This document shows positions 1 through 64,000 of a stretch of 64,000 nucleotides of DNA, one piece after another. The position numbers were made by a program, and so were the translations under genes. The stretch's first letter is position 1. The number at the start of each line of letters is the position of its first letter. Below the pieces are notes generated by a model. That model was not told the DNA's origin. It saw nothing but the letters and a program-made list of their open reading frames with translations, and ran no database searches. Source of the stretch: Candidatus Poseidoniaceae archaeon (GTDB lineage: Archaea; Thermoplasmatota; Poseidoniia; Poseidoniales; Poseidoniaceae); NCBI GenBank assembly GCA_938084675.1, contig CALKGM010000016.1, positions 1-64,000 on the forward strand, in the 5' to 3' direction.

Positions 1-205
1 GGGGCCACTAGTTTACCAGTTGTCTGGCAAGGCAATGCTGGGTAGCCACGCCCTGAAGGATAAGAGCTGAAAGCATCTAAGCTCGAAGCCACCCCAAAGA
101 CGAGACACCTCAGAACGCTCGTAAAAGACGAGATGATAGACTGCGGATGTAAGTACGAAGCTTCGGCGACGTATTCAGTCCAGCAGCACTAATGTTCGAG
201 CATCT
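1..205 (+). rRNA. rrl: 23S rRNA, 3' end (partial)
   Basis: The window opens inside the large-subunit rRNA. The segment 'aagagctgaaagcatctaag' near 62-81 and the stretch ending in 'cagcagcactaatg' near 180-193 are typical of the last helices of 23S rRNA. The 5' part lies outside the window. The 3' boundary is approximate: by analogy with other 23S molecules it falls about 10-25 nt after 'actaat'. The 5S gene follows about 100 nt downstream, so the two are probably co-transcribed. No tRNA lies in the spacer. Confidence 0.9.
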
Positions 206-265
206 TTTTCCGTGTACGTAACCGCACCATGAGTGCCCTTCGTCTAAAAATCATGCCAATTCATT

Positions 266-282
266 TGCGACGCTATGTCGCA
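266..282 (+). other. Hairpin in the 23S-5S spacer
   Basis: A perfect 6-bp inverted repeat (tgcgac / gtcgca) with a 5-nt loop lies in the spacer between 23S and 5S rRNA. Its position suggests a structured processing element in the pre-rRNA, but no known processing motif was recognised and the role is inference. Confidence 0.4.
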
Positions 283-306
283 CCTCAGATCCGATTCGAA
301 AAGAGA

Positions 307-430
307 TGGGTGCACGGTCACAGCGAAGGTGTTTACCTGGTCCCATTCCGAACCCAGAAGTCAAGCCCTTCTGCGTCTCTCCCATTACTGTGGTACGAGA
401 GTCCACGGGAAAGGAAGTCACTGTGCCCCT
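307..430 (+). rRNA. rrf: 5S rRNA
   Basis: The core 'cccattccgaacccagaagt' followed by 'caagccc' matches the conserved 5S rRNA loop B/C region (cccatcccgaac..gaagttaagccc). The 'ggtac' and 'cgggaa' blocks of the 3' half also appear in order. The ends pair (ggg-tgcacggt at 308-318 with actgtgccc near 420-428), which gives helix I and sets the length at about 122 nt. It follows 23S rRNA on the same strand. Boundaries are accurate to a few nucleotides. Confidence 0.92.
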
Positions 431-474
431 CTCTTTTCACCCCGGATCTATCCTCGACCCGTCAGGGCGCTTTA

Positions 475-508
475 GGCCGGTTCTCCTCCATGGAGACCGG
501 CCTTTTTT
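475..508 (+). terminator. Hairpin plus T-run after 5S rRNA
   Basis: The arms ggccggttctcc and ggagaccggcc (one bulge) close a short loop and are followed directly by six T residues at 503-508. This looks like a bacterial intrinsic terminator. Archaeal termination needs mainly the T-run, so the hairpin may instead protect or process the 3' end of the rRNA transcript. It lies about 60 nt before the aIF6 start codon. Confidence 0.65.
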
Positions 509-565
509 GCGTTCAGGCAATCATCACCACGTTTTTGAACAAACACATACACAGGAAGTTGTACC

Positions 566-1228
566 ATGCCTATCGATACCGTAGACATCTTTGGAAGCGA
601 CCAAGTTGGCATCCACTTGGCCTGTGTCGGACGTGTTGTTTTTCATCCTCCAGAAATGCCAGAACCAATCCTCGAAAAAATAGAACAAGCCCTGGAGCTT
701 GAACTGCACCCCATTTCAATAGGCGGTTCCAATTTGATTGGAGCTCTAATTTGCGGGAACCAACGTGGAATTGCTGTTGCCGATATAGCCACGGAGAGCG
801 ATATTGACCAATTGACAGCCTTTGGAGATGTCGTTGTCATGGAAGGTGGTGTCAACACTGCCGGAAACCTTCTCGTTGCAAATGAAAACGGTGCCGTAGC
901 CTCGCCTAGCATTCCACACGATGGTCTTGAAATTCTCGCCGAAGTCCTCGGTGTTGATATTGTATCCACGACCGTCGCAGGACACGATGTTGTTGGAAGC
1001 CTTGCTGTTGCTAACGACCAAGGCGTTCTCCTTCATCCTGACGTGACTCCTGATGAAGCCATGCTCATTGAGGGTATTCTTGGCGTACCTCCAATGGTCG
1101 GTACTGTTTCATTTGGTTCTCCATACGTCGGAGCAGGGGTCTGTGCATCTAATACAGGGGCTGTTTCTGGTACCAAAACCACAGGTCCTGAACTTAATCG
1201 GATCGAAGATGCGCTCGGATTTTTGTAA
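566..1228 (+). CDS. eif6: Translation initiation factor 6 (aIF6)
   Basis: At 220 residues this is a full-length aIF6. The family binds the large ribosomal subunit, blocks premature joining of the small subunit, and acts in late 50S biogenesis. The sequence shows the repeated alpha/beta 'pentein' pattern: recurring segments such as GSNLIGALICGN, VAHP-like 'VANDQGVLLHPDVTPDE' and a C-terminal GSPYVGAGVCASN. The ATG at 566 is preceded by 'aggaag'. It lies directly downstream of the 23S-5S genes, and a T7 run follows its stop codon. Placement next to rRNA fits its ribosomal job but is not proof of co-transcription, because a hairpin/T-run lies in between. Confidence 0.95.
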   Translation: MPIDTVDIFGSDQVGIHLACVGRVVFHPPEMPEPILEKIEQALELELHPISIGGSNLIGALICGNQRGIAVADIATESDIDQLTAFGDVVVMEGGVNTAGNLLVANENGAVASPSIPHDGLEILAEVLGVDIVSTTVAGHDVVGSLAVANDQGVLLHPDVTPDEAMLIEGILGVPPMVGTVSFGSPYVGAGVCASNTGAVSGTKTTGPELNRIEDALGFL

Positions 1229-1237
1229 TATCTTTCC

Positions 1238-1244
1238 TTTTTTT
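1238..1244 (+). terminator. Oligo-T tract after aIF6
   Basis: Seven consecutive T residues, preceded by further T-rich sequence, follow the aIF6 stop by 10 nt. Oligo-T on the non-template strand is the usual archaeal termination signal. The next gene (purC) starts about 40 nt later, so termination may be partial. Confidence 0.45.
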
Positions 1245-1285
1245 GCAAGTGAAAGGTTCAAAGGCCGTTTTCCCAAGCAAATTAC

Positions 1286-2191
1286 ATGGGAGAAATGCTC
1301 TACCAAGGAAAAGTGAAGCAAGTATGGTCAACCGATGATCCAAGCATGTTGGAATTTCGATTCACAAATCAAATCTCAGTCTTTGATCAAATCATTCCTT
1401 CTCTCATTCCTCGAAAAGGCGAATCCTTGAACCGAACCACTGCCCACTGGTTTAATCTTGTAGAGGCCGCTGGTATCTGTAAAACTCATCTCATTGAAGT
1501 CAATGCCGCAGACCGATGCCTCGTACGTAAAGTGGAAGTTATCAAAGAACCAGGAGCCATTCCTCGTGACATGGAGTGGGTATTCGTACCCCTCGAAGTT
1601 ATTGTTCGTCATTACCTCTCAGGTTCAGCTTGGAGGAGATTTGAACGAGGCGAGTTAACCGCTGAGCAGCTCGGTGTTTCACCCGATTGCGAATATGGTG
1701 TCAAGTTGAGCGAGCCCTTTGTTGAAGTTACAACCAAATTCGAAAAGTTTGACCGTAATATCGGACGTGATGAAGCGCTGCAAATTTCAAACATCACAGA
1801 AGAAGAATATGAGGCAATTGTCAAAGCAGCACTCGAGGTTGATGTGATTATTGAGCAAGAGGCAGCAAAGAACGGACTCATTCACGTTGATGGCAAGAAA
1901 GAATTTGCATTGGGTGACAACCGTGAAGTTGTTCTTGTCGACACATTTGGTACACTCGATGAGGATCGCTGGTGGGACGCTGAAGCATATGCTAATGGAG
2001 AATGTATTGAACTCTCCAAAGAATTTGTTCGTTCGCATTACATCGGTACAGGACACCAAACTGAACTCAAAATTGCTCGTGACCAAGGTGGGGAAGAGCC
2101 ACCGATTCCTGCACTTCCTCAATCCGTGATTGACGAAACTGCTGCCCTTTACGCATCAATGTATGAGCGCCTAACTTCGCAATCGTTCTGA
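1286..2191 (+). CDS. purC: SAICAR synthetase (PurC)
   Basis: Phosphoribosylaminoimidazole-succinocarboxamide synthase catalyses the ATP-dependent joining of CAIR and aspartate in purine biosynthesis (cytoplasm). The N-terminus reads YQGKVKQVW, the family's glycine-loop region, followed by the block ISVFDQIIPSLIPRKGESLN. The segment ELVVR-like 'VIVRHYLSGSAWRRFERGEL' and the later VDTFGTLDEDRWW are the substrate-binding signature regions. At 301 residues it is of the longer (yeast/archaeal-like) PurC type rather than the ~240-residue bacterial type. The ATG at 1286 has a weak upstream G-rich stretch. No other purine gene is adjacent, so it is probably expressed alone or with aIF6. Confidence 0.93.
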   Translation: MGEMLYQGKVKQVWSTDDPSMLEFRFTNQISVFDQIIPSLIPRKGESLNRTTAHWFNLVEAAGICKTHLIEVNAADRCLVRKVEVIKEPGAIPRDMEWVFVPLEVIVRHYLSGSAWRRFERGELTAEQLGVSPDCEYGVKLSEPFVEVTTKFEKFDRNIGRDEALQISNITEEEYEAIVKAALEVDVIIEQEAAKNGLIHVDGKKEFALGDNREVVLVDTFGTLDEDRWWDAEAYANGECIELSKEFVRSHYIGTGHQTELKIARDQGGEEPPIPALPQSVIDETAALYASMYERLTSQSF

Positions 2192-2193
2192 GT

Positions 2194-2880
2194 TCATGCA
2201 TGCGTGCGGAACATCACGCCTACGTCTCTTCGCTCTGCTGATTTGAGCAATGTCATGAAATGCTTAGCAGCGTCTGCAACTCCCCCATCTAGGGGTTCAT
2301 CGTATGATGCAGTCCATGTTCGACTGGATAAGTTTCTTCGTAGGAGTTTTACTTCTTCGGATGTGATGAATCCTTTGATATTCATTCCGCCAAAACCATC
2401 TTCATAATTTCGATGCCCACGGTGTTGTTCTGTACAATACGATGTCAGTTTAGTCAACAAGGATACAATTGTATCATAGATGTCTTGCCCATCATTATCC
2501 GTTATGGCACGATTTGGCCGAATGTACGTAAGGAAATATCCGAGTAGAGAACCATCTTCCCAAGGAAATCTACCAAAACGTTCCCGAGTCAATATTTCAC
2601 CGAGAGGAACAGGCCTTCCATCTTTTGAAAGTTCAATTGTTGTTGTAAACAATAGTGTTGCATGGTCCCATTTGATAGAAGAAAGATCGTGCTGCGAGGA
2701 AATTCCTTGAGAATTCAGGCGTTCAAGAAGCCCTTCTTCCTGACTGACGAGGCTTTTCCAGGCCTCTCCTGAATCATCTCCGGACATCTCAATGGCAGTG
2801 ATAATTTTCTCAGCCAGCAGACCATTACATGCATCAAGCGTGTAGAACGGGGAAGTAGAGGCGAGTGGAAGTTCTTCCAT
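2194..2880 (-). CDS. Conserved-looking hypothetical protein
   Basis: I do not recognise this ~228-residue soluble protein. An in-frame start nine codons upstream (2907) exists, but the ATG at 2880 is preceded by a strong GGGGGAG Shine-Dalgarno at the right distance, so 2880 is preferred. The sequence has no signal peptide or membrane segment. It is mixed alpha-helical, with a segment FGRFPWEDGSLLGYFLTY and a C-terminal helix rich in Lys/Arg. It lies directly downstream of the giant surface-protein gene on the same strand (49-nt gap) and converges on purC (2-nt gap). It could be co-transcribed with the surface protein, but no functional link can be claimed from sequence. Confidence 0.75.
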   Translation of the reverse strand: MEELPLASTSPFYTLDACNGLLAEKIITAIEMSGDDSGEAWKSLVSQEEGLLERLNSQGISSQHDLSSIKWDHATLLFTTTIELSKDGRPVPLGEILTRERFGRFPWEDGSLLGYFLTYIRPNRAITDNDGQDIYDTIVSLLTKLTSYCTEQHRGHRNYEDGFGGMNIKGFITSEEVKLLRRNLSSRTWTASYDEPLDGGVADAAKHFMTLLKSAERRDVGVMFRTHA

Positions 2881-2928
2881 GTTTTCTCCCCCCTGCCGAA
2901 CCGTCATAAGGGCTTGGTTCAGGTATCT

Positions 2929-5900
2929 TCACTTCCCAAAGAAACGATTCATTCTGTCTTCGAGGGGTTCACTTGGTTCAACGGCGTCCCCTTCATCAAG
3001 TTCGGAACGTAAGGATGCAAGACGACCACTCGGAGATTCATCAACCGATTCTGGTTCATCAAACACTTCAATGGTACTCGGCAGTACCTCATCTACCTCA
3101 TCTATCTCAGCGACCTCAACAACAGCAGGCTCATTCATTTCGAAACTCAAGCCATCATCCTCTTCAACGACTTGAATTTCATCGTTTGAGGGGGTGGTGG
3201 TGGTAGTGCGTCCTTGTGTAGGTTGTGGTGTAGATGCGGTTGGAAGTTCATCATTTTGTTCCTTAGGACGTATCAGTCCACCAAACCAAGCCAAGGCTAG
3301 AACTACAGCAGCGATTCCTGCAATCCATCCAACATCACTTGATGAGACGGTAAGTATGTTTTCGGGTTGATAATAAATCGATTTTGAATCGTCGTCAGGG
3401 TTGTCATCACTATCATACGGTGTGCTGCAACCAATGGTAGCCGTCAGTTTGTCATCCTTGCTCAAAACACCAGGGTCTTCAATGATAAAGATCGGTGCGA
3501 AGTCCGAATTTGCGACATCAACAATGTATTCAATTTTCCACCCGCTTTCCGCTTCTACTGTTAGCCGGCAGAGTGATGTGTCCAGTAGTTCGTATCCAAC
3601 ACGGCTGATACCGACTGTGATGGCACCCTCGCTACTGAATGAACTAATTCCGACGTTCCAACCGCTTTCCCGAGCCGTGACCTCATGTTCATTTTGGGAT
3701 AATATTCTTCCGTACTGATCAAGTATAGCAAACGAAATCACAAATTCGCCAGGTGCTGGGTCCCAATTCTTCAGAGTTATGTCGATACTCCGGTTACCAC
3801 CAGCCGAGACAACCCATGCGTTTTCATCTAGAGGCAAGACATCTCCATTCGAGGTTATTGCAGTTAATACTGCCCGTAAGTCTTCATCATCTCCGGCGAT
3901 GAGTTCACAGGTTCCTATTCCTCCATCCAAAGCCTCAATGCCGAGGTTCATCATGGATTGAACATCCACTACACAGCTTGCAGATGCGTCTGGATATGTT
4001 CGGGCAACGATGTAAAGCGAAAGAGTTCCTTCTATACTGCTGTTGGAGTATTCAACATTAATTTCTCCAGATATTGCAGGTTGAATGAACGAGAGAATGC
4101 CTTGTGTTTCCTGGATGTCTAAACTTGAAGTATAGTCCCAGTCACTAGCATCGTGTCCATAAAGGGACACAGAGCGTTCAACACCGATGTACGCATCAAT
4201 CACAGGGGATTGCGAGAACGAAACATTTGCTCGTTCAATTTCTATGTCGTGTGTTGTTGTACCAAGTAGAGGGTGGTCTACGAGAAGTGCAACCAAAAAG
4301 CGCTGGCCATTCCATTCAGAGTCCGGTATGAGGTTGAGAGGGACTCCTTTGATCTCGTTTGGTGCAAGTACAAGTTGTTGGCCCTGTTGCGTAGTCCACC
4401 CCTCCGGAAGGCCACTTACGCTAAACGAGAGTAAGGCAATATCGTTTCCATTATTTTCTACCCAGGCTGTTGGGAATCCTCCTTCATCGGAAACCATCCA
4501 TGAACTTCTGTGATCAACGGTCATGTTTGGTGCGGCCCCAATGCGAACGGGTACTTCCTCAATGACGAGACCTGCTAAATCATCGTCTGATATCCTGATT
4601 GATATCATGCCCACTTCACCCGCTACGGCGTCTGATGGAGGTTGGACGAAGACAACCAACGTGTCAGTGGCATACGGAGATACAACGGAGTGGTTGTCGG
4701 GAAGAGTGATGTTCCAACCTGCGGTAGCTTTACTGAAGTATGGGACTTCAAATCCATTGCCCAAATGTTCTAATTTCAACGTCATGTTTTGGCCAGCAGG
4801 GTCAATTTCAAGTTGAGCATCTGTTAGATTGAGTTTCCAACCTGATGTTTGTTGAACCGTTAGCGTGACATTGGTATGTCCAAGACTATAGCCGTTGGAG
4901 ATGTGCGAAATCATGACCGTTGTTTCGGTTCCCTGCCATGCCTCATCAGGGACATGAACAGTAACGCTTCCATTTGTAGACTGGTTGATTTCTACAATCG
5001 GACTCGTCGATGGATATGCAGACCATACCGTATTGTCTGAGTCCATATGCTGGACAAACAAGAGGGGTTCAAGTGTGAGGGCGTCGGGGGCATTCCCAAG
5101 ATTAACTCCGCTCAAATTGATGACAATCTCATCTCCAGGGGACACGCTAAGGTTTTCTGAACCACTGTTGGTGACCCTCCATTCTCGGCTTGGGGCTGCT
5201 TGTATCAGAACTGAGGTAGAGTGAACGACTTCCTCTCCTCCAAGAGAGGTCCAAGAAAACTCCAATACAAATGGTACCTGTGCTGGTATTTCTTGCGATA
5301 AGGACACATCAACTCTACCAATGCCAGTTGACCTTGCCCCTAGCGTTGATTCGTAGTGATTGTCATCATCGCCGAAATAGGTGAAATTGACTTCAGGTGT
5401 GAGGGGTTCCTGATGGATTTTGGCCTCGGCAGTAAGACGGAATGTATCTTGACCGTTTCCTGGATTTTCGAGATAAAGAAGGAACATATGTTCTTCAGTC
5501 ACGTTAAGCGAGAGGACCTCTCCTTCCTCGGCGGGTAGGGGCTCAAGGATTGAAACGTTCGACCGGAATACCTGGAGTACCTGTAATGTAATATTCATTT
5601 CAAGAAGGTTGTCATCATCATCAGATTCGATGAATGAATGACGTTGTGGTTCAGCATTTGGTGGAAGGTACAGGGTAAGGAGGCCACCTATTGCATCTCC
5701 ACTGGTCCCGGTGGCTTCTAGGAAGGTTCCGTTGATGCTCCAGTCGCCATTGGCGGACCATTGCCATTCGGATTGCAGCATCTGGGCTTGAGCCATATTC
5801 CATTGAATTATTCCTGAATCAGGAACATTACCTTCAAGTTGCCACGATAATGTAGCATCTGGGAGGGATCGATGGTGAGACGGGTTTGCAGAGATCTTCA

Positions 5901-8694
5901 CAGCAGTAAAACCGACTTCAAGGGATTCACAAAGTGAATCTTCTCCGCTGCCTAGACAGAGCGTGAGAGTCGTTTGTGTTTGGGAACCCCATGTTGCACT
6001 CGGTGGCGTGTTTAAGTGAGCAAACAACTCTAGCGATTCCCCAGGTTGAAGTGTAATGGAAAACAACTCGTTTCCATTTGCATCATGAAGTGATGGTGAA
6101 CCTCCCCATGATGGAGCCGTCCATTGAACCGAAGTGGTTGTTTCCGGAGCATTCCCTAAATTCTCTACCATGAACCAAGCCTTTGCTACAGTGTTTGGTC
6201 TTCCTTGACCCATTGTCTCATTCACTCCGGACGGTCCGGCCAAATCCAAACCTCGCGTTCGGAACACTTCGACCGGAAGCCGGTAAGTGGAATTGATTGT
6301 TGAATCACTGTCAAGCAGGAGGGTTAGGTCAACGTACCCAGACTCGTCACCTAGTGCGGTTGAAGGTAGCACAGCCGTAAAAGAAACGGTATACGGCTGG
6401 TCAGGAATAAGTTCAGGATTCAGGTTCTGACCGTTCGTAGGGGAAAATGACCAACCGTTCGGAAGCGAACTTGTGTCGTAGTCGAGTGTCCATGATGCGG
6501 TTTGCGACCCGATTGACGTCAATTCTATCTCTATGGTTTGTGATGCGCCTGGATTAATTCGGGGCGTAGTCAGGGGGCCGTCAATCCGAGCAACATAGGG
6601 TTCTACAACCGTGTAGGTCATGGTTTCTATGTTGTTATCTTCCCTGTGCTCGCTGATGTTTCCATTGATGTCAAGGACGAGCATAAATTCGTGAACTCCT
6701 AATTCTGCTATGAATTGAGCAGTAAATGTAAGAGGGCCACCTTCCCCGGAAGGTGACACTGGTTCACTGTTTGTGAATCGAACCCTTTCCAATTCTACTC
6801 CGTTTTGATAGAGGGCGGCGTCGAGGTCGTCTTCTGCCTCACCGGTTCCAATGTTTGAGAACTGGCCGGTTACAGTGACGGTATCGCCAGGGTCTGCTTG
6901 CGCAGGAGTGAAGGAGATTCCCCGGTTATCTGCTGACGGGGCAAAGTCTGGGGCACGCTGCGATACCAAGGTATCTCCGTAAAGAAGGTCGATGTGGCCG
7001 TCTCCATCAACATCTGCAGCGGCAGGCGCAGCCCACGTTCGGTGAGGCATAGTGAGTGAAGTTGACCACGCTTCATTGATGTCTGCTGAGGCGCCTGTAT
7101 CTCCATCAAAGGCCCATAGTCTGCGGCCAAAGGCAACAACAATCTCATCCATTCCTTCGTCATCTATGTTCATGCTAATCGGGGGTGATACTCCGATTTC
7201 GTCATTATCATTTCCACTACCTCGTTGGAGGTCCCTGGTCCACTCAAGGACAGGATTTTCATCACTGATATCGGTGCATCCAGCCATACCCTTGCGGTTG
7301 AAACTAATCGTTGATTCTGAATACCATGTGACCCAACATAATCGGTCAGCTACATCGTCTTCATCTGTGTCGAGTGCAAGTGGTTGGGCGTCTGCGTAAC
7401 CGTTTTGTGCACGGAAGTTGAACAACTCTTCAGTTGAAGTGATTTCCATTCCGATAAAACGAGCTCCACTTCCTGAAGTTCTACCGTTAGCATCGGTCGG
7501 TACGGTGAGGATCATCTCGGGAGCATCATCCGTATCCAATTGGGTGATAACTGGACCTGGGAGGCGCAATCGTGGAGCATCTGAATCGGAATCTGTTCCT
7601 TGAACAGCAACACGTTCCCAATCAAGAGAGCCTGTTTCTCCGTCAATCTGCCATATCCACATATTGCCGGACGTATCGTCAATCGTTGTCAGCAGCACGG
7701 AGGTTGTGGAATCATCCAGTTGAGCCCATACCGGGTCCGAGGGATGAGTTCCTCTGTCCAGGGTAACGCTCCAAACGGCTTCAGATGGTTGGGAGGCTGT
7801 CAGTGTGTATGCCTGTACTTTGACGACCGGATTGTTTTCTGGGTCATCAACAACTGCAAGAATTAATTCCGGTGTGCCGTCGAGTTGTAAATCGGCGAGG
7901 AGCGGTTGTGTGACCGCTTTGTGGTCACTATTTGATGTCGCAAAGTGAGGTGAGGGGGAACCAATTCGGACATCAGAATCGCTGTAAGACCACAAAAGTT
8001 CGTTTGAGTGCCCTGAAGTCTGCCAGTTTGACTCTGTACATGTTAAGCGAGGTGACCATACATCAATGCTCAGAGCCCCGCTGGTGTCGTAGACGACAAT
8101 GATTTCTTGGAAACCATCACCGTCAATGTCATTGATAATCGGAGTTGAGCGGATGGCTTCAGTAGTTCCTAGGCTTGTTTTCCAAGCTATTTTCGCATCG
8201 TTTCCACTTATGATGTTTAGGAAACTCTCTCGAACCCCTCCGCTTAAGGTGCTGGAAACAATGACTGGAGATAGCGTTCCGACACCACATCGCTCTTGGG
8301 CAGCATCGGTTGCAGTGATGCTCTGTGAAAAGTCGCCGAGGACAGAACCATAGGCGTCACTACCGTCTTCCTCTCCAGAATATACCTGCCAGTTTACCAC
8401 GGGGTCAACAAGGCTAGCGAGTTCAGTGACATCAGACACATTCCCTTCTCCGGGGCCACCGTCAGGGCTGTGGGTTGGCATGGAGAAGTTGTGCGTTGGA
8501 GTGTGGCCGTATTGGCTCCATGGCTGCTCGTATGGGTCCCATGGGTCGCCAGTTGAGGTTGGTAATACTTCGTGTGATTCCTGAAGTGAATGATGGTTCA
8601 AGGCCGGTGAAATGACAACCGTTAGCATCAACAATGCCATGAGCAAACTTGCCCTTGCTGGGGCGTTCGCCGGACCTTGGCTCGCTGACATCAT
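2929..8694 (-). CDS. Giant secreted surface protein (FG-GAP, CARDB-like, C-terminal anchor)
   Basis: A 1921-residue protein with an N-terminal hydrophobic signal segment (about residues 15-32) and one C-terminal membrane helix at about 1785-1806, followed by a ~115-residue acidic tail. It should therefore sit on the cell surface with the tail inside. Residues ~150-590 form a beta-propeller-like region with FG-GAP/VCBS calcium loops, e.g. NDIDGDGFQEI (~188) and ADVDGDGHIDL (~563). Next comes a CARDB-like domain (~600-700, ending near 'EHREDNNI'), then many repeated beta-sandwich units of NEW3/CARDB style with phrases such as 'GNAP'. It has many Asn-X-Ser/Thr sites. Likely role: adhesion or substrate binding outside the cell; no enzyme motif was seen. 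Start is ATG 8694, or ATG 8691 one codon later. Confidence 0.85.
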   Translation of the reverse strand: MMSASQGPANAPARASLLMALLMLTVVISPALNHHSLQESHEVLPTSTGDPWDPYEQPWSQYGHTPTHNFSMPTHSPDGGPGEGNVSDVTELASLVDPVVNWQVYSGEEDGSDAYGSVLGDFSQSITATDAAQERCGVGTLSPVIVSSTLSGGVRESFLNIISGNDAKIAWKTSLGTTEAIRSTPIINDIDGDGFQEIIVVYDTSGALSIDVWSPRLTCTESNWQTSGHSNELLWSYSDSDVRIGSPSPHFATSNSDHKAVTQPLLADLQLDGTPELILAVVDDPENNPVVKVQAYTLTASQPSEAVWSVTLDRGTHPSDPVWAQLDDSTTSVLLTTIDDTSGNMWIWQIDGETGSLDWERVAVQGTDSDSDAPRLRLPGPVITQLDTDDAPEMILTVPTDANGRTSGSGARFIGMEITSTEELFNFRAQNGYADAQPLALDTDEDDVADRLCWVTWYSESTISFNRKGMAGCTDISDENPVLEWTRDLQRGSGNDNDEIGVSPPISMNIDDEGMDEIVVAFGRRLWAFDGDTGASADINEAWSTSLTMPHRTWAAPAAADVDGDGHIDLLYGDTLVSQRAPDFAPSADNRGISFTPAQADPGDTVTVTGQFSNIGTGEAEDDLDAALYQNGVELERVRFTNSEPVSPSGEGGPLTFTAQFIAELGVHEFMLVLDINGNISEHREDNNIETMTYTVVEPYVARIDGPLTTPRINPGASQTIEIELTSIGSQTASWTLDYDTSSLPNGWSFSPTNGQNLNPELIPDQPYTVSFTAVLPSTALGDESGYVDLTLLLDSDSTINSTYRLPVEVFRTRGLDLAGPSGVNETMGQGRPNTVAKAWFMVENLGNAPETTTSVQWTAPSWGGSPSLHDANGNELFSITLQPGESLELFAHLNTPPSATWGSQTQTTLTLCLGSGEDSLCESLEVGFTAVKISANPSHHRSLPDATLSWQLEGNVPDSGIIQWNMAQAQMLQSEWQWSANGDWSINGTFLEATGTSGDAIGGLLTLYLPPNAEPQRHSFIESDDDDNLLEMNITLQVLQVFRSNVSILEPLPAEEGEVLSLNVTEEHMFLLYLENPGNGQDTFRLTAEAKIHQEPLTPEVNFTYFGDDDNHYESTLGARSTGIGRVDVSLSQEIPAQVPFVLEFSWTSLGGEEVVHSTSVLIQAAPSREWRVTNSGSENLSVSPGDEIVINLSGVNLGNAPDALTLEPLLFVQHMDSDNTVWSAYPSTSPIVEINQSTNGSVTVHVPDEAWQGTETTVMISHISNGYSLGHTNVTLTVQQTSGWKLNLTDAQLEIDPAGQNMTLKLEHLGNGFEVPYFSKATAGWNITLPDNHSVVSPYATDTLVVFVQPPSDAVAGEVGMISIRISDDDLAGLVIEEVPVRIGAAPNMTVDHRSSWMVSDEGGFPTAWVENNGNDIALLSFSVSGLPEGWTTQQGQQLVLAPNEIKGVPLNLIPDSEWNGQRFLVALLVDHPLLGTTTHDIEIERANVSFSQSPVIDAYIGVERSVSLYGHDASDWDYTSSLDIQETQGILSFIQPAISGEINVEYSNSSIEGTLSLYIVARTYPDASASCVVDVQSMMNLGIEALDGGIGTCELIAGDDEDLRAVLTAITSNGDVLPLDENAWVVSAGGNRSIDITLKNWDPAPGEFVISFAILDQYGRILSQNEHEVTARESGWNVGISSFSSEGAITVGISRVGYELLDTSLCRLTVEAESGWKIEYIVDVANSDFAPIFIIEDPGVLSKDDKLTATIGCSTPYDSDDNPDDDSKSIYYQPENILTVSSSDVGWIAGIAAVVLALAWFGGLIRPKEQNDELPTASTPQPTQGRTTTTTPSNDEIQVVEEDDGLSFEMNEPAVVEVAEIDEVDEVLPSTIEVFDEPESVDESPSGRLASLRSELDEGDAVEPSEPLEDRMNRFFGK

Positions 8695-8827
8695 ATATGA
8701 CCGCCTTCGGGGGGTTGTTATGGGTTATGGCTCTTTGAACTGCTAAAACCCCTTTTACTCAATGTTTCAAGGATGCCATTAGGGATTGCATTGATTCATC
8801 TGTGCGACGAAGTTCCTGCCGCTTCAA

Positions 8828-8835
8828 TTAAATAG
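8828..8835 (+). promoter_or_regulatory. TATA-like box for the rpo7 operon
   Basis: The sequence ttaaatag in the 268-nt divergent region before rpo7 resembles an archaeal TATA box. Initiation would be expected about 25 nt downstream near 8858, giving a leader of roughly 105 nt. Assigned by eye; no BRE was scored. Apart from this box and the small leader ORF below, nothing else was recognised in the 8695-8962 intergenic region. Confidence 0.4.
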
Positions 8836-8910
8836 GGGTCGTCGGTGGACAGAATGACTTCGGTCGCTTTCTCTCCTGAGGTAACACCGGTGAAGGACGG
8901 ATTAGTCGTT

Positions 8911-8958
8911 ATGGCTTCCGTCTTTTTCTGTATCTCAGTGGAGTTCCACAAGAGGTGA
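8911..8958 (+). other. Short leader ORF (15 codons) ending in the rpo7 SD
   Basis: An ATG at 8911 opens a 15-residue reading frame whose TGA stop (8956-8958) is the end of the 'agaggtga' Shine-Dalgarno of rpo7. Translation of the leader would bring a ribosome exactly onto the rpo7 ribosome-binding site. No SD was seen for the leader ORF itself, so it may be chance. Confidence 0.3.
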
Positions 8959-8962
8959 AAAA

Positions 8963-9529
8963 ATGTACAAAGTAGTAACCAAAGAAGACACCATCCGTAT
9001 TCCTGCAGAATACATGCGAAAAGGCCAATCTTTGGACCAGCACATTGACCGCCTTTCCATGAGTGCCTTCGAGGGTCGTTTTGATGAGCAAAATCGCTTC
9101 ATCCTTGTTACAAACAATCACAAGACCATCGGACGTGGACGAATCATTCACGGTGATGGAGCAATCTATCAGCGAGTTCAGTTTGACGCTGTTCTCTTCT
9201 GCATGGACGATTATGAAGTTGTTGAAGGAGCAGTCTCTGAAATCAATGAATTCGGAGCGTTCGTTCGCATCGGCCCAATGGAAGCACTTCTTCACAAGTC
9301 TCAAATCATGGAAGATACCGTTGAAGCCAACATCGGTAAGGGAATGATTGAAGGGCGAAAAACCGGAAAGCAAATTGGTGTTGGATCATTCGTCCGAGCC
9401 CGAATTGTTTCGTTGTCACCAGATACCTCTGACCCACGACGCTCCAAGATTGGATTGACCAGCAAGCAACCCGGTTTGGGATGCCCTGAGTGGAAGAGAA
9501 TCGACAAGAACAACGAAGGAAGTGATTGA
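8963..9529 (+). CDS. rpoE1: RNA polymerase subunit Rpo7 (RpoE')
   Basis: 188 residues, the usual length for archaeal Rpo7/RpoE', the stalk subunit that pairs with Rpo4 and binds nascent RNA. The N-terminal half (MYKVVTKEDTIRIP...) is the RNP-like tip domain. The C-terminal half (about 80-165) is an S1/OB domain with GAVSEINEFGAFVRIGPMEAL and later RARIVSLS. A strong SD (agaggtga) lies 4 nt upstream of ATG 8963. It heads an operon with spt4, rps24e and rps27ae, the classical archaeal order, with gaps of 1 nt or less to its neighbour. Confidence 0.96.
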   Translation: MYKVVTKEDTIRIPAEYMRKGQSLDQHIDRLSMSAFEGRFDEQNRFILVTNNHKTIGRGRIIHGDGAIYQRVQFDAVLFCMDDYEVVEGAVSEINEFGAFVRIGPMEALLHKSQIMEDTVEANIGKGMIEGRKTGKQIGVGSFVRARIVSLSPDTSDPRRSKIGLTSKQPGLGCPEWKRIDKNNEGSD

Positions 9530-9530
9530 T

Positions 9531-9734
9531 ATGGCTAAGAATCCATTTGCATGTGGCGAATGCCATCTTGTCCTTGGCGATGGAATTGACCAGTGCCCAC
9601 GTCACCCCTCCGCACCTGTATCCTCTGATTGGACAGGATACGTCATAATCATGCAACCAGAACGCTCAGAAATAGCCAAGCGTCTACAAGTAGAATTACC
9701 GGGCCGATATGCTCTCAAAGTCAACATTCGATGA
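9531..9734 (+). CDS. spt4: Transcription elongation factor Spt4 (RpoE'')
   Basis: A 67-residue zinc-ribbon protein. Spt4 binds the NGN domain of Spt5 and promotes RNA polymerase processivity. The N-terminus has CGEC (residues 8-11) and a second knuckle CPRH, so one canonical Cys appears replaced by His (CPxC to CPRH). The central segment SDWTGYVIIMQPERSEIAKRL matches the family. ATG 9531 starts 1 nt after the rpo7 stop; an in-frame GTG at 9522 overlaps rpo7 but would add only MID. It is the second gene of the rpo7 operon and is followed by rps24e after 10 nt. Confidence 0.93.
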   Translation: MAKNPFACGECHLVLGDGIDQCPRHPSAPVSSDWTGYVIIMQPERSEIAKRLQVELPGRYALKVNIR

Positions 9735-9744
9735 GGTGAACACC

Positions 9745-10068
9745 ATGAACATTAACGAAAGAATAGAAAACAAACTCTTGAACCGTATTGAAATCTCCTT
9801 CAGTTGGAAACACGAAGGAAAAACAACTCCATCTCGTAAGGACATCATGGATTTGGTTCGAACACTCGAGCCAGGTTCAAATCCTGAGTGGATCGTCGTC
9901 AAAAACTGTGAAACTCGATACGGGCAACCGTTGACCACAGGAACTGCTTACATCTACAACTCCCAAGAAGCAATGGCTGTAGAGCCAAGTTACATCAACA
10001 AGCGTCACGAACAATTTCGCTCTGGTTCCTCAAAATCTGATGAATCCTCTAATGGAGGTGACCAGTGA
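9745..10068 (+). CDS. rps24e: 30S ribosomal protein S24e
   Basis: A 107-residue member of the S24e family, a small-subunit protein. Diagnostic parts are [21 protein letters not shown] (N-terminal half), then a motif around [10 protein letters not shown] and the conserved [12 protein letters not shown], where the family usually has 'G.A.IY'. ATG 9745 is chosen because 'gaggtgaacacc' provides an SD; an upstream in-frame start at 9709 would overlap spt4. The C-terminal ~20 residues are Ser/Gly/Asp rich and presumably flexible. The stop codon overlaps the next start (TGATG), indicating translational coupling with rps27ae. Confidence 0.95.
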
Positions 10069-10235
10069 TGGGAGACGGTCCTAAGTCCACTGCTAAGTGG
10101 TCAAAGTACAAGGTCGAAGACGGTAAGCTCGTTCGTGCAGAACACTGCCCTGAATGTGGGCCTGGTGTTTTCCTTGCAATCCACAAGGATCGCAAGTCGT
10201 GTGGTCGTTGCGGCCACACCGTCGCCAACGAGTGA
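10068..10235 (+). CDS. rps27ae: 30S ribosomal protein S27ae
   Basis: A 55-codon gene. Translation gives a basic N-terminus ([16 protein letters not shown]) and one zinc ribbon with two knuckles, CPEC (27-30) and CGRC (45-48), including the typical HCPECGPG and CGRCGHT phrases. S27ae is a small-subunit zinc-binding protein; in eukaryotes it is fused to ubiquitin, but here it stands alone, as in other archaea. The ATG overlaps the rps24e stop by one base. It is the last gene of the rpo7-spt4-rps24e-rps27ae operon and converges on the next gene with only 5 nt between. Confidence 0.95.
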
Positions 10236-10240
10236 ACGGT

Positions 10241-11203
10241 TCACTCTTCTTCTGTGACATTGGGAACTTGTCCCTCAAATGGACTGTTTTTCCATGTTCC
10301 ATCATTAAACAAAATCAAGGCTCCACCTTTCACTGGTTCAATGTGGACTGGGATCTCTTCCCATTGATGACGTTCGTTGCGAGTTGGCGTAATGAGTAAT
10401 TCCTCGCGCCAACCTGCTAACCTCCAACCCTCTAGTGTTGGGTCCCACGATGCAAACTGAACTGGTCCGTTGAGTTTGAGCGTTCGAAGGAGTGTCCCTT
10501 CATGGACCCAGGTGAGTTCACCACCCGTGGAACATATGAGTTCATGGAGGCCGTATTTGAAATGGTGCTCAAGGGGTGCTTCGGGGCCAATTGCAATGAA
10601 TTCCTCAAGTAAGCCCCCAGTAGTTGACGAGCGGCGTTGTATTCGCCCTCCTCGTGATGTGATGGTGAAGGTATCTTCATCAAGGTGAAGAGCGATGGTT
10701 TCGGAGTCCCTTGGGCGCTTCTTTGGATAGTTCCAAGTTGGTTCAGCCATCCTCCATAATTCATCAGCCTCCGGAGTAAGGCCATAGATTCCTTTCCTCC
10801 ACAAGGCAAACACAAGGGTATCCCCTTGTGCGGCTAAGGCTAGGGGTTCGGAATTGAGAATGTGCGACCAAATGTTTCCGGCAGGGTGTTTTGCTTCTGC
10901 AACAGTACCTGTTGTTCTCAATTCTGCCCGTGGAGGTCCATCTTTAGGAGCGGAATCAAGAGGTATGCACCCCATTCTCGCCATCATGAGTTCACCATCG
11001 ATCCAAGTGCAGTAGAGTCTGTTGTTTAGGACGGATGAATTGCTGATTTTCATCGGAAACGGTGTTGCATGTGGATATCGGGGTTTCAACTCATCTCCCA
11101 AGAGAAGAACCTCACCATCCATCCCCAATATCAGAATTCCTCCATCATATGAGTGGACTCGTGATGGGAGGAATGGAATTGCTGGAGGCAGACCTTCGTC
11201 CAT
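10241..11203 (-). CDS. Hypothetical beta-rich (propeller-like) protein
   Basis: About 320 residues with no signal peptide or membrane helix. Repeating short strand patterns such as YDGGILILGMDGEVLLLGD, DTLVFALWRKGIYGLTPEADELW and STGGELTWVHEGTLLRTLKLNG recall PQQ/WD-type beta-propeller blades. The match is by pattern only, and no catalytic residues were recognised. ATG 11203 is preferred over the GTG at 11209. The gene diverges from DTD2, with a short inverted repeat between them, and converges with the ribosomal protein operon. Confidence 0.7.
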   Translation of the reverse strand: MDEGLPPAIPFLPSRVHSYDGGILILGMDGEVLLLGDELKPRYPHATPFPMKISNSSVLNNRLYCTWIDGELMMARMGCIPLDSAPKDGPPRAELRTTGTVAEAKHPAGNIWSHILNSEPLALAAQGDTLVFALWRKGIYGLTPEADELWRMAEPTWNYPKKRPRDSETIALHLDEDTFTITSRGGRIQRRSSTTGGLLEEFIAIGPEAPLEHHFKYGLHELICSTGGELTWVHEGTLLRTLKLNGPVQFASWDPTLEGWRLAGWREELLITPTRNERHQWEEIPVHIEPVKGGALILFNDGTWKNSPFEGQVPNVTEEE

Positions 11204-11219
11204 AGGCACAAGTTGGGCC

Positions 11220-11233
11220 TTTCATATGTGAAA
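11220..11233. promoter_or_regulatory. Short inverted repeat between divergent genes
   Basis: TTTCA-tatg-TGAAA lies between the divergent propeller-like gene (start 11203) and the DTD2 gene (start 11279). Its centre contains a TATA-like catatg. It could be an operator or simply an AT-rich promoter element. Nothing else was recognised in the interval. Confidence 0.25.
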
Positions 11234-11278
11234 CCTTGTCCTCGGTGGGGTCAAATGTAGGTACTGGGTGCGAGTTGT

Positions 11279-12265
11279 ATGGGCGCCGTAGATATTGCTC
11301 TCATTGTCATCAATTGCTCTGATGTCGCGAGTCTCAACCAAGGTGAAGCCTTGAGAGAAATGCGGGATTGGGCTGATGGTCCAATCGTTGAGGGTCATCG
11401 CTCCTTTACATCCAATGACGTGCGTATGTGGTATCTTCCTGAAGGTGTTCTAAATCAAAATTATCTCGACCGTCGCTGGTTCAAAGCAACTGGTGAATCA
11501 GTCAGAGAAGCCATATTTCCCTCACGGCATTCAGCTGCCAGTGGCCAAGCCTCATTGACCTTGCACCCGATTGGAATTCCGCACCTGCCCGTCGGGGAAT
11601 TCGGTCCGTATGGTGGGATTGGGGGCCAAGCGCCTCCTCCAAACAGCCGTCTTGCAGGATGGTGGAGGATGCTTCAACACAGATGGACTGCGGATTCAGA
11701 ATTATCAAGTTTCGATCTATCTTTGGAGGTGACACATCATGGCCCTTATCTTGATGCGCCATCTCTCTTCATTGAAGTTGGTTCAACTGAAGCAACTTGG
11801 GGCCATGTGGGTGCTGCTCAACTCCTTGCGACCATCATTCACGATGGCTTGTTTGATCCATCAGTGAATGCTGCTTGGAACGAATCAGAACACCGTGAAT
11901 CGTTGGTCCTCGTTACTCTTGGTGGCGGTCATTATGCTCCTCGGGCAAACGTGTTGGCGAGCTATGAGGGAGTTTGGCTGGGTCATATGCTTGCAACATA
12001 TGCACTACCCTTTGTGGAACAAGATGGCATACCTGGAGGTACTTGGGCCCAATCTATTGAAGAAGCGATTCGTTCGACGAAGAAGGCATTCCCAGGTGGT
12101 TCAATTGCAGTTTACATGGATAAGAAGGCCTTCAAGGGCTGGCAGAGGCAAGCCATTCGGGATTACTTATCGGCAAACAACCTGCCACTGATGACATCAA
12201 AAACATTCATTGCCGCAATGGGCATCATTGAGAATGAAACACAAAGGGTCAAAGAGCGCCGTTGA
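11279..12265 (+). CDS. dtdA: D-aminoacyl-tRNA deacylase, DTD2 type
   Basis: 328 residues. DTD2 (GEK1 in plants) hydrolyses D-amino acids from mischarged tRNA and is found in archaea and plants. Diagnostic stretches are EVTHHGPYLDAPSLFIEVGSTEATW (about 150-174) and the strictly conserved VTLGGGHYAPRAN (about 211-223), which supplies the likely metal-binding His. The N-terminal part resembles the family domain starting 'IALIVINCSDVASLN'. The longer N-terminal half carries a Pro/Gly-rich loop (GPYGGIGGQAPPPN). Proline dehydrogenase follows after 12 nt, with its SD next to the DTD2 stop codon, suggesting an operon. Confidence 0.92.
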   Translation: MGAVDIALIVINCSDVASLNQGEALREMRDWADGPIVEGHRSFTSNDVRMWYLPEGVLNQNYLDRRWFKATGESVREAIFPSRHSAASGQASLTLHPIGIPHLPVGEFGPYGGIGGQAPPPNSRLAGWWRMLQHRWTADSELSSFDLSLEVTHHGPYLDAPSLFIEVGSTEATWGHVGAAQLLATIIHDGLFDPSVNAAWNESEHRESLVLVTLGGGHYAPRANVLASYEGVWLGHMLATYALPFVEQDGIPGGTWAQSIEEAIRSTKKAFPGGSIAVYMDKKAFKGWQRQAIRDYLSANNLPLMTSKTFIAAMGIIENETQRVKERR

Positions 12266-12277
12266 GGAGGAATATGT

Positions 12278-13255
12278 ATGGTCGGCTGGGTATCTCGCAC
12301 AATTGTCGGTGCGACCGTCAGAATGCCCAAGTGGTTTGTGCGGTGGGTCAGCCGTCGTTATGTTGCAGGCCCCGAACTATCAGATGCGGTTGAGATCATG
12401 AAGCGTCTCTCTGGAGAGGGAACCTGTTTCACCATTGATGTATTAGGTGAAGAAATAACTTCAATGGATGAAGCTCAATTTTTTTATGATGAATATGTCC
12501 GTGTTATTGAAGCAATACATGCCGGTCATTTTGATGCGAACCTTAGCATCAAGCCAACTGCATTTGGGCTGCTTATTGATCGAGATAAAGGAATGGACAA
12601 CATCCGTAAACTTGTTGAATTGGCCTCGAAGAACGACATGTTTGTACGACTTGATATGGAAGACCACCGAGTCACAACAGACACCATCCAAGTTGTCAAA
12701 GACTTACATTCTGAGGGATTAACAAACGTCGGGACCGTTATCCAGGGACGCCTTTTCCGTTCTCTTGCGGACATCTCGGATTTGGAGCGAGAACTCGGCC
12801 CTCTGGCGGATTATCGTATCTGCAAAGGAATTTATTTGGAGCCAGAGGAAATCTCATTTACTCAATACAAGGATATCGTTGACGCTACAAACAGTTGTAT
12901 TGACCGAATGCTCGATGCTGGCGCTTACGTCGCGATTGCGAGTCATGATATTCCTGTTATTGAATATACGAAATCAGCGCTTGAATCATTTGGAATGGGC
13001 CCAGGGAAAGAAGATCCACGACCAAACGCCGGCCAGAGCCGTCGTCACAAAGGGCCCGGATATGAGTTTCAGATGCTTCTTGGTGTGCGTGGGCCATTGA
13101 GGCGGAAACTTGCAAGTCAGGGTCATCGAACACGAATCTATATTCCATACGGCGAAAAGTGGTACGAATACAGTATCCGACGACTCAAAGAAAATCCAAC
13201 CATTGGAACACAAGTGGCCAAGGCTTTTTTGATGCCGTGGACAAACCGCCCATAA
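12278..13255 (+). CDS. putA: Proline dehydrogenase (monofunctional PRODH)
   Basis: 325 residues, the length of stand-alone FAD-dependent PRODH that oxidises proline to pyrroline-5-carboxylate and passes electrons to quinone. The TIM-barrel landmarks appear in order: NLSIKPTAFG (substrate/FAD pocket), FVRLDMEDH, VGTVIQGRLFRS, YRICKGIYLEP (family 'RLVKGAYLE'), VAIASHD (family 'ATHN') and YEFQMLLGVR, then RIYIPYGEKWYEYSIRRLKENP, which contains the FAD/proline Arg pair of the family's YxxRRxxEN motif. A strong SD (gaggagga) is at the right distance from ATG 12278. No P5C dehydrogenase gene lies nearby. Its location after DTD2 suggests joint expression. Confidence 0.93.
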   Translation: MVGWVSRTIVGATVRMPKWFVRWVSRRYVAGPELSDAVEIMKRLSGEGTCFTIDVLGEEITSMDEAQFFYDEYVRVIEAIHAGHFDANLSIKPTAFGLLIDRDKGMDNIRKLVELASKNDMFVRLDMEDHRVTTDTIQVVKDLHSEGLTNVGTVIQGRLFRSLADISDLERELGPLADYRICKGIYLEPEEISFTQYKDIVDATNSCIDRMLDAGAYVAIASHDIPVIEYTKSALESFGMGPGKEDPRPNAGQSRRHKGPGYEFQMLLGVRGPLRRKLASQGHRTRIYIPYGEKWYEYSIRRLKENPTIGTQVAKAFLMPWTNRP

Positions 13256-14053
13256 TCATCGACGTGGCTTTTTCTTTCGCTTGAATGAAGGTGTAACTCC
13301 ACTCTTAATCTCGTCTTTGGGGCGGATTGGGTCTGGATTATGGCCCAATTTTCCTTCCTTCCATGCTTGTCTTCGTTCACGAGGTGTCCGCGGTGCGAAG
13401 TACTCAGGCTTCGGAGGCTCATGGAGGTACATTCGTTTGATGTCAGGGGCGTGAACCGTTCCTCGTAGGGTTCGGCCAGAACCCGTGTGTATGGCTCGTA
13501 TGCGCCATGTTTCACCCTCATGGTCCATGAGGTGGGATGCAGTAAACGTTGTTTCTTGGGGGACGATGATGACTTCAGAATATGACTCTTCCCCGCGAGT
13601 TAATGTCATTTTGACACGAACTTTATCGGTACGAATAGCAGTAATTCGTTCGATGTTAGTTGCAACTGCATGTTCAGGTTGCTTTCCATCAGTGGTTTCA
13701 ATTTGATGAACTCTCCAAAGCTTTTCATCTTCGTCAAAGACATCATTCAGAACAAATTCTTCGTCTGCATCAATAACCAATACGATCCGATGGGAATGTG
13801 GACCATCGGTTAGGATAAATGGAATGTTCTTTGCAGGAGGTGGTCGAAATTCAACGGTGTGGACATGGGAGCAGACTTGACATCGTACCAAGAAATCTGC
13901 TCCATCGCCTACTTTTTTCTCCTTGAGAATATCATGGCCTTCGAGTTCATCACATGTAGGGCAATGCGTTGCATTGTCGAGAATCTCTTCCTCTTCTTCC
14001 CATTCATCCCCTTCTTCCACGGTAAGGCCCCAATTGACTCGCGTGGCCTCCAC
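13256..14053 (-). CDS. Zinc-finger protein, HVO_0476-like
   Basis: 265 residues. Near the N-terminus two knuckles, CPTC (32-35) and CQVC (58-61), form a zinc ribbon after an acidic run of Glu. Two repeated beta domains follow: '...HRIVLVIDADEEFVLNDVFDEDEKLWRVHQIET' and 'SEVIIVPQETTFTASHLMDHEGETWRIRAIHT', so the second half looks like an internal duplication. The C-terminus is very basic (SFKRKKKPRR), suggesting nucleic-acid contact. It resembles the HVO_0476 family of archaeal zinc-finger proteins, whose function is unknown to me. GTG at 14053 is used as the start; a GTG at 14020 is an alternative. It converges on PRODH with no gap. Confidence 0.75.
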   Translation of the reverse strand: MEATRVNWGLTVEEGDEWEEEEEILDNATHCPTCDELEGHDILKEKKVGDGADFLVRCQVCSHVHTVEFRPPPAKNIPFILTDGPHSHRIVLVIDADEEFVLNDVFDEDEKLWRVHQIETTDGKQPEHAVATNIERITAIRTDKVRVKMTLTRGEESYSEVIIVPQETTFTASHLMDHEGETWRIRAIHTGSGRTLRGTVHAPDIKRMYLHEPPKPEYFAPRTPRERRQAWKEGKLGHNPDPIRPKDEIKSGVTPSFKRKKKPRR

Positions 14054-14118
14054 CGTTTGAACCCATCGTAAGCCAGCGGCAAGCGAGGCTTGAAATTAAA
14101 CGGGCGAAAGGGGTGGTC

Positions 14119-14859
14119 ATGGGGGAGCAACAACCATCGCCGCAGCGTGACGAAATACTCACACATCTGCTCGCCCAAGACACGAATCAACCCAGAGATG
14201 AACCCGAAGTTGCCGCAAATATCGGTGAACAACTCAAGCACATGGGATTGTCAACCTGGTCGATCTCAATCCACCGAAGATTACGAGACGCCATAGGAGC
14301 CCTTGCTCCAGAACGCGTCCTTGAAGTTGGAGGAGGAATTGGCCACCGAACGGCCTGGCTTTACGACTTATTTGACCGTCAGGAACGTTCTCCTTCACGA
14401 TTTACTGTGGTGGAACAAGGGGCTAAATTTGGAGTGATTATTCACAGACTTATGACTCGCTATGAGGCAGATGCGTGGACTAATATCGTAGTCGGAGACC
14501 CCATTCAGCTTGCTGCGGAACATGCAGCATGGTCCCTTGCAACCACAACAACTGCCGAAATTTCGGAGACGCCTTTCGTCAAGAATTACCAAGTTATCGT
14601 TATCGATGGACCCTCTCCTCAACGGGCTAACCTTGTCAAAACATACATGCCGTTTTTGGACCAACAAGGCGTTCTCTTTACCGTTGAACCCGACATGCCG
14701 ACGGGGGATGTTGCTCCAGATGATGAGCAAGGCATGGCGTTGGTAGACGGTTTCAACTCATGGATGGAACTTGTCCAAGAGACACAGAAATCTCACCATG
14801 TTGCGTTCATGCCATTGTTTGGTGGAACACTGGTCGCTTGGTTACCTCGTTTACTCTGA
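14119..14859 (+). CDS. SAM-dependent methyltransferase-like protein
   Basis: About 246 residues. RVLEVGGGIGHRTAWLYD (about 66-83) is a class I methyltransferase motif I (VLEVGGGxG) and 'FTVVEQG' provides the acidic residue after strand beta-2. 'YQVIVIDGPSP' looks like motif IV. The closest general architecture is the O-methyltransferase/spermidine-synthase-like fold; substrate unknown. The N-terminal ~60 residues are helical and may bind the partner. ATG 14119 is preceded by GGGGTGG; an in-frame GTG at 14113 would add two residues. Its 3' end overlaps the convergent protease gene by 9 nt. A pseudo-methyltransferase role cannot be excluded. Confidence 0.72.
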   Translation: MGEQQPSPQRDEILTHLLAQDTNQPRDEPEVAANIGEQLKHMGLSTWSISIHRRLRDAIGALAPERVLEVGGGIGHRTAWLYDLFDRQERSPSRFTVVEQGAKFGVIIHRLMTRYEADAWTNIVVGDPIQLAAEHAAWSLATTTTAEISETPFVKNYQVIVIDGPSPQRANLVKTYMPFLDQQGVLFTVEPDMPTGDVAPDDEQGMALVDGFNSWMELVQETQKSHHVAFMPLFGGTLVAWLPRLL

Positions 14860-16038
14860 ATCCACTTGTTCTAACAACTCTTTGATTTGTAGTAATCCGT
14901 ATCCGTACCTGTCATCGTGCCCAGTCTGTCCTTCTTCTGGAGCGGATGAATCCATCAACCACGTTTTGACTTGATTGATATTGTCTGCATTACCTTGTGA
15001 CCCGTTCGCTTTAAGGGATGGATTTTCTTCAAGAAGAAGTGCTAGTGCACCCGTGACATACACGGTCGCAGCACTTGTGCCATCTGCTAACCCCCAGCCT
15101 CCTTCGTTGGTTAATACGGGGACTCGTTCTCCTGGCGCCACGATTTCAGGTTTCTTGTGTGGGTCGTTTCGGGGGAGGAGGATTGGGAGCGGGAGGAAGC
15201 GACCGTTATTGTCTCCTTCTGATGACCCTGACCAAGAGGTGCCTTTCAGCGTAGAGCCTCCTACCGAGATGACTGCAGTTTCACTCGATGGATGGGCGAC
15301 ATCGCCATCATCCTCATCTCCACCATCGTTGCCGGCTGCAGCAACAACATAGATTCCGACGTCAATAGCCTCGTTAGCAGCATCACCCGAACTTCTACCC
15401 GTTCCTGGTAAAAATGGCAGAGCATCTGGTGCCCCTCCTAAAGAAAGGGAAATGATGTGAGCACCTTCGACAACGCACCAATCAATCGCGTCGGCAACTA
15501 CAGAATCATCTCCTGAACCACTGGCTCCGAGAGCTTTTGCAATCAACAAATCAACGTCATTTGCAACGCCCTTTAGCCAGCCATTCGCCGATATGATTCC
15601 AGCCATTGAGGTGCCATGTCCATTGTCATCGTAAGGTGTTGAGCGACCGCTGATGAAATCTTTCCAACCTTTCAGTTCCATGTCATTGAAATCGCTGTGG
15701 TCGAGGTTAATGCCGGAATCAACGATGCAGACAACAACGCCACTCCCATCAATTGAGCTATCAAGATGAATCAAGTCATTGTATCCCGAATGCCGTTCTA
15801 GAGCGACCTCACTCGGACGAAGTAGAATTGCACCATCGCTGAGAATGACCGCAACAAGGTATCCCGTGGCTAAAACAAGAGTCATTCCAAGAGTGATGCT
15901 CACGATTGCTTTGATTTTCGCTAAATCATCCGAGGCAGATTCTGCGATGAGGGGAGGGGTTTTGATTTGTTGCTCTGCGATTTGTTCAGAGGGCTCCTTC
16001 CAAAAATGGACTGATTCATTGTCCTGAATATCATCCAT
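14851..16038 (-). CDS. Membrane-anchored subtilisin-like serine protease (S8)
   Basis: 395 residues. After a ~40-residue acidic cytoplasmic N-terminus there is one membrane helix (about 42-66), then the catalytic domain outside the cell. The full triad is visible: Asp107 in CIVDSGINLDHSDF, His141 in DDNGHGTSMAGII, and Ser322 in ADGTSAATVYVTGA. The oxyanion Asn is in VAAAGNDGG (237). The domain is compact with no propeptide and no C-terminal PPC or repeat domain. It would degrade extracellular protein or process surface proteins. The next gene upstream (sufS) ends 4 nt before its ATG on the same strand, so it may share a transcript. The family assignment is secure; substrates are not. Confidence 0.93.
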   Translation of the reverse strand: MDDIQDNESVHFWKEPSEQIAEQQIKTPPLIAESASDDLAKIKAIVSITLGMTLVLATGYLVAVILSDGAILLRPSEVALERHSGYNDLIHLDSSIDGSGVVVCIVDSGINLDHSDFNDMELKGWKDFISGRSTPYDDNGHGTSMAGIISANGWLKGVANDVDLLIAKALGASGSGDDSVVADAIDWCVVEGAHIISLSLGGAPDALPFLPGTGRSSGDAANEAIDVGIYVVAAAGNDGGDEDDGDVAHPSSETAVISVGGSTLKGTSWSGSSEGDNNGRFLPLPILLPRNDPHKKPEIVAPGERVPVLTNEGGWGLADGTSAATVYVTGALALLLEENPSLKANGSQGNADNINQVKTWLMDSSAPEEGQTGHDDRYGYGLLQIKELLEQVDSE

Positions 16039-16042
16039 ACAC

Positions 16043-17260
16043 TCACCCTAAGGTGTGGACTATTTCAGTTAATGTATCAACGAATCGCTTCACTTCTTCC
16101 TCTGTATTGTAAAAATAGGCAGATGCTCGCAGCGAGCCTTGTTTGTGGCCATGATGCTCAAACCAGGAGTGGACACAATGCTGGCCACTACGGACCATAA
16201 CTCCAGCGGCTTCATCAAGAAGTATGGCCACATCATGCGCAGGTAGTTTGTCCATGATGATTGAACAGATACCACCACGCTTCGCAGGGTCTTCAGGTCC
16301 GATAATTTTCAATCCGGGGAGGTCTTTCACACCTTTTGTCATTATACGGTTCAGACCAATCTCATGTTCCTTGACTTGGTCCATTTCAATCTTGGAGAGG
16401 TAATCGATCGCTGCACCTGTTGCCATCATTCCAGAAAAATTTCCCAACCCGCCTTCAAATCGTGCCGGCGGTTTAGCCCATGATGCATCGTTGTAGGTCG
16501 AGGCTGTAACAGTTTGACCACCGGATTGAATCGTACGTAATCCATCAAGAAGTTCGTACTTGCCCCATAGCCCCCCCATTCCAGATGGACCACACATTTT
16601 GTGAATTGAAAATGAGAGGAAATCAATGTCAAGACCCTGTACATCAACACTCATGTGAGGGAGTGATTGTGCACCGTCAACAGAAACCAGTGCGCCGTGA
16701 TCGTGAGCGATTTTGGTCACTTCTTTCATCGGGATGGTGACACCGTCAAGATTTCCAACATGACTCATTGAAACCAATCGCAATTTGTTTCCAGCCTCGG
16801 CACAAGCATGCTCAAATGATTCCAAATTGAATGAGTTATCCTCATTACTCATCACCACTCTATGGTCAATTCCTTGCTCTTGTTCCAGTTGTAACCATGG
16901 GACCAGGTTAGAATTATGTTCTCGGTCAGAGGTTAATACGACATCTCCCTTATTCCATGTAAGTCCATGTGCTATCTGGTTCAATGAATGTGTTGCGTTT
17001 CGTGTGAATACAACTTCATTTGAATCGCTGGCATTCAGGAACGAACCAAGGGCGGTACGTGCGTCTCGCACAGACTTAGACACTGCAGTTCCGTATCGGT
17101 GGACGGAGCGGCCACCGCACCCAGGCGTTTCAGTGTAGTACCGATGAATTGCATCAATAACCGGCTGAGGTTTGAGGGTGACACATGCATTGTCGAGATA
17201 AGTTGGAACGGCGTCGCCACAAAGCGTCGGGAAATCATTTCGTAGTTCTTTAAAATCCAT
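16043..17260 (-). CDS. sufS: Cysteine desulfurase, SufS type
   Basis: 405 residues. A PLP enzyme releasing sulfane sulfur from cysteine for Fe-S cluster and other thio-cofactor synthesis. PLP lysine is Lys221 in FSIHKMCGPSGMG; the active-site cysteine is Cys362 in VRSGQHCVHSW (family RSGxHC). Conserved parts ATHSLNQIA and SDREHNSNLVPW are also present. The start is ATG 17260, because its overlap with the upstream stop (TGATG) and the AGGAGG SD 7 nt away fit better than the ATG at 17266. No sufBC genes are in the window. It is translationally coupled to the upstream membrane zinc-ribbon gene. Confidence 0.94.
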   Translation of the reverse strand: MDFKELRNDFPTLCGDAVPTYLDNACVTLKPQPVIDAIHRYYTETPGCGGRSVHRYGTAVSKSVRDARTALGSFLNASDSNEVVFTRNATHSLNQIAHGLTWNKGDVVLTSDREHNSNLVPWLQLEQEQGIDHRVVMSNEDNSFNLESFEHACAEAGNKLRLVSMSHVGNLDGVTIPMKEVTKIAHDHGALVSVDGAQSLPHMSVDVQGLDIDFLSFSIHKMCGPSGMGGLWGKYELLDGLRTIQSGGQTVTASTYNDASWAKPPARFEGGLGNFSGMMATGAAIDYLSKIEMDQVKEHEIGLNRIMTKGVKDLPGLKIIGPEDPAKRGGICSIIMDKLPAHDVAILLDEAAGVMVRSGQHCVHSWFEHHGHKQGSLRASAYFYNTEEEVKRFVDTLTEIVHTLG

Positions 17261-18393
17261 CACCATGCCTCCTGGTCGGGAAAATAATCCATCGCTGGTG
17301 CGTTAACTCCACATGATGAGCACAGAATACGGCTCGACATCTTCTCTTTACATGTTGGGCATGATTCACCGATAATAACCTGCGTGGTGCATCCCGTTGA
17401 CATGCAGGGATGAGCCAGCGAGCCAGTATCAAGCCGATGGAGCGAAGCCTTAGCCCCACATTCAGGACATTTTGAATCGGTTTCTATTGGAAGTACTCCT
17501 GGGCCCTCCATCTCCAAAGATGCAGCCAACGCTGCCTTTGTTCTGACGTTGGCATCGTTTCCTAGCATTCGCTGTGGATACCATAGGACGACGAAGAATA
17601 TCGGCAAAGAAAGTATTCCTGTGATGAGGTGGACGGCAAGGAAAATGACTTGGGAATCTCCAAGTGTTGCAATATGATGGACGCCAGCCCACGATGAGAT
17701 GAGAACCAAAACGATCCACGATGCAAAGAGTGCAGTCCAGCCAGCGAGAGAATGTTCGGCTAATTCTGTTTCCATCACACGGACATCTTCGTGCAAATGA
17801 TGGATTTCCACATGGAGGTCACGTGTTTCAATTACAGCTTTCCAGAAAAAGAACACAAAGAAAAGAACAACAAGTACGATGAGGGTACCTTCCATCATAT
17901 CAGAAAGTTGGGCTCCGATTGGAAATGAACCGTTGTCGCTGTGAAAAAAAACTTGAGCAAAAACCAATCCATTCCACATGACGAGAAGAGAGATGGCGTG
18001 GACTCTCATGACAGGAAACAGATTCCATGCTTGGAATGCAAACCATGCCCAGAACAAAACTGAAATTAGTATTTGGAAAAACTGAAAGCCACTAATGGCC
18101 AAAACTCCGTCAACACCAGTGATGGTTGCGTCTCCTCCCTGAAATAATTCTGAGGAAACAGAACCTAAGATGAATGCAATAAATCCGAAGACGAGTGTTC
18201 CGTAGTGAGATTTATTCCATTCTGATGTTAAAAGTCGCAATTGGAACATCCATTCTATGAGCAATTTGTTCAGCATCTCTGCCCCGGGAAATGAATCCGG
18301 AACCGGGTGCGTCAGGGTCAGGTCGCCCATGCGAAACGGCAAGGACATGTGCTCTCGCTCGGTTGATTTGACCGGGCTGATACCCTCGCTCAT
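17260..18393 (-). CDS. Membrane protein with C-terminal zinc ribbons
   Basis: The open frame runs up to 18591, but its first residues are an antisense translation of tRNA-Ser, so the real start is inside. ATG 18393, preceded by GAGG, is the most likely; ATG 18438 and 18351 are alternatives. The ~377-residue product has about six membrane helices (for example GFIAFILGSVSSELF and VIFLAVHLITGILSLPIFF). A cytoplasmic tail follows with CPEC, a C...C pair around CMSTGC, CPTC and CSSC, that is, two zinc ribbons or rubredoxin-like knuckles. The stop overlaps the sufS ATG (TGATG), implying a joint role, perhaps metal or sulfur related; the function is unknown. Confidence 0.8.
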   Translation of the reverse strand: MSEGISPVKSTEREHMSLPFRMGDLTLTHPVPDSFPGAEMLNKLLIEWMFQLRLLTSEWNKSHYGTLVFGFIAFILGSVSSELFQGGDATITGVDGVLAISGFQFFQILISVLFWAWFAFQAWNLFPVMRVHAISLLVMWNGLVFAQVFFHSDNGSFPIGAQLSDMMEGTLIVLVVLFFVFFFWKAVIETRDLHVEIHHLHEDVRVMETELAEHSLAGWTALFASWIVLVLISSWAGVHHIATLGDSQVIFLAVHLITGILSLPIFFVVLWYPQRMLGNDANVRTKAALAASLEMEGPGVLPIETDSKCPECGAKASLHRLDTGSLAHPCMSTGCTTQVIIGESCPTCKEKMSSRILCSSCGVNAPAMDYFPDQEAW

Positions 18394-18504
18394 GAACCTC
18401 GGTGTATGTCGTACCTTTGAGTTCTTTCGCCGTTTCATTCTCTTTCTCGACCGTCTCTCGCAAGGGTGACGGTTAAACGAGGAAGGCGGTTCGCCCGATG
18501 CATA

Positions 18505-18590
18505 GCCGAGATCGCATAGCCTGGTAGTGCGCGCGACTGGAAATCGCGTGGGCCTGTCCCTCGGGAGTTCAAATCTCTCTCTCGGCGCCA
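18505..18590 (+). tRNA. tRNA-Ser (GGA)
   Basis: A perfect 7-bp acceptor stem (gccgaga / tctcggc) with discriminator g and encoded CCA at 18588-18590. The anticodon loop ctGGAaa (anticodon 18539-18541) sits on a cgcga/tcgcg stem. A long variable arm with a ggg/ccc stem marks it as class II, consistent with serine. T arm gggag-ttcaaat-ctctc. No intron. It lies between a minus-strand membrane gene and a plus-strand membrane gene. Confidence 0.95.
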
Positions 18591-18660
18591 CTTACACGAA
18601 CGAGTGTTCCACTTGCTTTGCAAGGGAAAGTATGTTATCAGCAGTTTTTCTCGGAGGTGT

Positions 18661-20217
18661 GTGAACCTTCAGTTTCTCAACGAGCGGCGCTGGTGGTTGG
18701 TGTTCTTGGGTATGGGCCTAATTCTCAACGGGCTAGCAGTGCTCAACAGCGACATAGGCCTGGATGTGCATGTTAGGCTCAATGTTGCAAACGATGAATC
18801 AACTTCAGGTGCTGATTACCCTTGGGGTCCTACTCGGTGGGTAGAGGGGGATGTTCAAACCCCCGTTTCGTCAGGTGAATACGACGGCTACATAGGTCCA
18901 TGGTACACATCCCAGTTTGCGGTAGGGGTGACATCCTTCATCGGAATCGTCGTTTTATCCCTCCTTGCGGGGTATGTCCCATCTTGGAGGAGGGACGAAT
19001 TTAACGGCACGTTCAATCCTATGTGGAGTGGGCTGGTTGCTTGGAGCCCATGCCTCATGTTTGCTACTGGCCGCGGCTATGACGAAGCCATTCTCGCTAT
19101 CATTCTCGGACTATCGACCTCTTGGTTATGGTTTGTTGACGGAACGAAAATGAGACAACTACGATTTGGAATTTTGATGATGGCGACATCCGTTATGTGT
19201 GTTCTTGGATGGAAGGGTTTCGGTCCCGTTACATCCCTGCTCGCTTGGCTCTTGGTACTGGGATGTGGGATGCTTTGGTTGATGATTGATGAATACTTAT
19301 CTCGTTCATACGAATCACCCGTAACTCAGCAACCGTGGCTCATGAGTTTTGCATTTTTCACGGGCACACTCCTTGGTATTTCCATAGTTGGAGGGCTTGG
19401 TTACGGGGGAACTTTTTCAATAATTAAAGGAAATTTAATGACATTCCTACTTAGCCTTGTATTTGCATTTCTTGACGGTATTGTCCTTTTCTTGCTGGTT
19501 GGATTTTGCCTTTGGCCGTTTTTCTCTTCAAAATCCGCATTCTTGAATGTGCGTGGAAGAGTTGTGACAATGGTTGCGGTGTTTTGTTCAGTCATTGCAG
19601 CAGGGATTGTGGCCTACATCGGTGCATTGTGGACCCTTGAATCCAATCTTTGGGATATTTCTCTCTTCCAAATCATGTTGATTCTTGGAAACAATGGGAG
19701 GTATGCCACACTTCTTGTCTTACCAGTGTTGATGCTCATTCATCTGTGTCAGCATGTAGGGGAGGAACCACTACGGCCTGAACTAACTCCTCGGGAAATT
19801 CCGGCTAAACCTCTTTTCGTAACCATGCTCCTTCTCCTGCCTTTAGTTATGTTCACTGGATTTCACGGTCAACAACTCTGGCAGGAAGATGCAGGGAATG
19901 CTTTGGCGGCCGTAACGAGCGAGGAAAATTCTAGTTTTCTTCTCATTGCAGACAGTTCATTGGCTATGCATTCGCTTTATGTCTTGAAAACCGAGGCTGA
20001 CCTATCGGGAGAACTCAATATTAGCGGTTATTGGCGAACACCGAGTGATGCGGTGAGCTTTCTGAATACGACTTCTGTTGATGCGGTGATCGTTGCCCCA
20101 GGGGTCGTCTTCGAGATGAAAGATGGTTTGTGGGAGTCCTATGAGGCCCAAGTCTCTCCTTTCACGTTGTCATCATGGGGTTCCTCGGATGAATGGGTAC
20201 TTTACCTGCCCTCCTAG
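18661..20217 (+). CDS. Polytopic membrane protein, unknown
   Basis: About 518 residues. GTG 18661 is preferred because it is preceded by ggaggtgt; another in-frame GTG at 18604 would add 19 residues and begin just after tRNA-Ser. The protein has roughly 10-11 membrane helices, an external loop after helix 1 (residues ~35-85, Trp/Tyr/Gly rich), and a C-terminal soluble domain of about 110 residues after the last helix. This layout (first helix, large outer loop, many helices, C-terminal periplasm-side domain) resembles GT-C glycosyltransferases of the PMT/DolP-mannose type. I could not identify a convincing DxD or ExD motif, so the enzyme assignment remains a guess. It is followed by tRNA-Thr. 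Confidence 0.78.
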   Translation: MNLQFLNERRWWLVFLGMGLILNGLAVLNSDIGLDVHVRLNVANDESTSGADYPWGPTRWVEGDVQTPVSSGEYDGYIGPWYTSQFAVGVTSFIGIVVLSLLAGYVPSWRRDEFNGTFNPMWSGLVAWSPCLMFATGRGYDEAILAIILGLSTSWLWFVDGTKMRQLRFGILMMATSVMCVLGWKGFGPVTSLLAWLLVLGCGMLWLMIDEYLSRSYESPVTQQPWLMSFAFFTGTLLGISIVGGLGYGGTFSIIKGNLMTFLLSLVFAFLDGIVLFLLVGFCLWPFFSSKSAFLNVRGRVVTMVAVFCSVIAAGIVAYIGALWTLESNLWDISLFQIMLILGNNGRYATLLVLPVLMLIHLCQHVGEEPLRPELTPREIPAKPLFVTMLLLLPLVMFTGFHGQQLWQEDAGNALAAVTSEENSSFLLIADSSLAMHSLYVLKTEADLSGELNISGYWRTPSDAVSFLNTTSVDAVIVAPGVVFEMKDGLWESYEAQVSPFTLSSWGSSDEWVLYLPS

Positions 20218-20240
20218 ATTGAAACCGATTGTCGCGAAGC

Positions 20241-20250
20241 GATTATATCC
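20241..20250 (+). promoter_or_regulatory. TATA-like box for tRNA-Thr
   Basis: gattatatcc lies about 25-34 nt upstream of the 5' end of tRNA-Thr, the expected spacing for an archaeal TATA box driving a stable RNA with little leader. Confidence 0.5.
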
Positions 20251-20274
20251 ATTTGGCCGGTCGCTCGGTTCACT

Positions 20275-20349
20275 GCCACCGTGGCTAAGGGGTATAGCAC
20301 CTCATTGGTAATGAGGAGGTCGCGAGTTCAAATCTCGCCGGTGGCTCCA
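20275..20349 (+). tRNA. tRNA-Thr (GGT)
   Basis: Acceptor stem gccaccg/cggtggc, discriminator t and encoded CCA (20347-20349). Anticodon loop ttGGTaa (anticodon 20307-20309) on cctca/tgagg. T arm gcgag-ttcaaat-ctcgc. Short variable loop; no intron. It stands alone after a membrane-protein gene, with its own TATA-like box. Confidence 0.95.
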
Positions 20350-20416
20350 TTCTTCTCTCTCCCCCTGCATTTGGAGATGTCACAAAACAGACCTTTTTTC
20401 TAGTTCCTTACCTCAA

Positions 20417-20425
20417 TGTATAAGT
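20417..20425 (+). promoter_or_regulatory. TATA-like box before the small coiled-coil gene
   Basis: tgtataagt lies 47-55 nt before ATG 20472. Initiation would be expected near 20445-20450, leaving a short leader. This supports the small downstream ORF being expressed. Confidence 0.45.
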
Positions 20426-20471
20426 GGTGATTTTCAAAATTGCGACATGAGAAGGCAACTTCTCAGATGGG

Positions 20472-20663
20472 ATGCACATGGAGCGTAAGCAGGAGACAGC
20501 CAAAGAAATGAACGAAAGAGTTCGTGACTTGCAAGATCAAGTCGATGAATTGAAAGAACTCGTGAACACATTACTCAGCGTTATCGTTGAGGAACCCGAT
20601 GGGGTTCATACCGGCGATGCGCCAACACTTCCCGGGCAAGGTATGGCTCAGGTCTGCATGTGA
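20472..20663 (+). CDS. Small coiled-coil protein, unknown
   Basis: A 63-residue protein. Residues ~4-42 form a clear heptad pattern (MNERVRDLQDQVDELKELVNTL), ending in an acidic and Gly/Pro-rich tail. It resembles the short stand-alone coiled-coil proteins that dimerise or act as adaptors, but I do not recognise a family. A TATA-like box lies upstream. The stop codon abuts the end of the convergent rtcB gene (no gap). No SD is obvious, so it may be translated from a short leader. Confidence 0.6.
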   Translation: MHMERKQETAKEMNERVRDLQDQVDELKELVNTLLSVIVEEPDGVHTGDAPTLPGQGMAQVCM

Positions 20664-22139
20664 TCATCCTTTGATGACCGCTAACGGATTCAACCTAACA
20701 ACAGGTCGTGCTAGGCCTGCTTCGCTGGTAAGTCTGATGACTTCATCAACGTCTTTGTATGCAGCCGGTGCCTCTTCTGAGAGCACATTAGGTGTTGAGG
20801 CATGAACTCTAATTCCTCTTGATTCGAGTTCTCTTTTCAAGGCCTTTCCATCTATGGATTTCTTTGCAGCAGCACGAGATAGCGCTCTTCCTGCTCCATG
20901 GCACGATGAACCAAAGGCTTGATTCTGTCCGTCCATTGGTCCGGCCAACATCCAAGAACCAGTCCCCATGTCACCTGGGACAATTACGGGTTGCCCAGTT
21001 TTGGAGAAACGTGAACTGACATCGTCATGGGATGCAGAGAATGCTCGGGTTGCTCCCTTCCTGTGGACACAGCAAGCGCATGATGAACCATGAATCTGAT
21101 GGGTTTCCATTTTAGCGATATTATGTGCAACATCATACAGCGTGCGTGCTTCACCAAAATCGCCCATCTCTAATTCAAGAACCGTTCGTAAACGAGATGC
21201 CAAAACAGCACGATTAGCAAATGCGAAATTTGCTGCTGCATTCATGGAATCAAGATAGGATTGCCCTTCGGCTGAATGTATTGGTGCGGACGCAAGTTGT
21301 CTGTCGGGAAGTGAAAAGTCCCAGTCTTCATTGACCCACATGCCTTCAGTCAATTTGTATTTACTTTCCAAAAGACGAACATGGTCGGTGCAGACTTGGT
21401 GTCCTAGGCCTCGGCTGCCTGAGTGGATCATTGCGACGATTTGGTCTTCATACAGACCCCACTCTTTCGCAGTGTGTTCATCAACCACTGAACCAACGGT
21501 TTGAAGTTCAAGGAAATGGTTCCCGCTACCAAGGGTTCCAAGAGATTTCATTCCCCTCTCAAGGGCACGTTGGGATATTTCCGCATTTACGGTTTCTAAT
21601 ACGCCTCCAGATTCCAATGCAGCCAAGTCATTTTGATGTCCATAGCCCAGCTCTAATGCTGCTTGCGCACCGCCTTGAAGGAGTTCTTTTAGTTGACTTT
21701 TGGTGATGTCAACGCCTCCTTTTCCAGATCCTCCGGCAGGAATGCGACCAGCCAACCTTCCGGCTAATTTCTTGAGGTTTGGAATGTCGTTTGCTGTGGC
21801 GTCAAGAGCCAGGAATCGTACGCCACAATTGATGTCAAATCCAACCCCACCGGGGGATATTGCTCCACCCAATTCTCCAGCATTTTCATCCGTTGCAACA
21901 ACGCCACCAATAGGGAATCCGTATCCGTAATGCCAGTCAGCCATTGCCCACGCTTCGCCAACAATACCCGGCATGGAAGCAATATTCACCAATTGTTCTG
22001 GGCCTCTATCATCCTGATGGGCCAACATATGATTCGCGTCCGCAACAATGCGTGCATCGGCAAGCATGGAGCCATGGGCTTTGATTCGCATGGTGCCTTG
22101 GCCCTCGTCGACCAAGTGCTCTCGCCATGACTCACCCAT
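20664..22139 (-). CDS. rtcB: RNA 3'-phosphate/5'-OH ligase RtcB
   Basis: 491 residues, complete and without intein. RtcB joins the tRNA exons after splicing using GTP and Mn. The metal ligands seen are Cys105 (FDINCG), His208 (GSGNHFLE), His239 (MIHSGSRGLG) and His339 (DVAHN). The guanylylated histidine is His414 in SSCHGAGRAL. These match the Pyrococcus enzyme's Cys98, His203, His234, His329 and His404 with small offsets. The 'VHRKGATRAF' signature is at about 358-367. The SD 'gaggttcg' precedes ATG 22139. Its activator, archease, is encoded in the same window at 62.5-63.0 kb. Confidence 0.97.
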   Translation of the reverse strand: MGESWREHLVDEGQGTMRIKAHGSMLADARIVADANHMLAHQDDRGPEQLVNIASMPGIVGEAWAMADWHYGYGFPIGGVVATDENAGELGGAISPGGVGFDINCGVRFLALDATANDIPNLKKLAGRLAGRIPAGGSGKGGVDITKSQLKELLQGGAQAALELGYGHQNDLAALESGGVLETVNAEISQRALERGMKSLGTLGSGNHFLELQTVGSVVDEHTAKEWGLYEDQIVAMIHSGSRGLGHQVCTDHVRLLESKYKLTEGMWVNEDWDFSLPDRQLASAPIHSAEGQSYLDSMNAAANFAFANRAVLASRLRTVLELEMGDFGEARTLYDVAHNIAKMETHQIHGSSCACCVHRKGATRAFSASHDDVSSRFSKTGQPVIVPGDMGTGSWMLAGPMDGQNQAFGSSCHGAGRALSRAAAKKSIDGKALKRELESRGIRVHASTPNVLSEEAPAAYKDVDEVIRLTSEAGLARPVVRLNPLAVIKG

Positions 22140-22248
22140 GGACGAACCTCATGTCTGCTGGTTTTGAGACTTTTCACAAAATGGGTTCCAATCCAAAAGG
22201 ATAGCATAGCCTTGAAGGGGGAAGTCGTTTTGGAGGAAGCGTTCACAC

Positions 22249-25116
22249 TTGGACGGTGATTACCGCATGGCCCTTCCACCGATAGATTTAGCAGTTTTTC
22301 ATGAAAACGGCTACGTCCGAAGACAATGCAGAGTGACCTCATTGTGGTTTTGGACTACGGACCCGAATCGGGATACTTGTGGAGACACATCTGAAGATGA
22401 GTATTCCTTCATTGGTGCCCCTCTTATCGATGGGTTTGAACAACGTGGGAAGGCGCTGAAAGACGCCATGCGAGAGGCTTTCCTGGGCTTCTTTGAAGCA
22501 TCGGAGCATACCAGGATACAACCCTATCCAGTCCTTGCCCGCTGGCGAGATGATATCCATTTGACCATTGCTTCAATTGCAGATTTCCAACCACATGTTA
22601 CCTCTGGAGAAGTACTACCTCCCGCAAATCCACTGACCATCTCACAACCCTGCATCCGTCTCACTGATGTTGACGCTGTAGGAAGGTCAGGTCGCCATTT
22701 GACCACCTTTGAAATGATGGCTCACCATGTTTTCAATCGGGCAGACGATGGTGAATTCCTTTACTGGATGGAAGAATGTGTACATTACTGTCATGAGATG
22801 CTCACCGTAACCTTTGGAATCGACTCAGGCGAAATAACCTACGTTGAGAACCCTTGGTGCGGGGGTGGGAACGCTGGTGCGGCAGTAGAAGTCATCGTAG
22901 GCGGGCTTGAACTCGCCACTCTTGTTTTCATGGATATGGAAGAACATCCCGATGGGGATGTAGAACTAAAGGGCGACCGCTACAGAACAATGCCCCTGCA
23001 GATAATCGACACGGGCTACGGGCTTGAACGGTTTTGTTGGGCAGCAGCTGGAACACCAACCATTTACGAAGCGATTTATCCAGAAACAGTGGCATGGCTG
23101 AAAACACTTGCTGGTTTTGATGATGTGACTCAACAATGGCCATCCTTAGACCTCAACCGCCTGCTTGGCGAGATGAGTCGGCTGAACGGCATTATGAACA
23201 TTGAAGCTGGAGTTGATGGAGACGAACTCGTCCAAATATTCCTCTCGCGATTGGCTGAACGAGGAATCGAGGTCACATCAGAGCAATTTTCCGCAGTGAC
23301 TGAACCGCTTGCAAACATCTACGCCATCCCCGATCATCTTCATGCTCTGTGCAACATGCTCGGCGACGGGCTCGTTCCATCAAATGCAAAGGCAGGTTAT
23401 CTTGCCCGTATGTTAGCACGTAGGGTACTGCGAATGCGGGATGAATTATCCGTTGAGGTCTCGCTTGCGGACCTTGCTGCACATCATTTGGATGTAAATC
23501 TTGGAAACCATCTCAACAAACAGACTCGGGAAGGATTGTTGACCATCCTGCAACTTGAAGAGGAGCGTTACGAGGAAATGTTGAGAAAGGGAAAGAATGT
23601 CATTCAAACCCAACTGAAGGATGTTAGCAAAGACGCTGCATCCATTCCCGATGAGTCTCTATTTACCATGAATGATTCGCATGGATTAGCACCTGATATG
23701 GCCATTGCCCTTGCTCGGGCAGCGGGCTGGACTGAGGTTCAATTGCGAACCGGATTTTCAGCTGAGATGGCTGAAAGGCATGCAAAATTAGCAAAGGAAG
23801 CAGCCAAAACGGATGACGATAAAGCCTTAGGTTTTCCTCTTGATGATTACACTCCAACTCAGGCATTGTATTACGACGATGTTTCAATGAAGACCTTTGA
23901 CGCAGAAGTGATTGGGATCATTCCGCTTTCCAAAGACCAAGGTCCATCCGATGCATCACATGCAGTCATACTCAATGCGTCTGCATTCTATCCTGAAGGT
24001 GGAGGCCAAGAAGGTGATTATGGGCGTGTTGTACAGGGTTCAACATCGGTTCAAGTTCTTGACACTCAAGTTATTCGTGGTGTTATTTTGCATATGTGTG
24101 ATGGTCCTCTTGAAATTGGTCAATCAGTAATTGGGCACTTGGATTGGAAACGGAGAAAACAACTCATGGACCACCACACAGCAGTCCACATTGTAGGAGG
24201 TGCCGCACGGCGAATACTTGGGCCACACGTGTATCAAGCAGGAGCCAATAAATCCGTAGAAAGTGGACGATTGGATATTACCCATTTCAACCGACTTAGT
24301 CGTGGTGATTTAGACGCCATAGAGGCCTTAGCGAATTCCGTTCTTGGCGATGTTTCTCGGACGGAAAAAACCGAACTCAATCGGAAAGATGCAGACGAAA
24401 TTCATGGTTTTGACCTCTATCAAGGAGGCGCTCCAAAAGGAAATACGATTCGAGTGCTTAAGATTGCAGAACACGATATTCAAGCATGTGGAGGAACTCA
24501 CCACGATGAACCAGGACAGATCGGTTCCATCCGAGTCGTTCGGTCTAATGCAGTCCAAGATGGGGTAGAGCGACTTCACATTGTAGCGGGAGAGGCCGCA
24601 CTTGAATACGCCCGTGACCAGGATGAATTACTTCGGGCTTCGAGTGAAATCTTTGGAGTCCCATCAAGTGACCTTCCAAAGGCGGCAGAACGGTTTTTCT
24701 CAGAGTGGAAAGAGCAACGAAAGACCATCCAACAATTGGAAGCAGAAATTGTTCGCCTGCGGACTTCTGGTGGAGGAAGCGATTCCACTGAGGTCGACGG
24801 TGTTCGAATCGTAGTCATGGAGGTCGATGGCGACTTGAAAACAATGACAAAGATGCTGAAAGAATTGACTTTGGACAAAGAGGTCCCCACACTTGCAGTG
24901 CTTGGTTCCCGTGACGGAGGTGGGAAATTGATGATTGCTGTTACAGATGATACCGTAGCAAGCGAGCGCTACAATGCGGTTACGTTGCTGCGTTCAATAT
25001 CACACCACATCAAGGGAGGTGGCGGTGGCCGTCCAACTCTTGCTCAGGGTGGCGGTTCTCATCCTGAAGGACTTGAAGATGCTCTAGCAGCAGCTAAAGT
25101 CGAAATTGGTGTATGA
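22249..25116 (+). CDS. alaS: Alanyl-tRNA synthetase (archaeal type)
   Basis: About 955 residues. The archaeal AlaRS N-terminus is recognisable (GYVRRQCRVTSLWFWTTDPNRDTCGD), followed by the class II catalytic core with HLTTFEMMAHHVF and the motif 'GYGLERFCW'. The editing domain has the metal-binding motif HHTAVHIVGGAARRILG (about 643-659) and CGGTHHDEPGQIG. The C-terminal region ends with the GGGGGRPTLAQGGG glycine-rich block of the C-Ala domain. All three parts are intact. The start is uncertain: TTG 22249 has an SD-like ggagga 12 nt away; ATG 22267 would remove six residues. The upstream intergenic is only ~110 nt, shared with rtcB in divergent orientation. Confidence 0.93.
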   Translation: MDGDYRMALPPIDLAVFHENGYVRRQCRVTSLWFWTTDPNRDTCGDTSEDEYSFIGAPLIDGFEQRGKALKDAMREAFLGFFEASEHTRIQPYPVLARWRDDIHLTIASIADFQPHVTSGEVLPPANPLTISQPCIRLTDVDAVGRSGRHLTTFEMMAHHVFNRADDGEFLYWMEECVHYCHEMLTVTFGIDSGEITYVENPWCGGGNAGAAVEVIVGGLELATLVFMDMEEHPDGDVELKGDRYRTMPLQIIDTGYGLERFCWAAAGTPTIYEAIYPETVAWLKTLAGFDDVTQQWPSLDLNRLLGEMSRLNGIMNIEAGVDGDELVQIFLSRLAERGIEVTSEQFSAVTEPLANIYAIPDHLHALCNMLGDGLVPSNAKAGYLARMLARRVLRMRDELSVEVSLADLAAHHLDVNLGNHLNKQTREGLLTILQLEEERYEEMLRKGKNVIQTQLKDVSKDAASIPDESLFTMNDSHGLAPDMAIALARAAGWTEVQLRTGFSAEMAERHAKLAKEAAKTDDDKALGFPLDDYTPTQALYYDDVSMKTFDAEVIGIIPLSKDQGPSDASHAVILNASAFYPEGGGQEGDYGRVVQGSTSVQVLDTQVIRGVILHMCDGPLEIGQSVIGHLDWKRRKQLMDHHTAVHIVGGAARRILGPHVYQAGANKSVESGRLDITHFNRLSRGDLDAIEALANSVLGDVSRTEKTELNRKDADEIHGFDLYQGGAPKGNTIRVLKIAEHDIQACGGTHHDEPGQIGSIRVVRSNAVQDGVERLHIVAGEAALEYARDQDELLRASSEIFGVPSSDLPKAAERFFSEWKEQRKTIQQLEAEIVRLRTSGGGSDSTEVDGVRIVVMEVDGDLKTMTKMLKELTLDKEVPTLAVLGSRDGGGKLMIAVTDDTVASERYNAVTLLRSISHHIKGGGGGRPTLAQGGGSHPEGLEDALAAAKVEIGV

Positions 25117-25118
25117 CC

Positions 25119-25841
25119 TCAGTTGAGGATGCTTCGAAGAGCTTCCTTGTCAAAATACGATACTGCTTGGGCGTGGGCTTCCCGAGGAGAGAACCATTTT
25201 GCCTCGGATATTTCTTCCGTTTGTAATTTCAACTCAGATAGGTTTCCGTCCCAAGTTGATTTGTAAGTGAAAGAAACGAATGATATACCTTCATCATTGA
25301 ATATATTTTGAGTTACAACAGGTTCGGTAGGTTCAAGAATAATTTCTAACCCAAGTTCTTCCAATGTTTCGCGAACGCATCCGATTGCAGGATGCTCGTC
25401 ATGGTCCATGTACCCACCAGGCAAGGTCCAAAAACCGTGAAAGTGGCCTCTCTCAACTTTTGCCATGAGGACGTCACCGTTTGAGTTTTGAACCATGACT
25501 TTGGATACGAGACGATGTAGGGAACGATATATTGCTTCCCTTGCAACAGGATGGACACAATTGTCTGCAATGCAATTGTCCTTCCATGCCCAGTTCTTGG
25601 GCCAGTCAATTTTCGGATAGCCCTTCAGAACTTCGAATGATTCTTCACCAAACCGTAGCACTGTCGTTCCTTTTTGTTGGACGGGAAGACCCAACGATTC
25701 CACTTCGGAAAGGGTAGGGAATCGTAGGTTTGGCCCCTCCCCATTTCGCCCTTGGACGGGCTTCATCGGTCCATTTCCTTCATCGTCTACAAGAAGCACC
25801 TTACCGTCATGTTCGAGATGAATGACTTGTTTCGGGTGCAT
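25119..25841 (-). CDS. Nudix hydrolase with N-terminal extension
   Basis: 240 residues. The Nudix box is complete: GGYMDHDEHPAIGCVRETLEELG at about 143-165 fits GX5EX7REUXEEXGU, so metal-dependent diphosphate hydrolysis is expected. The N-terminal ~105 residues form an extra domain with DNCVHPVAREAIYRSL just before the Nudix fold; I do not recognise it. The substrate cannot be predicted. ATG 25841 has 'ggtgaacc' upstream. It converges on alaS with 2 nt between and lies 48 nt downstream of rmuC on the same strand. Confidence 0.9.
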   Translation of the reverse strand: MHPKQVIHLEHDGKVLLVDDEGNGPMKPVQGRNGEGPNLRFPTLSEVESLGLPVQQKGTTVLRFGEESFEVLKGYPKIDWPKNWAWKDNCIADNCVHPVAREAIYRSLHRLVSKVMVQNSNGDVLMAKVERGHFHGFWTLPGGYMDHDEHPAIGCVRETLEELGLEIILEPTEPVVTQNIFNDEGISFVSFTYKSTWDGNLSELKLQTEEISEAKWFSPREAHAQAVSYFDKEALRSILN

Positions 25842-25889
25842 GGTTCACCGAAACCTTTGGTAGTCATGAATGCTCGTATGCTACGTTGA

Positions 25890-27179
25890 TCATTCTTCTC
25901 CGAAGTCCAATACAATTGGTAGCCTTAGGTCTTGTGTAATGACCTTAGGTTCAATCAGAGTTTTAGTCTGGTTCACATTAATGTCCAATTCTTCTAATTT
26001 TTTGCCTTGAGGAAGAACATTTTTGTCCCATGAACCAACAGCTTTGTTGTAAAATTCTGTTGCCTTCTCAAGTCGCTTTCCAACCTCGGAAAAGTGTTGA
26101 CTCCACGTTGCCATTCTTTTGTAAAATTCTTGCGAAACGCTGACGACTTGAGCCGCCTCCTCCGCGAACCGAACTTGTTGCCAATAGAGCGCTGCCGTTT
26201 TGAGAAGAGCAATCATTGATGCAGGCCCAGATATGATGACTCCCCTGTCCATTGCATCAGAATGCAACGATGGGTCGATTTCGAACGCAGATGAGATCAG
26301 GGCTTCGGATGGGACAAACATGACCACAAATTCGGCCCGTCCACTTACACCGGAAAGGTAGTCCTTCCGAGTAAGTTCTGTAACCCGCCCTCGCATGGAT
26401 TTTGCGTGGAGAGCAATTTTGGCTGTTCTTGCGTCAGGGTCGTCTTCATCCAATGATTCAAGGTAGTGCTTTGCAGTGGTTTTTGCATCAATCGGTATGG
26501 CTCCATTTCCAGGGAGATTCACTACAAAGTCAGGGCGCTTCCCTTGTTCATCCCCTTTCTGCTCAAAGAAATCTGTATTTTTAGTCATTCCAGCCATTTC
26601 TAGGAGGTTGCGGAGAGCTACCTCACCCCAATCACCCCGCACACTGGAACTCTTTCGCAATGCGGTGGACAAGGCATTCGCTTCTTTGCCCAGTCGATTT
26701 GTATTTTCCTCAAGAAGTTGCATGTGTCGTTTCATTCCCTGATATGCGGCAGCGCGTTCTTTCTCCAGATCTTGTGACATTTTGTCAAGATTTGAGAGGG
26801 ATTCAGTCATAGGCTTAATCAGGTCAATCATTTCCTTTTTACGTGCCTCATGGTCTTTCTCAGCGGAGGTACTTACTTTGCCAAGCCGTTCTTCGGCCAA
26901 TTGTAAAAAGACCTCAGAATTTTGTTGAGATACCCGATTCGCTACGTTTTCCATTTGAGCCTCTAGCAGTTTGGATTTCTCTTCAAAGGCAGTTTCATTC
27001 GCCGATAGTTGTGCTTCCAGCATTCTTGATTTTTCTTGAAAAGCCTGTTCTTTAGCTTCTGCTTGGGCTTCAGCACGAACAGCATCTGAACCAAATCTAT
27101 TTTTCGCTAGAAGCCAACCAAGTGCGATTCCGATAGAGCACCCTACGAGTAGAAAACCATACTCTGCAATTCCCGCCAT
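25890..27179 (-). CDS. rmuC: DNA recombination protein RmuC family
   Basis: 429 residues. A single N-terminal membrane helix (YGFLLVGCSIGIALGWLLA, about 7-25) is followed by a long coiled coil rich in Ala/Glu (30-160). The RmuC nuclease-like core follows, with SSSVRGDWGEVALRNLLEMAGM, PDFVVNLPGNGAIPIDAKTTAKHY and FVPSEALISSAFE. In the restriction-endonuclease-like fold the D and E-x-K equivalents should lie in 'RPDFVV' and 'IPIDAKT'. RmuC limits DNA inversions in bacteria; archaeal copies are usually regarded as transferred from bacteria. Possibly co-expressed with the Nudix gene downstream. Confidence 0.92.
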   Translation of the reverse strand: MAGIAEYGFLLVGCSIGIALGWLLAKNRFGSDAVRAEAQAEAKEQAFQEKSRMLEAQLSANETAFEEKSKLLEAQMENVANRVSQQNSEVFLQLAEERLGKVSTSAEKDHEARKKEMIDLIKPMTESLSNLDKMSQDLEKERAAAYQGMKRHMQLLEENTNRLGKEANALSTALRKSSSVRGDWGEVALRNLLEMAGMTKNTDFFEQKGDEQGKRPDFVVNLPGNGAIPIDAKTTAKHYLESLDEDDPDARTAKIALHAKSMRGRVTELTRKDYLSGVSGRAEFVVMFVPSEALISSAFEIDPSLHSDAMDRGVIISGPASMIALLKTAALYWQQVRFAEEAAQVVSVSQEFYKRMATWSQHFSEVGKRLEKATEFYNKAVGSWDKNVLPQGKKLEELDINVNQTKTLIEPKVITQDLRLPIVLDFGEE

Positions 27180-27258
27180 AGAAACCCATGCTTGTCAACG
27201 GTATTTGAAGGAAATGTTTGGCTCAAAGTTCAAATCCTTCCTCCTCTTCAAGAGGTTC

Positions 27259-27969
27259 ATGCTCTTTGAACAGTTGAACGAAACCGGTTGGGCAATGACC
27301 TATCTTGTTGTTGATGAAGGTACAAATGAGGCCGCGTTAATTGACCCAGTTTACGATTTCCTTCCGGTATATTTGGATCGGCTCAAAACAAGCGGGTTGG
27401 TGCTCAAGTACGCCATTGCAACTCACATGCATGCCGATCACATCACTGCATGCTTTTCGTTGAGCGAGCAGGTTGGTTGCCGTTATGTCATGTGGAAAAC
27501 GACTGCAAGTCTTGGCGTAAACCAATATGTAGATGATGAAGAAAAAGTGATGCTTGGTGGAATTCCGATCCAGTTCCACCATTGCCCCGGGCACACCTCT
27601 GATTCAATGATCGTTCAAATTCCTGGTCGCATCATGACGGGAGATTTTCTGTTCAATGGCGAGGGTGGAGTTGGCAGAGATGACCTTCCTGGAGGGCGTT
27701 TAGAAGTTCATTGGGACTCACTAGCGGTCTTGGAACGATTTTCAGGGGATACCCTTGTTTGCTCAGGGCATGAGCCCCCAGGAACTGAAATGAAGTCTTT
27801 GGACTGGAATCGTATCCATAATCCAATTTTGAACATGGATACTTTTGAGGCTTTCAAAGAATGGCAGGAATCAACAGCCGAACGACTTGGGAGTGTCTCT
27901 AAAATTAAAATCGCAGTTCCTGCAAACCTCTTTGCCGAACTACCCGACATCATTCCATGGATGCAGTGA
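27259..27969 (+). CDS. Metallo-beta-lactamase-fold hydrolase, persulfide dioxygenase/GloB-like
   Basis: 236 residues. The metal motif is THMHADH (HxHxDH, residues ~53-58), then HCPGHTSDS (third His), TGDFLF (Asp) and SGHEP (last His). 'ATHMHADHITACFSLSEQ' and the short GRDDLPGG segment are like ETHE1-type persulfide dioxygenases rather than classical glyoxalase II. It would therefore oxidise persulfides or act as a related thioesterase. ATG 27259 is chosen because AGAGGT lies 2-3 nt upstream; an upstream in-frame start (27205) would add 18 unconserved residues. Confidence 0.86.
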   Translation: MLFEQLNETGWAMTYLVVDEGTNEAALIDPVYDFLPVYLDRLKTSGLVLKYAIATHMHADHITACFSLSEQVGCRYVMWKTTASLGVNQYVDDEEKVMLGGIPIQFHHCPGHTSDSMIVQIPGRIMTGDFLFNGEGGVGRDDLPGGRLEVHWDSLAVLERFSGDTLVCSGHEPPGTEMKSLDWNRIHNPILNMDTFEAFKEWQESTAERLGSVSKIKIAVPANLFAELPDIIPWMQ

Positions 27970-27972
27970 AAT

Positions 27973-29124
27973 TTACTTTAGCGGGTTTGAAGGAGTTTTG
28001 ACCTTTTTCAGTTTTGATGGTAAGTTTTGTAAGTCTTCAAATGACATTTGTTCGGTGTTGGTTTCTTCGATTGCGTTGAGTCTCTCTTCCATCCCCATTC
28101 GAACGTTAAAGTCAATCCGCCCTTTACTTCGTGTCAAATCGTATGAAAGCGGGTTGAGTGTATCAATAACCTGTTCTTGAAATTCCTTTCGAACTCGCTT
28201 ACCCCTCCAGGATGAATACCCCCATCTGTATGAGATACCAACGATTGCTGCTCCATACATCAAGGATAAAACGACCGCAGCGAATAACACCGCATTGCCC
28301 CCAACATCTCTTGATTCTTCCAAGAGGTTTCGTCCAAGTAAGAACACCAGTCCGATTCCCACAATTGGATTAAGCACACCTTCAAGCCACTGGTCAACGG
28401 GAACGAGTCTCCCTTTTGCAGGGTCAACAAAGACCAGGTCTGCTTCAAATGCAGTATTTAGAACAGAGAGAATAGAAAGCAACACCATGTACAAAAGAGA
28501 GGACACAATCAATTCTATCGTCCAAGAATCAAGGTTCAACACCCAATGAACAATCAACCAGGCAAATAACCCCAAAAATGCCGCTTGGGGGACGTAGTTA
28601 AAATGCTCAATATGTTGTGAGAATTCAGTAATTGAGGTTTCGTTTTCCTTAGAACCCCGATGTGGTTTTGGTATGTGGATGACTTGCCAGTGCATTACCC
28701 GTTCAATATACCTCAGCCCAGATATCAAAAATCTTCTCCGAATGAGGACGAATTCAATGAAGAGCATGAAGGGAAAACCGATGAGGACAACGGGCAAGGC
28801 CATAATAGCCGTTAGCGGCAGAATGAGCAATGCAGGCAGGAGTAAAAAGTGGGAAAGCGTGAGCGGGTGGAGCATTTCTGCCTCAATTAAGCGCTGTTTT
28901 GCAGGACTAATTCGTAAATTACGGGCGATGTCATCGAGGGTCTGCGAAAATGAGGAAACCTGATGCCCAGAGTCCACTATTTGACGAACAATGGTTCGAT
29001 ATTCTGAGACTTCATGCCCAATTCCAACCCAAATCTGCCAGGCAAGACGCATTGGTAGAGCCATAATCAAAGGGAGTGCAAGTATTCCCGCACCCCACAG
29101 CAAGGCTTGAACATCGGTCGCCAT
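27973..29124 (-). CDS. Multipass membrane protein, unknown
   Basis: 383 residues with about seven membrane helices: one near residue 8-30, two closely spaced around 93-130, and four from about 178 to 305. A cytoplasmic loop follows helix 1 (HEVSEYRTIVRQIVDSG). The C-terminal ~85 residues are soluble, charged and helical. The layout, with an N-terminal helix followed by a helical loop and helix pairs, recalls type II secretion F/TadC-like proteins or an uncharacterised archaeal family, but no diagnostic motif was recognised. It diverges from serA by about 100 nt. Confidence 0.75.
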   Translation of the reverse strand: MATDVQALLWGAGILALPLIMALPMRLAWQIWVGIGHEVSEYRTIVRQIVDSGHQVSSFSQTLDDIARNLRISPAKQRLIEAEMLHPLTLSHFLLLPALLILPLTAIMALPVVLIGFPFMLFIEFVLIRRRFLISGLRYIERVMHWQVIHIPKPHRGSKENETSITEFSQHIEHFNYVPQAAFLGLFAWLIVHWVLNLDSWTIELIVSSLLYMVLLSILSVLNTAFEADLVFVDPAKGRLVPVDQWLEGVLNPIVGIGLVFLLGRNLLEESRDVGGNAVLFAAVVLSLMYGAAIVGISYRWGYSSWRGKRVRKEFQEQVIDTLNPLSYDLTRSKGRIDFNVRMGMEERLNAIEETNTEQMSFEDLQNLPSKLKKVKTPSNPLK

Positions 29125-29224
29125 ACTTCAGCCTCAAACCGTCCACGCGCTTGGGGTTGTTGAAAGCCATGGTTCGTTTTCGTGAGAAGCGAAGGTTCAT
29201 CCACCTTATGCAGAAACACGTGCC

Positions 29225-30208
29225 ATGGCGAGAATTGCTGTTACCGATGGGATGGACAAAAAGGCTGTTGCCCTCTTAGAGAAGGCTGGTCATGAAGCCA
29301 TCGTGGAATCCATTTCCGCTGAGGATTTATTGAACGGTGCGCTCAAAGATTTTGACGCAATTATTGTTCGTAGTGCTACTAAATTGACGGGTCCAGTTCT
29401 TTCTGCATCTGGTGACCGACTCAAAGTTATCGGCCGTGCCGGAGTTGGAGTTGACAATATTGATCTCGAAGTGGCCGGGAAGGCAGGCATTGTTGTTGTC
29501 AATGCACCAAGAGCGAGTACGCAATCGGTTGTTGAACTAACATTGGGGCATCTTCTGTCATCAATCCGTCACATCCCAAGGGCAGACAGGGGACTTCGAG
29601 CCGGGCTTTGGGAAAAGAAAGCACTCAAAGGTTCGGAACTTTCAGGCAAGGCCCTTGGTTTGATTGGTTTTGGACGCATTGCTCAATCAGTTGGGAACGT
29701 TGCCCAAGCACTTGGAATGGAAGTCCATGCTTACGACCCGTATCTGCCACCAAAGATTGCCAAGGCACAAAATACTCGTCTTCACAAGACTGTTGACGCA
29801 TTATTTTCAAATTGTACCCATGTGTCAATACATTGTAATTTGACAGAAGAGACACATCATTTGGTCAACCTTGAGCGCATCTTCTTGATGCCCAAGTTCG
29901 GTAAAGATGGGGCTGAATGTGGTAACCACATCATCAATTGTGCAAGAGGTGGAATTGTAGATGAGGAGGCAGTTCTTCAAGCATTGGAATCGGGTGAGTT
30001 GTCCTCGGCAGCCCTTGATGTGTTTGAGAATGAGCCGGTCCCTGCTGACCATCCATTGCTACAGGTCGCCACCTTCCATGGCACACCACATATCGGTGCT
30101 GCAACGATAGAAGCTCAAGCTCGAGTCGGTGCAGATATAGTTGCAAATGTAATGACTGTTCTCGACGGTAATGATTCGGATTGTACCGTTAACAGCAAGT
30201 ATCTCTGA
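29225..30208 (+). CDS. serA: D-3-phosphoglycerate dehydrogenase, short form
   Basis: 327 residues. Catalyses the first committed step of serine synthesis. Hallmarks: VIGRAGVGVDNIDLE (substrate domain), GLIGFGRIAQSVG (NAD Rossmann GxGxxG, about 142-154), INCARGGIVDE (catalytic Arg region), DVFENEP (catalytic Glu region) and TPHIGAATIEA (catalytic His). The C-terminal ACT/ASB regulatory domains of long PGDH are absent, so serine feedback through ACT is not expected. It is followed after 5 nt by the DNA polymerase gene. SHMT, which uses serine, lies 12 kb away. Confidence 0.94.
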   Translation: MARIAVTDGMDKKAVALLEKAGHEAIVESISAEDLLNGALKDFDAIIVRSATKLTGPVLSASGDRLKVIGRAGVGVDNIDLEVAGKAGIVVVNAPRASTQSVVELTLGHLLSSIRHIPRADRGLRAGLWEKKALKGSELSGKALGLIGFGRIAQSVGNVAQALGMEVHAYDPYLPPKIAKAQNTRLHKTVDALFSNCTHVSIHCNLTEETHHLVNLERIFLMPKFGKDGAECGNHIINCARGGIVDEEAVLQALESGELSSAALDVFENEPVPADHPLLQVATFHGTPHIGAATIEAQARVGADIVANVMTVLDGNDSDCTVNSKYL

Positions 30209-30213
30209 TCTCC

Positions 30214-31383
30214 ATGCACAAGTTCAAACACGGTCGACATGAACAAACGGTTGTGAACGATGTGGTTGCTAAGGCTACAGCAAACAATCGTATCCTAATT
30301 CATTGCGACTTGGACGCCTTTTTTGCGGCAGTCGAAGTTCTCCATCATGGATTTGATGATGAGACTCCTCTCATCATTGGTTCTGACCCGAAGCAAGGTC
30401 GAGGAAGAGGTATTGTCTCCACATGTAATTATGCTGCTCGTGTGTTTGGAATCCGGTCCGCAATGCCAATTTCTGAAGCTTGGCGACGTTGCCCCGGGCA
30501 TCCTTACGGTCCTGCTAGATTCATTTCAGGTACTCGAGGGCTTTACTCCCGTGCAAGTAGGAAAGTAATGTCCATCCTCAAAGAAGCGTGTTCTGTTTTT
30601 GAACAGGCCAGTATCGATGAGGCCTATCTTGATGTTACCGATGAGGTTGGAGGCGATTGGGATAAGGCCCTTGCACTGGCCCGTGACCTTCAGCGGTCCA
30701 TTCAGGAGCAATTAGACTTGTCCGCATCATTTGGGATTGGTCCTACGAGGATCTTAGCTAAAATGGGCAGTGAGGAGCGTAAGCCAAAAGGTATCTTTCG
30801 AATTATGCCCGATGAGATTCAAGAGTTTTTTACTGGCCGCTCCATGCGGGAGGTTCCTGGCATCGGACCAAAACGGGCAACGCAATTGGCGGAATGGGGC
30901 CTCACCACCGTTGATGAGGCAAATGAACTCGGAGAATTAGCATTAGGCAGAATATCTGGTGAGCGATTTGCAACTTGGTTACATAGCGTTGCTGAAGGGG
31001 AGAGCAGTAACGAAATTAGTCCAATTCGTAGTCGGAAGTCAATCGGTAAAGAGCACACGTTTGAAATGGACCAGACGGATCATGAATCTGTTCTTCAGCA
31101 TCTGGAAGTATTGGTGAATCTTGTGATGAAGCGCGCCCAAGAATTGGGTGTGTCTGGACGGTTAGGAGAAGTCAAAATTCGGTATACGGGATTTGAAACT
31201 CATACGTCTGGGAGGAGTATTCCTGTGGCGATGGATGATGAAAGCGTGTTTTTACGACTTGCCAAACAACTTTTTGCAACCAATGTGGATGCATCTGCCG
31301 CAGTTCGCCTTGTTGGATTTCGTTTGGGCCAATTGGAAATTCCACTCACAAAACAAACCTTGCTGTTTGATGAAGATGAATAG
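30214..31383 (+). CDS. dinB: Y-family DNA polymerase IV (DinB/Dpo4)
   Basis: 389 residues. Translesion polymerase. Palm catalytic residues: Asp32 in IHCDLDAFFAAVE and the Asp/Glu pair in ASIDEAYLDV. Finger/thumb parts VSTCNYAARVFGIRSAMPISEA (steric region), FGIGPTRILAKMGSE (helix-hairpin-helix) and MREVPGIGPKRATQL are canonical. The C-terminus includes the little-finger domain; no clear PIP box, though the last residues 'KQTLLFDEDE' resemble the QxxLF-type PCNA-binding peptide. Six bases from serA, so likely co-transcribed. It converges with valS. Confidence 0.94.
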   Translation: MHKFKHGRHEQTVVNDVVAKATANNRILIHCDLDAFFAAVEVLHHGFDDETPLIIGSDPKQGRGRGIVSTCNYAARVFGIRSAMPISEAWRRCPGHPYGPARFISGTRGLYSRASRKVMSILKEACSVFEQASIDEAYLDVTDEVGGDWDKALALARDLQRSIQEQLDLSASFGIGPTRILAKMGSEERKPKGIFRIMPDEIQEFFTGRSMREVPGIGPKRATQLAEWGLTTVDEANELGELALGRISGERFATWLHSVAEGESSNEISPIRSRKSIGKEHTFEMDQTDHESVLQHLEVLVNLVMKRAQELGVSGRLGEVKIRYTGFETHTSGRSIPVAMDDESVFLRLAKQLFATNVDASAAVRLVGFRLGQLEIPLTKQTLLFDEDE

Positions 31384-33876
31384 TCACTCCAACTTGTGCA
31401 TTCTTGTTAGAGTTCCTTCAAATTCAACGAGTGATTCTGGTACTACAATGCCCTGTATCGGTTGATTGAGTGAGGTCCCCGATTCTTTCTTAGCACCCCA
31501 AACCTGACTGTTAAAATCCTGGAGTTCGGTTGAAAGTTTACAAAGCCGCAGTCCTTCTTCAGTTCCTGCTGCAACTTCACTAAAGGCTTGAACGGGGAAC
31601 GAATCAATATCTACAGAGGAATGGCCGTATACGGTTTGTGATATATGGTGGGTGAAAAAGGGACAAACCGGACTAAATGCAGCCATAAAGTCTCTTACAA
31701 TGCGATGCAGTGTCCATGCGGCGGCGATATCCTCGTCATAAAGTCTGGACTTCACCATTTCCAAATAATGGCTTGGAAGCAATCCTGTTCCAAACGTCTT
31801 GAGGCCTTGAGTCGCAGTGTAAATATCAAGGTCACTCCATGCAGCCTCTACACTGTTCATTGTACGCTGGAATTCTGCAAGAATCCATCGATCCTCTGGT
31901 TCAAGATGCTTTGGTTCTTCATCAAGATTCGTAGGTACATCAAACTGGGATGCAAAGCGAGCAACATTGAACAATTTGGTGAGCACTCCAAAATATTTCT
32001 TTTCAATTTCTTCAGGATTGATGTGGAAATCATCTCCTACTTGTGCATCACAAGCTTTCCAAAGACGGAAGCATTCACTTCCGATTTTATTTGCACGAAG
32101 ACTGACCGTCTTATCTGGCCCCTTGACCTTCCAAGAACCAGTTCGCCCTCCGGCTCCACATTCAAGGACAGAATCTGCATCAATTCCGTTTCCTAGAGAT
32201 TTACTCATCTTGCGACCCCATGGGTCCATTCCGAGACCATCAATCCACACATGTTTGAATCCTGGTTGATCTAAAACAAGTGTCGATTTCAAGAGGGTAT
32301 AATACAACCATGTCCTCACAATCTCCTTTCCTTGAGGTCTAAACGCTGTAGGGAATGCTTTCTCAAAAACCTCTGGATGATTGAGGTATCCACTAACAAA
32401 CAAGTTTGAGTTGGACGAATCCATCCACGTGTCGAACACTTTTTCTTCTCCTGTGACCAAACCTAGGTCTGCTTCAAGGTCATCGTACGAACCGAGGTCT
32501 TCACGGGTTACCCTGTCGAGCACACGACTCCCCGATGGAGGTGATTCCCGCCAAGGTTGAACATAAGTTCCGGAAGGTGGAACGATGACTTTTGAGTTGT
32601 CTTCGCTGTACCAAATTGGAATTTCTGTGTGGTACCAACGACGTCGGCTTATGGGCCAATCGATACTGATGTTATCCATCCAATCCAAGAGGAATTGACG
32701 GTTTCGTGGAGGGTGGAATTCGATTTCGTCTACATGCTCTTTCATTTTTTCCTGAATATGTGTTTGGCGCACATACCATTCTTTCAGAAGGATAATTTCA
32801 ACGGGATTCTTTCCTCGCTCAGACACCGGAATGTCTTGATTTCGTTCTACAGCTTGGACAAGGTCTCCTTGTATTTCCAGGGCTTCGATGGCTGCGTTTC
32901 GAGCCTCGATGACTTTCATACCTGCAAACGGACCGGCTACATCGGTCATTTTTCCATCCAAATCAATAGCCTGGAACGGAGTGAGGCCGAGTTCACGAAA
33001 CACTGCAACGTCGTTTTGGTCACCAAATGAACATACCATCAAAATCCCAGTCCCAAAGTCGGATTTAACGGACGGGTGGGTCATGATATTGACGGTCTTT
33101 TCTCTACCATTCGTTTCAAGTGGAAGTGCGACCTTTTGCCCAACAAGGTGAGTATACCGTTCATCCTCTGGGTGAACGACGACAACACCACATGCGCAAA
33201 TCATTTCCGGGCGTGTTGTTGATATGACTAATTCAGTTCCGTCTTCACATGTCCATCGCACATCTACAAGTTTGGTTTTTCTTGGAAGTCGTTCTACTTC
33301 TGCGTCTGCGATGGTAGTTCCTTCTACTGGGTCGTAAATATTCGGCCGCAGGTCCTCAATAACATCACCTTTCTTGAAGAGTTCAACGAAAATAGACTGA
33401 GTGACGCTCCGGTAATCTGGTGCATCGGTAAGGTATTCACGGTCATAATCGCATGAAAGACCAACTCTTTTTCCGGTGTGCCTCATTGCCTCTGTGAATT
33501 CTTCAATCGTAGTGCGGCAAAGTTCTAAAAATTCAGCCCGGTCATAGGTTTTCATCTTTCTTTTTGTGTTTCTTTCTACCACAAATTCGATATTGATTCC
33601 GTTACGGTCGACTCCCCACGGGAAATACACCTCTTTGCCAAGAAGTCGCTGACTTCTAGCGATGACATCAATCATTGAGTATTGTGCAACGGCACCAATG
33701 TGCCATGTACCAGACGGGTAGGGTGGAGGTGTGTCAATGACGAAGATCTCTTTTCCTGAATCGGGATTGAATGCATAACGTTGGGTGTACAACGCATTGT
33801 CTGCATAGTGGGCCTCTTGGATGCTTTTTTCAAGGTCAATTGACCATCGTTTTTCTGGTAATGCTGGAGATGGCAT
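31384..33876 (-). CDS. valS: Valyl-tRNA synthetase (divergent class Ia)
   Basis: 830 residues from ATG 33876, which has the SD-like AGGTGAGG; the TTG at 33963 is less likely. Class Ia signature motifs: TWHIGAVAQYS (HIGH region, residues 59-62 read HIGA) and RKMSKSLGN (KMSKS, 556-560). Editing domain with STTRPEMICACGVVVVHPEDERY and GTGILMVCSFGDQND. The anticodon region ends LLPSHYLEMVKSRLYD, the ValRS-type YLE..K.RLY pattern. Unusual: the last His of HIGH is Ala, and about 20 extra residues (~577-599) follow the KMSKS segment. The ValRS identity is my best reading; another class Ia family is less likely. Confidence 0.78.
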   Translation of the reverse strand: MPSPALPEKRWSIDLEKSIQEAHYADNALYTQRYAFNPDSGKEIFVIDTPPPYPSGTWHIGAVAQYSMIDVIARSQRLLGKEVYFPWGVDRNGINIEFVVERNTKRKMKTYDRAEFLELCRTTIEEFTEAMRHTGKRVGLSCDYDREYLTDAPDYRSVTQSIFVELFKKGDVIEDLRPNIYDPVEGTTIADAEVERLPRKTKLVDVRWTCEDGTELVISTTRPEMICACGVVVVHPEDERYTHLVGQKVALPLETNGREKTVNIMTHPSVKSDFGTGILMVCSFGDQNDVAVFRELGLTPFQAIDLDGKMTDVAGPFAGMKVIEARNAAIEALEIQGDLVQAVERNQDIPVSERGKNPVEIILLKEWYVRQTHIQEKMKEHVDEIEFHPPRNRQFLLDWMDNISIDWPISRRRWYHTEIPIWYSEDNSKVIVPPSGTYVQPWRESPPSGSRVLDRVTREDLGSYDDLEADLGLVTGEEKVFDTWMDSSNSNLFVSGYLNHPEVFEKAFPTAFRPQGKEIVRTWLYYTLLKSTLVLDQPGFKHVWIDGLGMDPWGRKMSKSLGNGIDADSVLECGAGGRTGSWKVKGPDKTVSLRANKIGSECFRLWKACDAQVGDDFHINPEEIEKKYFGVLTKLFNVARFASQFDVPTNLDEEPKHLEPEDRWILAEFQRTMNSVEAAWSDLDIYTATQGLKTFGTGLLPSHYLEMVKSRLYDEDIAAAWTLHRIVRDFMAAFSPVCPFFTHHISQTVYGHSSVDIDSFPVQAFSEVAAGTEEGLRLCKLSTELQDFNSQVWGAKKESGTSLNQPIQGIVVPESLVEFEGTLTRMHKLE

Positions 33877-33967
33877 GTGCCTCACCTGGCCCCGTCTCGG
33901 TGAATAAGTGGGTCCATTCGGCGCTGTGGTGACCCTCATTTGAACCCCTCGCATCATTTTCAAAGGA

Positions 33968-33977
33968 GATATATTGG
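33968..33977 (+). promoter_or_regulatory. TATA-like box for the RND-type exporter
   Basis: gatatattgg lies upstream of the exporter gene in the divergent valS/exporter interval. Initiation would be near 34000, giving a leader of about 50 nt to ATG 34048. Assigned by eye. Confidence 0.45.
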
Positions 33978-34047
33978 TTGAAGTATCATCAATTGGAGGT
34001 TAAGGCTTTCAATGAAGGACGCTTCGGTTGACCGAGGGGTGAATACA

Positions 34048-37000
34048 ATGGCTAAGAATGACGATTCTCCCCCTCTTTCCAATGGAGGTAAATCCAGCGG
34101 TGAAAAGATGCGAAATTTGCGCAATCAAGTCGTAGGTCAACTCAAAACCATGGATTCCAAACGTGGCATAGACGCCGTTCTTGATGCTCCTAAGAGAATG
34201 AAACGTGAATGGCAGAAATCAGGAGCAACCGGTGCAATCACTCGCTTCCCTATTCCAACTGTTCTCGTATTTTTACTACTGACCGTTTATTTTGTTACGC
34301 AATCAGGTTTTCTCGATGACACACGCTTCGATGATGACCCGAACAACCCTGCACTGAATGTTAACGGAGATATGGAAGTTTACCTTCCCGAGGGCAGTCA
34401 GGTGGCTGAATTACTGGGTAAGGTGGAAGAAGATTGGTCCACCAATGTCATGGTTGTTTACATTGAGTCAGATAACCAAAACATCACCGATCGAAGAATT
34501 TTACAGGAAATCAGTTATGTTGAAACTATCTTGAATCCGTATCTTTCGGATGATTCCGATGACGTTATTTACATTCTTTCGCTTTCAACCGTTCTAAAGG
34601 AAGTCAATTCCAGTGCTCCGAGAATTCGTGAAGCGCTGGTAACCGAAGCCGGAAACTTAGGTTGTGCAACTGGGCAAGAGGACTGCGCAACGGCTGGGTT
34701 GGCCGAACAACTCAATGATGCTCTTGAACTCACTGACGAACAACTGGGCGGATCTTACGAAATACCAAGTCAAACCACGATTGACCTTGTAGTTGAAGAG
34801 ATGTATGAGGAAGACGGCTCTCCAAGCTCAGGATTGAACAAACTCGCACGAGACATCACCGGTGGAGCAAATGGAACACAGGATGGATTGCTTGATAGGG
34901 CGATTATGGCCATTGCAGTTACAGAGGAACGGCCAGCAAAGGACATTATCGCAGACACTCAATTTATTCTTGATAATATCTCATCAAAAGACCGTCCTTG
35001 TTTGTTTGCAGACGATGGAACTCCGGCAGACAACAGCCTTTGCAATTGGGATGACCTCGGCCTCTCTATGGTATTGACAGGACCAGTCCCTATCACCAAT
35101 GCCGTGACGGAATTCTCATTCCGTTTGTTTTGGGAAATTTTCCCGATGGCGGTCGTATTGGTTGCTATTGGTTTGTTTCTATTCCACTCTGACTTGTTGC
35201 AAGCAGGCTTGACGGGTATGCGTCCTATACAGGGATTGAAAGTTCTCATTATTGCGGGCTTGCCGACGTTATGTGCAGTCTTTTGGACGCTAGGTTTGAT
35301 TGGAGCGACGAATTATGAAGTCACGATGACAGTGATTATCGTAGGTCCCATTTTACTCGCGTTGGGGGTCTCTTACGGTCTCCACATTACCAATCGATAT
35401 GCGGAGGAAGAGGGTACTCGTTCCGAGAAAATGCAGGCCTCATTAAATTCAACTGGAAAGGCTGTATTTTTATCAGCGGTCACGACTGTGATAGGATTCA
35501 TATCCCTTGTATTTACGCCAATGGCTCCAATCCAAACCGTTGGTATTGCTCTTTCATTAGGGATTGTTATTGTGTACATTTTGACCATGTTTATGGTACC
35601 TAATCTTACATTAATTCTCGACCTTAAGAAACCTAAACATCCTCCTTTGAGAGCATTTGACGTTCTTGTTGAAGTTCCAGTGAAGTACAACAAAGGCGTC
35701 ATTGGAGTGTTCCTCTTGCTCATGCTCCTTTCAGCAACTGTTGGCCGAGCCAATGTCGAGGAGAACATTGACCTCCTTGGAATGGCCCCTGAGGGGGAAT
35801 CTCCTGTTGTCAAGATGAAACAATACAGCAAGGAGTTTGAAGCAGGTCAAGTCGGGATGGTTCTCATCAACGCCAACGTCAGCGGTGATATTCGGGACGG
35901 TGATCCTTCTAACGATGACCCTGCAGCGATGCTAAAGAAGATTGACAATCTTGAATCTAAACTGAATGGAATTGAAAATACCACTGCCGTTTCCGTTGTG
36001 TTTCTGATGAAATCATCCGGTGTTAAAGCAAGTGTTTCAGGCGAACAAGCGAACGCTTTTATTCAAGAGACACCGTGTATTGTCGCCCAAGAGCAGTGCG
36101 ATGATTTCAAGGATTTGTCAGAGGTCCTTCTCGGTAACCGTCTGTCAATAAATACCTCATTCTGGGACCTCTTGACGGACCCGAGTGAATACGGTCTTCC
36201 GGGGTCCCGTCAAACACAAATTTTCCTCTTGGATGTGTTCTATGCATCGCTTACCAAGGAAACACGTGAGATTTTCGTAAGTGAAGATTTCAGCCGTTCC
36301 CTTATCTATGTGGATATGCCGTTTATTCCAGTAGCAGACACGGCTCGTAGCGTTGAAGTTGTTAATCAAAACACAGATTCGTTCAGAGGTGATTTTGGTG
36401 AAACTGCAGAAGACCTTACTGGGGTTGCAGCAACTGCGATTGAAGTGAATAGATTAATCGTAGGCTCTCAATGGACATCTCTTGGTTTTGCTATCATTCT
36501 CACCCTCATTACACTCGCTATTGTCTTCCGTGATGTGAGATATTCCATATGGACGACGTCGCCCGTTATCGCCACGGTAGCATTGCAATGGCTCGTCATG
36601 TGGCGCATGGATGTTCCGTTATCGCTTGTAACGGTAATGATCGGTTCAATTCTTGTCGGCGTTGGTGTTGACTTTTCAATTCACATTGCGAATCGGATAC
36701 GTGAATTGGGCGGCGGTATTCAAGCCATACGTAGTGCTGCAGTAGGGACAGGAATGTCACTCTTTGAAGCAGCGGTGGTCACCTCATTGGGGATGTTTGC
36801 GGCCTATGACATTCCCATTCCGGAAATCCGACCGTTCATCACCGTCATTCTGATTCTTCTTTGGGTTGCTGCTGCAAGCGCTCTCATTCTCTTACCTGCG
36901 ATTTTTGTTACCCTGGAAAAGATGGGTATTGGTGCGGTTGGTGGTGCTAACGGTATGGCGAGGCGGCTCGGATTAGTTCAAGACGGAGCATATGTATTCG

Positions 37001-37050
37001 ATGACGTTATGGACGCATCCCTTATCGATGATGTCGTTGATGTCTGGTGA
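34048..37050 (+). CDS. RND/MMPL-superfamily exporter
   Basis: About 1000 residues. The layout is one helix, a large external loop, five helices, then a second helix/loop/five-helix half, the classical RND/MMPL duplication. Examples are FPIPTVLVFLLLTVYFVTQ (first helix), LILLALGVSYGLHITNRYAEEEG and GSILVGVGVDFSIHIANRIRE (equivalent membrane blocks with a shared 'GVxxxIHxxNR' pattern). Such proteins export lipids, sterols, hopanoid-like compounds or proteins using ion gradients; the substrate here is unknown. ATG 34048 is chosen because GAGGGGTGA lies 5 nt upstream; ATG 34012 is possible. It is 37 nt upstream of the EVE gene. Confidence 0.9.
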   Translation: MAKNDDSPPLSNGGKSSGEKMRNLRNQVVGQLKTMDSKRGIDAVLDAPKRMKREWQKSGATGAITRFPIPTVLVFLLLTVYFVTQSGFLDDTRFDDDPNNPALNVNGDMEVYLPEGSQVAELLGKVEEDWSTNVMVVYIESDNQNITDRRILQEISYVETILNPYLSDDSDDVIYILSLSTVLKEVNSSAPRIREALVTEAGNLGCATGQEDCATAGLAEQLNDALELTDEQLGGSYEIPSQTTIDLVVEEMYEEDGSPSSGLNKLARDITGGANGTQDGLLDRAIMAIAVTEERPAKDIIADTQFILDNISSKDRPCLFADDGTPADNSLCNWDDLGLSMVLTGPVPITNAVTEFSFRLFWEIFPMAVVLVAIGLFLFHSDLLQAGLTGMRPIQGLKVLIIAGLPTLCAVFWTLGLIGATNYEVTMTVIIVGPILLALGVSYGLHITNRYAEEEGTRSEKMQASLNSTGKAVFLSAVTTVIGFISLVFTPMAPIQTVGIALSLGIVIVYILTMFMVPNLTLILDLKKPKHPPLRAFDVLVEVPVKYNKGVIGVFLLLMLLSATVGRANVEENIDLLGMAPEGESPVVKMKQYSKEFEAGQVGMVLINANVSGDIRDGDPSNDDPAAMLKKIDNLESKLNGIENTTAVSVVFLMKSSGVKASVSGEQANAFIQETPCIVAQEQCDDFKDLSEVLLGNRLSINTSFWDLLTDPSEYGLPGSRQTQIFLLDVFYASLTKETREIFVSEDFSRSLIYVDMPFIPVADTARSVEVVNQNTDSFRGDFGETAEDLTGVAATAIEVNRLIVGSQWTSLGFAIILTLITLAIVFRDVRYSIWTTSPVIATVALQWLVMWRMDVPLSLVTVMIGSILVGVGVDFSIHIANRIRELGGGIQAIRSAAVGTGMSLFEAAVVTSLGMFAAYDIPIPEIRPFITVILILLWVAAASALILLPAIFVTLEKMGIGAVGGANGMARRLGLVQDGAYVFDDVMDASLIDDVVDVW

Positions 37051-37087
37051 GCGAGCAATCCATAGACCTCCTGTTCCACGGAATGTC

Positions 37088-37567
37088 ATGAACTACTGGC
37101 TGATGAAGTCCGAGCCTGATGTTTATCCCTTTGAACAACTCGTTAAAGACGGGAAAACCCATTGGGATGGTGTCCGTAATTATCAAGCACGAAACATGAT
37201 GAGAGATACGATGAAAGAGAATGATTTGGTTCTCTTCTACCATTCGAATACCAAACCTCCGCATGTTGCTGGAATCGCCAAAGTCGTGAACGAAGGGTAT
37301 CCCGATTTCACTTCATGGGATGCCGATGGGCATTATTTTGACCCTAAATCGACTCCTGAGAATCCCCGATGGTTTATGGTTGACCTTGCACCTGTTCATG
37401 GGTTTGAAACGATAGTTAGTCTACCGGATATGAAAGCGAATCCGAGACTGGATGGCATGCCACTACTGCGCAAAGGGCAGCGGTTATCGGTTCAGCCTGT
37501 TGATGAGCCTTATTTTGATGAAGTTCTCACCATGGCGGGAGTATCTCGATCCGAACTCAACGGATGA
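37088..37567 (+). CDS. EVE-domain protein
   Basis: 159 residues. The EVE fold is related to PUA/YTH domains that read modified bases or RNA. The start is MNYWLMKSEPD, followed by the characteristic WDGVRNYQARNMMRDTMKENDLVLFYHSN and VAGIAKVVNEGYPD, with the C-terminal SVQPVDEPYFDEVL. ATG 37088 was chosen over upstream in-frame starts, which overlap the exporter and give unconserved sequence. It could belong to a transcript with the aminotransferase 46 nt downstream. A role in RNA or modified-DNA reading is a family-level inference. Confidence 0.92.
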   Translation: MNYWLMKSEPDVYPFEQLVKDGKTHWDGVRNYQARNMMRDTMKENDLVLFYHSNTKPPHVAGIAKVVNEGYPDFTSWDADGHYFDPKSTPENPRWFMVDLAPVHGFETIVSLPDMKANPRLDGMPLLRKGQRLSVQPVDEPYFDEVLTMAGVSRSELNG

Positions 37568-37613
37568 ACACTGAAAGTTGAAAGAACGGAATCGTTTAGG
37601 AAGGTTGAGTCCC

Positions 37614-38825
37614 ATGTCCAACCAAGTGCCTGTATCAAAGCGAGCGGCCAATATTGAATATGCCATTCGCGACGTGGTGGTACCCGCAACCAAACTTGAA
37701 CAGGAAGGACATAGCATTCTAAAATTGAACATCGGTGATCCGATTGCATATCCAGGGCTGCCCACACCTCAACATATGGTAGATGCATATGCCCAAGCAC
37801 TTCACGAGGGTAGAAATGGATATTCTCCATCATACGGACTTCCTGAACTACGAGATGCGATTGCAATAGATGAACAAAAGAAGGGCTGGGATGCTCGTAG
37901 TGATGACATCTATGTCTGTCACGGCGTGACTGAGGCTCTACAGATTATTTTTGCAGCAGTTTTGGAAGAAGGGACAAAAGTGCTTGCTCCAGGTCCACAT
38001 TACCCGCCTTATATGGCCTACCCCCAAATGTATGGAGCGACCACCGTTGAGTACAAATTGCAGCACACAAACGGGTGGAATTTGGACTTTGACGATATCG
38101 AATCTAAAATGGATGATGATGTCCGATTGTTGGTCCTCATCAACCCAAACAATCCATGTGGAACGGTATCGGGTGCTGACGACATTGACCGTTTGATGTC
38201 CATTGCTGTAAATTATCCAAACTGCGTTATTGTCGCAGATGAAATTTACGACGGTCTAGATTTCACTGGACAACACGTCTCTGTTGCGAGCAGAAACACC
38301 GACCTCCCCGTTATCGTTCTCAACGGCGTCTCCAAAGTATACTACGCACCAGGTTGGCGTATTGGGTATATGGCCCTCCACGACCCCAAAGGCCGAATGA
38401 ACGACCTTCGTGATGGCTTAGAACGACTTCTTCGCTCTCGGCTGTGTGCCTCAACACCAGCCCAAATGGGGTATTTGGCTGGATTGACAGGTGATAAATC
38501 ATGGATGCTGAATTACCGCTTGAAGGTCGAGGCTCAACGGGATTATTGTATTCAGCGGATTGAATCCATTCAGGGTCTAGAAGTAGAATCACCCGGTGGC
38601 GCATTTTACATGTTTGTTCGTCTTACTGACCCGAAGTGGTCGGCTTCAGACAAAGACTTCGTCTTGGATTTACTGCACGAAGAACATGTTCTTCTCGTCC
38701 ATGGCAGTGGTTTTTCACCAAAACTAGGAAAAGGCCACTTCAGATTGGTTTATTTGCCCGAGATTGATGTGCTTCGCGAAGCTTTTGACCGTATTGAGCG
38801 TTTTTTGAAAAACTCACGAAATTAG
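37614..38825 (+). CDS. Class I/II PLP aminotransferase (alanine/aspartate type)
   Basis: About 403 residues. A fold-type I transaminase. PLP lysine is Lys241 in LNGVSKVYYAPGWRIGY. Conserved blocks: NIGDPIAYPGLPTP, NGYSPSYGLPELRDAI (substrate/PLP loop), INPNNPCGTV, VADEIYDGLDF and the C-terminal arginine region FRLVYLPE. The 'YAPGWRIG' variant and the order of motifs resemble AlaT-like alanine:2-oxoglutarate or AspC-like enzymes; the exact substrate cannot be called. ATG 37614 follows 'aaggttgag'. A short hairpin follows the stop codon. Confidence 0.9.
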   Translation: MSNQVPVSKRAANIEYAIRDVVVPATKLEQEGHSILKLNIGDPIAYPGLPTPQHMVDAYAQALHEGRNGYSPSYGLPELRDAIAIDEQKKGWDARSDDIYVCHGVTEALQIIFAAVLEEGTKVLAPGPHYPPYMAYPQMYGATTVEYKLQHTNGWNLDFDDIESKMDDDVRLLVLINPNNPCGTVSGADDIDRLMSIAVNYPNCVIVADEIYDGLDFTGQHVSVASRNTDLPVIVLNGVSKVYYAPGWRIGYMALHDPKGRMNDLRDGLERLLRSRLCASTPAQMGYLAGLTGDKSWMLNYRLKVEAQRDYCIQRIESIQGLEVESPGGAFYMFVRLTDPKWSASDKDFVLDLLHEEHVLLVHGSGFSPKLGKGHFRLVYLPEIDVLREAFDRIERFLKNSRN

Positions 38826-38840
38826 GATACTCGTAGCGGA

Positions 38841-38860
38841 AGAGTTGATGAGGCAACTCT
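38841..38860 (+). other. Hairpin between aminotransferase and membrane gene
   Basis: AGAGTTG-atgagg-CAACTCT, a perfect 7-bp stem with a 6-nt loop, lies 15 nt after the aminotransferase stop and 14 nt before the next start. No T-run follows, so it may stabilise the mRNA or act as a weak terminator. Confidence 0.3.
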
Positions 38861-38873
38861 CAACCCGTTAACT

Positions 38874-41800
38874 ATGAGAGGGCGCAGTTTTCAGATGAGT
38901 TGGGTCCTTTCGGTGGGACTTGCTTTTTTGTTCATTCCCCCAGCTTCTGCTGTTTCTGTTACTCAAACTGAAGGATTTTCCACTGGGTTGATTTGGCCAC
39001 TTTTAGCGGCCATTTCCGTTGCATTCCTTGTCCGACGATGGTTTATTCCACAACAACTCAAAAATCTTCAAGTCGCATTTGAGATTGATGATGACTTGTA
39101 TGAAGTTCACCGAATTACACGTACGTTGAAGGATTCACGACGCCTCCTCAAAGAAGGACTCGTCGGATATGGTGTTCTTCTGTATATGATGGGTTTGACG
39201 GGTGTGCTCCTCCTTATTGCAGAACTCCTGTTTGACCCTTCTAATTTTTACAAGGTAAATCTCTATGTTATCGGAGTTCTCATTCTCATTCCAGTTTTTA
39301 TCTCCCCTTGGGAAACCCTAAACGGACAGATTCTTGGTAGAAGGACGAGGGAAGTAAAATCTTCGAAAACAAATGACTTGATACGCAGAATCTTCACGAT
39401 GGCCCTCTTGGTTATTGTTACTCTTATCGTAGTTGTTTACGGATACAGTATCAACGGCTCCATCACACCAACATGGCTTGCATTTGCAATGTTGACTTTC
39501 ATGGCTCCCACCATTTTTGCATACGGCAGGATTATGGGGGCCTCTTGGAACATGCTCCTCATCAGTAAATGGAGAACATTTCGGGGCAGGGCGAATCCGA
39601 TTGACCCAATTATTCCATCCTTTGTCGGGCGTACATTTTCACTCATACTTGTCCTGTTCTTGCTTACCATGCCGGTCACCGCTCTAAATGGAATTGTTAC
39701 GGTGCTTCATATTATGATCAACAAGCCTGCAAACGCAGAAGAGGTATTGAATTATGGTGGTATCATTGGGCATTCAATATTCGTACGTATCGACTTGATT
39801 TCAGAAATTCTATTCCATTGGGAATTTATCAAAGCCCTCCCTCAATTCTTATCGCTTTACCTCACCATGAATATTGCAATTGTTGGGCTCGCCTTCATCT
39901 TTGAACTCACCCGTAACCTGATTCTTGGTGGGCAAACGTTTGGTGGCCTGTTTGGGGTTACTTTGGATACGCCTCGCGAAATCAGAACCGAAAAATCGGC
40001 GCAAGCTCGTCAATTGATATTCGCTTTCGCTGGTTTTTCAGGATATACAGTCCTGTTACTTGTCCTTGTATGTTACAAAGAATTCGGTTCCCTGATGCCC
40101 ATGACAACTTGGCTTGAAGGGAGAGGCTTTGATGAAGAAATGCGTCTACTCACCGTTTGGTTGTTTATTGCAGTCGGACAAGCAGTCTTTATGTTGACAT
40201 GGATTTTATCAATTATTCGCTTCGGCCCCCTCCGAAAACTTCGTTTTGACCTCAATCCCGATGAACGTCGTGAAGGTGCAGTGAAAGTTGAAGGTGGAGA
40301 CCGACTACAGTTGATGGTTGAAACCGCAGCCTACAACGAAGATATTGATTTATTGATTCGCGTTCAGACCCACGATTTCCCCGGTGACCAAGCATTGATT
40401 CGACAAGAGCAATCAAGAGCATCAATGTGGGAAAAAGCTCTACGTGGCCTCTGGCCACAGGCCATTGAAGAAAGCCGTAAACTTCTCGCTCAGGCCGGTG
40501 GAGATGATGATGAGGCGAGAATGATTATTGCGACCGGTTATATGGCGCTGAGGCGACTTGATGCTGCACGTGAGGCCTTACATGGTCTTCAACAGCCAGA
40601 AGGCTACGACGAACCTGAGCTCCTTTCATTCGTTTGTGAATGGCTCGACCCATGGAACGGAACGGTGACTGAGGATGACTTATGGGACTGGGAAAATAAT
40701 TCTGTCATTGACCACCTGCAAATGTTGCAGAATATGATGCGTTATTGGAATCCTCAACCAAAGGAACTGAGTATGCACAAAGACCGTGTGTCCCTCGTTG
40801 GTCAATTGTCAATGGTTGCCTTGTTACGTGCTCAAAGGAAATATGACGAAGCACTAGAATTATCCTTGAGCCTTGTTCGACAAGACCCGATTGGTGTGCG
40901 TCCTCGTATCGCAGTATCATTGTGTCTTTTGGATACAGGGGAGTGGCACGATGCCAAATCTGTCCTCGATGAACTCATCAAGAGCGACGCCAAAGACCCG
41001 AGAGTCATGGCCTTAGCTGTAATTTTTGGATACGGTAAGAAAGGAAAAGAACATCTTGAAGTCTCTCTCCTTCTTGATGATGAAAAGGATAAGAGGCGAT
41101 GGGTTGATGCTGCTCCTGTCAATGCTTTCGCTGGCTTGGCTGTCAAGGGTGGTTTGGATGAAGCGATTACTGCAAACGTGATGGTTGCAGCACACGAAGC
41201 TACACGCCACGTAATGCCGGCTCGATACTCTTCAAGCCCCCTTTCTATTATCTTCACGTTCTTTGTACTGGTCCCGCTTTGGTTCGTTCTCAGTATTCTT
41301 GCTTACCAAGAGGTCGGTAAGAACGAAGGCTCAGCCCTCCTTGTAGTATTGCTCTTTTTGCACTTTAGTTACAGGAGATTCATGAAGCAACAAGAGCATT
41401 TGATAAAGCATCGTGATCAACGAGGGATGATGAAATATGTCCGTAGAATGAAGCGATTCAAGGCTACACCAAATCAAAGCAACATCCCCATTGGAAATCA
41501 CCTGCTCCTGTCTGGTATTCTCGTATCCGTAAACGGAGTTGTATTGGACATTGGAATGCCTGCATGGTTGCAAGATAGGCTACCAAAAGAATCAGAAAAG
41601 AAAGTTAAGGGACGATTGAAACGGAGAGCAGTTTCAATGGCCAAAGGCCGCCCACCACGAGTCCAACCTCTTGGTAAGGCCTGGTGGCTTAAGCGTCCGA
41701 AAGAACATGATGAATCTGGTCCACTGCTGGAACGATTTATCGGTCCAGTCGCTTACCGTGGCCGTGCGAATTACATCAAGAAAAAGGGAGGCCCGTACCT

Positions 41801-41921
41801 CAATGCAGTCGCACAAGGTAAAGAGCAGGATTCCATCAGTGACAGAATCATTCCAAGGAACACCATTCGTAGCGAACACCGTCCCGGTGGCCCTCCAAAC
41901 CGACGGCCAGGGCAAATGTGA
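38874..41921 (+). CDS. Large membrane protein with internal TPR-like region
   Basis: 1015 residues. An N-terminal signal-like helix (SWVLSVGLAFLFIPPASA) is followed by about eight membrane helices in the first 460 residues. A soluble alpha-helical region of TPR-like repeats follows (about 480-790; phrases such as 'ALRRLDAAREALHGLQQPEG' and 'AQRKYDEALELSLSLVRQDP'). Two more membrane helices (about 790-835) and a basic, Arg/Lys-rich C-terminus follow. TPRs suggest a scaffold that gathers other proteins at the membrane. I recognise no family. It starts at ATG 38874 with no clear SD. It lies between an aminotransferase and glyA on the same strand. Confidence 0.75.
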   Translation: MRGRSFQMSWVLSVGLAFLFIPPASAVSVTQTEGFSTGLIWPLLAAISVAFLVRRWFIPQQLKNLQVAFEIDDDLYEVHRITRTLKDSRRLLKEGLVGYGVLLYMMGLTGVLLLIAELLFDPSNFYKVNLYVIGVLILIPVFISPWETLNGQILGRRTREVKSSKTNDLIRRIFTMALLVIVTLIVVVYGYSINGSITPTWLAFAMLTFMAPTIFAYGRIMGASWNMLLISKWRTFRGRANPIDPIIPSFVGRTFSLILVLFLLTMPVTALNGIVTVLHIMINKPANAEEVLNYGGIIGHSIFVRIDLISEILFHWEFIKALPQFLSLYLTMNIAIVGLAFIFELTRNLILGGQTFGGLFGVTLDTPREIRTEKSAQARQLIFAFAGFSGYTVLLLVLVCYKEFGSLMPMTTWLEGRGFDEEMRLLTVWLFIAVGQAVFMLTWILSIIRFGPLRKLRFDLNPDERREGAVKVEGGDRLQLMVETAAYNEDIDLLIRVQTHDFPGDQALIRQEQSRASMWEKALRGLWPQAIEESRKLLAQAGGDDDEARMIIATGYMALRRLDAAREALHGLQQPEGYDEPELLSFVCEWLDPWNGTVTEDDLWDWENNSVIDHLQMLQNMMRYWNPQPKELSMHKDRVSLVGQLSMVALLRAQRKYDEALELSLSLVRQDPIGVRPRIAVSLCLLDTGEWHDAKSVLDELIKSDAKDPRVMALAVIFGYGKKGKEHLEVSLLLDDEKDKRRWVDAAPVNAFAGLAVKGGLDEAITANVMVAAHEATRHVMPARYSSSPLSIIFTFFVLVPLWFVLSILAYQEVGKNEGSALLVVLLFLHFSYRRFMKQQEHLIKHRDQRGMMKYVRRMKRFKATPNQSNIPIGNHLLLSGILVSVNGVVLDIGMPAWLQDRLPKESEKKVKGRLKRRAVSMAKGRPPRVQPLGKAWWLKRPKEHDESGPLLERFIGPVAYRGRANYIKKKGGPYLNAVAQGKEQDSISDRIIPRNTIRSEHRPGGPPNRRPGQM

Positions 41922-41984
41922 GCGAGATATTTCTAATGTTCTCGTAGCAATCAATTCAAAGACCGTATTTACTGTGTCTTCATT

Positions 41985-43298
41985 ATGGGCAAATCTCAGG
42001 GTGCATGGACTCCTTCTGAAGAAAACTGGGCCAACGGGAAAACCGTCATGGATGCTGTAAAGTCGAGCGGGCGATTGTACCGAGATGGGTTGGGCATGAT
42101 TGCCTCTGAAAATATCGTATCTCCTATGGTTCAGGATATTGTTTCAAGTGACCTTCACGGCCGATATGCAGAAGGTCTTCCAGGGAAGCGTTACTATCAG
42201 GGTTGCGACGATTTTGACACCATTGAATCATTAGGTATTCGCTTGGCCAAATCTGTTTTTAATGCCCCATTTGCGAACATTCAATCCGTTTCCGGAACAG
42301 TAAGCAACATTGGCGCACTCAAAGCATTAGCTAAGCCTGGTGATGCAATTACTGCCGTTTCAACAGCTGACGGTGGCCACATTTCCCATGCGCGAATGGG
42401 TGCGGTTGGATTGCGAGATTTGAATTTAACAACATATCCATGGGATGAAGAGCGTATGGAGCCAGATGTTGATGCAGCATGCAAGGTGATTCGCGAGGTA
42501 AAACCGAAAATCGCTTTGTTTGGCCAGTCAGTTTTCCTATTCCCAACCCCGCTGAAGGAGATGGCTGATGCTGCCAAAGAAGTTGATGCCAAAGTAATGT
42601 ACGACGGTGCACACGTTCTTGGCCTGATTGCAGGGGGTGAATTCCAAGATCCACTCCGAGAAGGGGCCGACGTCATGACTGGTTCAAGTCACAAGACATT
42701 CCCTGGTCCTCAAGGGGGATTCTTGCTCTCCTCTTCAGAAGATGAGGTATTCCAGAAACGACTTAACAATGCTATGTTTCCAGGGGTTTGCTCATCGTAT
42801 CACCTTCACCATGTTGCTGGTAAAGTCATGGCCCTTTCTGAGTTCCAAGAATATGGGGCAGCATACGCAAAGGATACCGTTCAAAACGCGAAAGCATTTG
42901 CACAAGCTCTTGCCGCTGAAGGATTTGATGTCTTGGCTGAAAGTCGCGGCTACACTGCATCTCACCAAGTCCTGACGCGTCATGGAGGTACAGACTCTGG
43001 AGCCGGTGCTAAGGCGGCTCAGTTGCTAGAAGACGGTGGAATTGTGACAAACATGAACATGTTGCCCGGGGATACCAAAGCATTGACTCCGTCTGGATTG
43101 CGATTAGGGGTTCAAGAACTTACACGAGTTGGTTTTACTCCTGATGAAATGCAAGATGTGGCCCGGTTGTATGCCAGAATTCTAATTCACGGCGAGGATC
43201 CATCCAAGGTCCGAACCGACGTAAAAGAATTAAAATCTCAATTTCAAACCATTCGTTATTGCTATAATGAAGAAGGACGAAGCGGTTATCCACTTTGA
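41985..43298 (+). CDS. glyA: Serine hydroxymethyltransferase
   Basis: 437 residues. Interconverts serine and glycine using a folate or pterin C1 carrier. PLP lysine Lys237 lies in GSSHKTFPGPQGG (family HKT-RGPRGG-like). Also present are GMIASENIVSPMVQ, the GRYAEGLPGKRYYQG block, GTVSNIGALKAL and VMYDGAHVLGLIAGG. ATG 41985 lacks a visible SD and a TATA-like tatt lies about 25 nt upstream, so translation may be leaderless. A hypothetical gene follows with an SD after 11 nt. It complements SerA in the window: serine made there is the substrate here. Confidence 0.95.
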   Translation: MGKSQGAWTPSEENWANGKTVMDAVKSSGRLYRDGLGMIASENIVSPMVQDIVSSDLHGRYAEGLPGKRYYQGCDDFDTIESLGIRLAKSVFNAPFANIQSVSGTVSNIGALKALAKPGDAITAVSTADGGHISHARMGAVGLRDLNLTTYPWDEERMEPDVDAACKVIREVKPKIALFGQSVFLFPTPLKEMADAAKEVDAKVMYDGAHVLGLIAGGEFQDPLREGADVMTGSSHKTFPGPQGGFLLSSSEDEVFQKRLNNAMFPGVCSSYHLHHVAGKVMALSEFQEYGAAYAKDTVQNAKAFAQALAAEGFDVLAESRGYTASHQVLTRHGGTDSGAGAKAAQLLEDGGIVTNMNMLPGDTKALTPSGLRLGVQELTRVGFTPDEMQDVARLYARILIHGEDPSKVRTDVKELKSQFQTIRYCYNEEGRSGYPL

Positions 43299-43309
43299 GG
43301 TGCAGTTGA

Positions 43310-44353
43310 ATGATTGACGAAGCTTCTTCTCGTCATTCCGAATTTCTTCAAACTCAATTTGGAATAATCATCGAACCAAGTGGTGCTAAAGTTATCCTCT
43401 TCGGAGTCAATGAATTCAATGAATGGTGGAGTTCCTTTGAATCGTATTTTGAGGCTCCAATTGGTAGAAAATTGATTTATGCCGCGAGCGATGACGAGGA
43501 ACACCATTTAGGGACAGACACAACCTACGAGATTCCGAAGTGGTTCGGTAAAAAAACGGTTTTTCGAAGAATGAATCAGCGCTGGATTACCATGGGTTGG
43601 GGCGTAAACTCTCCTTTTGATGCTCGGATTCAATCGCCTTGTCACGATTTATTGGGTGCTGGTTTTGCTCTGGCACATTATGAACACCAAAACGGTAAGC
43701 GGTACCAAATGGAATGGAGACAACTCAATTCTGAATTTATTCAACTGGATTTCACAGAAAAGTTAGATGAGATTCCCCTCGCCCCCAAGGCTCTCATACC
43801 TGCTTGGGTGCTCAATCGAGAACATTCAGATGTCACTACGACCACCCTAGAACACGAACTTGACCTTCGTTCATTTGGGTTCTTCATGGGTCAAGAACGG
43901 GCTATGTTTCTACCAATTTCTGTATTTTATCGCCTTTATTATAGCATATTAGGCAGACCATTTCAAGCGGGATTGAAATGGTCCAACACCTTACATATTG
44001 AGGGTCTAGATCACTCCTCAACGTCCTTGATCGAGGCTCTTACTGAATCATCTGCACTAATGTTCAAGTCCTCTGATTATACGATCTTCGTTCAAACTCA
44101 ATCCGATTGGGAAGCTCACATAAAAACTCGGATATCGTCTCGCGGATTAGGCGCCGTAACAGTTGAAGAATTCGTCGCAGGATCATCCCCTTATGTCCGA
44201 ATGAGCCTTAATTCGCCACTACCTGGTTTAGCCCTTGGTTTACTTATTTCAATGTGGGAAAGAGCGCACGGGGCGCCCTGTACTACCGAAGTAATTTTTA
44301 ACCCTGAATCTGCGTTGATATACTTACATCCTCGCATGGTAGAATATATTTAG
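43310..44353 (+). CDS. Hypothetical protein after glyA
   Basis: 347 residues, soluble, no signal peptide. Mixed alpha/beta with aromatic-rich stretches (NEFNEWWSSFESYFEAP, ERAMFLPISVFYRLYYSILG). I recognise no motif or family. GAGGTG at the glyA stop is an SD for ATG 43310, so it is very likely co-translated with glyA. Its C-terminus HPRMVEYI is unremarkable. A role linked to C1 or glycine metabolism is only suggested by the neighbour. Confidence 0.65.
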   Translation: MIDEASSRHSEFLQTQFGIIIEPSGAKVILFGVNEFNEWWSSFESYFEAPIGRKLIYAASDDEEHHLGTDTTYEIPKWFGKKTVFRRMNQRWITMGWGVNSPFDARIQSPCHDLLGAGFALAHYEHQNGKRYQMEWRQLNSEFIQLDFTEKLDEIPLAPKALIPAWVLNREHSDVTTTTLEHELDLRSFGFFMGQERAMFLPISVFYRLYYSILGRPFQAGLKWSNTLHIEGLDHSSTSLIEALTESSALMFKSSDYTIFVQTQSDWEAHIKTRISSRGLGAVTVEEFVAGSSPYVRMSLNSPLPGLALGLLISMWERAHGAPCTTEVIFNPESALIYLHPRMVEYI

Positions 44354-44464
44354 AAAACCTAACGCACAGTCCTTTTGGCGTCCAGTTCTCTGCCCATCTT
44401 TGGTCAAGGACTATAACCGATACAGCGACTCGGAAGAGTTGCACAGATGTGCGGGGTATGTCAA

Positions 44465-47400
44465 ATGAGCTTAACACACAATCAAATGGCCTATGTTGCA
44501 ATCGTATCAACATTGATTTTCGGTTCGCTTTTCGTTGGTGTATCCGGTTTCTTTCAAACAAGTGAAGATATTGGTGGATTCGAATCCGCGGTTGAAGATG
44601 ATTTGCGCGGAGAAACCGATGCTATCGCTGATTCAACGGACTCGGATGATGATGGACTCTCTGACCGTCTTGAGGAGACTCAATACGGTACCGACCCTCA
44701 AGATAAGGATACGGATAACGACGGTATGGAAGACGGTTGGGAAGTACAACACGGTCTCAATCCCCTTGATAATGGAGATTCAGAAGATTTAGAAGTGGAT
44801 CCTACTCAAAGCGATGAAACAGAAGATGCTTCCATTGAAAACGAAAGTGATTCGTGGCCGGACCCTAACCAAGGACCGAATGGAGACCCTGACCAAGACG
44901 GATTGACAAATCAAGCTGAACAGGATTTGGGTACAGACCCACAACGTGCAGATACAGACAATGACGGTTTGAACGACCGATGGGAGTCCCAATACACCAT
45001 GGTTGTGCAATCTCCTGCCGGTGAAGTCACACTGTTCAACCCACTTGATGGAAATTGGGATTGTGTCCTCCTTGACCAAGCAATGCAAGATGTTTTGGAG
45101 AGTCGTTTTAATGGTGAAAACGGATTGCCAGAGTGGGATTCACTCGCTTCTAATGGACGCCATTCTTGTGATATGGTTCTTGACAGCGATGATGATGGAC
45201 TTGCCAACTTTGAGGAAGAATCTTACGGAACAAATCCAACGGAAAGAGATTCAGATATGGACCTCATTGATGATATCATTGAGGTGGAAAACGCGACCAT
45301 TCTAATGTTCACCGACCTCGGTGAGAACTGCAACGCTGGGCTTGAAGTTGCTAACGAGCATGTCGGCCCATTCTTTGGAAAAGAACGCAGTTGGTTCCTT
45401 TTGGATATGGATGGAGATGGATTGCTCAACGGCCCCTCTGATTGGGATACTGACGGAGACGGCATGCCCGATGGTTTCGAATTTTGTTATTCGGACCCCT
45501 TGATGGGTGCCCCGAATCCTGCCTACGTAATGGACCCTGCCAACGCCTCAGACGGTTACCATGACTGGGACGAAGATGGTATGAACAACGTCGAAGAATA
45601 CGAAGTAGCACAAATTTTTGGGCCGACAAACTTCACATCGCCTTGGAGACTTGATACTGACCTTGACGATATGCCTGATGGGTGGGAGGCAACTAACGGC
45701 CTCAATCCTAGAGACGGTAACAACAGAGACGACGACCCAGACCGAGATGGATGGGACGTTGACCAAGACGGAAACGTTGTATATGCAACGCTGGAAAACA
45801 CAGCCGTCGTTCACGCCATTTATGTTGAACTCAATGAACAAGTACTTGCAAATCAAACGGTAATCAGTGCTCGTATCACACTTGGCGGTGGAAACCAACA
45901 GATCGTCACCTTAGCCGCTCCAGTCGATGGATACGTTTACTCAATTAACGTAGAAGTTGGCCAGTCCATTGATTCAAGAATCTTCTCATGGGCATCAATC
46001 GTTGAGGAAGAAGAACGATTTACCAACGTGATGGAATATATGGCCAATGACCGTGACGGTGATGGCATAATTGACGGGCGCAGTACTGACCCTCTTAATT
46101 CCGACACAGATGCTGATGGTCTTATTGATGGGATTGAAGTGATGGGATGGGAAATTCTTGTCGTTAATCGTGGAGTTCAGCCCACCTGGGTTACTTCAGA
46201 TCCTGGCTTGTACGATACAGATGCTGACGGTTTGAGTGACTTCGCTGAATTCTCGTCCGTATGCAACGGTGGTGGATCGAATGCATCCAATCCGGATACG
46301 GATTCCGATGGACTTAGCGATCTCCAAGAAGCAGGAGACAACTTCATGTGGGATGGAGAATATTACTCCACAAGCCCTTGCATGTTTGATACCGATAACG
46401 ATGGTCTTGAAGATGGAGAAGAAGTCATTGCAGGCGAAGATAATTTCCTCACCCACGCTAATAACTCCGACACAGATAACGACGGACTGATTGACGGACA
46501 TGAAGTCCTCTTCGTACCTCGTCCGTTCCAGAATCCAACGAACCCACTTCTCAACGATACAGATTCCGATGGAATGCTTGATGGATGGGAAATGCAAGTC
46601 AAATCTGCTGAAGATAATACCAACTCTCACAGCCTTTGGGTTGCTACTTCCTCATGGGAGCGTCCGGGATGCGATGCGTCTCAAGGTAATTCATGCACCA
46701 TGCAACCAGGCGGCTATGTCTGGCAGAATTGGCTTGGTGGATTCGCTTTGGAGCCTAAATTCCAAGTTAATGAGATGAACATCACAGGATTCCTCATGCC
46801 AGGGAATTCTCTCTGCGACGGATGCAATGGACGATGGGCGCTTGACCCGTCACTTGATTCGCTCAAGGATGATACCTTCGATATTGATAATGATACACTA
46901 GCAAATGCCCAAGAAGCACCTGACCGATGGAATACAAACCCTGTTGATGATGATTCTGACGGTGACCGACTTCCCGATGGATGGGAAGTTTACTACTCGC
47001 GCCTCGCCCTAGAACTTGGCCTGGTGGACAATGAAACGATTGGAGCCTATGGTGCACGTGGTGTAATGGATCCTTCTATGCCGGACAGTGACCTTGACGG
47101 AATTGAAGACGGTTTTGAAGACCCCGATATGGATGGTTTGAACCGGTCCGGACTCATCAAACGATATTGTCCAGGATACAACGATACTTCGAACTCTGAA
47201 TGTAATATTGACCCTGATTCTCCCGACGGACAGCGCTTCTACGGTAATCTAGAAAACTACACGAATTTTGAGGAGATGCAAAACGGTACAAATCCAATCA
47301 CCAATGATACCGATGGCGATGACTGGAATGATGGTCCTGAGGTTTACTATCAAGACCATGACGATGATGGTATGGCTACTGGATGGGAATATCACTTCCA

Positions 47401-47548
47401 ATTTGATCCGTTTGATGGTAATGACAGAATGGTTGACACCGACGGTGATGGCCACGTGAACTTCTGTGAGTACAAGTGGGATTCCAACCCAAGAAACCCA
47501 GTGTCCTATCCTGGACAGGGTGAGTTGTGTGACCCGTTCTCTGATTGA
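44465..47548 (+). CDS. Secreted Ca-binding repeat protein (thrombospondin type 3-like)
   Basis: About 1027 residues. One N-terminal helix (MAYVAIVSTLIFGSLFVGVSGFF) serves as signal/anchor. The rest is dominated by repeated acidic loops of the form D-x-D-x-DG-x-x-D-x-x-E (e.g. DSDDDGLSDRLEE, DTDNDGMEDGWE, DTDGDGHVNFCE), well over a dozen copies along the whole length, each usually followed by an aromatic or 'GTNP' turn. These are thrombospondin type 3/EF-loop calcium sites. Some cysteines could stabilise the repeats. No enzymatic domain was seen; a calcium-stiffened adhesin or surface scaffold is likely. ATG 44465 was chosen over 44447. Followed after 18 nt by a second surface protein. Confidence 0.86.
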   Translation: MSLTHNQMAYVAIVSTLIFGSLFVGVSGFFQTSEDIGGFESAVEDDLRGETDAIADSTDSDDDGLSDRLEETQYGTDPQDKDTDNDGMEDGWEVQHGLNPLDNGDSEDLEVDPTQSDETEDASIENESDSWPDPNQGPNGDPDQDGLTNQAEQDLGTDPQRADTDNDGLNDRWESQYTMVVQSPAGEVTLFNPLDGNWDCVLLDQAMQDVLESRFNGENGLPEWDSLASNGRHSCDMVLDSDDDGLANFEEESYGTNPTERDSDMDLIDDIIEVENATILMFTDLGENCNAGLEVANEHVGPFFGKERSWFLLDMDGDGLLNGPSDWDTDGDGMPDGFEFCYSDPLMGAPNPAYVMDPANASDGYHDWDEDGMNNVEEYEVAQIFGPTNFTSPWRLDTDLDDMPDGWEATNGLNPRDGNNRDDDPDRDGWDVDQDGNVVYATLENTAVVHAIYVELNEQVLANQTVISARITLGGGNQQIVTLAAPVDGYVYSINVEVGQSIDSRIFSWASIVEEEERFTNVMEYMANDRDGDGIIDGRSTDPLNSDTDADGLIDGIEVMGWEILVVNRGVQPTWVTSDPGLYDTDADGLSDFAEFSSVCNGGGSNASNPDTDSDGLSDLQEAGDNFMWDGEYYSTSPCMFDTDNDGLEDGEEVIAGEDNFLTHANNSDTDNDGLIDGHEVLFVPRPFQNPTNPLLNDTDSDGMLDGWEMQVKSAEDNTNSHSLWVATSSWERPGCDASQGNSCTMQPGGYVWQNWLGGFALEPKFQVNEMNITGFLMPGNSLCDGCNGRWALDPSLDSLKDDTFDIDNDTLANAQEAPDRWNTNPVDDDSDGDRLPDGWEVYYSRLALELGLVDNETIGAYGARGVMDPSMPDSDLDGIEDGFEDPDMDGLNRSGLIKRYCPGYNDTSNSECNIDPDSPDGQRFYGNLENYTNFEEMQNGTNPITNDTDGDDWNDGPEVYYQDHDDDGMATGWEYHFQFDPFDGNDRMVDTDGDGHVNFCEYKWDSNPRNPVSYPGQGELCDPFSD

Positions 47549-47566
47549 ACCGCTTAGTGAGAATGC

Positions 47567-49204
47567 ATGATTCGAACACCAAAACATGCTTTACAAACAC
47601 AATGTTGTTTGATGCTTGTACTGCTGTTCTGTCTTCCCATCGCACCACTTTCTTCAGCCGGTCATGGCAACAATCACGGAAGCAATAGCGATGCTAATGT
47701 CCCATTTTCTTTTGATCAAGAACAGGGAATCAACATTTTGGGGATGCTTGAACTTTCGGGCGAATCTCAATTTCAACTACGTGATGCAACGTGGTCCCTG
47801 TATGACATTACCCGAATCAATGAACCATTGCTCGAAGGTGATTACCTCACCGCTGTATTCCCAATGTCTGAAGGATATTTTTGGGAATTATCAGTAAATG
47901 TATCCGATTATGAATGCACATGTATGATTGAAATATCGTTCCCCGGGCCAAATGAAGCGTTGCATGTTCATCCATTGTTTGTGTACATTGGTTCAACCAA
48001 TCATCAACCCATACTTCTTCCAACTGACTTTGAGCATAACTTTGGGCACATGAGAAATGGTTCATCTCAAGATAACGGACAAGCTGGCGGTATGATTCAA
48101 GTAGATGAGCAATTGGATTTACAACTGAATCCTTTGAACGGGAAACTTGTTGAATTCAATCTCATTACTCCAAACGGTGACCTCAACGGCTCAATGCTGA
48201 AAGCAGATGTTTGTCAAGCACCATACGATGTTTGCTTGGACGAAGGAAAGACCATAACTTTGAATTCAGAATTACAGGACAATACCCTCTCTGTTCAATT
48301 GAATTCATCTCTCGTGAATGATGAAGAGGGCATCTGGAAATTTTCATTTTTTGCTCAAGATAATCTATTGAGGACCTCTTTCCAACAGGATATGTTGTTT
48401 ATTTACGACATAACTTCACCATCTCTCATAATTAATATGGGTTCTTCAGCAGGGGAGCATGAACAACTATCTGTCTTTTCAGAAGTAACGGACGGATATA
48501 CAGGTTCCTTCATTCAAGAAACCTGGAAAATAACCCTCCCAAATGGGTCCGTCCGAGCACCTCTTTCCGGTGAATTGATTGACGCGAGCCACTTGGTGTT
48601 TAATTTCAGCCAATCTGGGGAATACGCTCTTGAGTTGACTGGAAGAGATAAAGCCGGTAACATGAATTCTACCAGTGTTCAATTCAACATCATCAATCAG
48701 ATTCCAGTTGCAGTTATCTCCATCGACGGTTTGACCACCAAAAACGACCAAACCGTTCAAATGAATCTGGGTGGGAATTGGAGTATCCTAGCAACGGATA
48801 GTTATGATAATGAGGCAATTGATTACTTGTGGATCATCGGTTCTTCAACTTCTATCCGAGGTGTAGAATCGCTATCTTTTGATGATTTCAAATCAGCAGG
48901 TACCTATTCTGTTGAACTCATTGTTTTCGATGATGATGGTTCAACAAATTCAACGAGCATCCAACTGGAAATTCAAGTAAACGATGACGTTGGTTCCTCG
49001 GGTCCAAATATCGGGGTGGTAGCATTCGTTGGCCTTGTACTGTTTGTGGCGATTTCCTCAATTTCTTATCTAATATTTAACAAAAAAGATACGGTTTCAC
49101 TGCCAAAATGGTCTGCTACTAATCCAATGGTTTCTCCGCCTTCGGAATCGGCTGATGAAGATTTGAATGATGCAACGATTGAAGAAGCCTCGGCTCTTGG
49201 ATGA
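47567..49204 (+). CDS. Cell-surface protein with PKD-like domain and C-terminal anchor
   Basis: 545 residues. Signal peptide (hydrophobic ~13-31, cleavage near AGHGNN), several beta-sandwich segments, a PKD-like domain at about 380-470 (NQIPVAVISID..., YLWIIG..., GTYSVELIVFDDDGST) and one C-terminal membrane helix (about 477-500), followed by a short acidic cytoplasmic tail. There are many N-x-S/T sites, so it may be glycosylated. It is likely a surface protein made with the upstream TSP3-type protein. pepP follows after 3 nt. Confidence 0.82.
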   Translation: MIRTPKHALQTQCCLMLVLLFCLPIAPLSSAGHGNNHGSNSDANVPFSFDQEQGINILGMLELSGESQFQLRDATWSLYDITRINEPLLEGDYLTAVFPMSEGYFWELSVNVSDYECTCMIEISFPGPNEALHVHPLFVYIGSTNHQPILLPTDFEHNFGHMRNGSSQDNGQAGGMIQVDEQLDLQLNPLNGKLVEFNLITPNGDLNGSMLKADVCQAPYDVCLDEGKTITLNSELQDNTLSVQLNSSLVNDEEGIWKFSFFAQDNLLRTSFQQDMLFIYDITSPSLIINMGSSAGEHEQLSVFSEVTDGYTGSFIQETWKITLPNGSVRAPLSGELIDASHLVFNFSQSGEYALELTGRDKAGNMNSTSVQFNIINQIPVAVISIDGLTTKNDQTVQMNLGGNWSILATDSYDNEAIDYLWIIGSSTSIRGVESLSFDDFKSAGTYSVELIVFDDDGSTNSTSIQLEIQVNDDVGSSGPNIGVVAFVGLVLFVAISSISYLIFNKKDTVSLPKWSATNPMVSPPSESADEDLNDATIEEASALG

Positions 49205-49207
49205 GTT

Positions 49208-50581
49208 ATGTTCGCTGATGCTTTGGCTCGGTTGCCCCCGCAGCCCGCTCCAACTCCCGTTGTTGAATACAAGCAACGGCAAGACCGCCTGACATCACAA
49301 TTCAAGAACGACGACCTGTTTATCCTAGCGGCGCCAGGGGAGGCTGTACACTCGAATGATGTCCACTACAGATTCCGAACCGCAAGTGATATTCTCTACC
49401 TTACCGGATGGTCAGACCCAGAATCATCTGTTGTCCTTCGATTTGATGAAGGGTGCTGGAAAACATGTCTGTTCGTGCAACCCAAAGACACACTGAAGGA
49501 AATTTGGGAAGGACGCCGTCCCGGAGTAGAGGGTGCGCTCGCAGATTATGCTGTGGACGAGGCATACCCCAGTTCTGAGTTAGAAGATTGCCTCGATGAA
49601 TGGTTTCCAAAATGCAAACGTGTATTTCACCGAGGAGGAGTAAATGTTCACCTTGATGGGATGGTGGATTCTGCAGTTCTTCGAAGAGACCGTCCCCGCC
49701 AGCATTTTGGAACCGGTCCCTTTGTCGTCCAAGACCCTACATCACTTCTTGCTGAATTACGACTGCGAAAATCAGCATCTGAAATTGAACAGATGAAATA
49801 TGCAAGCGATGTCGCGAGCCTCGCTCATGAACTTGCAATGCGCCACAGCAAAGACGGTGTTAACGAAGGGCAATTGCAGGCTATCATCGAAGGTTTCTTT
49901 TCCTATGCAGGGGCTTCAGGATGGTCTTATCCATCCATCGTTGGATGTGGCGAAAATGCAACGATCCTTCATTACACTGTCAATAATGATGATTGTCATG
50001 ACGGAGAGGTTATTCTCATTGATGCAGGCGCAGAATATCGTGGATATGCCAGTGATATTACCCGTTCATGGCCGATTTCCGGGAAGTTTACAGAGGCTCA
50101 ACAAGAAATATACAGCCTTGTATTGAAGTCCCAAGAAGCAGCCATAGCAGCGTGTAAGGTTGGAAACCCTTACACAGCACCTCACGACGAAGCACGCCGT
50201 GTACTTGCTGAGGGATTGATTGAACTTGGGGTCATCTCCCAAACACTTGATGATGCGCTGGACCCGATGAATGGTGAACTTAGAAACTGGTACATGCATA
50301 ACACAAGTCATTGGATTGGGTTGGACGTTCACGATGTTGGAGTCTACAAGCCAGGTGGGACGCCTCGAATGCTTGAATCCGGTATGTGTCTAACAGTTGA
50401 ACCTGGATTGTATTTTGGGGCTTGGAGGCCAGATGTCAATTGTCCTGAACGGTATGCAAACATTGGTATTCGTATTGAAGACGATGTATTGGTGACCGAG
50501 AACGGTCCCGTTGTGTTAACAAGTGCTTGCCCAAAATCAGTAGAGGATATACAATCCATCGTCGGCCAACCTTTGTCTTGA
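49208..50581 (+). CDS. pepP: Xaa-Pro aminopeptidase (M24B)
   Basis: 457 residues. Cleaves the N-terminal residue before proline. The pita-bread fold metal ligands are visible: Asp in ILIDAGAEYRGY, Asp in ASDITRSWP, His in GLDVHDVGVY, Glu in LTVEPGLY and Glu in IGIRIEDDVLV. N-terminal creatinase-like domain: VHYRFRTASDILYLTGW. It has no signal peptide, so it acts in the cytoplasm on imported peptides. It probably shares a transcript with the upstream surface protein and with mqnC 9 nt downstream. Confidence 0.94.
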   Translation: MFADALARLPPQPAPTPVVEYKQRQDRLTSQFKNDDLFILAAPGEAVHSNDVHYRFRTASDILYLTGWSDPESSVVLRFDEGCWKTCLFVQPKDTLKEIWEGRRPGVEGALADYAVDEAYPSSELEDCLDEWFPKCKRVFHRGGVNVHLDGMVDSAVLRRDRPRQHFGTGPFVVQDPTSLLAELRLRKSASEIEQMKYASDVASLAHELAMRHSKDGVNEGQLQAIIEGFFSYAGASGWSYPSIVGCGENATILHYTVNNDDCHDGEVILIDAGAEYRGYASDITRSWPISGKFTEAQQEIYSLVLKSQEAAIAACKVGNPYTAPHDEARRVLAEGLIELGVISQTLDDALDPMNGELRNWYMHNTSHWIGLDVHDVGVYKPGGTPRMLESGMCLTVEPGLYFGAWRPDVNCPERYANIGIRIEDDVLVTENGPVVLTSACPKSVEDIQSIVGQPLS

Positions 50582-50590
50582 GGGAGTTCT

Positions 50591-51784
50591 ATGAGTTGGT
50601 CAAAGGTACTGGAGCGACAGCGGGAATGGAATTCTGCAAACGCTTCACAACTGCGCTTAACCGAAGAAGAAGCAACGTTGCTCTACAATGATGCTCCACT
50701 GCACGCACTCATGCAGGCAGCTCACGCTAGAAGGCTAGCAATGCATCCTGACGGGAAGGTAACGTATCTCATTGACCGGAACATCAACTACACAAATATC
50801 TGCACCATCAACTGTCAGTTTTGTTCATTCTATCGTCCTCCTGGACACGCAGAGACGTATACTCAAACATTTGAAGAAATCTCAAACCGTATCATTGAAC
50901 TTGAAGCCATTGGGGGTGTTCGCATTTTGATGCAAGGAGGGGTGAACCCCGAATTGCCCATCGAATGGTACACCGATTTGATTGCCCATTTATGCAAACA
51001 ACACCCCACCATCCACTTGGATTGCTTTAGCCCGATTGAAATTGAAGGAATTGCTGAGGTTTCAGGCTTGTCAACACTTGAGGTTCTCACACTCTTCCAA
51101 AACGCAGGCATGCACGGACTTCCAGGGGGAGGGGCTGAGATGCTCGTTGAGGATGTGCGCACCGATGTCTCGCCCAAGAAAGGTCATCCTTCAAACTGGC
51201 TAAGAGTTATGGAAGAAGCTCAATCTTTGGGTCTCACAACGAGCGCAACCAACGTGATTGGATTTGGAGAGTCAATGGCGCAGCGAGTTGAACACATGGC
51301 TCGCATAAGGGAGCTACAGGATGCATCATTACAACAGCACGGTAAAGGATTCACATCGTTTATTGCATGGCCGGTTCAATTGGAAACAAACACCTTTGGT
51401 AAACGAAACAAAGGACAAAACAAACACACTCTAGGTGCTGGTTCCTCTGAATATCTCCGACACATTGCAATTTCCCGGCTCTATTTAGACAGTATTGAAC
51501 ACATACAAGCATCATGGCCAACAATGGGCCTTGCAATCTCGCAGATGGCCCTCTTGGGAGGGGCAGATGATGCAGGCTCAACAATGATGGAAGAGAATGT
51601 TGTATCCGCATCTGGTACGAAGAAATTGGAAGCCTCTGAGATAGAACTCCAGGATTCGATTCGAAGAGCAGGTTTCAAACCACAGCGGAGAAACAGCGAC
51701 TACGAGGAATTAGACACACCTCTCGTATCGCAAGATCCGAGCTTGATGGCTGCTCCTACACCGAACGCATCTAAGATGTCGTAG
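50591..51784 (+). CDS. mqnC: Radical SAM dehypoxanthine futalosine cyclase (MqnC)
   Basis: 397 residues. Radical SAM cluster motif C71-x3-C75-x2-C78 in NYTNICTINCQFCSFYR, with the MqnC/CofH-family context YLIDRNINYTN. Other family blocks: GGVRILMQGGVNPELPIEWY, LDCFSPIEIEGIA, AGMHGLPGGGAEMLVEDVR. It catalyses a ring-forming step of the futalosine route to menaquinone. MqnE and CofH/CofG are close relatives; the 'DRNINYTN' and 'MQGGVNP' phrases favour MqnC. An SD (gagggag) precedes ATG 50591. It overlaps the convergent lipoprotein gene by 14 nt. Confidence 0.85.
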   Translation: MSWSKVLERQREWNSANASQLRLTEEEATLLYNDAPLHALMQAAHARRLAMHPDGKVTYLIDRNINYTNICTINCQFCSFYRPPGHAETYTQTFEEISNRIIELEAIGGVRILMQGGVNPELPIEWYTDLIAHLCKQHPTIHLDCFSPIEIEGIAEVSGLSTLEVLTLFQNAGMHGLPGGGAEMLVEDVRTDVSPKKGHPSNWLRVMEEAQSLGLTTSATNVIGFGESMAQRVEHMARIRELQDASLQQHGKGFTSFIAWPVQLETNTFGKRNKGQNKHTLGAGSSEYLRHIAISRLYLDSIEHIQASWPTMGLAISQMALLGGADDAGSTMMEENVVSASGTKKLEASEIELQDSIRRAGFKPQRRNSDYEELDTPLVSQDPSLMAAPTPNASKMS

Positions 51785-54700
51785 GGCCGTAGTAAACCAC
51801 CCATATCACAGCCCGAATATTTCGTTGGCCGTTTCCAACACCGTCCGAAGGGACATATTCCTGTCCGTTGTAATATCCACGGTAGACCATGTGATTGTTG
51901 TTATCGGTACCATTGTCAACCCAATCTGTGATGTCGTAAGTCCATTGCTTCACATCCTGGCCAGCACACCATCCTGCCCTTCCAAATGGCCATGAACCAA
52001 ATTGATTAGCAACAACGCCGTTACGAACTTCATTTTCACAACCCTCGTTATTATAAACGATTGGATGCCATTCGTAAATTTGGTTAGATCCCATTGTGTA
52101 GTAATGTTGGTGATCGCAGAATTCAGCGCAATTTGCATTATCCTTCCCAAATCCATGGCCGGTAATCGTTGCTACAATTTCGACCTTAGTTGCCCATGAT
52201 GGTGTCGTGAAATTGAGTTGTCTGTTGTACAATGATTCGTTGTTATAGGTGCCATCAAACTGGCCTCCGCTGAAAGCGTAGGTTGCATCAATGGCTCGTT
52301 CGCCACTGCCCCAATTACTGAACAGGAAGGTGACGGTTAAGTCCCCCTTGTTTGCTCCTCCGTACTTGAAGCGCCGTTCTTCACCATCGTCAAGCATAAA
52401 CAAATATGGAGAGATATCAGTCAGCCACTGGCCTTCTCGACCGTAGGTTGTGATCCAACGCATAATCTCAGTACTACACTTTGAAGAATCATTTGAATCA
52501 CAAATGTAGAGGTTGGCTAAATAATCCCATTCGTGACATCCCCCATAACTCTGGTCAGAGTTTTGATATCTGTTTTTACGCTCGTAACAAGCATGTTCAT
52601 GGTACACTTCTAAGGTGTCATATGTAGAAAGGTCATTTGGTAAATCAAATGTGGAATTTGCGAATGATGAGAATCCTCCACCCCAACCACCCGTATGGCG
52701 CTGGAAATCAAGAATATCAATTGCATGTACGCCTGGATCTTGTTCACGAATTTTTACTGGAAATTCTGCAACCCATTGATTTGGCTCATGTGATAAATGG
52801 TACGGGTCATTTGATTGAGTGGTCCATGCGTACAATGAACCTGTTTCTCGGGATAGTTGGAATCTGTCGATTCCCATAAAGAATGGATTATTGAACGAAG
52901 AAATCATTGAACCAAGGCCACCCCCAAGGTTACTCGCGTCAACATCAATGTAGTGGATTCGGTTTCCCCATTTCGTTTCTTCAGAGGTGGTTAAACCCGC
53001 AAGGACACTGTTACGTTGCTGAATGACATCGTTGTGATATGAATTATCAAACGAACCATAGAATAAGTGCATGTTCTCAGGGAGATTACGAATAAATTTA
53101 CCTGGATTTTGCCCCCAAGTTGCTGAATTCGAAGAACCACTTGAATCGGTATACTTGAACATAAACATGTAAACATCATTTCCTGTCCATTCATTCTGGA
53201 AATTATAAGTCCCACTGAGTGTGGGGAATGAAAAGTTGGGGACAGTTTGCATTGGTCCATTCAAGGTTGAGGCACTCGTCCAATTCACAGGAACTTGAAC
53301 AACCGCACATCCTACAGCATCAACAGTCCATCGTTCTGGTGATTCTGGACATACATCCACATTGGCGAAAACTCCGTCTCCATCAAGGTCAGCGCATCCA
53401 ACTGTGTTGACGGTAAGGCCGGCAGGAGTTCCCTCGCACTGATCGAGTGAATCGTTAATGCCGTCTTGGTCGGTATCACGTTGGACCGCAGAACATCCGA
53501 CATCGTTGACAGTTGTAGAATTGAGTGGGGTTTCTGGGCACAAATCTAATGGCGCACCCGTTGAGTTGACATCATTCACACCGTCGTTATCGTCATCATC
53601 ATCTTCAGTGGAATCCTTGCACCCATCTTGGTCCCAATCTGTTGTTGAATTGGTCTGCCAGAGGATAGTCCCTTTTGGACACTGGTCACTTAAATCATCA
53701 AAATCATCATTGTCATCATTGGCATCTTCGTCGAGGTCAGAACAACCATCGCTATCCCAATCGCTGTAATCATTAGAAGTCCAACCGAGTAGGCCTACTG
53801 GACACATATCATCAACATCCAAAACCCCATCCCCATCATCATCTTCATCTTCGTTCGTGTCATGGCATCCATCAGAATCATAATCAGCGGATGGAGTACT
53901 CACCCATCCGTAGGAACCAGGGCATAGGTCAAGAGCGTCAGTAATGCCATCATTGTCGTCGTCATTATCTTCGCTACTGTCTTTACAACCATCTCTATCA
54001 CCATCGGTAGCCTCATTTGAGACCCATCCTTCTTCTTTTCCAATTCCTTGTGGACAAGCGTCGTCAACAGTTGGTATTCCATCTCCATCCTCGTCTAGAC
54101 CAGCGCCTTCTATCACAATTTGAGTTACAAATGTGTCACTTAATTGATTAAATTGGCCACAGATTGCATGGGTTGTGAGGGAGACTGTGTCAGTTGAATC
54201 CGTAAAATCCATGAGTTTCCTCCACGTGGATTCAGGGGTTAAACCAAGAGTTCCGGATGTTCCATCGCTGATTGTGTACGTCAGTGAACAAGTCGTAGGA
54301 CTCGCATGCTCAACTGAACCCTCAAACCAAATCACTCCCGGTTGTTCTAATGTGATACGAGATGGCGCAGTAATAATTGGTGCATCTTCCACGGGCTCAA
54401 CCACTTCAATAAGATGGAGCAACGGCTCTAACGATGGCTCCATTATGCTCGAACCTGCGTTGGTGAACGTCAAGCGAACAATGTATTCTCCAATCAATTC
54501 TGTGGTAAACGACAATTTGTATCCATCTGTTTGCTTCACCCAAGTGAGCTCCTGTAACGATGAAAACGTGGGCGTTAGAACGGAAGGGGTGACATCATAT
54601 TCTCCGACACCGATTTGTTCAACATTTACAAGAAGAGTTGCCTCCTCTCCCATAATAATAGTATTCGGTGCAAGAGCCCAAGATGCTTTGATTTCGTATG

Positions 54701-54809
54701 TTTTGATAGCCTCTTCCTCAATAATCGGTTCGGGCTCGGCACCACTAAGACAACCCGAAATCAGCATGAGCGATACAAAAAAGAGAGCGGATAGACGATG
54801 CTTGTCCAT
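51771..54809 (-). CDS. Lipoprotein with TSP3 repeats and PNGase F-like domain
   Basis: 1012 residues. A lipoprotein signal (LISGC; Cys20 lipidated) indicates an outer-face anchor. After beta domains come thrombospondin type 3 repeats (about 233-503, with DGDRDGC, DYDSDGC, DWDSDGC, DWDQDGC). A ~180-residue unknown linker domain follows, then a domain like PNGase F (about 683-1008) that removes N-glycans from glycoproteins. Compared with the known PNGase F from memory: Asp60 corresponds to Asp762 in CHEWDYLANLY, Glu206 to Glu896 in NCAEFCDHQH, and the PDRAGWCPG block to FGRAGWCAG. Glu118 aligns with Ser831 (FSNW). ATG 54809 is chosen because it gives a lipoprotein signal and no overlap with the upstream gene. 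Confidence 0.88.
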   Translation of the reverse strand: MDKHRLSALFFVSLMLISGCLSGAEPEPIIEEEAIKTYEIKASWALAPNTIIMGEEATLLVNVEQIGVGEYDVTPSVLTPTFSSLQELTWVKQTDGYKLSFTTELIGEYIVRLTFTNAGSSIMEPSLEPLLHLIEVVEPVEDAPIITAPSRITLEQPGVIWFEGSVEHASPTTCSLTYTISDGTSGTLGLTPESTWRKLMDFTDSTDTVSLTTHAICGQFNQLSDTFVTQIVIEGAGLDEDGDGIPTVDDACPQGIGKEEGWVSNEATDGDRDGCKDSSEDNDDDNDGITDALDLCPGSYGWVSTPSADYDSDGCHDTNEDEDDDGDGVLDVDDMCPVGLLGWTSNDYSDWDSDGCSDLDEDANDDNDDFDDLSDQCPKGTILWQTNSTTDWDQDGCKDSTEDDDDDNDGVNDVNSTGAPLDLCPETPLNSTTVNDVGCSAVQRDTDQDGINDSLDQCEGTPAGLTVNTVGCADLDGDGVFANVDVCPESPERWTVDAVGCAVVQVPVNWTSASTLNGPMQTVPNFSFPTLSGTYNFQNEWTGNDVYMFMFKYTDSSGSSNSATWGQNPGKFIRNLPENMHLFYGSFDNSYHNDVIQQRNSVLAGLTTSEETKWGNRIHYIDVDASNLGGGLGSMISSFNNPFFMGIDRFQLSRETGSLYAWTTQSNDPYHLSHEPNQWVAEFPVKIREQDPGVHAIDILDFQRHTGGWGGGFSSFANSTFDLPNDLSTYDTLEVYHEHACYERKNRYQNSDQSYGGCHEWDYLANLYICDSNDSSKCSTEIMRWITTYGREGQWLTDISPYLFMLDDGEERRFKYGGANKGDLTVTFLFSNWGSGERAIDATYAFSGGQFDGTYNNESLYNRQLNFTTPSWATKVEIVATITGHGFGKDNANCAEFCDHQHYYTMGSNQIYEWHPIVYNNEGCENEVRNGVVANQFGSWPFGRAGWCAGQDVKQWTYDITDWVDNGTDNNNHMVYRGYYNGQEYVPSDGVGNGQRNIRAVIWVVYYGPTTS

Positions 54810-54834
54810 GACACTTGGAGTACCTTTCCGTCCA

Positions 54835-55992
54835 TCAATGTGTTGATGGAATGACATCCGACTCAGAACGACCATCGTGCAATGGAAGAGTCTCTAAATT
54901 TAGTTCAGTTGAGGAGTAGTGGGCGACTTTTAGTGGTTGCACCCATAACAATGCTCCACCCTTTTCTCGTTCAATTCGAACGATACATTCCCAATGTATT
55001 CTCAGTAGCTCACTACTAACAGTACCTGGCCAGTACGGTTCAGGGGGTGCTAATTCAATGGCCTCACCCGAGGTCCAACGCTGAACAGACCCTTGAGCCA
55101 TGATTCGCATAGGTCGCAAGTAAAGCCCACCTTTGACTTGTTGTAACTCCATAGGTGCATCTTCTCCACCAGCTGTACCATCATCCAATCCAGCCTCCCA
55201 ATGGTGGGGGAGTTCCGTAGAAAGTCCAGGTGGTGGTTGTCGGAGTGTGGTGCGTCCTAGCGCTTCAAGCAACGATTCCCTGGCTGGCGGGAGAATCCCT
55301 ACCCGCCAAGTAACATCTGCATGTTTCCATCCCTCATCCCATTCCGGGAACTTCATGTCAATTGTGAGATGTTGATTGGAAACGCTATCTTTCATGAAAT
55401 CGATATGGGGAGGTTCTAGATTACGCTGGAGAAAGATATTCTGCCTGCGGAGTTCGATCAAGTTTGCAATGACACGGATCAGGAGGGGAGCAAAAATAAG
55501 AGGTACAACAACGGTGGCGAGGATTGGATAATCAAGAAGTCCCCAACGAACACTATCTAATCCATACACCGGTATTCCAAGGAATGTTAAGATTGGGGAT
55601 ACAGCAAGATAGGCTAGACTGATGAGAAGAACAATCACAACACCGTTGATGAATTTCCTCAAGATGTTGTGAATTGGATTTGGAATCAAATACCATCCCC
55701 TTCTTTGACGATTGACGACCCGAGGGAATGTATTGGATTCAAGCCAATGCTCTTGTTCTTCCGGACTAAGAATCTCATCATTATACCTATAACGTCGCTC
55801 AATCATCCAAGAATTCTCTTCACCCAGTTTGAAAGGTGGACAGTGTGATTGAAGTTGTTCTAACGCAAGGTCCTTTGATTCATAAGAACCGATTATCACG
55901 TGATTTTCCGCAATTGGAAGGGCTTCAGGCCTCCAACGATTGGGTTCAAACGGAGGGTATCTAATACGTTGCTCTTCAATCAAATCCGACAC
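54835..55992 (-). CDS. Membrane protein, unknown
   Basis: 385 residues. An N-terminal soluble region (1-110, with Trp/Tyr-rich stretches and EEQEHWLES), two membrane helices (about 115-140 and 152-182), and a C-terminal soluble region. I recognise no family. The start is GTG 55992, supported by GAGGTG 5 nt upstream. The upstream GGR-family gene ends 9 nt before. The PNGase F-like lipoprotein begins 25 nt downstream, so the three genes may be co-transcribed. Confidence 0.7.
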   Translation of the reverse strand: MSDLIEEQRIRYPPFEPNRWRPEALPIAENHVIIGSYESKDLALEQLQSHCPPFKLGEENSWMIERRYRYNDEILSPEEQEHWLESNTFPRVVNRQRRGWYLIPNPIHNILRKFINGVVIVLLISLAYLAVSPILTFLGIPVYGLDSVRWGLLDYPILATVVVPLIFAPLLIRVIANLIELRRQNIFLQRNLEPPHIDFMKDSVSNQHLTIDMKFPEWDEGWKHADVTWRVGILPPARESLLEALGRTTLRQPPPGLSTELPHHWEAGLDDGTAGGEDAPMELQQVKGGLYLRPMRIMAQGSVQRWTSGEAIELAPPEPYWPGTVSSELLRIHWECIVRIEREKGGALLWVQPLKVAHYSSTELNLETLPLHDGRSESDVIPSTH

Positions 55993-56001
55993 AACATCAC
56001 C

Positions 56002-57216
56002 TCAAGAGAGCAATAATTTAACACCAGCACGCAGTGCTAATTTGCGGAATGCAGGTACATTTTTGAGAAGAGCCATTCCAAGGGGCACAGGTTTTTCGAT
56101 ATCCCCGATCTCATTGATGAGTTGCAGTGTATCAGGGTGCGAAAAGTTAGCGAAGTGTTTGTCTAATGCAGTATCGGTACAATCGCTTACCAACAGATTA
56201 CGAAGGGCCCTGGCGCGGTCTTGCTCTTTTTTCATAGCATCCCAGGACTTCTTTGTAATGTTTCTAAGATTCGACTGTGAGAGATTATCCTCACGTATTG
56301 CATTCGTGAGGGGATCCAGTATTGATTGTATTTGATGAAATCCTGGGCCAATACCCCCACCAGTCGTTGGTTTTGCCATGCCTGCTGCATCGCCAAGAAG
56401 CATCACTCGGTCTTTGACAGGCTTCTTTACCATTCCAGAAGGGACTGGGCCGCAGTATCTAGCAACCTCTTTTACATGTTCAAACCGATTCCTCCACAAG
56501 GGGTGATGGAGTAAATCATCATAGCATGATTCAATACTACGGCCTGCAAGGTGTTGAGCAGTTGACCATACGCCAATTCGGTGTGTTCCAAATCCTGAAG
56601 GAATGACCCATGCAAAAAATCCTGGGGCGATTTCTGAACCGCTGTACATTTCTAACCATCTGTCGCGTCCCTGATAGCCGACAACTTCAGTTTGGAAACC
56701 TATCATCAATTCTTTTGGATGCCCCATCTTGAATGTTCTACGGGTCCAACTATGGGCGCCGTCTGCGCCAATCAGTAATTTTGTTTGAATCTGATGAAGT
56801 ATCCCATTCCTTCTCACTTGAAGCCTGCAGTGGGATGGAAGAACCTCCACATCCGTCGGAACCGTATTGACCCAAATATGTGCTCCGGCTTCAATTCCTT
56901 GCTGAACAACGGCTTGATCAAATCGTTTGCGGCATACAACATAGGTCCGCAGGGTTCCTTCAGTACCGACTGGAACCAATGTACCACTTGGCCCGTGAAT
57001 TAACGCCCCATCAACCTCTTCAAGTACGGTTTCATGTACGCCAACTGCATTCATAGCGGACGGAGTTACAAGGCCGGCACACTGGAATGGTCGTCCGATT
57101 TCATTATGCTCTTCAATCATGAGAACATCTAATCCTTCACGAGCAAGTAGGGTTGCTGCTCTTCCCCCAATTGGACCAGCACCAACGATGACAACATCGT
57201 ACTGGTGCTCTTCCAT
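56002..57216 (-). CDS. Geranylgeranyl reductase family flavoprotein
   Basis: 404 residues. FAD-binding GxGxxG: VIVGAGPIGGRAATLLAREG (about 9-28). Family signatures: GRPFQCAGLVTPSAM (CxGLxxP-type), LLIGADGAHSWTRR, and the catalytic-motif region GFFAWVIPSGFGTHRIG, which approximates the YxWxFP motif. Also VMLLGDAAGMAKPTTGGGI. Archaeal members saturate the isoprenoid chains of membrane lipids or of menaquinone; with MqnC in the window both are possible. ATG 57216 has a moderate SD. It starts a minus-strand run with the two membrane genes downstream. Confidence 0.9.
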   Translation of the reverse strand: MEEHQYDVVIVGAGPIGGRAATLLAREGLDVLMIEEHNEIGRPFQCAGLVTPSAMNAVGVHETVLEEVDGALIHGPSGTLVPVGTEGTLRTYVVCRKRFDQAVVQQGIEAGAHIWVNTVPTDVEVLPSHCRLQVRRNGILHQIQTKLLIGADGAHSWTRRTFKMGHPKELMIGFQTEVVGYQGRDRWLEMYSGSEIAPGFFAWVIPSGFGTHRIGVWSTAQHLAGRSIESCYDDLLHHPLWRNRFEHVKEVARYCGPVPSGMVKKPVKDRVMLLGDAAGMAKPTTGGGIGPGFHQIQSILDPLTNAIREDNLSQSNLRNITKKSWDAMKKEQDRARALRNLLVSDCTDTALDKHFANFSHPDTLQLINEIGDIEKPVPLGMALLKNVPAFRKLALRAGVKLLLS

Positions 57217-57273
57217 GGTTAATTGTCACCGCGCCCCTCGCTTGAATCTTACCACCTTATTGGGTGGAATGAC

Positions 57274-60021
57274 TCACTTTTTAGCGAATTTGTAGGCAAC
57301 GGTTTCATTTTTTCTCAGATAGAGGATGGACGTGAATGGGTTCCCGGTTTTCTTTGAAATAAAATCCTCAAAGGGCCCGACCTCTTTTGATTCAACAAGT
57401 GTTTTTGCCTCTTCTCGTGAGATATCTCGTTTCGACATGGCCCGTAGGATGTGAATTTTGCACTGCGTACTCGAATCTTCAGTGGTATAGTGGGTTTCAG
57501 TTTCAATGATGTTGGCTTTGTGTTTAGGACATATGCCAACCACGCCGGGTACAACTTCAAATTTCTTCGCATCTGCAGGAGCCCCCCGTGGAGGGAAATC
57601 AAACGCTACTCTATTCTTTTGCAGAACCAGGAAGGCACTGAATGGACGATTGCGTTTTGATGTGAAGTCATCCAGAAGTTCCGATTTACCGTTTTTGAAT
57701 ATTGAAAGCGCTTCTTCTTGAGAGATTGGGCGCTTGCACATTTCTTTTTGAAGCCCTCTAAAGGAGCATTCATCATGGTCACATGCATAATTGAGTTCGG
57801 TCACTCGTATGGTCCCGTGGTCACATACAGGGCAAGCACAAAGTTCTGCATCCTTTGAACTGGAAGTAGATTCTCCACTGCCTTTGGACGCTACTTTTCC
57901 ATCATCTTTGAGTTCAACAGTTGTATCGTACCCCTCTCCTCTTTGGCTGAAAAAGCCGTGCAAGTCTTCCAATTTTCTTTCAGAAATGAGTCTTGACGCT
58001 GTTGTTCTGTCAAACCAACGACCCGATGTGTCCTTCCAAAATACAAACGGACATCCCTTGTCTCGACCTTCATTCTTTTCGCATTGGTACGCTAGGGTAT
58101 TTTCCAAAACATTGCTCTGGCATGCAGGGCATGAACCAACCGGATCATCACTGAGGTAAAGTGTTGAACGATCGTGGTCTCGTATCTTTTCAACCATTTC
58201 TCGGGTTCGGTCAACGATTTTGTCCATGTAAATTGTCATCGGTTCCTGCCCCCGTTGAACTGCAATGAGTGAGGCTTCCATCTCACCAGTTAGTTCAGGC
58301 GAGGTAATCCATTCAACGGGTATTCTTCTCAGGACATCAATCATGCGAATTCCATGTGATGCTGCACTGATGGTACCGTTACGGGAGCGACGAATGTAAT
58401 TCCTATCAATCAGCTTCTCGATTGTATCTGCCCGAGTAGCAGGCGTCCCTAGTCCCTTTTCTTTCATTGCGTCAGCGAGTTCATCATCTTCAATATGCTT
58501 CCCTGCATGCTCCATTAGTTGGAGTAGGCTTGCTTCCTTGAGTCTATTCTTGGGCTTAGATTTTTCTTCTGAAAATTCGTGGGAATCCAGTGAGGATACA
58601 CACGGATTACTCGGGAGTTTACCCCATCCATCCGGTACGTTATTCTTCTTTGAAACAACATTTCTCCAACCTGGAACTTCAAGGGTCTCAACTTCCTTAT
58701 GGAATAAATGTCCTGCAAGGTCTGCTGTACGCTTGGTAACCTTCCATTCTGATGGAGGGTGCCAGGAAGCTAGGAAGTTCCTCACGATCAAATCGTACAG
58801 TTTTTGATGGTCCCCCGACAACGATGCTGAGGGTTCTTGGCCTGTCGGTATGATGGCATAGTGGTCGCTTACCTTGCTATTGTTGAAGTTCCTTGCAGCA
58901 TTCTTCAGTCCATCTTTTGCGAGTCGCTTTGTATGAGGAGCGTATGATGATTGGACCGAAAGTTTGTCCAAAGTTTTGGCAACTGTTTCATGCATGTCTT
59001 CTGGGAGGTAGCGAGAGTCAGTTCTTGGGTAAGTCGTCAATTTGAACTTATCATACAGATCTTGGGCTACGCCTAACGTGCGTTTTGCCGACCACGACCA
59101 GAGGCCATTAGCCCGCTTTTGCAGGTTCGTCAGGTCAAAGTTGAGAGGAGGTTGTTCTTTCTTCGTTCGGTCCTTTTCAGAAGTGTTTACAGGAGCCCCA
59201 GATGCTAGTACTGCTTCTATTTCGGCCTTTTCAGATGCTTCTGTGATTCGATGTGCTTTCTTTTCGGGTTGGAGTGGGTCATCTTTGTGGCCGTTACGCT
59301 CCCATCGGGCAGTCCATGTCGCATCACCAGCACTGAACGTTCCGCTAAGTTGCCAGAACGGCATGGGGATGTGCGATAGTACCATGAGTTCATGGTCGAC
59401 GATAAGCGCAAGTGTTGCTGTTTGAACACGCCCAAGGGAGTTAGGCGCTTTCTCGCTTTTCTTTCGCGGAAGATAGGTATTAGCGACACGGGAGCCGTTC
59501 ATTCCAATGATCCAATCCGCATAACTGCGGGAATATGCTGCATCACTGAGTGCTTGGTATTCAGCACCTGGCTTTCGGTTTTCAAACGCCGTGTGCATGG
59601 CATCATAGGTCATCGATTGCATCCACATTCGGGACACTGGAGTCTTGACTTTGGAATGCTGTACAATGGTTCGGAAAATCAATTCGCCTTCTCGCGCAGC
59701 GTCACATGCATTCACAATTTCTGTGACCGACTTGTTTTTGATGAGTTTCATAATTGCTGAAAGCTGAGACCGGCTTCTTCCACCGATTGGTTTGTATTCA
59801 AACGATTCAGGAACATATGGGAGTCTATCAATGGTTTTGCGCCAATCTTTGAATGCGGCATCATAATCATCCATGTACTTGAGCTGAAGAAGATGACCAA
59901 TGGCCCACGTGATAATGATGTCATCACTTTCCCAGTGGGTGTCTGTCTTTTTCCCAACACCGAGAACGTTAGCGAGGTCTTGTGCAACACTGGGCTTCTC
60001 GGCAATGATGACAATAGACAT
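57274..60021 (-). CDS. topB: DNA topoisomerase III-type (type IA)
   Basis: 915 residues from ATG 60021; an upstream start (60072) would add 17 unconserved residues. Toprim: Glu8 in IIAEKPSVAQDL and CDAAREGELI. Catalytic Tyr331 in TTYPRTDSRYLP. Also NSLGRVQTATLALI. The C-terminus has zinc knuckles (CPAC..., CPVC...) and three repeats of the bacterial topoisomerase C-terminal type: TSGRWFDRTTASRLISERKLE, KEMCKRPISQEEALSIF and RAMSKRDISREEAKTLVE, each followed by a 'F-SK--G-PF-A-L' strand block. This is like bacterial TopB rather than the usual archaeal topoisomerase I. A perfect palindrome lies 67 nt upstream. Confidence 0.93.
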   Translation of the reverse strand: MSIVIIAEKPSVAQDLANVLGVGKKTDTHWESDDIIITWAIGHLLQLKYMDDYDAAFKDWRKTIDRLPYVPESFEYKPIGGRSRSQLSAIMKLIKNKSVTEIVNACDAAREGELIFRTIVQHSKVKTPVSRMWMQSMTYDAMHTAFENRKPGAEYQALSDAAYSRSYADWIIGMNGSRVANTYLPRKKSEKAPNSLGRVQTATLALIVDHELMVLSHIPMPFWQLSGTFSAGDATWTARWERNGHKDDPLQPEKKAHRITEASEKAEIEAVLASGAPVNTSEKDRTKKEQPPLNFDLTNLQKRANGLWSWSAKRTLGVAQDLYDKFKLTTYPRTDSRYLPEDMHETVAKTLDKLSVQSSYAPHTKRLAKDGLKNAARNFNNSKVSDHYAIIPTGQEPSASLSGDHQKLYDLIVRNFLASWHPPSEWKVTKRTADLAGHLFHKEVETLEVPGWRNVVSKKNNVPDGWGKLPSNPCVSSLDSHEFSEEKSKPKNRLKEASLLQLMEHAGKHIEDDELADAMKEKGLGTPATRADTIEKLIDRNYIRRSRNGTISAASHGIRMIDVLRRIPVEWITSPELTGEMEASLIAVQRGQEPMTIYMDKIVDRTREMVEKIRDHDRSTLYLSDDPVGSCPACQSNVLENTLAYQCEKNEGRDKGCPFVFWKDTSGRWFDRTTASRLISERKLEDLHGFFSQRGEGYDTTVELKDDGKVASKGSGESTSSSKDAELCACPVCDHGTIRVTELNYACDHDECSFRGLQKEMCKRPISQEEALSIFKNGKSELLDDFTSKRNRPFSAFLVLQKNRVAFDFPPRGAPADAKKFEVVPGVVGICPKHKANIIETETHYTTEDSSTQCKIHILRAMSKRDISREEAKTLVESKEVGPFEDFISKKTGNPFTSILYLRKNETVAYKFAKK

Positions 60022-60087
60022 ATGGAATAGGGCCGCCGACGACCATACTTGAACCCTCCTTTGCCTTTTCAATGATGCTTTCGTGCG

Positions 60088-60108
60088 TATGAAATGTTAC
60101 ATTTCATA
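60088..60108. promoter_or_regulatory. 21-bp perfect palindrome upstream of topB
   Basis: tatgaaatgt-t-acatttcata: two perfect 10-bp arms with a 1-nt centre. It lies 67-87 nt upstream of the topB ATG on its strand and 13 nt downstream of the stop of the preceding gene. The size and symmetry suit a dimeric DNA-binding regulator. As RNA it would form a hairpin with almost no loop, and there is no T-run, so an operator is favoured over a terminator. Confidence 0.5.
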
Positions 60109-60120
60109 ATAGAATTGGGA

Positions 60121-60573
60121 TTATGTTTCGAGATTCATTCGCCTTCTGCTAGCGCTTTCATCCCATTCTTCTTCTGCACCGGGGCCGCCACATCCAAGGC
60201 AACCTGGATATCCTGCATCCAATAGATCATCCATGGATTGAAGCAAGAGTTCCATGAATTCACTCGCAGCATATGGTATCCACAATGTGCTTGGATGGTT
60301 TACCAATATCTCAGAGCCACAGTACAACATGAGTTCTGTCCCCTGAGCAGAGTCGCCATTGAGAATTATGACATCCCTATCAGCAGCGATGACCATTGGG
60401 AACTGGAGGCGTGCAGGCATTGTATCTCCCATTTTGAGTACAAGTGCATGCAATTTGTCATGAAATTCCTCGGGGGCCATGATTGAAGTTGCTCCTTCCC
60501 TCAATATCATCCGAGATGCTTCCTGTACAGCAGGCCAAGCAGGGTCAGTGATTCGCATGATTTGGTCCAACAT
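60121..60573 (-). CDS. Hypothetical protein with C-terminal Cys/Gly motif
   Basis: About 150 residues. The frame extends to a TTG at 60660 but that would overlap the pyrD start; ATG 60573 leaves about 40 nt between the divergent genes. No signal peptide. Features: MLDQIMRITDP at the start, beta-rich middle (VIAADRDVIILNGDSAQGT), and a short GYPGCLGCGGPG stretch (CxxC) near the C-terminus that could bind metal. I recognise no family. The topB regulatory region with the palindrome follows its stop codon. Confidence 0.6.
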   Translation of the reverse strand: MLDQIMRITDPAWPAVQEASRMILREGATSIMAPEEFHDKLHALVLKMGDTMPARLQFPMVIAADRDVIILNGDSAQGTELMLYCGSEILVNHPSTLWIPYAASEFMELLLQSMDDLLDAGYPGCLGCGGPGAEEEWDESASRRRMNLET

Positions 60574-60612
60574 GAGGCAAGTCTTGAAAGATGGTGTCCT
60601 AGAGTCCCCAAC

Positions 60613-61734
60613 ATGGGCGTGTTCTATCGTTGGTTTGGGCGACCACTGCTCAAATTTCAAGATTCAGAACGCGCTCACCTCAGAAGCCTCAAGATCTTAC
60701 GGCTCTTTTCCAATAACCCCCTCACCCGTTCTGCGCTTAAATTAACTTACAAGCCACGTAAATCCCTACCTGTTGAGGTGTTTGGGAATGTCTACTCTCA
60801 TCCTTTCGGGTTGGCAGCAGGCATGGATAAGAATGCCATTGCACTACGTGGTTGGGAGGCTACAGGGCTTTCATTTATCGAGATTGGTGGTGTAACACAA
60901 CACCGGCAAGATGGAAATCCCAAACCCAGAATGTTTCGGGCGGATTCGACTCAAGCCCTCGTTAACAGAATGGGCTTTAACAACGAGGGTTCAGAGCAGA
61001 TTTCCGAAAATTTAGCCATCCACTTTTCTAAATATGGTGCTCCAAATGTCCCCCTTTGGGTTAACTTGGGCAAGTCTAAAATCACACCCTTAGAGCAAGC
61101 ACATGAAGACTACGGGGCGACAATGCGCGCGCTTTGGAAATTTACCGACGTCTTTGTTGTCAACGTGTCTTCCCCGAATACTCCAAATCTACGTGAACTT
61201 CAAAATGACGAGGGTCTAATCCGTATTTTAGAGGAATGCCACACTGTAAATCGCGAACTTGCACTTGGGGGTGAAGAGAAGCCGATCCTGGTCAAGGTTG
61301 CACCTGATTTGACTGACCAACAACTCAAACACGTCGTCACTACCGCTCGTTCAACTGGAGCCTCCGGAATTGTCCTTTCAAATACTACACTCGTCAGACC
61401 AGATACCAGCTCATCCAAAGAAGAGAAGATATTTGCGGAACAAGGTGGTCTAAGCGGACGTCCTTTGTTGAACCGTTCTACTGAAATGATACGGATTGTC
61501 AGTACAATGACAAACGGAGAGTGGCCTATTGTTGGGGTCGGAGGTGTCATGTCTGCTGAGGATGCGTGGGAGAAAATAGTTGCTGGAGCTTCTTTGGTTC
61601 AAGCATACAGTGGATTTGTTTTTGAGGGTCCTTCGTTAACAAAATCAGTGGTTCATGGGATTCATAAACATCTCAACACTCATGGGTACTCAACGCTGGT
61701 TGATGCGATAGGGACAGAATCAGAATCCAGTTGA
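60613..61734 (+). CDS. pyrD: Dihydroorotate dehydrogenase, class 2 (quinone-dependent)
   Basis: About 373 residues. FMN enzyme oxidising dihydroorotate in pyrimidine synthesis, passing electrons to quinone. The N-terminal membrane-binding region (VFYRWFGRPLLKFQDSERAH) marks class 2. Landmarks: HPFGLAAGMDKNAIALRGWEATGLSFIEIGGVT, RMGFNNEGS, NVSSPNTPNLRELQ (the class 2 'SSPNTPGLR', base Ser), VKVAPDLTDQQL, LSNTTLVRP, GGLSGRPLLNRS and VGVGGVMSAEDAWEKI. ATG 60613 starts just before the N-terminal helix; upstream in-frame starts add unconserved residues. It needs a quinone pool, consistent with mqnC in the window. Confidence 0.93.
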   Translation: MGVFYRWFGRPLLKFQDSERAHLRSLKILRLFSNNPLTRSALKLTYKPRKSLPVEVFGNVYSHPFGLAAGMDKNAIALRGWEATGLSFIEIGGVTQHRQDGNPKPRMFRADSTQALVNRMGFNNEGSEQISENLAIHFSKYGAPNVPLWVNLGKSKITPLEQAHEDYGATMRALWKFTDVFVVNVSSPNTPNLRELQNDEGLIRILEECHTVNRELALGGEEKPILVKVAPDLTDQQLKHVVTTARSTGASGIVLSNTTLVRPDTSSSKEEKIFAEQGGLSGRPLLNRSTEMIRIVSTMTNGEWPIVGVGGVMSAEDAWEKIVAGASLVQAYSGFVFEGPSLTKSVVHGIHKHLNTHGYSTLVDAIGTESESS

Positions 61735-61768
61735 AAGGGTTTCTAAGGGAGAGAGGGGTGACAAATAC

Positions 61769-62161
61769 ATGTGGTCAAGGCGAACACGGGTCATGGTTGT
61801 CGGAGCCATCGTGTCGTTGGGTTTGCTCGCTACCGTGCTTGTTCAAGCCCCTGTACCTACACGAACAGTTGACGAACTCATGGTTGACCCTGAGTCGCAT
61901 ATCGGAGATGAAGTTGCGGTTCGAGGAGAGGTGCTTGATGGAAGTATCGATAACGGTACAATGATGTTTACTCTTGAGGGTGAATCTTACACTCTTGAGA
62001 TCAGATACTCCGATGCGGCAGTATCAAACGGATTAGGGGACAATCGCACAGTATACGCCGAAGGTGTGCTGTTGTTTGAAGATGGGACTTACATCTTGGA
62101 TGCCAGTACCATAAAGACATCTTGTCCTTCAAAGTATGAAGAAGAAGCAGATTTGGAATAA
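61769..62161 (+). CDS. ccmE: CcmE-like heme chaperone with CxxxY motif
   Basis: 130 residues. One N-terminal membrane helix (about 8-26) then an OB-fold: TRTVDELMVDPESHIGDEVAVRGEV (typical CcmE start), VSNGLGDNRTVYAEGVL, and LDASTIKTSCPSKYEEE at the C-terminus. CcmE carries heme covalently on a His in HxxxY; here the position holds Cys119 in CPSKY (C119-x3-Y123), the variant known for some archaeal and delta-proteobacterial CcmE proteins. The SD GAGGGGTGA precedes ATG 61769. No other ccm gene lies within the window, so cytochrome maturation genes must be elsewhere if present. SRP RNA follows on the same strand. Confidence 0.85.
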   Translation: MWSRRTRVMVVGAIVSLGLLATVLVQAPVPTRTVDELMVDPESHIGDEVAVRGEVLDGSIDNGTMMFTLEGESYTLEIRYSDAAVSNGLGDNRTVYAEGVLLFEDGTYILDASTIKTSCPSKYEEEADLE

Positions 62162-62194
62162 TGTTCATTGACGCTGATTTCATATAGGCTGGGC

Positions 62195-62455
62195 AGCAGG
62201 GCCCGATGGGATAGGTGGGGAGCTCGGCGTACCCTGTACCACAAAGCGTCGTTATGGTGGACTGAACGCCTTGGGGCGGCGAGAGCGGCTTTGAGGTTCC
62301 CGTAGGCGGACGTTGATGTCTCGCCCCCACATGACTCGGGTGTCATGAACCGTATCCGGAAGGAAACGGGAACTGAATAACCGGGGGATTAGGTCAGGCC
62401 GGGAACGGAGCAGCCCTACCTGGAGCCATGGGTGCTGTGGGGTGTCGGGATGGAG
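62195..62455 (+). ncRNA. ffs: Signal recognition particle RNA (7S RNA)
   Basis: An apparently non-coding stretch with the SRP hallmarks. Helix 8 reads ggtcaggccg-GGAA-cggagcagcc (62393-62413), matching the conserved SRP core (GUCAGG..GGAA..AGCAGCC). About 40 nt before lies a second hairpin, ccgtatcc-GGAA-ggaaacgg (62350-62369), whose GNAR tetraloop fits helix 6, the SRP19 site. Segments near the ends pair (cccga at 62202-62206 with tcggg at 62445-62449), in line with archaeal helix 1. A TATA-like catatag sits at about 62181-62187. Boundaries are approximate to about 10 nt. This explains the gap between ccmE and archease. Confidence 0.92.
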
Positions 62456-62508
62456 GAAGCTTGCGGATTTGGCCTCGTTGAACGAGCGTCCACCCTTGGC
62501 ATTCCCAC

Positions 62509-63003
62509 TCAAATATCAAAAACGACATCACAATACCATCCAGGACCATGAAATTCTGGTACGTCTGGGTCAGGTGGTGGGAGATAGACCCCTTCAGCGA
62601 TTTGTTCCACTGCAAGTTTGTGGGTTGTCACTGCTTTTATTTCCAACTCTCGCTCAATTTCTTCCGCCTTTACCCAGGTGACTTGAACGACTGCAGTGAG
62701 CCCAGAATCTAGATTCTCAATTTTTACAGCGCCGTCAAGAAACCATTGATTATGAATTTCTTGTCGGTAGAGTACTTCTTCTAACCACGTTACTAACAAC
62801 ATACTTTTGTCATGAGGGGAATGTTTGCACTGAATTCGCCATTCACCGTAGTGCCGGATCTGCTTTGGTGCAGCAATGTTACCTGAAGGTGAAGCCAACA
62901 ATGCCTGTATTCCCAATGCCGACTCAATCAGAAGAGATTCATACGAGGGGGCGAAGGCTCTCAGTGCAACGTCAGCAGTTGTTGGCCAGGGCCATGCACT
63001 CAC
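62509..63003 (-). CDS. Archease (RtcB activator)
   Basis: 164 residues. The pattern PTTADVALRAFAPSYESLLIESALGIQALL matches the archease N-terminus (family 'HTADVGIRA...LEELFENAALGM'), with the conserved Asp at 11. The C-terminal EIKAVTTHKLAVEQ and final VVFDI match the family end 'EIKAVTYHDL...VIFDI'. Archease speeds RtcB guanylylation and relaxes NTP specificity. The start is GTG 63003 with GAGGTGG 4-5 nt upstream. It is a 9-nt gap from the RfaE1-like gene upstream on the same strand and converges on the SRP RNA. RtcB itself is at 20.7-22.1 kb. Confidence 0.9.
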   Translation of the reverse strand: MSAWPWPTTADVALRAFAPSYESLLIESALGIQALLASPSGNIAAPKQIRHYGEWRIQCKHSPHDKSMLLVTWLEEVLYRQEIHNQWFLDGAVKIENLDSGLTAVVQVTWVKAEEIERELEIKAVTTHKLAVEQIAEGVYLPPPDPDVPEFHGPGWYCDVVFDI

Positions 63004-63012
63004 GAAACCACC

Positions 63013-64000
63013 TCACCGTTTGGACACTTGAAGATTCCAAACTTGTTCGCCAATACGATGAATCAAATCTTCTCGGCTTAACACAAATGAATCTGTTCGT
63101 TCAGCGGCAAGTATGCATTCACACGCAGCATTAGCGAGCAAGGCAGTGGATTGAACATCCAGGTTCCTTGATAGGGAAAATGCAATAGCAACAGCAGCGG
63201 CATCAATGAGCCCAATCATTTGTCTTAGGTCTACAAGTCCGCACGGAGCATGGACGGTATCATAGTCTGCCGAGTAGATGGTAACTCCAGCCTCTCCTGA
63301 CAAGACCACTACATGGCTCCATTTGTATTGTTGAATCAACTTTTCAGCCGCTTCAGCACCAGTTGATGCGCCGACTCTGCGCCGCATAAGTTCCAATCCT
63401 TGGTGTTGAAATAAAATCCAATCGACACCTTCTGTACGATGGAGCCCCGTCAATTTAGGGTCTGCAATGACGGGTAGGTCCATCTCTTTGGCTCTGGAAA
63501 ACAAGATTTCTGAGCCTTGGTCAGTGACAACTCCCTGTCCATAATCGGACACTATTAGGGCAGACGCACCTTCTAAATCGTGGACGGCTTGTTCATAGAG
63601 TGCTTCTGATGCAACGAGTGGGACAGGTTCGTCCTCTTCAATATCCCAACGAAGCAGTAGTTGTTCTTCCTGAATCAGGCTTTCACGGGATGCAAGCATG
63701 CGTGTCTTAACTGTCGTAGTTCGGTCTTCAATAATGGCGATTCCATCTGTAGAGACTCCTTCAGCTTCGAGAGATTCAATGATGCTCAATCCAGCGGAAT
63801 CATCACCCACGACGCCGAAGAGATGGCTTGTCATTCCCATCGATTTCAATCCACGCGCAACGTGTGCTGCTGCCCCTACATCTTCTTCTCTTGATGTCTC
63901 TCTCAGTACTGGAACAGGTGCCCTTGAATTGAGGTTATTTGCATACCCGTGGATATAGCAATCCATCATGACATCGCCAATAAGGACAATCTTGGACTCA
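63013..64000 (-). CDS. PfkB/RfaE-like sugar kinase family protein (5' end truncated)
   Basis: The reading frame continues upstream of the in-window ATG at 63969 to the window edge (SKIVLIGDVMMDCYIHGYA), so the true start lies outside. The N-terminal SKIVLIGDVMMDCYI, then APVPVL and GAAAHVARGLKSMG, match ADP-heptose synthase kinase domains (RfaE1: IGDVMLDRY..APVPV..GGAANVA). LIVSDYGQGVV and VIADPKL also fit. The PfkB anion-hole motif GAGD is altered to GLID (Asp at 63202-63204) and the NxxE metal motif is not recognisable, so catalytic activity is doubtful. Archease follows after 9 nt. Confidence 0.8.
   Translation of the reverse strand, partial: ESKIVLIGDVMMDCYIHGYANNLNSRAPVPVLRETSREEDVGAAAHVARGLKSMGMTSHLFGVVGDDSAGLSIIESLEAEGVSTDGIAIIEDRTTTVKTRMLASRESLIQEEQLLLRWDIEEDEPVPLVASEALYEQAVHDLEGASALIVSDYGQGVVTDQGSEILFSRAKEMDLPVIADPKLTGLHRTEGVDWILFQHQGLELMRRRVGASTGAEAAEKLIQQYKWSHVVVLSGEAGVTIYSADYDTVHAPCGLVDLRQMIGLIDAAAVAIAFSLSRNLDVQSTALLANAACECILAAERTDSFVLSREDLIHRIGEQVWNLQVSKR

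What the first reader, a model, noticed from the sequence alone, without database searches (positions are those of the whole stretch)
51771..54809. Archaeal lipoprotein with a PNGase F-like deglycosylase domain
The C-terminal ~320 residues align convincingly with PNGase F: the CxEWD..AN.Y block (catalytic Asp60 equivalent at 52524-52526), CAEFC (Glu206 equivalent at 52122-52124) and GRAGWCAG. PNGase F removes whole N-glycans and is best known from a few bacteria. In an archaeon, fused to a lipobox and thrombospondin type 3 repeats, it suggests surface deglycosylation of algal or cellular glycoproteins. The third functional residue (Glu118) aligns by hand with Ser, so activity may be altered.
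Basis: partly seen in the sequence, partly recalled or inferred. Interest (0 to 1): 0.75.

Follow-up and report, generated by a model that had tools for sequence, protein, structure and literature searches.

The report
Archaeal Ngly2-type surface PNGase
An abundant group of uncultured ocean archaea carries, on a surface-anchored protein, an enzyme domain that very probably cuts whole sugar chains off glycoproteins; its closest studied relative is a fish egg enzyme (Ngly2), not the bacterial laboratory enzyme PNGase F, and no such enzyme seems to have been described in archaea.

Summary
The gene at 51771-54809 (minus strand) encodes a 1012-residue lipoprotein: lipobox Cys20, two Ig-like domains, Asp-rich TSP3-like repeats, then a C-terminal PNGase F-type double jelly roll (Pfam N-glycanase_C, 5e-18). 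Both essential acids, Asp762 and Glu896, are at the stated coordinates and invariant in every archaeal relative aligned.

The nearest characterised protein is zebrafish Ngly2, an acid PNGase with proven activity (profile E 8e-66, versus 2e-13 for PNGase F). Residues 507-690 match Ngly2's redox-dead thioredoxin-like domain. The archaeal protein lacks Ngly2's inserted PA domain, which a Deinococcus relative has. The Glu118 position is not Ser and not acidic; Ngly2 also lacks it yet is active. A subtler warning: the sugar-stacking Trp (Ngly2 Trp480) is Gly in Marine Group II, alongside an extra loop before the CxEWD motif.

The gene is old and chromosomal: conserved synteny across Poseidoniales, cleanly absent or truncated in some lineages, with distant copies in another order. 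Best reading: a cell-surface PNGase that strips N-glycans from external glycoproteins or glycopeptides before proteolysis. Activity and substrate are untested.

The parts
51771..54809 (-). Whole gene, 1012 aa, Tx-PNGase lipoprotein
   Evidence: Open frame; intact in relatives with no internal stops
54750..54809 (-). Signal peptide and lipobox LISG|C (Cys20), membrane anchor
   Evidence: Sequence; the signal plus [x][x][GA]C pattern is conserved in relatives
54111..54701 (-). Two Ig-like beta-sandwich domains (about residues 37-233), probable spacer
   Evidence: AlphaFold2 model pLDDT 85; Foldseek to tandem Ig domains such as titin Z1Z2, E 3e-8; poorly conserved, 43% in the MGIIa set
53301..54095 (-). 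Asp-rich thrombospondin type 3-like repeats (about residues 239-503)
   Evidence: DxDxDG pattern by eye; Pfam TSP_3 below cut-off (14 of 25 bits); NCBIfam MtsC TSP3 model 7.6e-7 but below its cut-off
52740..53291 (-). Thioredoxin-like domain without Cys-X-X-Cys (about residues 507-690)
   Evidence: Profile of this region alone: sole significant PDB hit is the Ngly2 Tx-like domain, E 4e-4; model also matches a thioredoxin, prob 0.90; no Cys in the stretch
52884..52919 (-). Site corresponding to the PA-domain insertion of Ngly2 (no PA domain here)
   Evidence: Profile alignment: about 10 positions here against Ngly2 chain residues 193-345; no PA hit by Pfam
51774..52739 (-). PNGase F-type double jelly-roll domain (residues 691-1012)
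   Evidence: Pfam PF09113; phmmer to 9lwg and 1pnf; Foldseek
52539..52577 (-). Marine Group II-specific extra loop before CHEWD (residues 745-757)
   Evidence: Absent in the MGIII, Deinococcus, Ngly2 and PNGase F rows
52524..52526 (-). Asp762, equivalent of catalytic Asp60 (PNGase F) and Asp421 (Ngly2)
   Evidence: Invariant in 23 diverse archaeal sequences and in Deinococcus
52356..52367 (-). Lys815-Gly818, region of PNGase F Glu118-Trp120 and Ngly2 Trp480; no Glu, Gly for Trp
   Evidence: Alignments
52155..52157 (-). His885, equivalent of Ngly2 His546 (Trp191 in PNGase F)
   Evidence: Invariant TGHG motif
52122..52124 (-). Glu896, equivalent of catalytic Glu206 (PNGase F) and Glu555 (Ngly2)
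   Evidence: Invariant
51966..51983 (-). GRAGWC motif (Cys948, disulfide position as in PNGase F)
   Evidence: Conserved in nearly all rows

Best explanation
It is a membrane-anchored, outward-facing peptide:N-glycanase of the Ngly2 subfamily. A lipid-modified Cys20, two Ig-like domains and a stiff calcium-binding TSP3-like stalk hold a Tx-like plus PNGase catalytic unit away from the cell. Asp762 and Glu896 hydrolyse the amide bond between Asn and the first GlcNAc of an N-glycan on an extracellular glycoprotein or glycopeptide, leaving Asp and releasing the intact glycan. The likely use is to bare glycoproteins in the water or on particles so that the cell's secreted peptidases can digest them. 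Shown here: the fold family, the conserved catalytic acids, the architecture, the distribution and the inheritance in Poseidoniales. Inferred: catalysis, outward orientation, substrate and nutritional role.
For: Profile match to Ngly2 8e-66 and to PNGase F 2e-13. Foldseek top hits are Ngly2 (4e-24 over 658 columns), PNGase F, PNGase Bb, Bacteroides PNGases and PNGF-II. Both acids, whose Ala mutants abolish Ngly2 activity (PMC12753239), are invariant in all archaeal rows and in Deinococcus. The three PNGase F disulfide Cys pairs align, plus a fourth pair (Cys770/Cys778) shared with Ngly2 and Deinococcus. The Tx-like domain matches only Ngly2 significantly in the PDB. In the MGIIa set the catalytic half is about 80% conserved against 43% for the spacer. 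The family is in 77 of 390 phylum genomes, including a single-contig genome. Rinke et al. describe a proteolytic lifestyle for Poseidoniales (PMC6461757); Tully et al. describe extracellular peptidases (PMC6336850).
Against: No activity data exist. The Trp480 equivalent is Gly in MGIIa and MGIIb, and Ngly2 W480A kept only feeble activity (PMC12753239). Glu118 has no acidic equivalent. No GH92, GH18 or aspartylglucosaminidase-type gene was found in the genome, so released glycans may not be eaten. No gene neighbours suggest glycan use.
Confidence: 0.68

Rival explanations
1. Self-directed PNGase: it trims or removes N-glycans from the archaeon's own AglB-glycosylated surface proteins, for turnover or remodelling, rather than feeding on foreign glycoproteins.
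For: The genome has an STT3/AglB gene with the WWDYG motif. The enzyme is anchored at the cell surface.
Against: STT3 is present with similar frequency in PNGase-bearing (9 of 10) and PNGase-lacking (8 of 9) relatives, so the two are not coupled. The enzyme subfamily also occurs in Deinococcus. PNGase F-type enzymes need a GlcNAc-Asn link (established knowledge); MGII N-glycan cores are unknown.
Confidence: 0.15
2. Glycan-binding or adhesion protein: the PNGase fold is kept but catalysis is lost or very weak because the Trp480/Glu118 side of the cleft has been rebuilt, so it tethers cells to glycoprotein-rich particles.
For: Gly at the Trp480 position and an extra loop in MGII; W480A is nearly dead in Ngly2; TSP3-like repeats and Ig-like domains are common in adhesins.
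Against: Asp762 and Glu896 are strictly invariant, as are His885 and the cysteines; a binding-only protein need not keep both acids. MGIII relatives keep the Trp.
Confidence: 0.13
3. Different amidase or peptide-modifying role within the same clan (PNGase F and PHM share a Pfam clan), for example acting on non-N-glycan amides.
For: The clan also holds PHM monooxygenases (PMC8812541).
Against: No PHM match by sequence or among the top Foldseek hits; PNGase catalytic acids kept; all close structural hits are annotated PNGases or PNGase-like.
Confidence: 0.04

Closest known systems
Zebrafish Ngly2, acid PNGase (PDB 9LWG; PMC12753239)
   Same: Tx-like domain without CXXC followed by the PNGase double jelly roll; catalytic Asp and Glu; His546 in TGHG; extra Cys pair; GWC motif; profile E 8e-66
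   Different: Archaeal protein lacks the PA insertion; has lipobox, Ig-like domains and TSP3-like stalk; Tyr instead of His422; Gly instead of Trp480; extra loop before CHEWD
Deinococcus radiodurans peptide-N-glycosidase F-related protein WP_010889584.1
   Same: Lipoprotein; PNGase domain 35.5% identical over 286 aa; TGHG and CAEFC motifs; Tyr after the catalytic Asp; no Glu at the Glu118 position
   Different: Has a PA domain, no TSP3-like stalk, keeps the Trp of the Trp480 position, lacks the extra loop
PNGase F (Elizabethkingia meningoseptica, 1PNF)
   Same: Same fold, Asp60, Glu206, three disulfide Cys pairs
   Different: No Tx-like domain; Glu118, Trp120, Trp191 and Arg61 not kept in the archaeal protein; only about 53 bits of profile similarity
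PNGF-II and group 2 Bacteroides PNGases (4R4X; PMC9522356)
   Same: Fold; non-acidic residue at the Glu118 position
   Different: N-terminal bowl-like domain instead of Tx-like; much weaker structural similarity

Membership tests
PNGase F superfamily (PF09112/PF09113) | N-glycanase_C domain over curated cut-off | tested here: met
   65.7 bits against 25; all 23 aligned relatives match
PNGase F superfamily (PF09112/PF09113) | N-glycanase_N domain over curated cut-off | tested here: not met
   12.9 bits against 22.4 for the 507-1012 fragment; 3 of 23 relatives reach E 0.1. The N jelly roll is nevertheless covered by alignments to 9lwg and 1pnf
PNGase F superfamily (PF09112/PF09113) | Catalytic Asp60 and Glu206 equivalents | tested here: met
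   Asp762 and Glu896 invariant
PNGase F superfamily (PF09112/PF09113) | Double jelly-roll fold | tested here: met
   Foldseek to 9lwg, 1pgs, 1png, 3pms, 3ks7, 4r4x with prob 1.00, on a model of moderate confidence
PNGase F proper | Glu118 in the active site | tested here: not met
   No acidic residue aligns there
Ngly2-type PNGase | Thioredoxin-like domain without CXXC directly before the PNGase domain | tested here: met
   no Cys in residues 507-690
Ngly2-type PNGase | PA domain inserted in the Tx-like domain | tested here: not met
   No room in the alignment and no Pfam PA hit
Ngly2-type PNGase | Trp480 glycan-stacking residue | tested here: not met
   Gly in MGIIa and MGIIb; Trp in MGIII and Deinococcus
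Ngly2-type PNGase | Activity at acid pH only | not testable with these tools
   Needs enzyme assay; His546 kept as His885, His422 replaced by Tyr763
Peptide:N-glycanase activity (EC 3.5.1.52) | Release of intact N-glycan with Asn to Asp conversion | not testable with these tools
   No assay possible
Thrombospondin type 3 repeat | Pfam TSP_3 over curated cut-off | tested here: inconclusive
   14 of 25 bits; the Asp-rich DxDxDG repeats are plain in the sequence
Lipoprotein | N-terminal signal peptide with lipobox Cys | tested here: met
   LISGC at residues 16-20; signal and lipobox pattern conserved in relatives; lipidation itself not tested

The most novel reading that the evidence does not exclude
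The Marine Group II enzymes form a distinct PNGase variant whose glycan subsite was rebuilt (loss of the stacking Trp together with an extra loop before CxEWD) to accept N-glycans that PNGase F and Ngly2 handle poorly, such as core alpha1,3-fucosylated algal glycans or archaeal N-glycans. It would be the first de-N-glycosylating enzyme known from archaea.
Probability: 0.22. Interest if true: 0.72.

Novelty: new variant of a known kind. Interest (0 to 1): 0.55.

Why it matters
PNGases of this fold are discussed for bacteria and, since 2025, aquatic animals; the Ngly2 paper does not mention archaea. Finding the Tx-PNGase unit as an old chromosomal gene of one of the most abundant groups of ocean archaea puts a whole-N-glycan-removing step at the cell surface of organisms thought to live on proteins. 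It gives a testable link to the turnover of marine glycoproteins. It also shows that the Tx-PNGase pairing spans archaea and animals and that the PA domain is a separable part, and it offers natural variants at the glycan-stacking position that could be useful glycan-release reagents.

Tried and rejected
Own-genome search with PF09112 found nothing; that model is too divergent for this clade, so absence there says little. Viral contigs and phage records hold no relative; plasmids hold only the Deinococcus copy, so a viral or mobile origin is not supported. MAG contamination was considered and rejected: the gene sits among the same flanking genes in MGIIa and MGIIb loci, and it lies in a single-contig 2.06 Mb genome (G073). 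Recent transfer into MGIIa was rejected for the same reason. Coupling to the host's own N-glycosylation was tested by co-occurrence with STT3 and not found. Three gene families of N-glycan breakdown (GH92, GH18, asparaginase_2) were sought and not found. The 'Ser at Glu118' alignment was rejected. 'of' in the genome search takes only genome handles, so bacterial phyla could not be surveyed. The tree has very long outgroup branches, and I draw no rooting from it.
Full report
What is there. The minus-strand ORF 51771-54809 encodes 1012 residues. The protein has a lipobox (LISG|C20) and two Ig-like beta-sandwich domains (AlphaFold2 pLDDT 85; Foldseek to tandem Ig domains).

The catalytic domain. 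Pfam N-glycanase_C is hit at 5.1e-18. N-glycanase_N stays below its cut-off, and the PNGase F N-domain model finds nothing in the genome; profile and pairwise alignments nonetheless run through both jelly rolls. The best sequence match in the PDB is zebrafish Ngly2 (9lwg, 1.6e-40), far ahead of PNGase F (8.7e-9). With a profile of 23 archaeal sequences the gap widens to 8e-66 against 2e-13. A predicted structure of residues 507-1012 (pLDDT 61 from a shallow alignment) has Ngly2 as its top Foldseek hit over 658 columns (4e-24), then PNGase F, PNGase Bb, the Bacteroides PNGases and PNGF-II.

Active site. Asp762 and Glu896 align with Asp60/Glu206 of PNGase F and Asp421/Glu555 of Ngly2; Ala mutants of both Ngly2 residues are inactive (PMC12753239). 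Both are invariant in the aligned archaeal sequences and in the Deinococcus relative. The cysteines of the three PNGase F disulfides (known from its structure) align, and a fourth pair (Cys770/Cys778) is shared with Ngly2 and Deinococcus but not PNGase F. His885 in the invariant TGHG motif corresponds to Ngly2 His546, one of two histidines its authors link to acid activity; the other, His422, is Tyr763 here. PDB numbering of 9lwg runs 25 ahead of the native numbering (Asp446 of the chain is Asp421).

Glu118. No alignment gives Ser. The segment RFKYGGANKG places Lys815, or one of the next residues, at Glu118, or treats the loop as deleted. Ngly2 (KTAPW) and the Deinococcus protein (LAYW) also lack an acid there, and Ngly2 is active. 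PNGF-II has Gly there and accepts core alpha1,3-fucose (PMC9522356). E118Q kept at most 0.1% activity in PNGase F (PMC9102325), so the residue matters in that enzyme but is not general. The more telling change is at Ngly2 Trp480, whose Ala mutant kept only feeble activity. By my reading of the alignments this position is Trp in MGIII and Deinococcus and Gly817 in MGIIa and MGIIb. The same MGII sequences carry an extra loop (residues 745-757 here) before CHEWD. I infer a rebuilt sugar subsite; activity is likely but not assured.

The thioredoxin-like domain. A profile of residues 507-691 alone has one significant PDB hit, the Ngly2 Tx-like domain (E 4e-4). The whole-region profile also aligns the second half of Ngly2's Tx-like domain just before the PNGase domain. 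The archaeal protein has about ten positions where Ngly2 carries its PA domain. There is no cysteine in the stretch, so as in Ngly2 it cannot be a CXXC oxidoreductase. The D. radiodurans protein WP_010889584.1 is a lipoprotein with a PA domain (PF02225, 1.8e-12) and the PNGase domain; whether it has a Tx-like part was not established here.

Distribution and history. The 37 loci found in one genome per species are all 68-99% identical to the query and carry Marine Group II or unclassified Euryarchaeota titles. In the relatives search 38 of 59 genomes have it, and in the phylum sample 77 of 390, all in the window's own class: its family, a second family of the order, and a third family outside the order. 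Nearly always there is one copy per genome. The order topoisomerase I - geranylgeranyl reductase-like - unknown - PNGase - CofH-like - Xaa-Pro peptidase is kept in both MGII families. Genomes of the second family without the gene keep the unknown and CofH genes nearly adjacent (for example 22 bp apart in L111). One genome of the window's family keeps a 296-residue lipoprotein with the N-terminal part and repeats but no Tx-PNGase (L110:8393-9283), which looks like a truncation. Hence an ancestral Poseidoniales gene with lineage losses; no shared neighbour was found beside the third-family copies. In the MGIIa set the Tx-like and PNGase parts are 78-80% conserved, the spacer 43%, so selection acts on the catalytic half.

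Function. A lipid anchor, a spacer and a catalytic head point to work at the cell surface. Published analyses describe Poseidoniales as proteolytic with extracellular peptidases (PMC6461757, PMC6336850), and neither mentions PNGase in its main text; three direct literature searches for archaeal PNGases returned nothing, within an open-access library only. De-N-glycosylation before proteolysis is the simplest role. The genome has an STT3/AglB gene, so a self-directed role is possible, but STT3 occurrence does not follow the PNGase. GH92, GH18 and asparaginase_2 were not found, so the glycan itself may not be the food.

Confidence. Family membership at superfamily level is close to certain; PNGase catalysis about 0.8; a surface role on foreign glycoproteins about 0.65. 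The finding is a real and, as far as the searches reach, undescribed archaeal branch of the Ngly2-type PNGases with its own architecture: a new variant of a known kind.

Noticed in passing
G000 contig C4:66435-67403 (locus L116:2460-12077, minus strand): The STT3/AglB match lies in a single 3205-residue ORF, several times the usual AglB length; similar 3000-3277-residue frames hold it in many relatives. The N-terminal part has a GGSDPWY stretch and the WWDYG motif; the long C-terminal part was not examined.
   Followed up: partly
L110:8393-9283: In genome G030 the PNGase locus holds a truncated lipoprotein (lipobox, N-terminal domain, short TSP3-like stretch) without the Tx-PNGase part, a likely remnant.
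   Followed up: partly
window 54835-55992, minus strand: Conserved neighbour protein of 385 aa with no Pfam match at 0.001, kept beside the PNGase locus in nearly all MGII genomes examined, even where the PNGase is missing.
   Followed up: no
window 51771-51784: The PNGase gene and the convergent CofH-like radical SAM gene overlap by 14 bases at their 3' ends.
   Followed up: no
L090-L093: The copies from the family outside the order have a shorter precursor (884-898 aa open frames), a different TSP3-like arrangement, and a long Cys-bearing insertion within the PNGase N jelly roll.
   Followed up: partly
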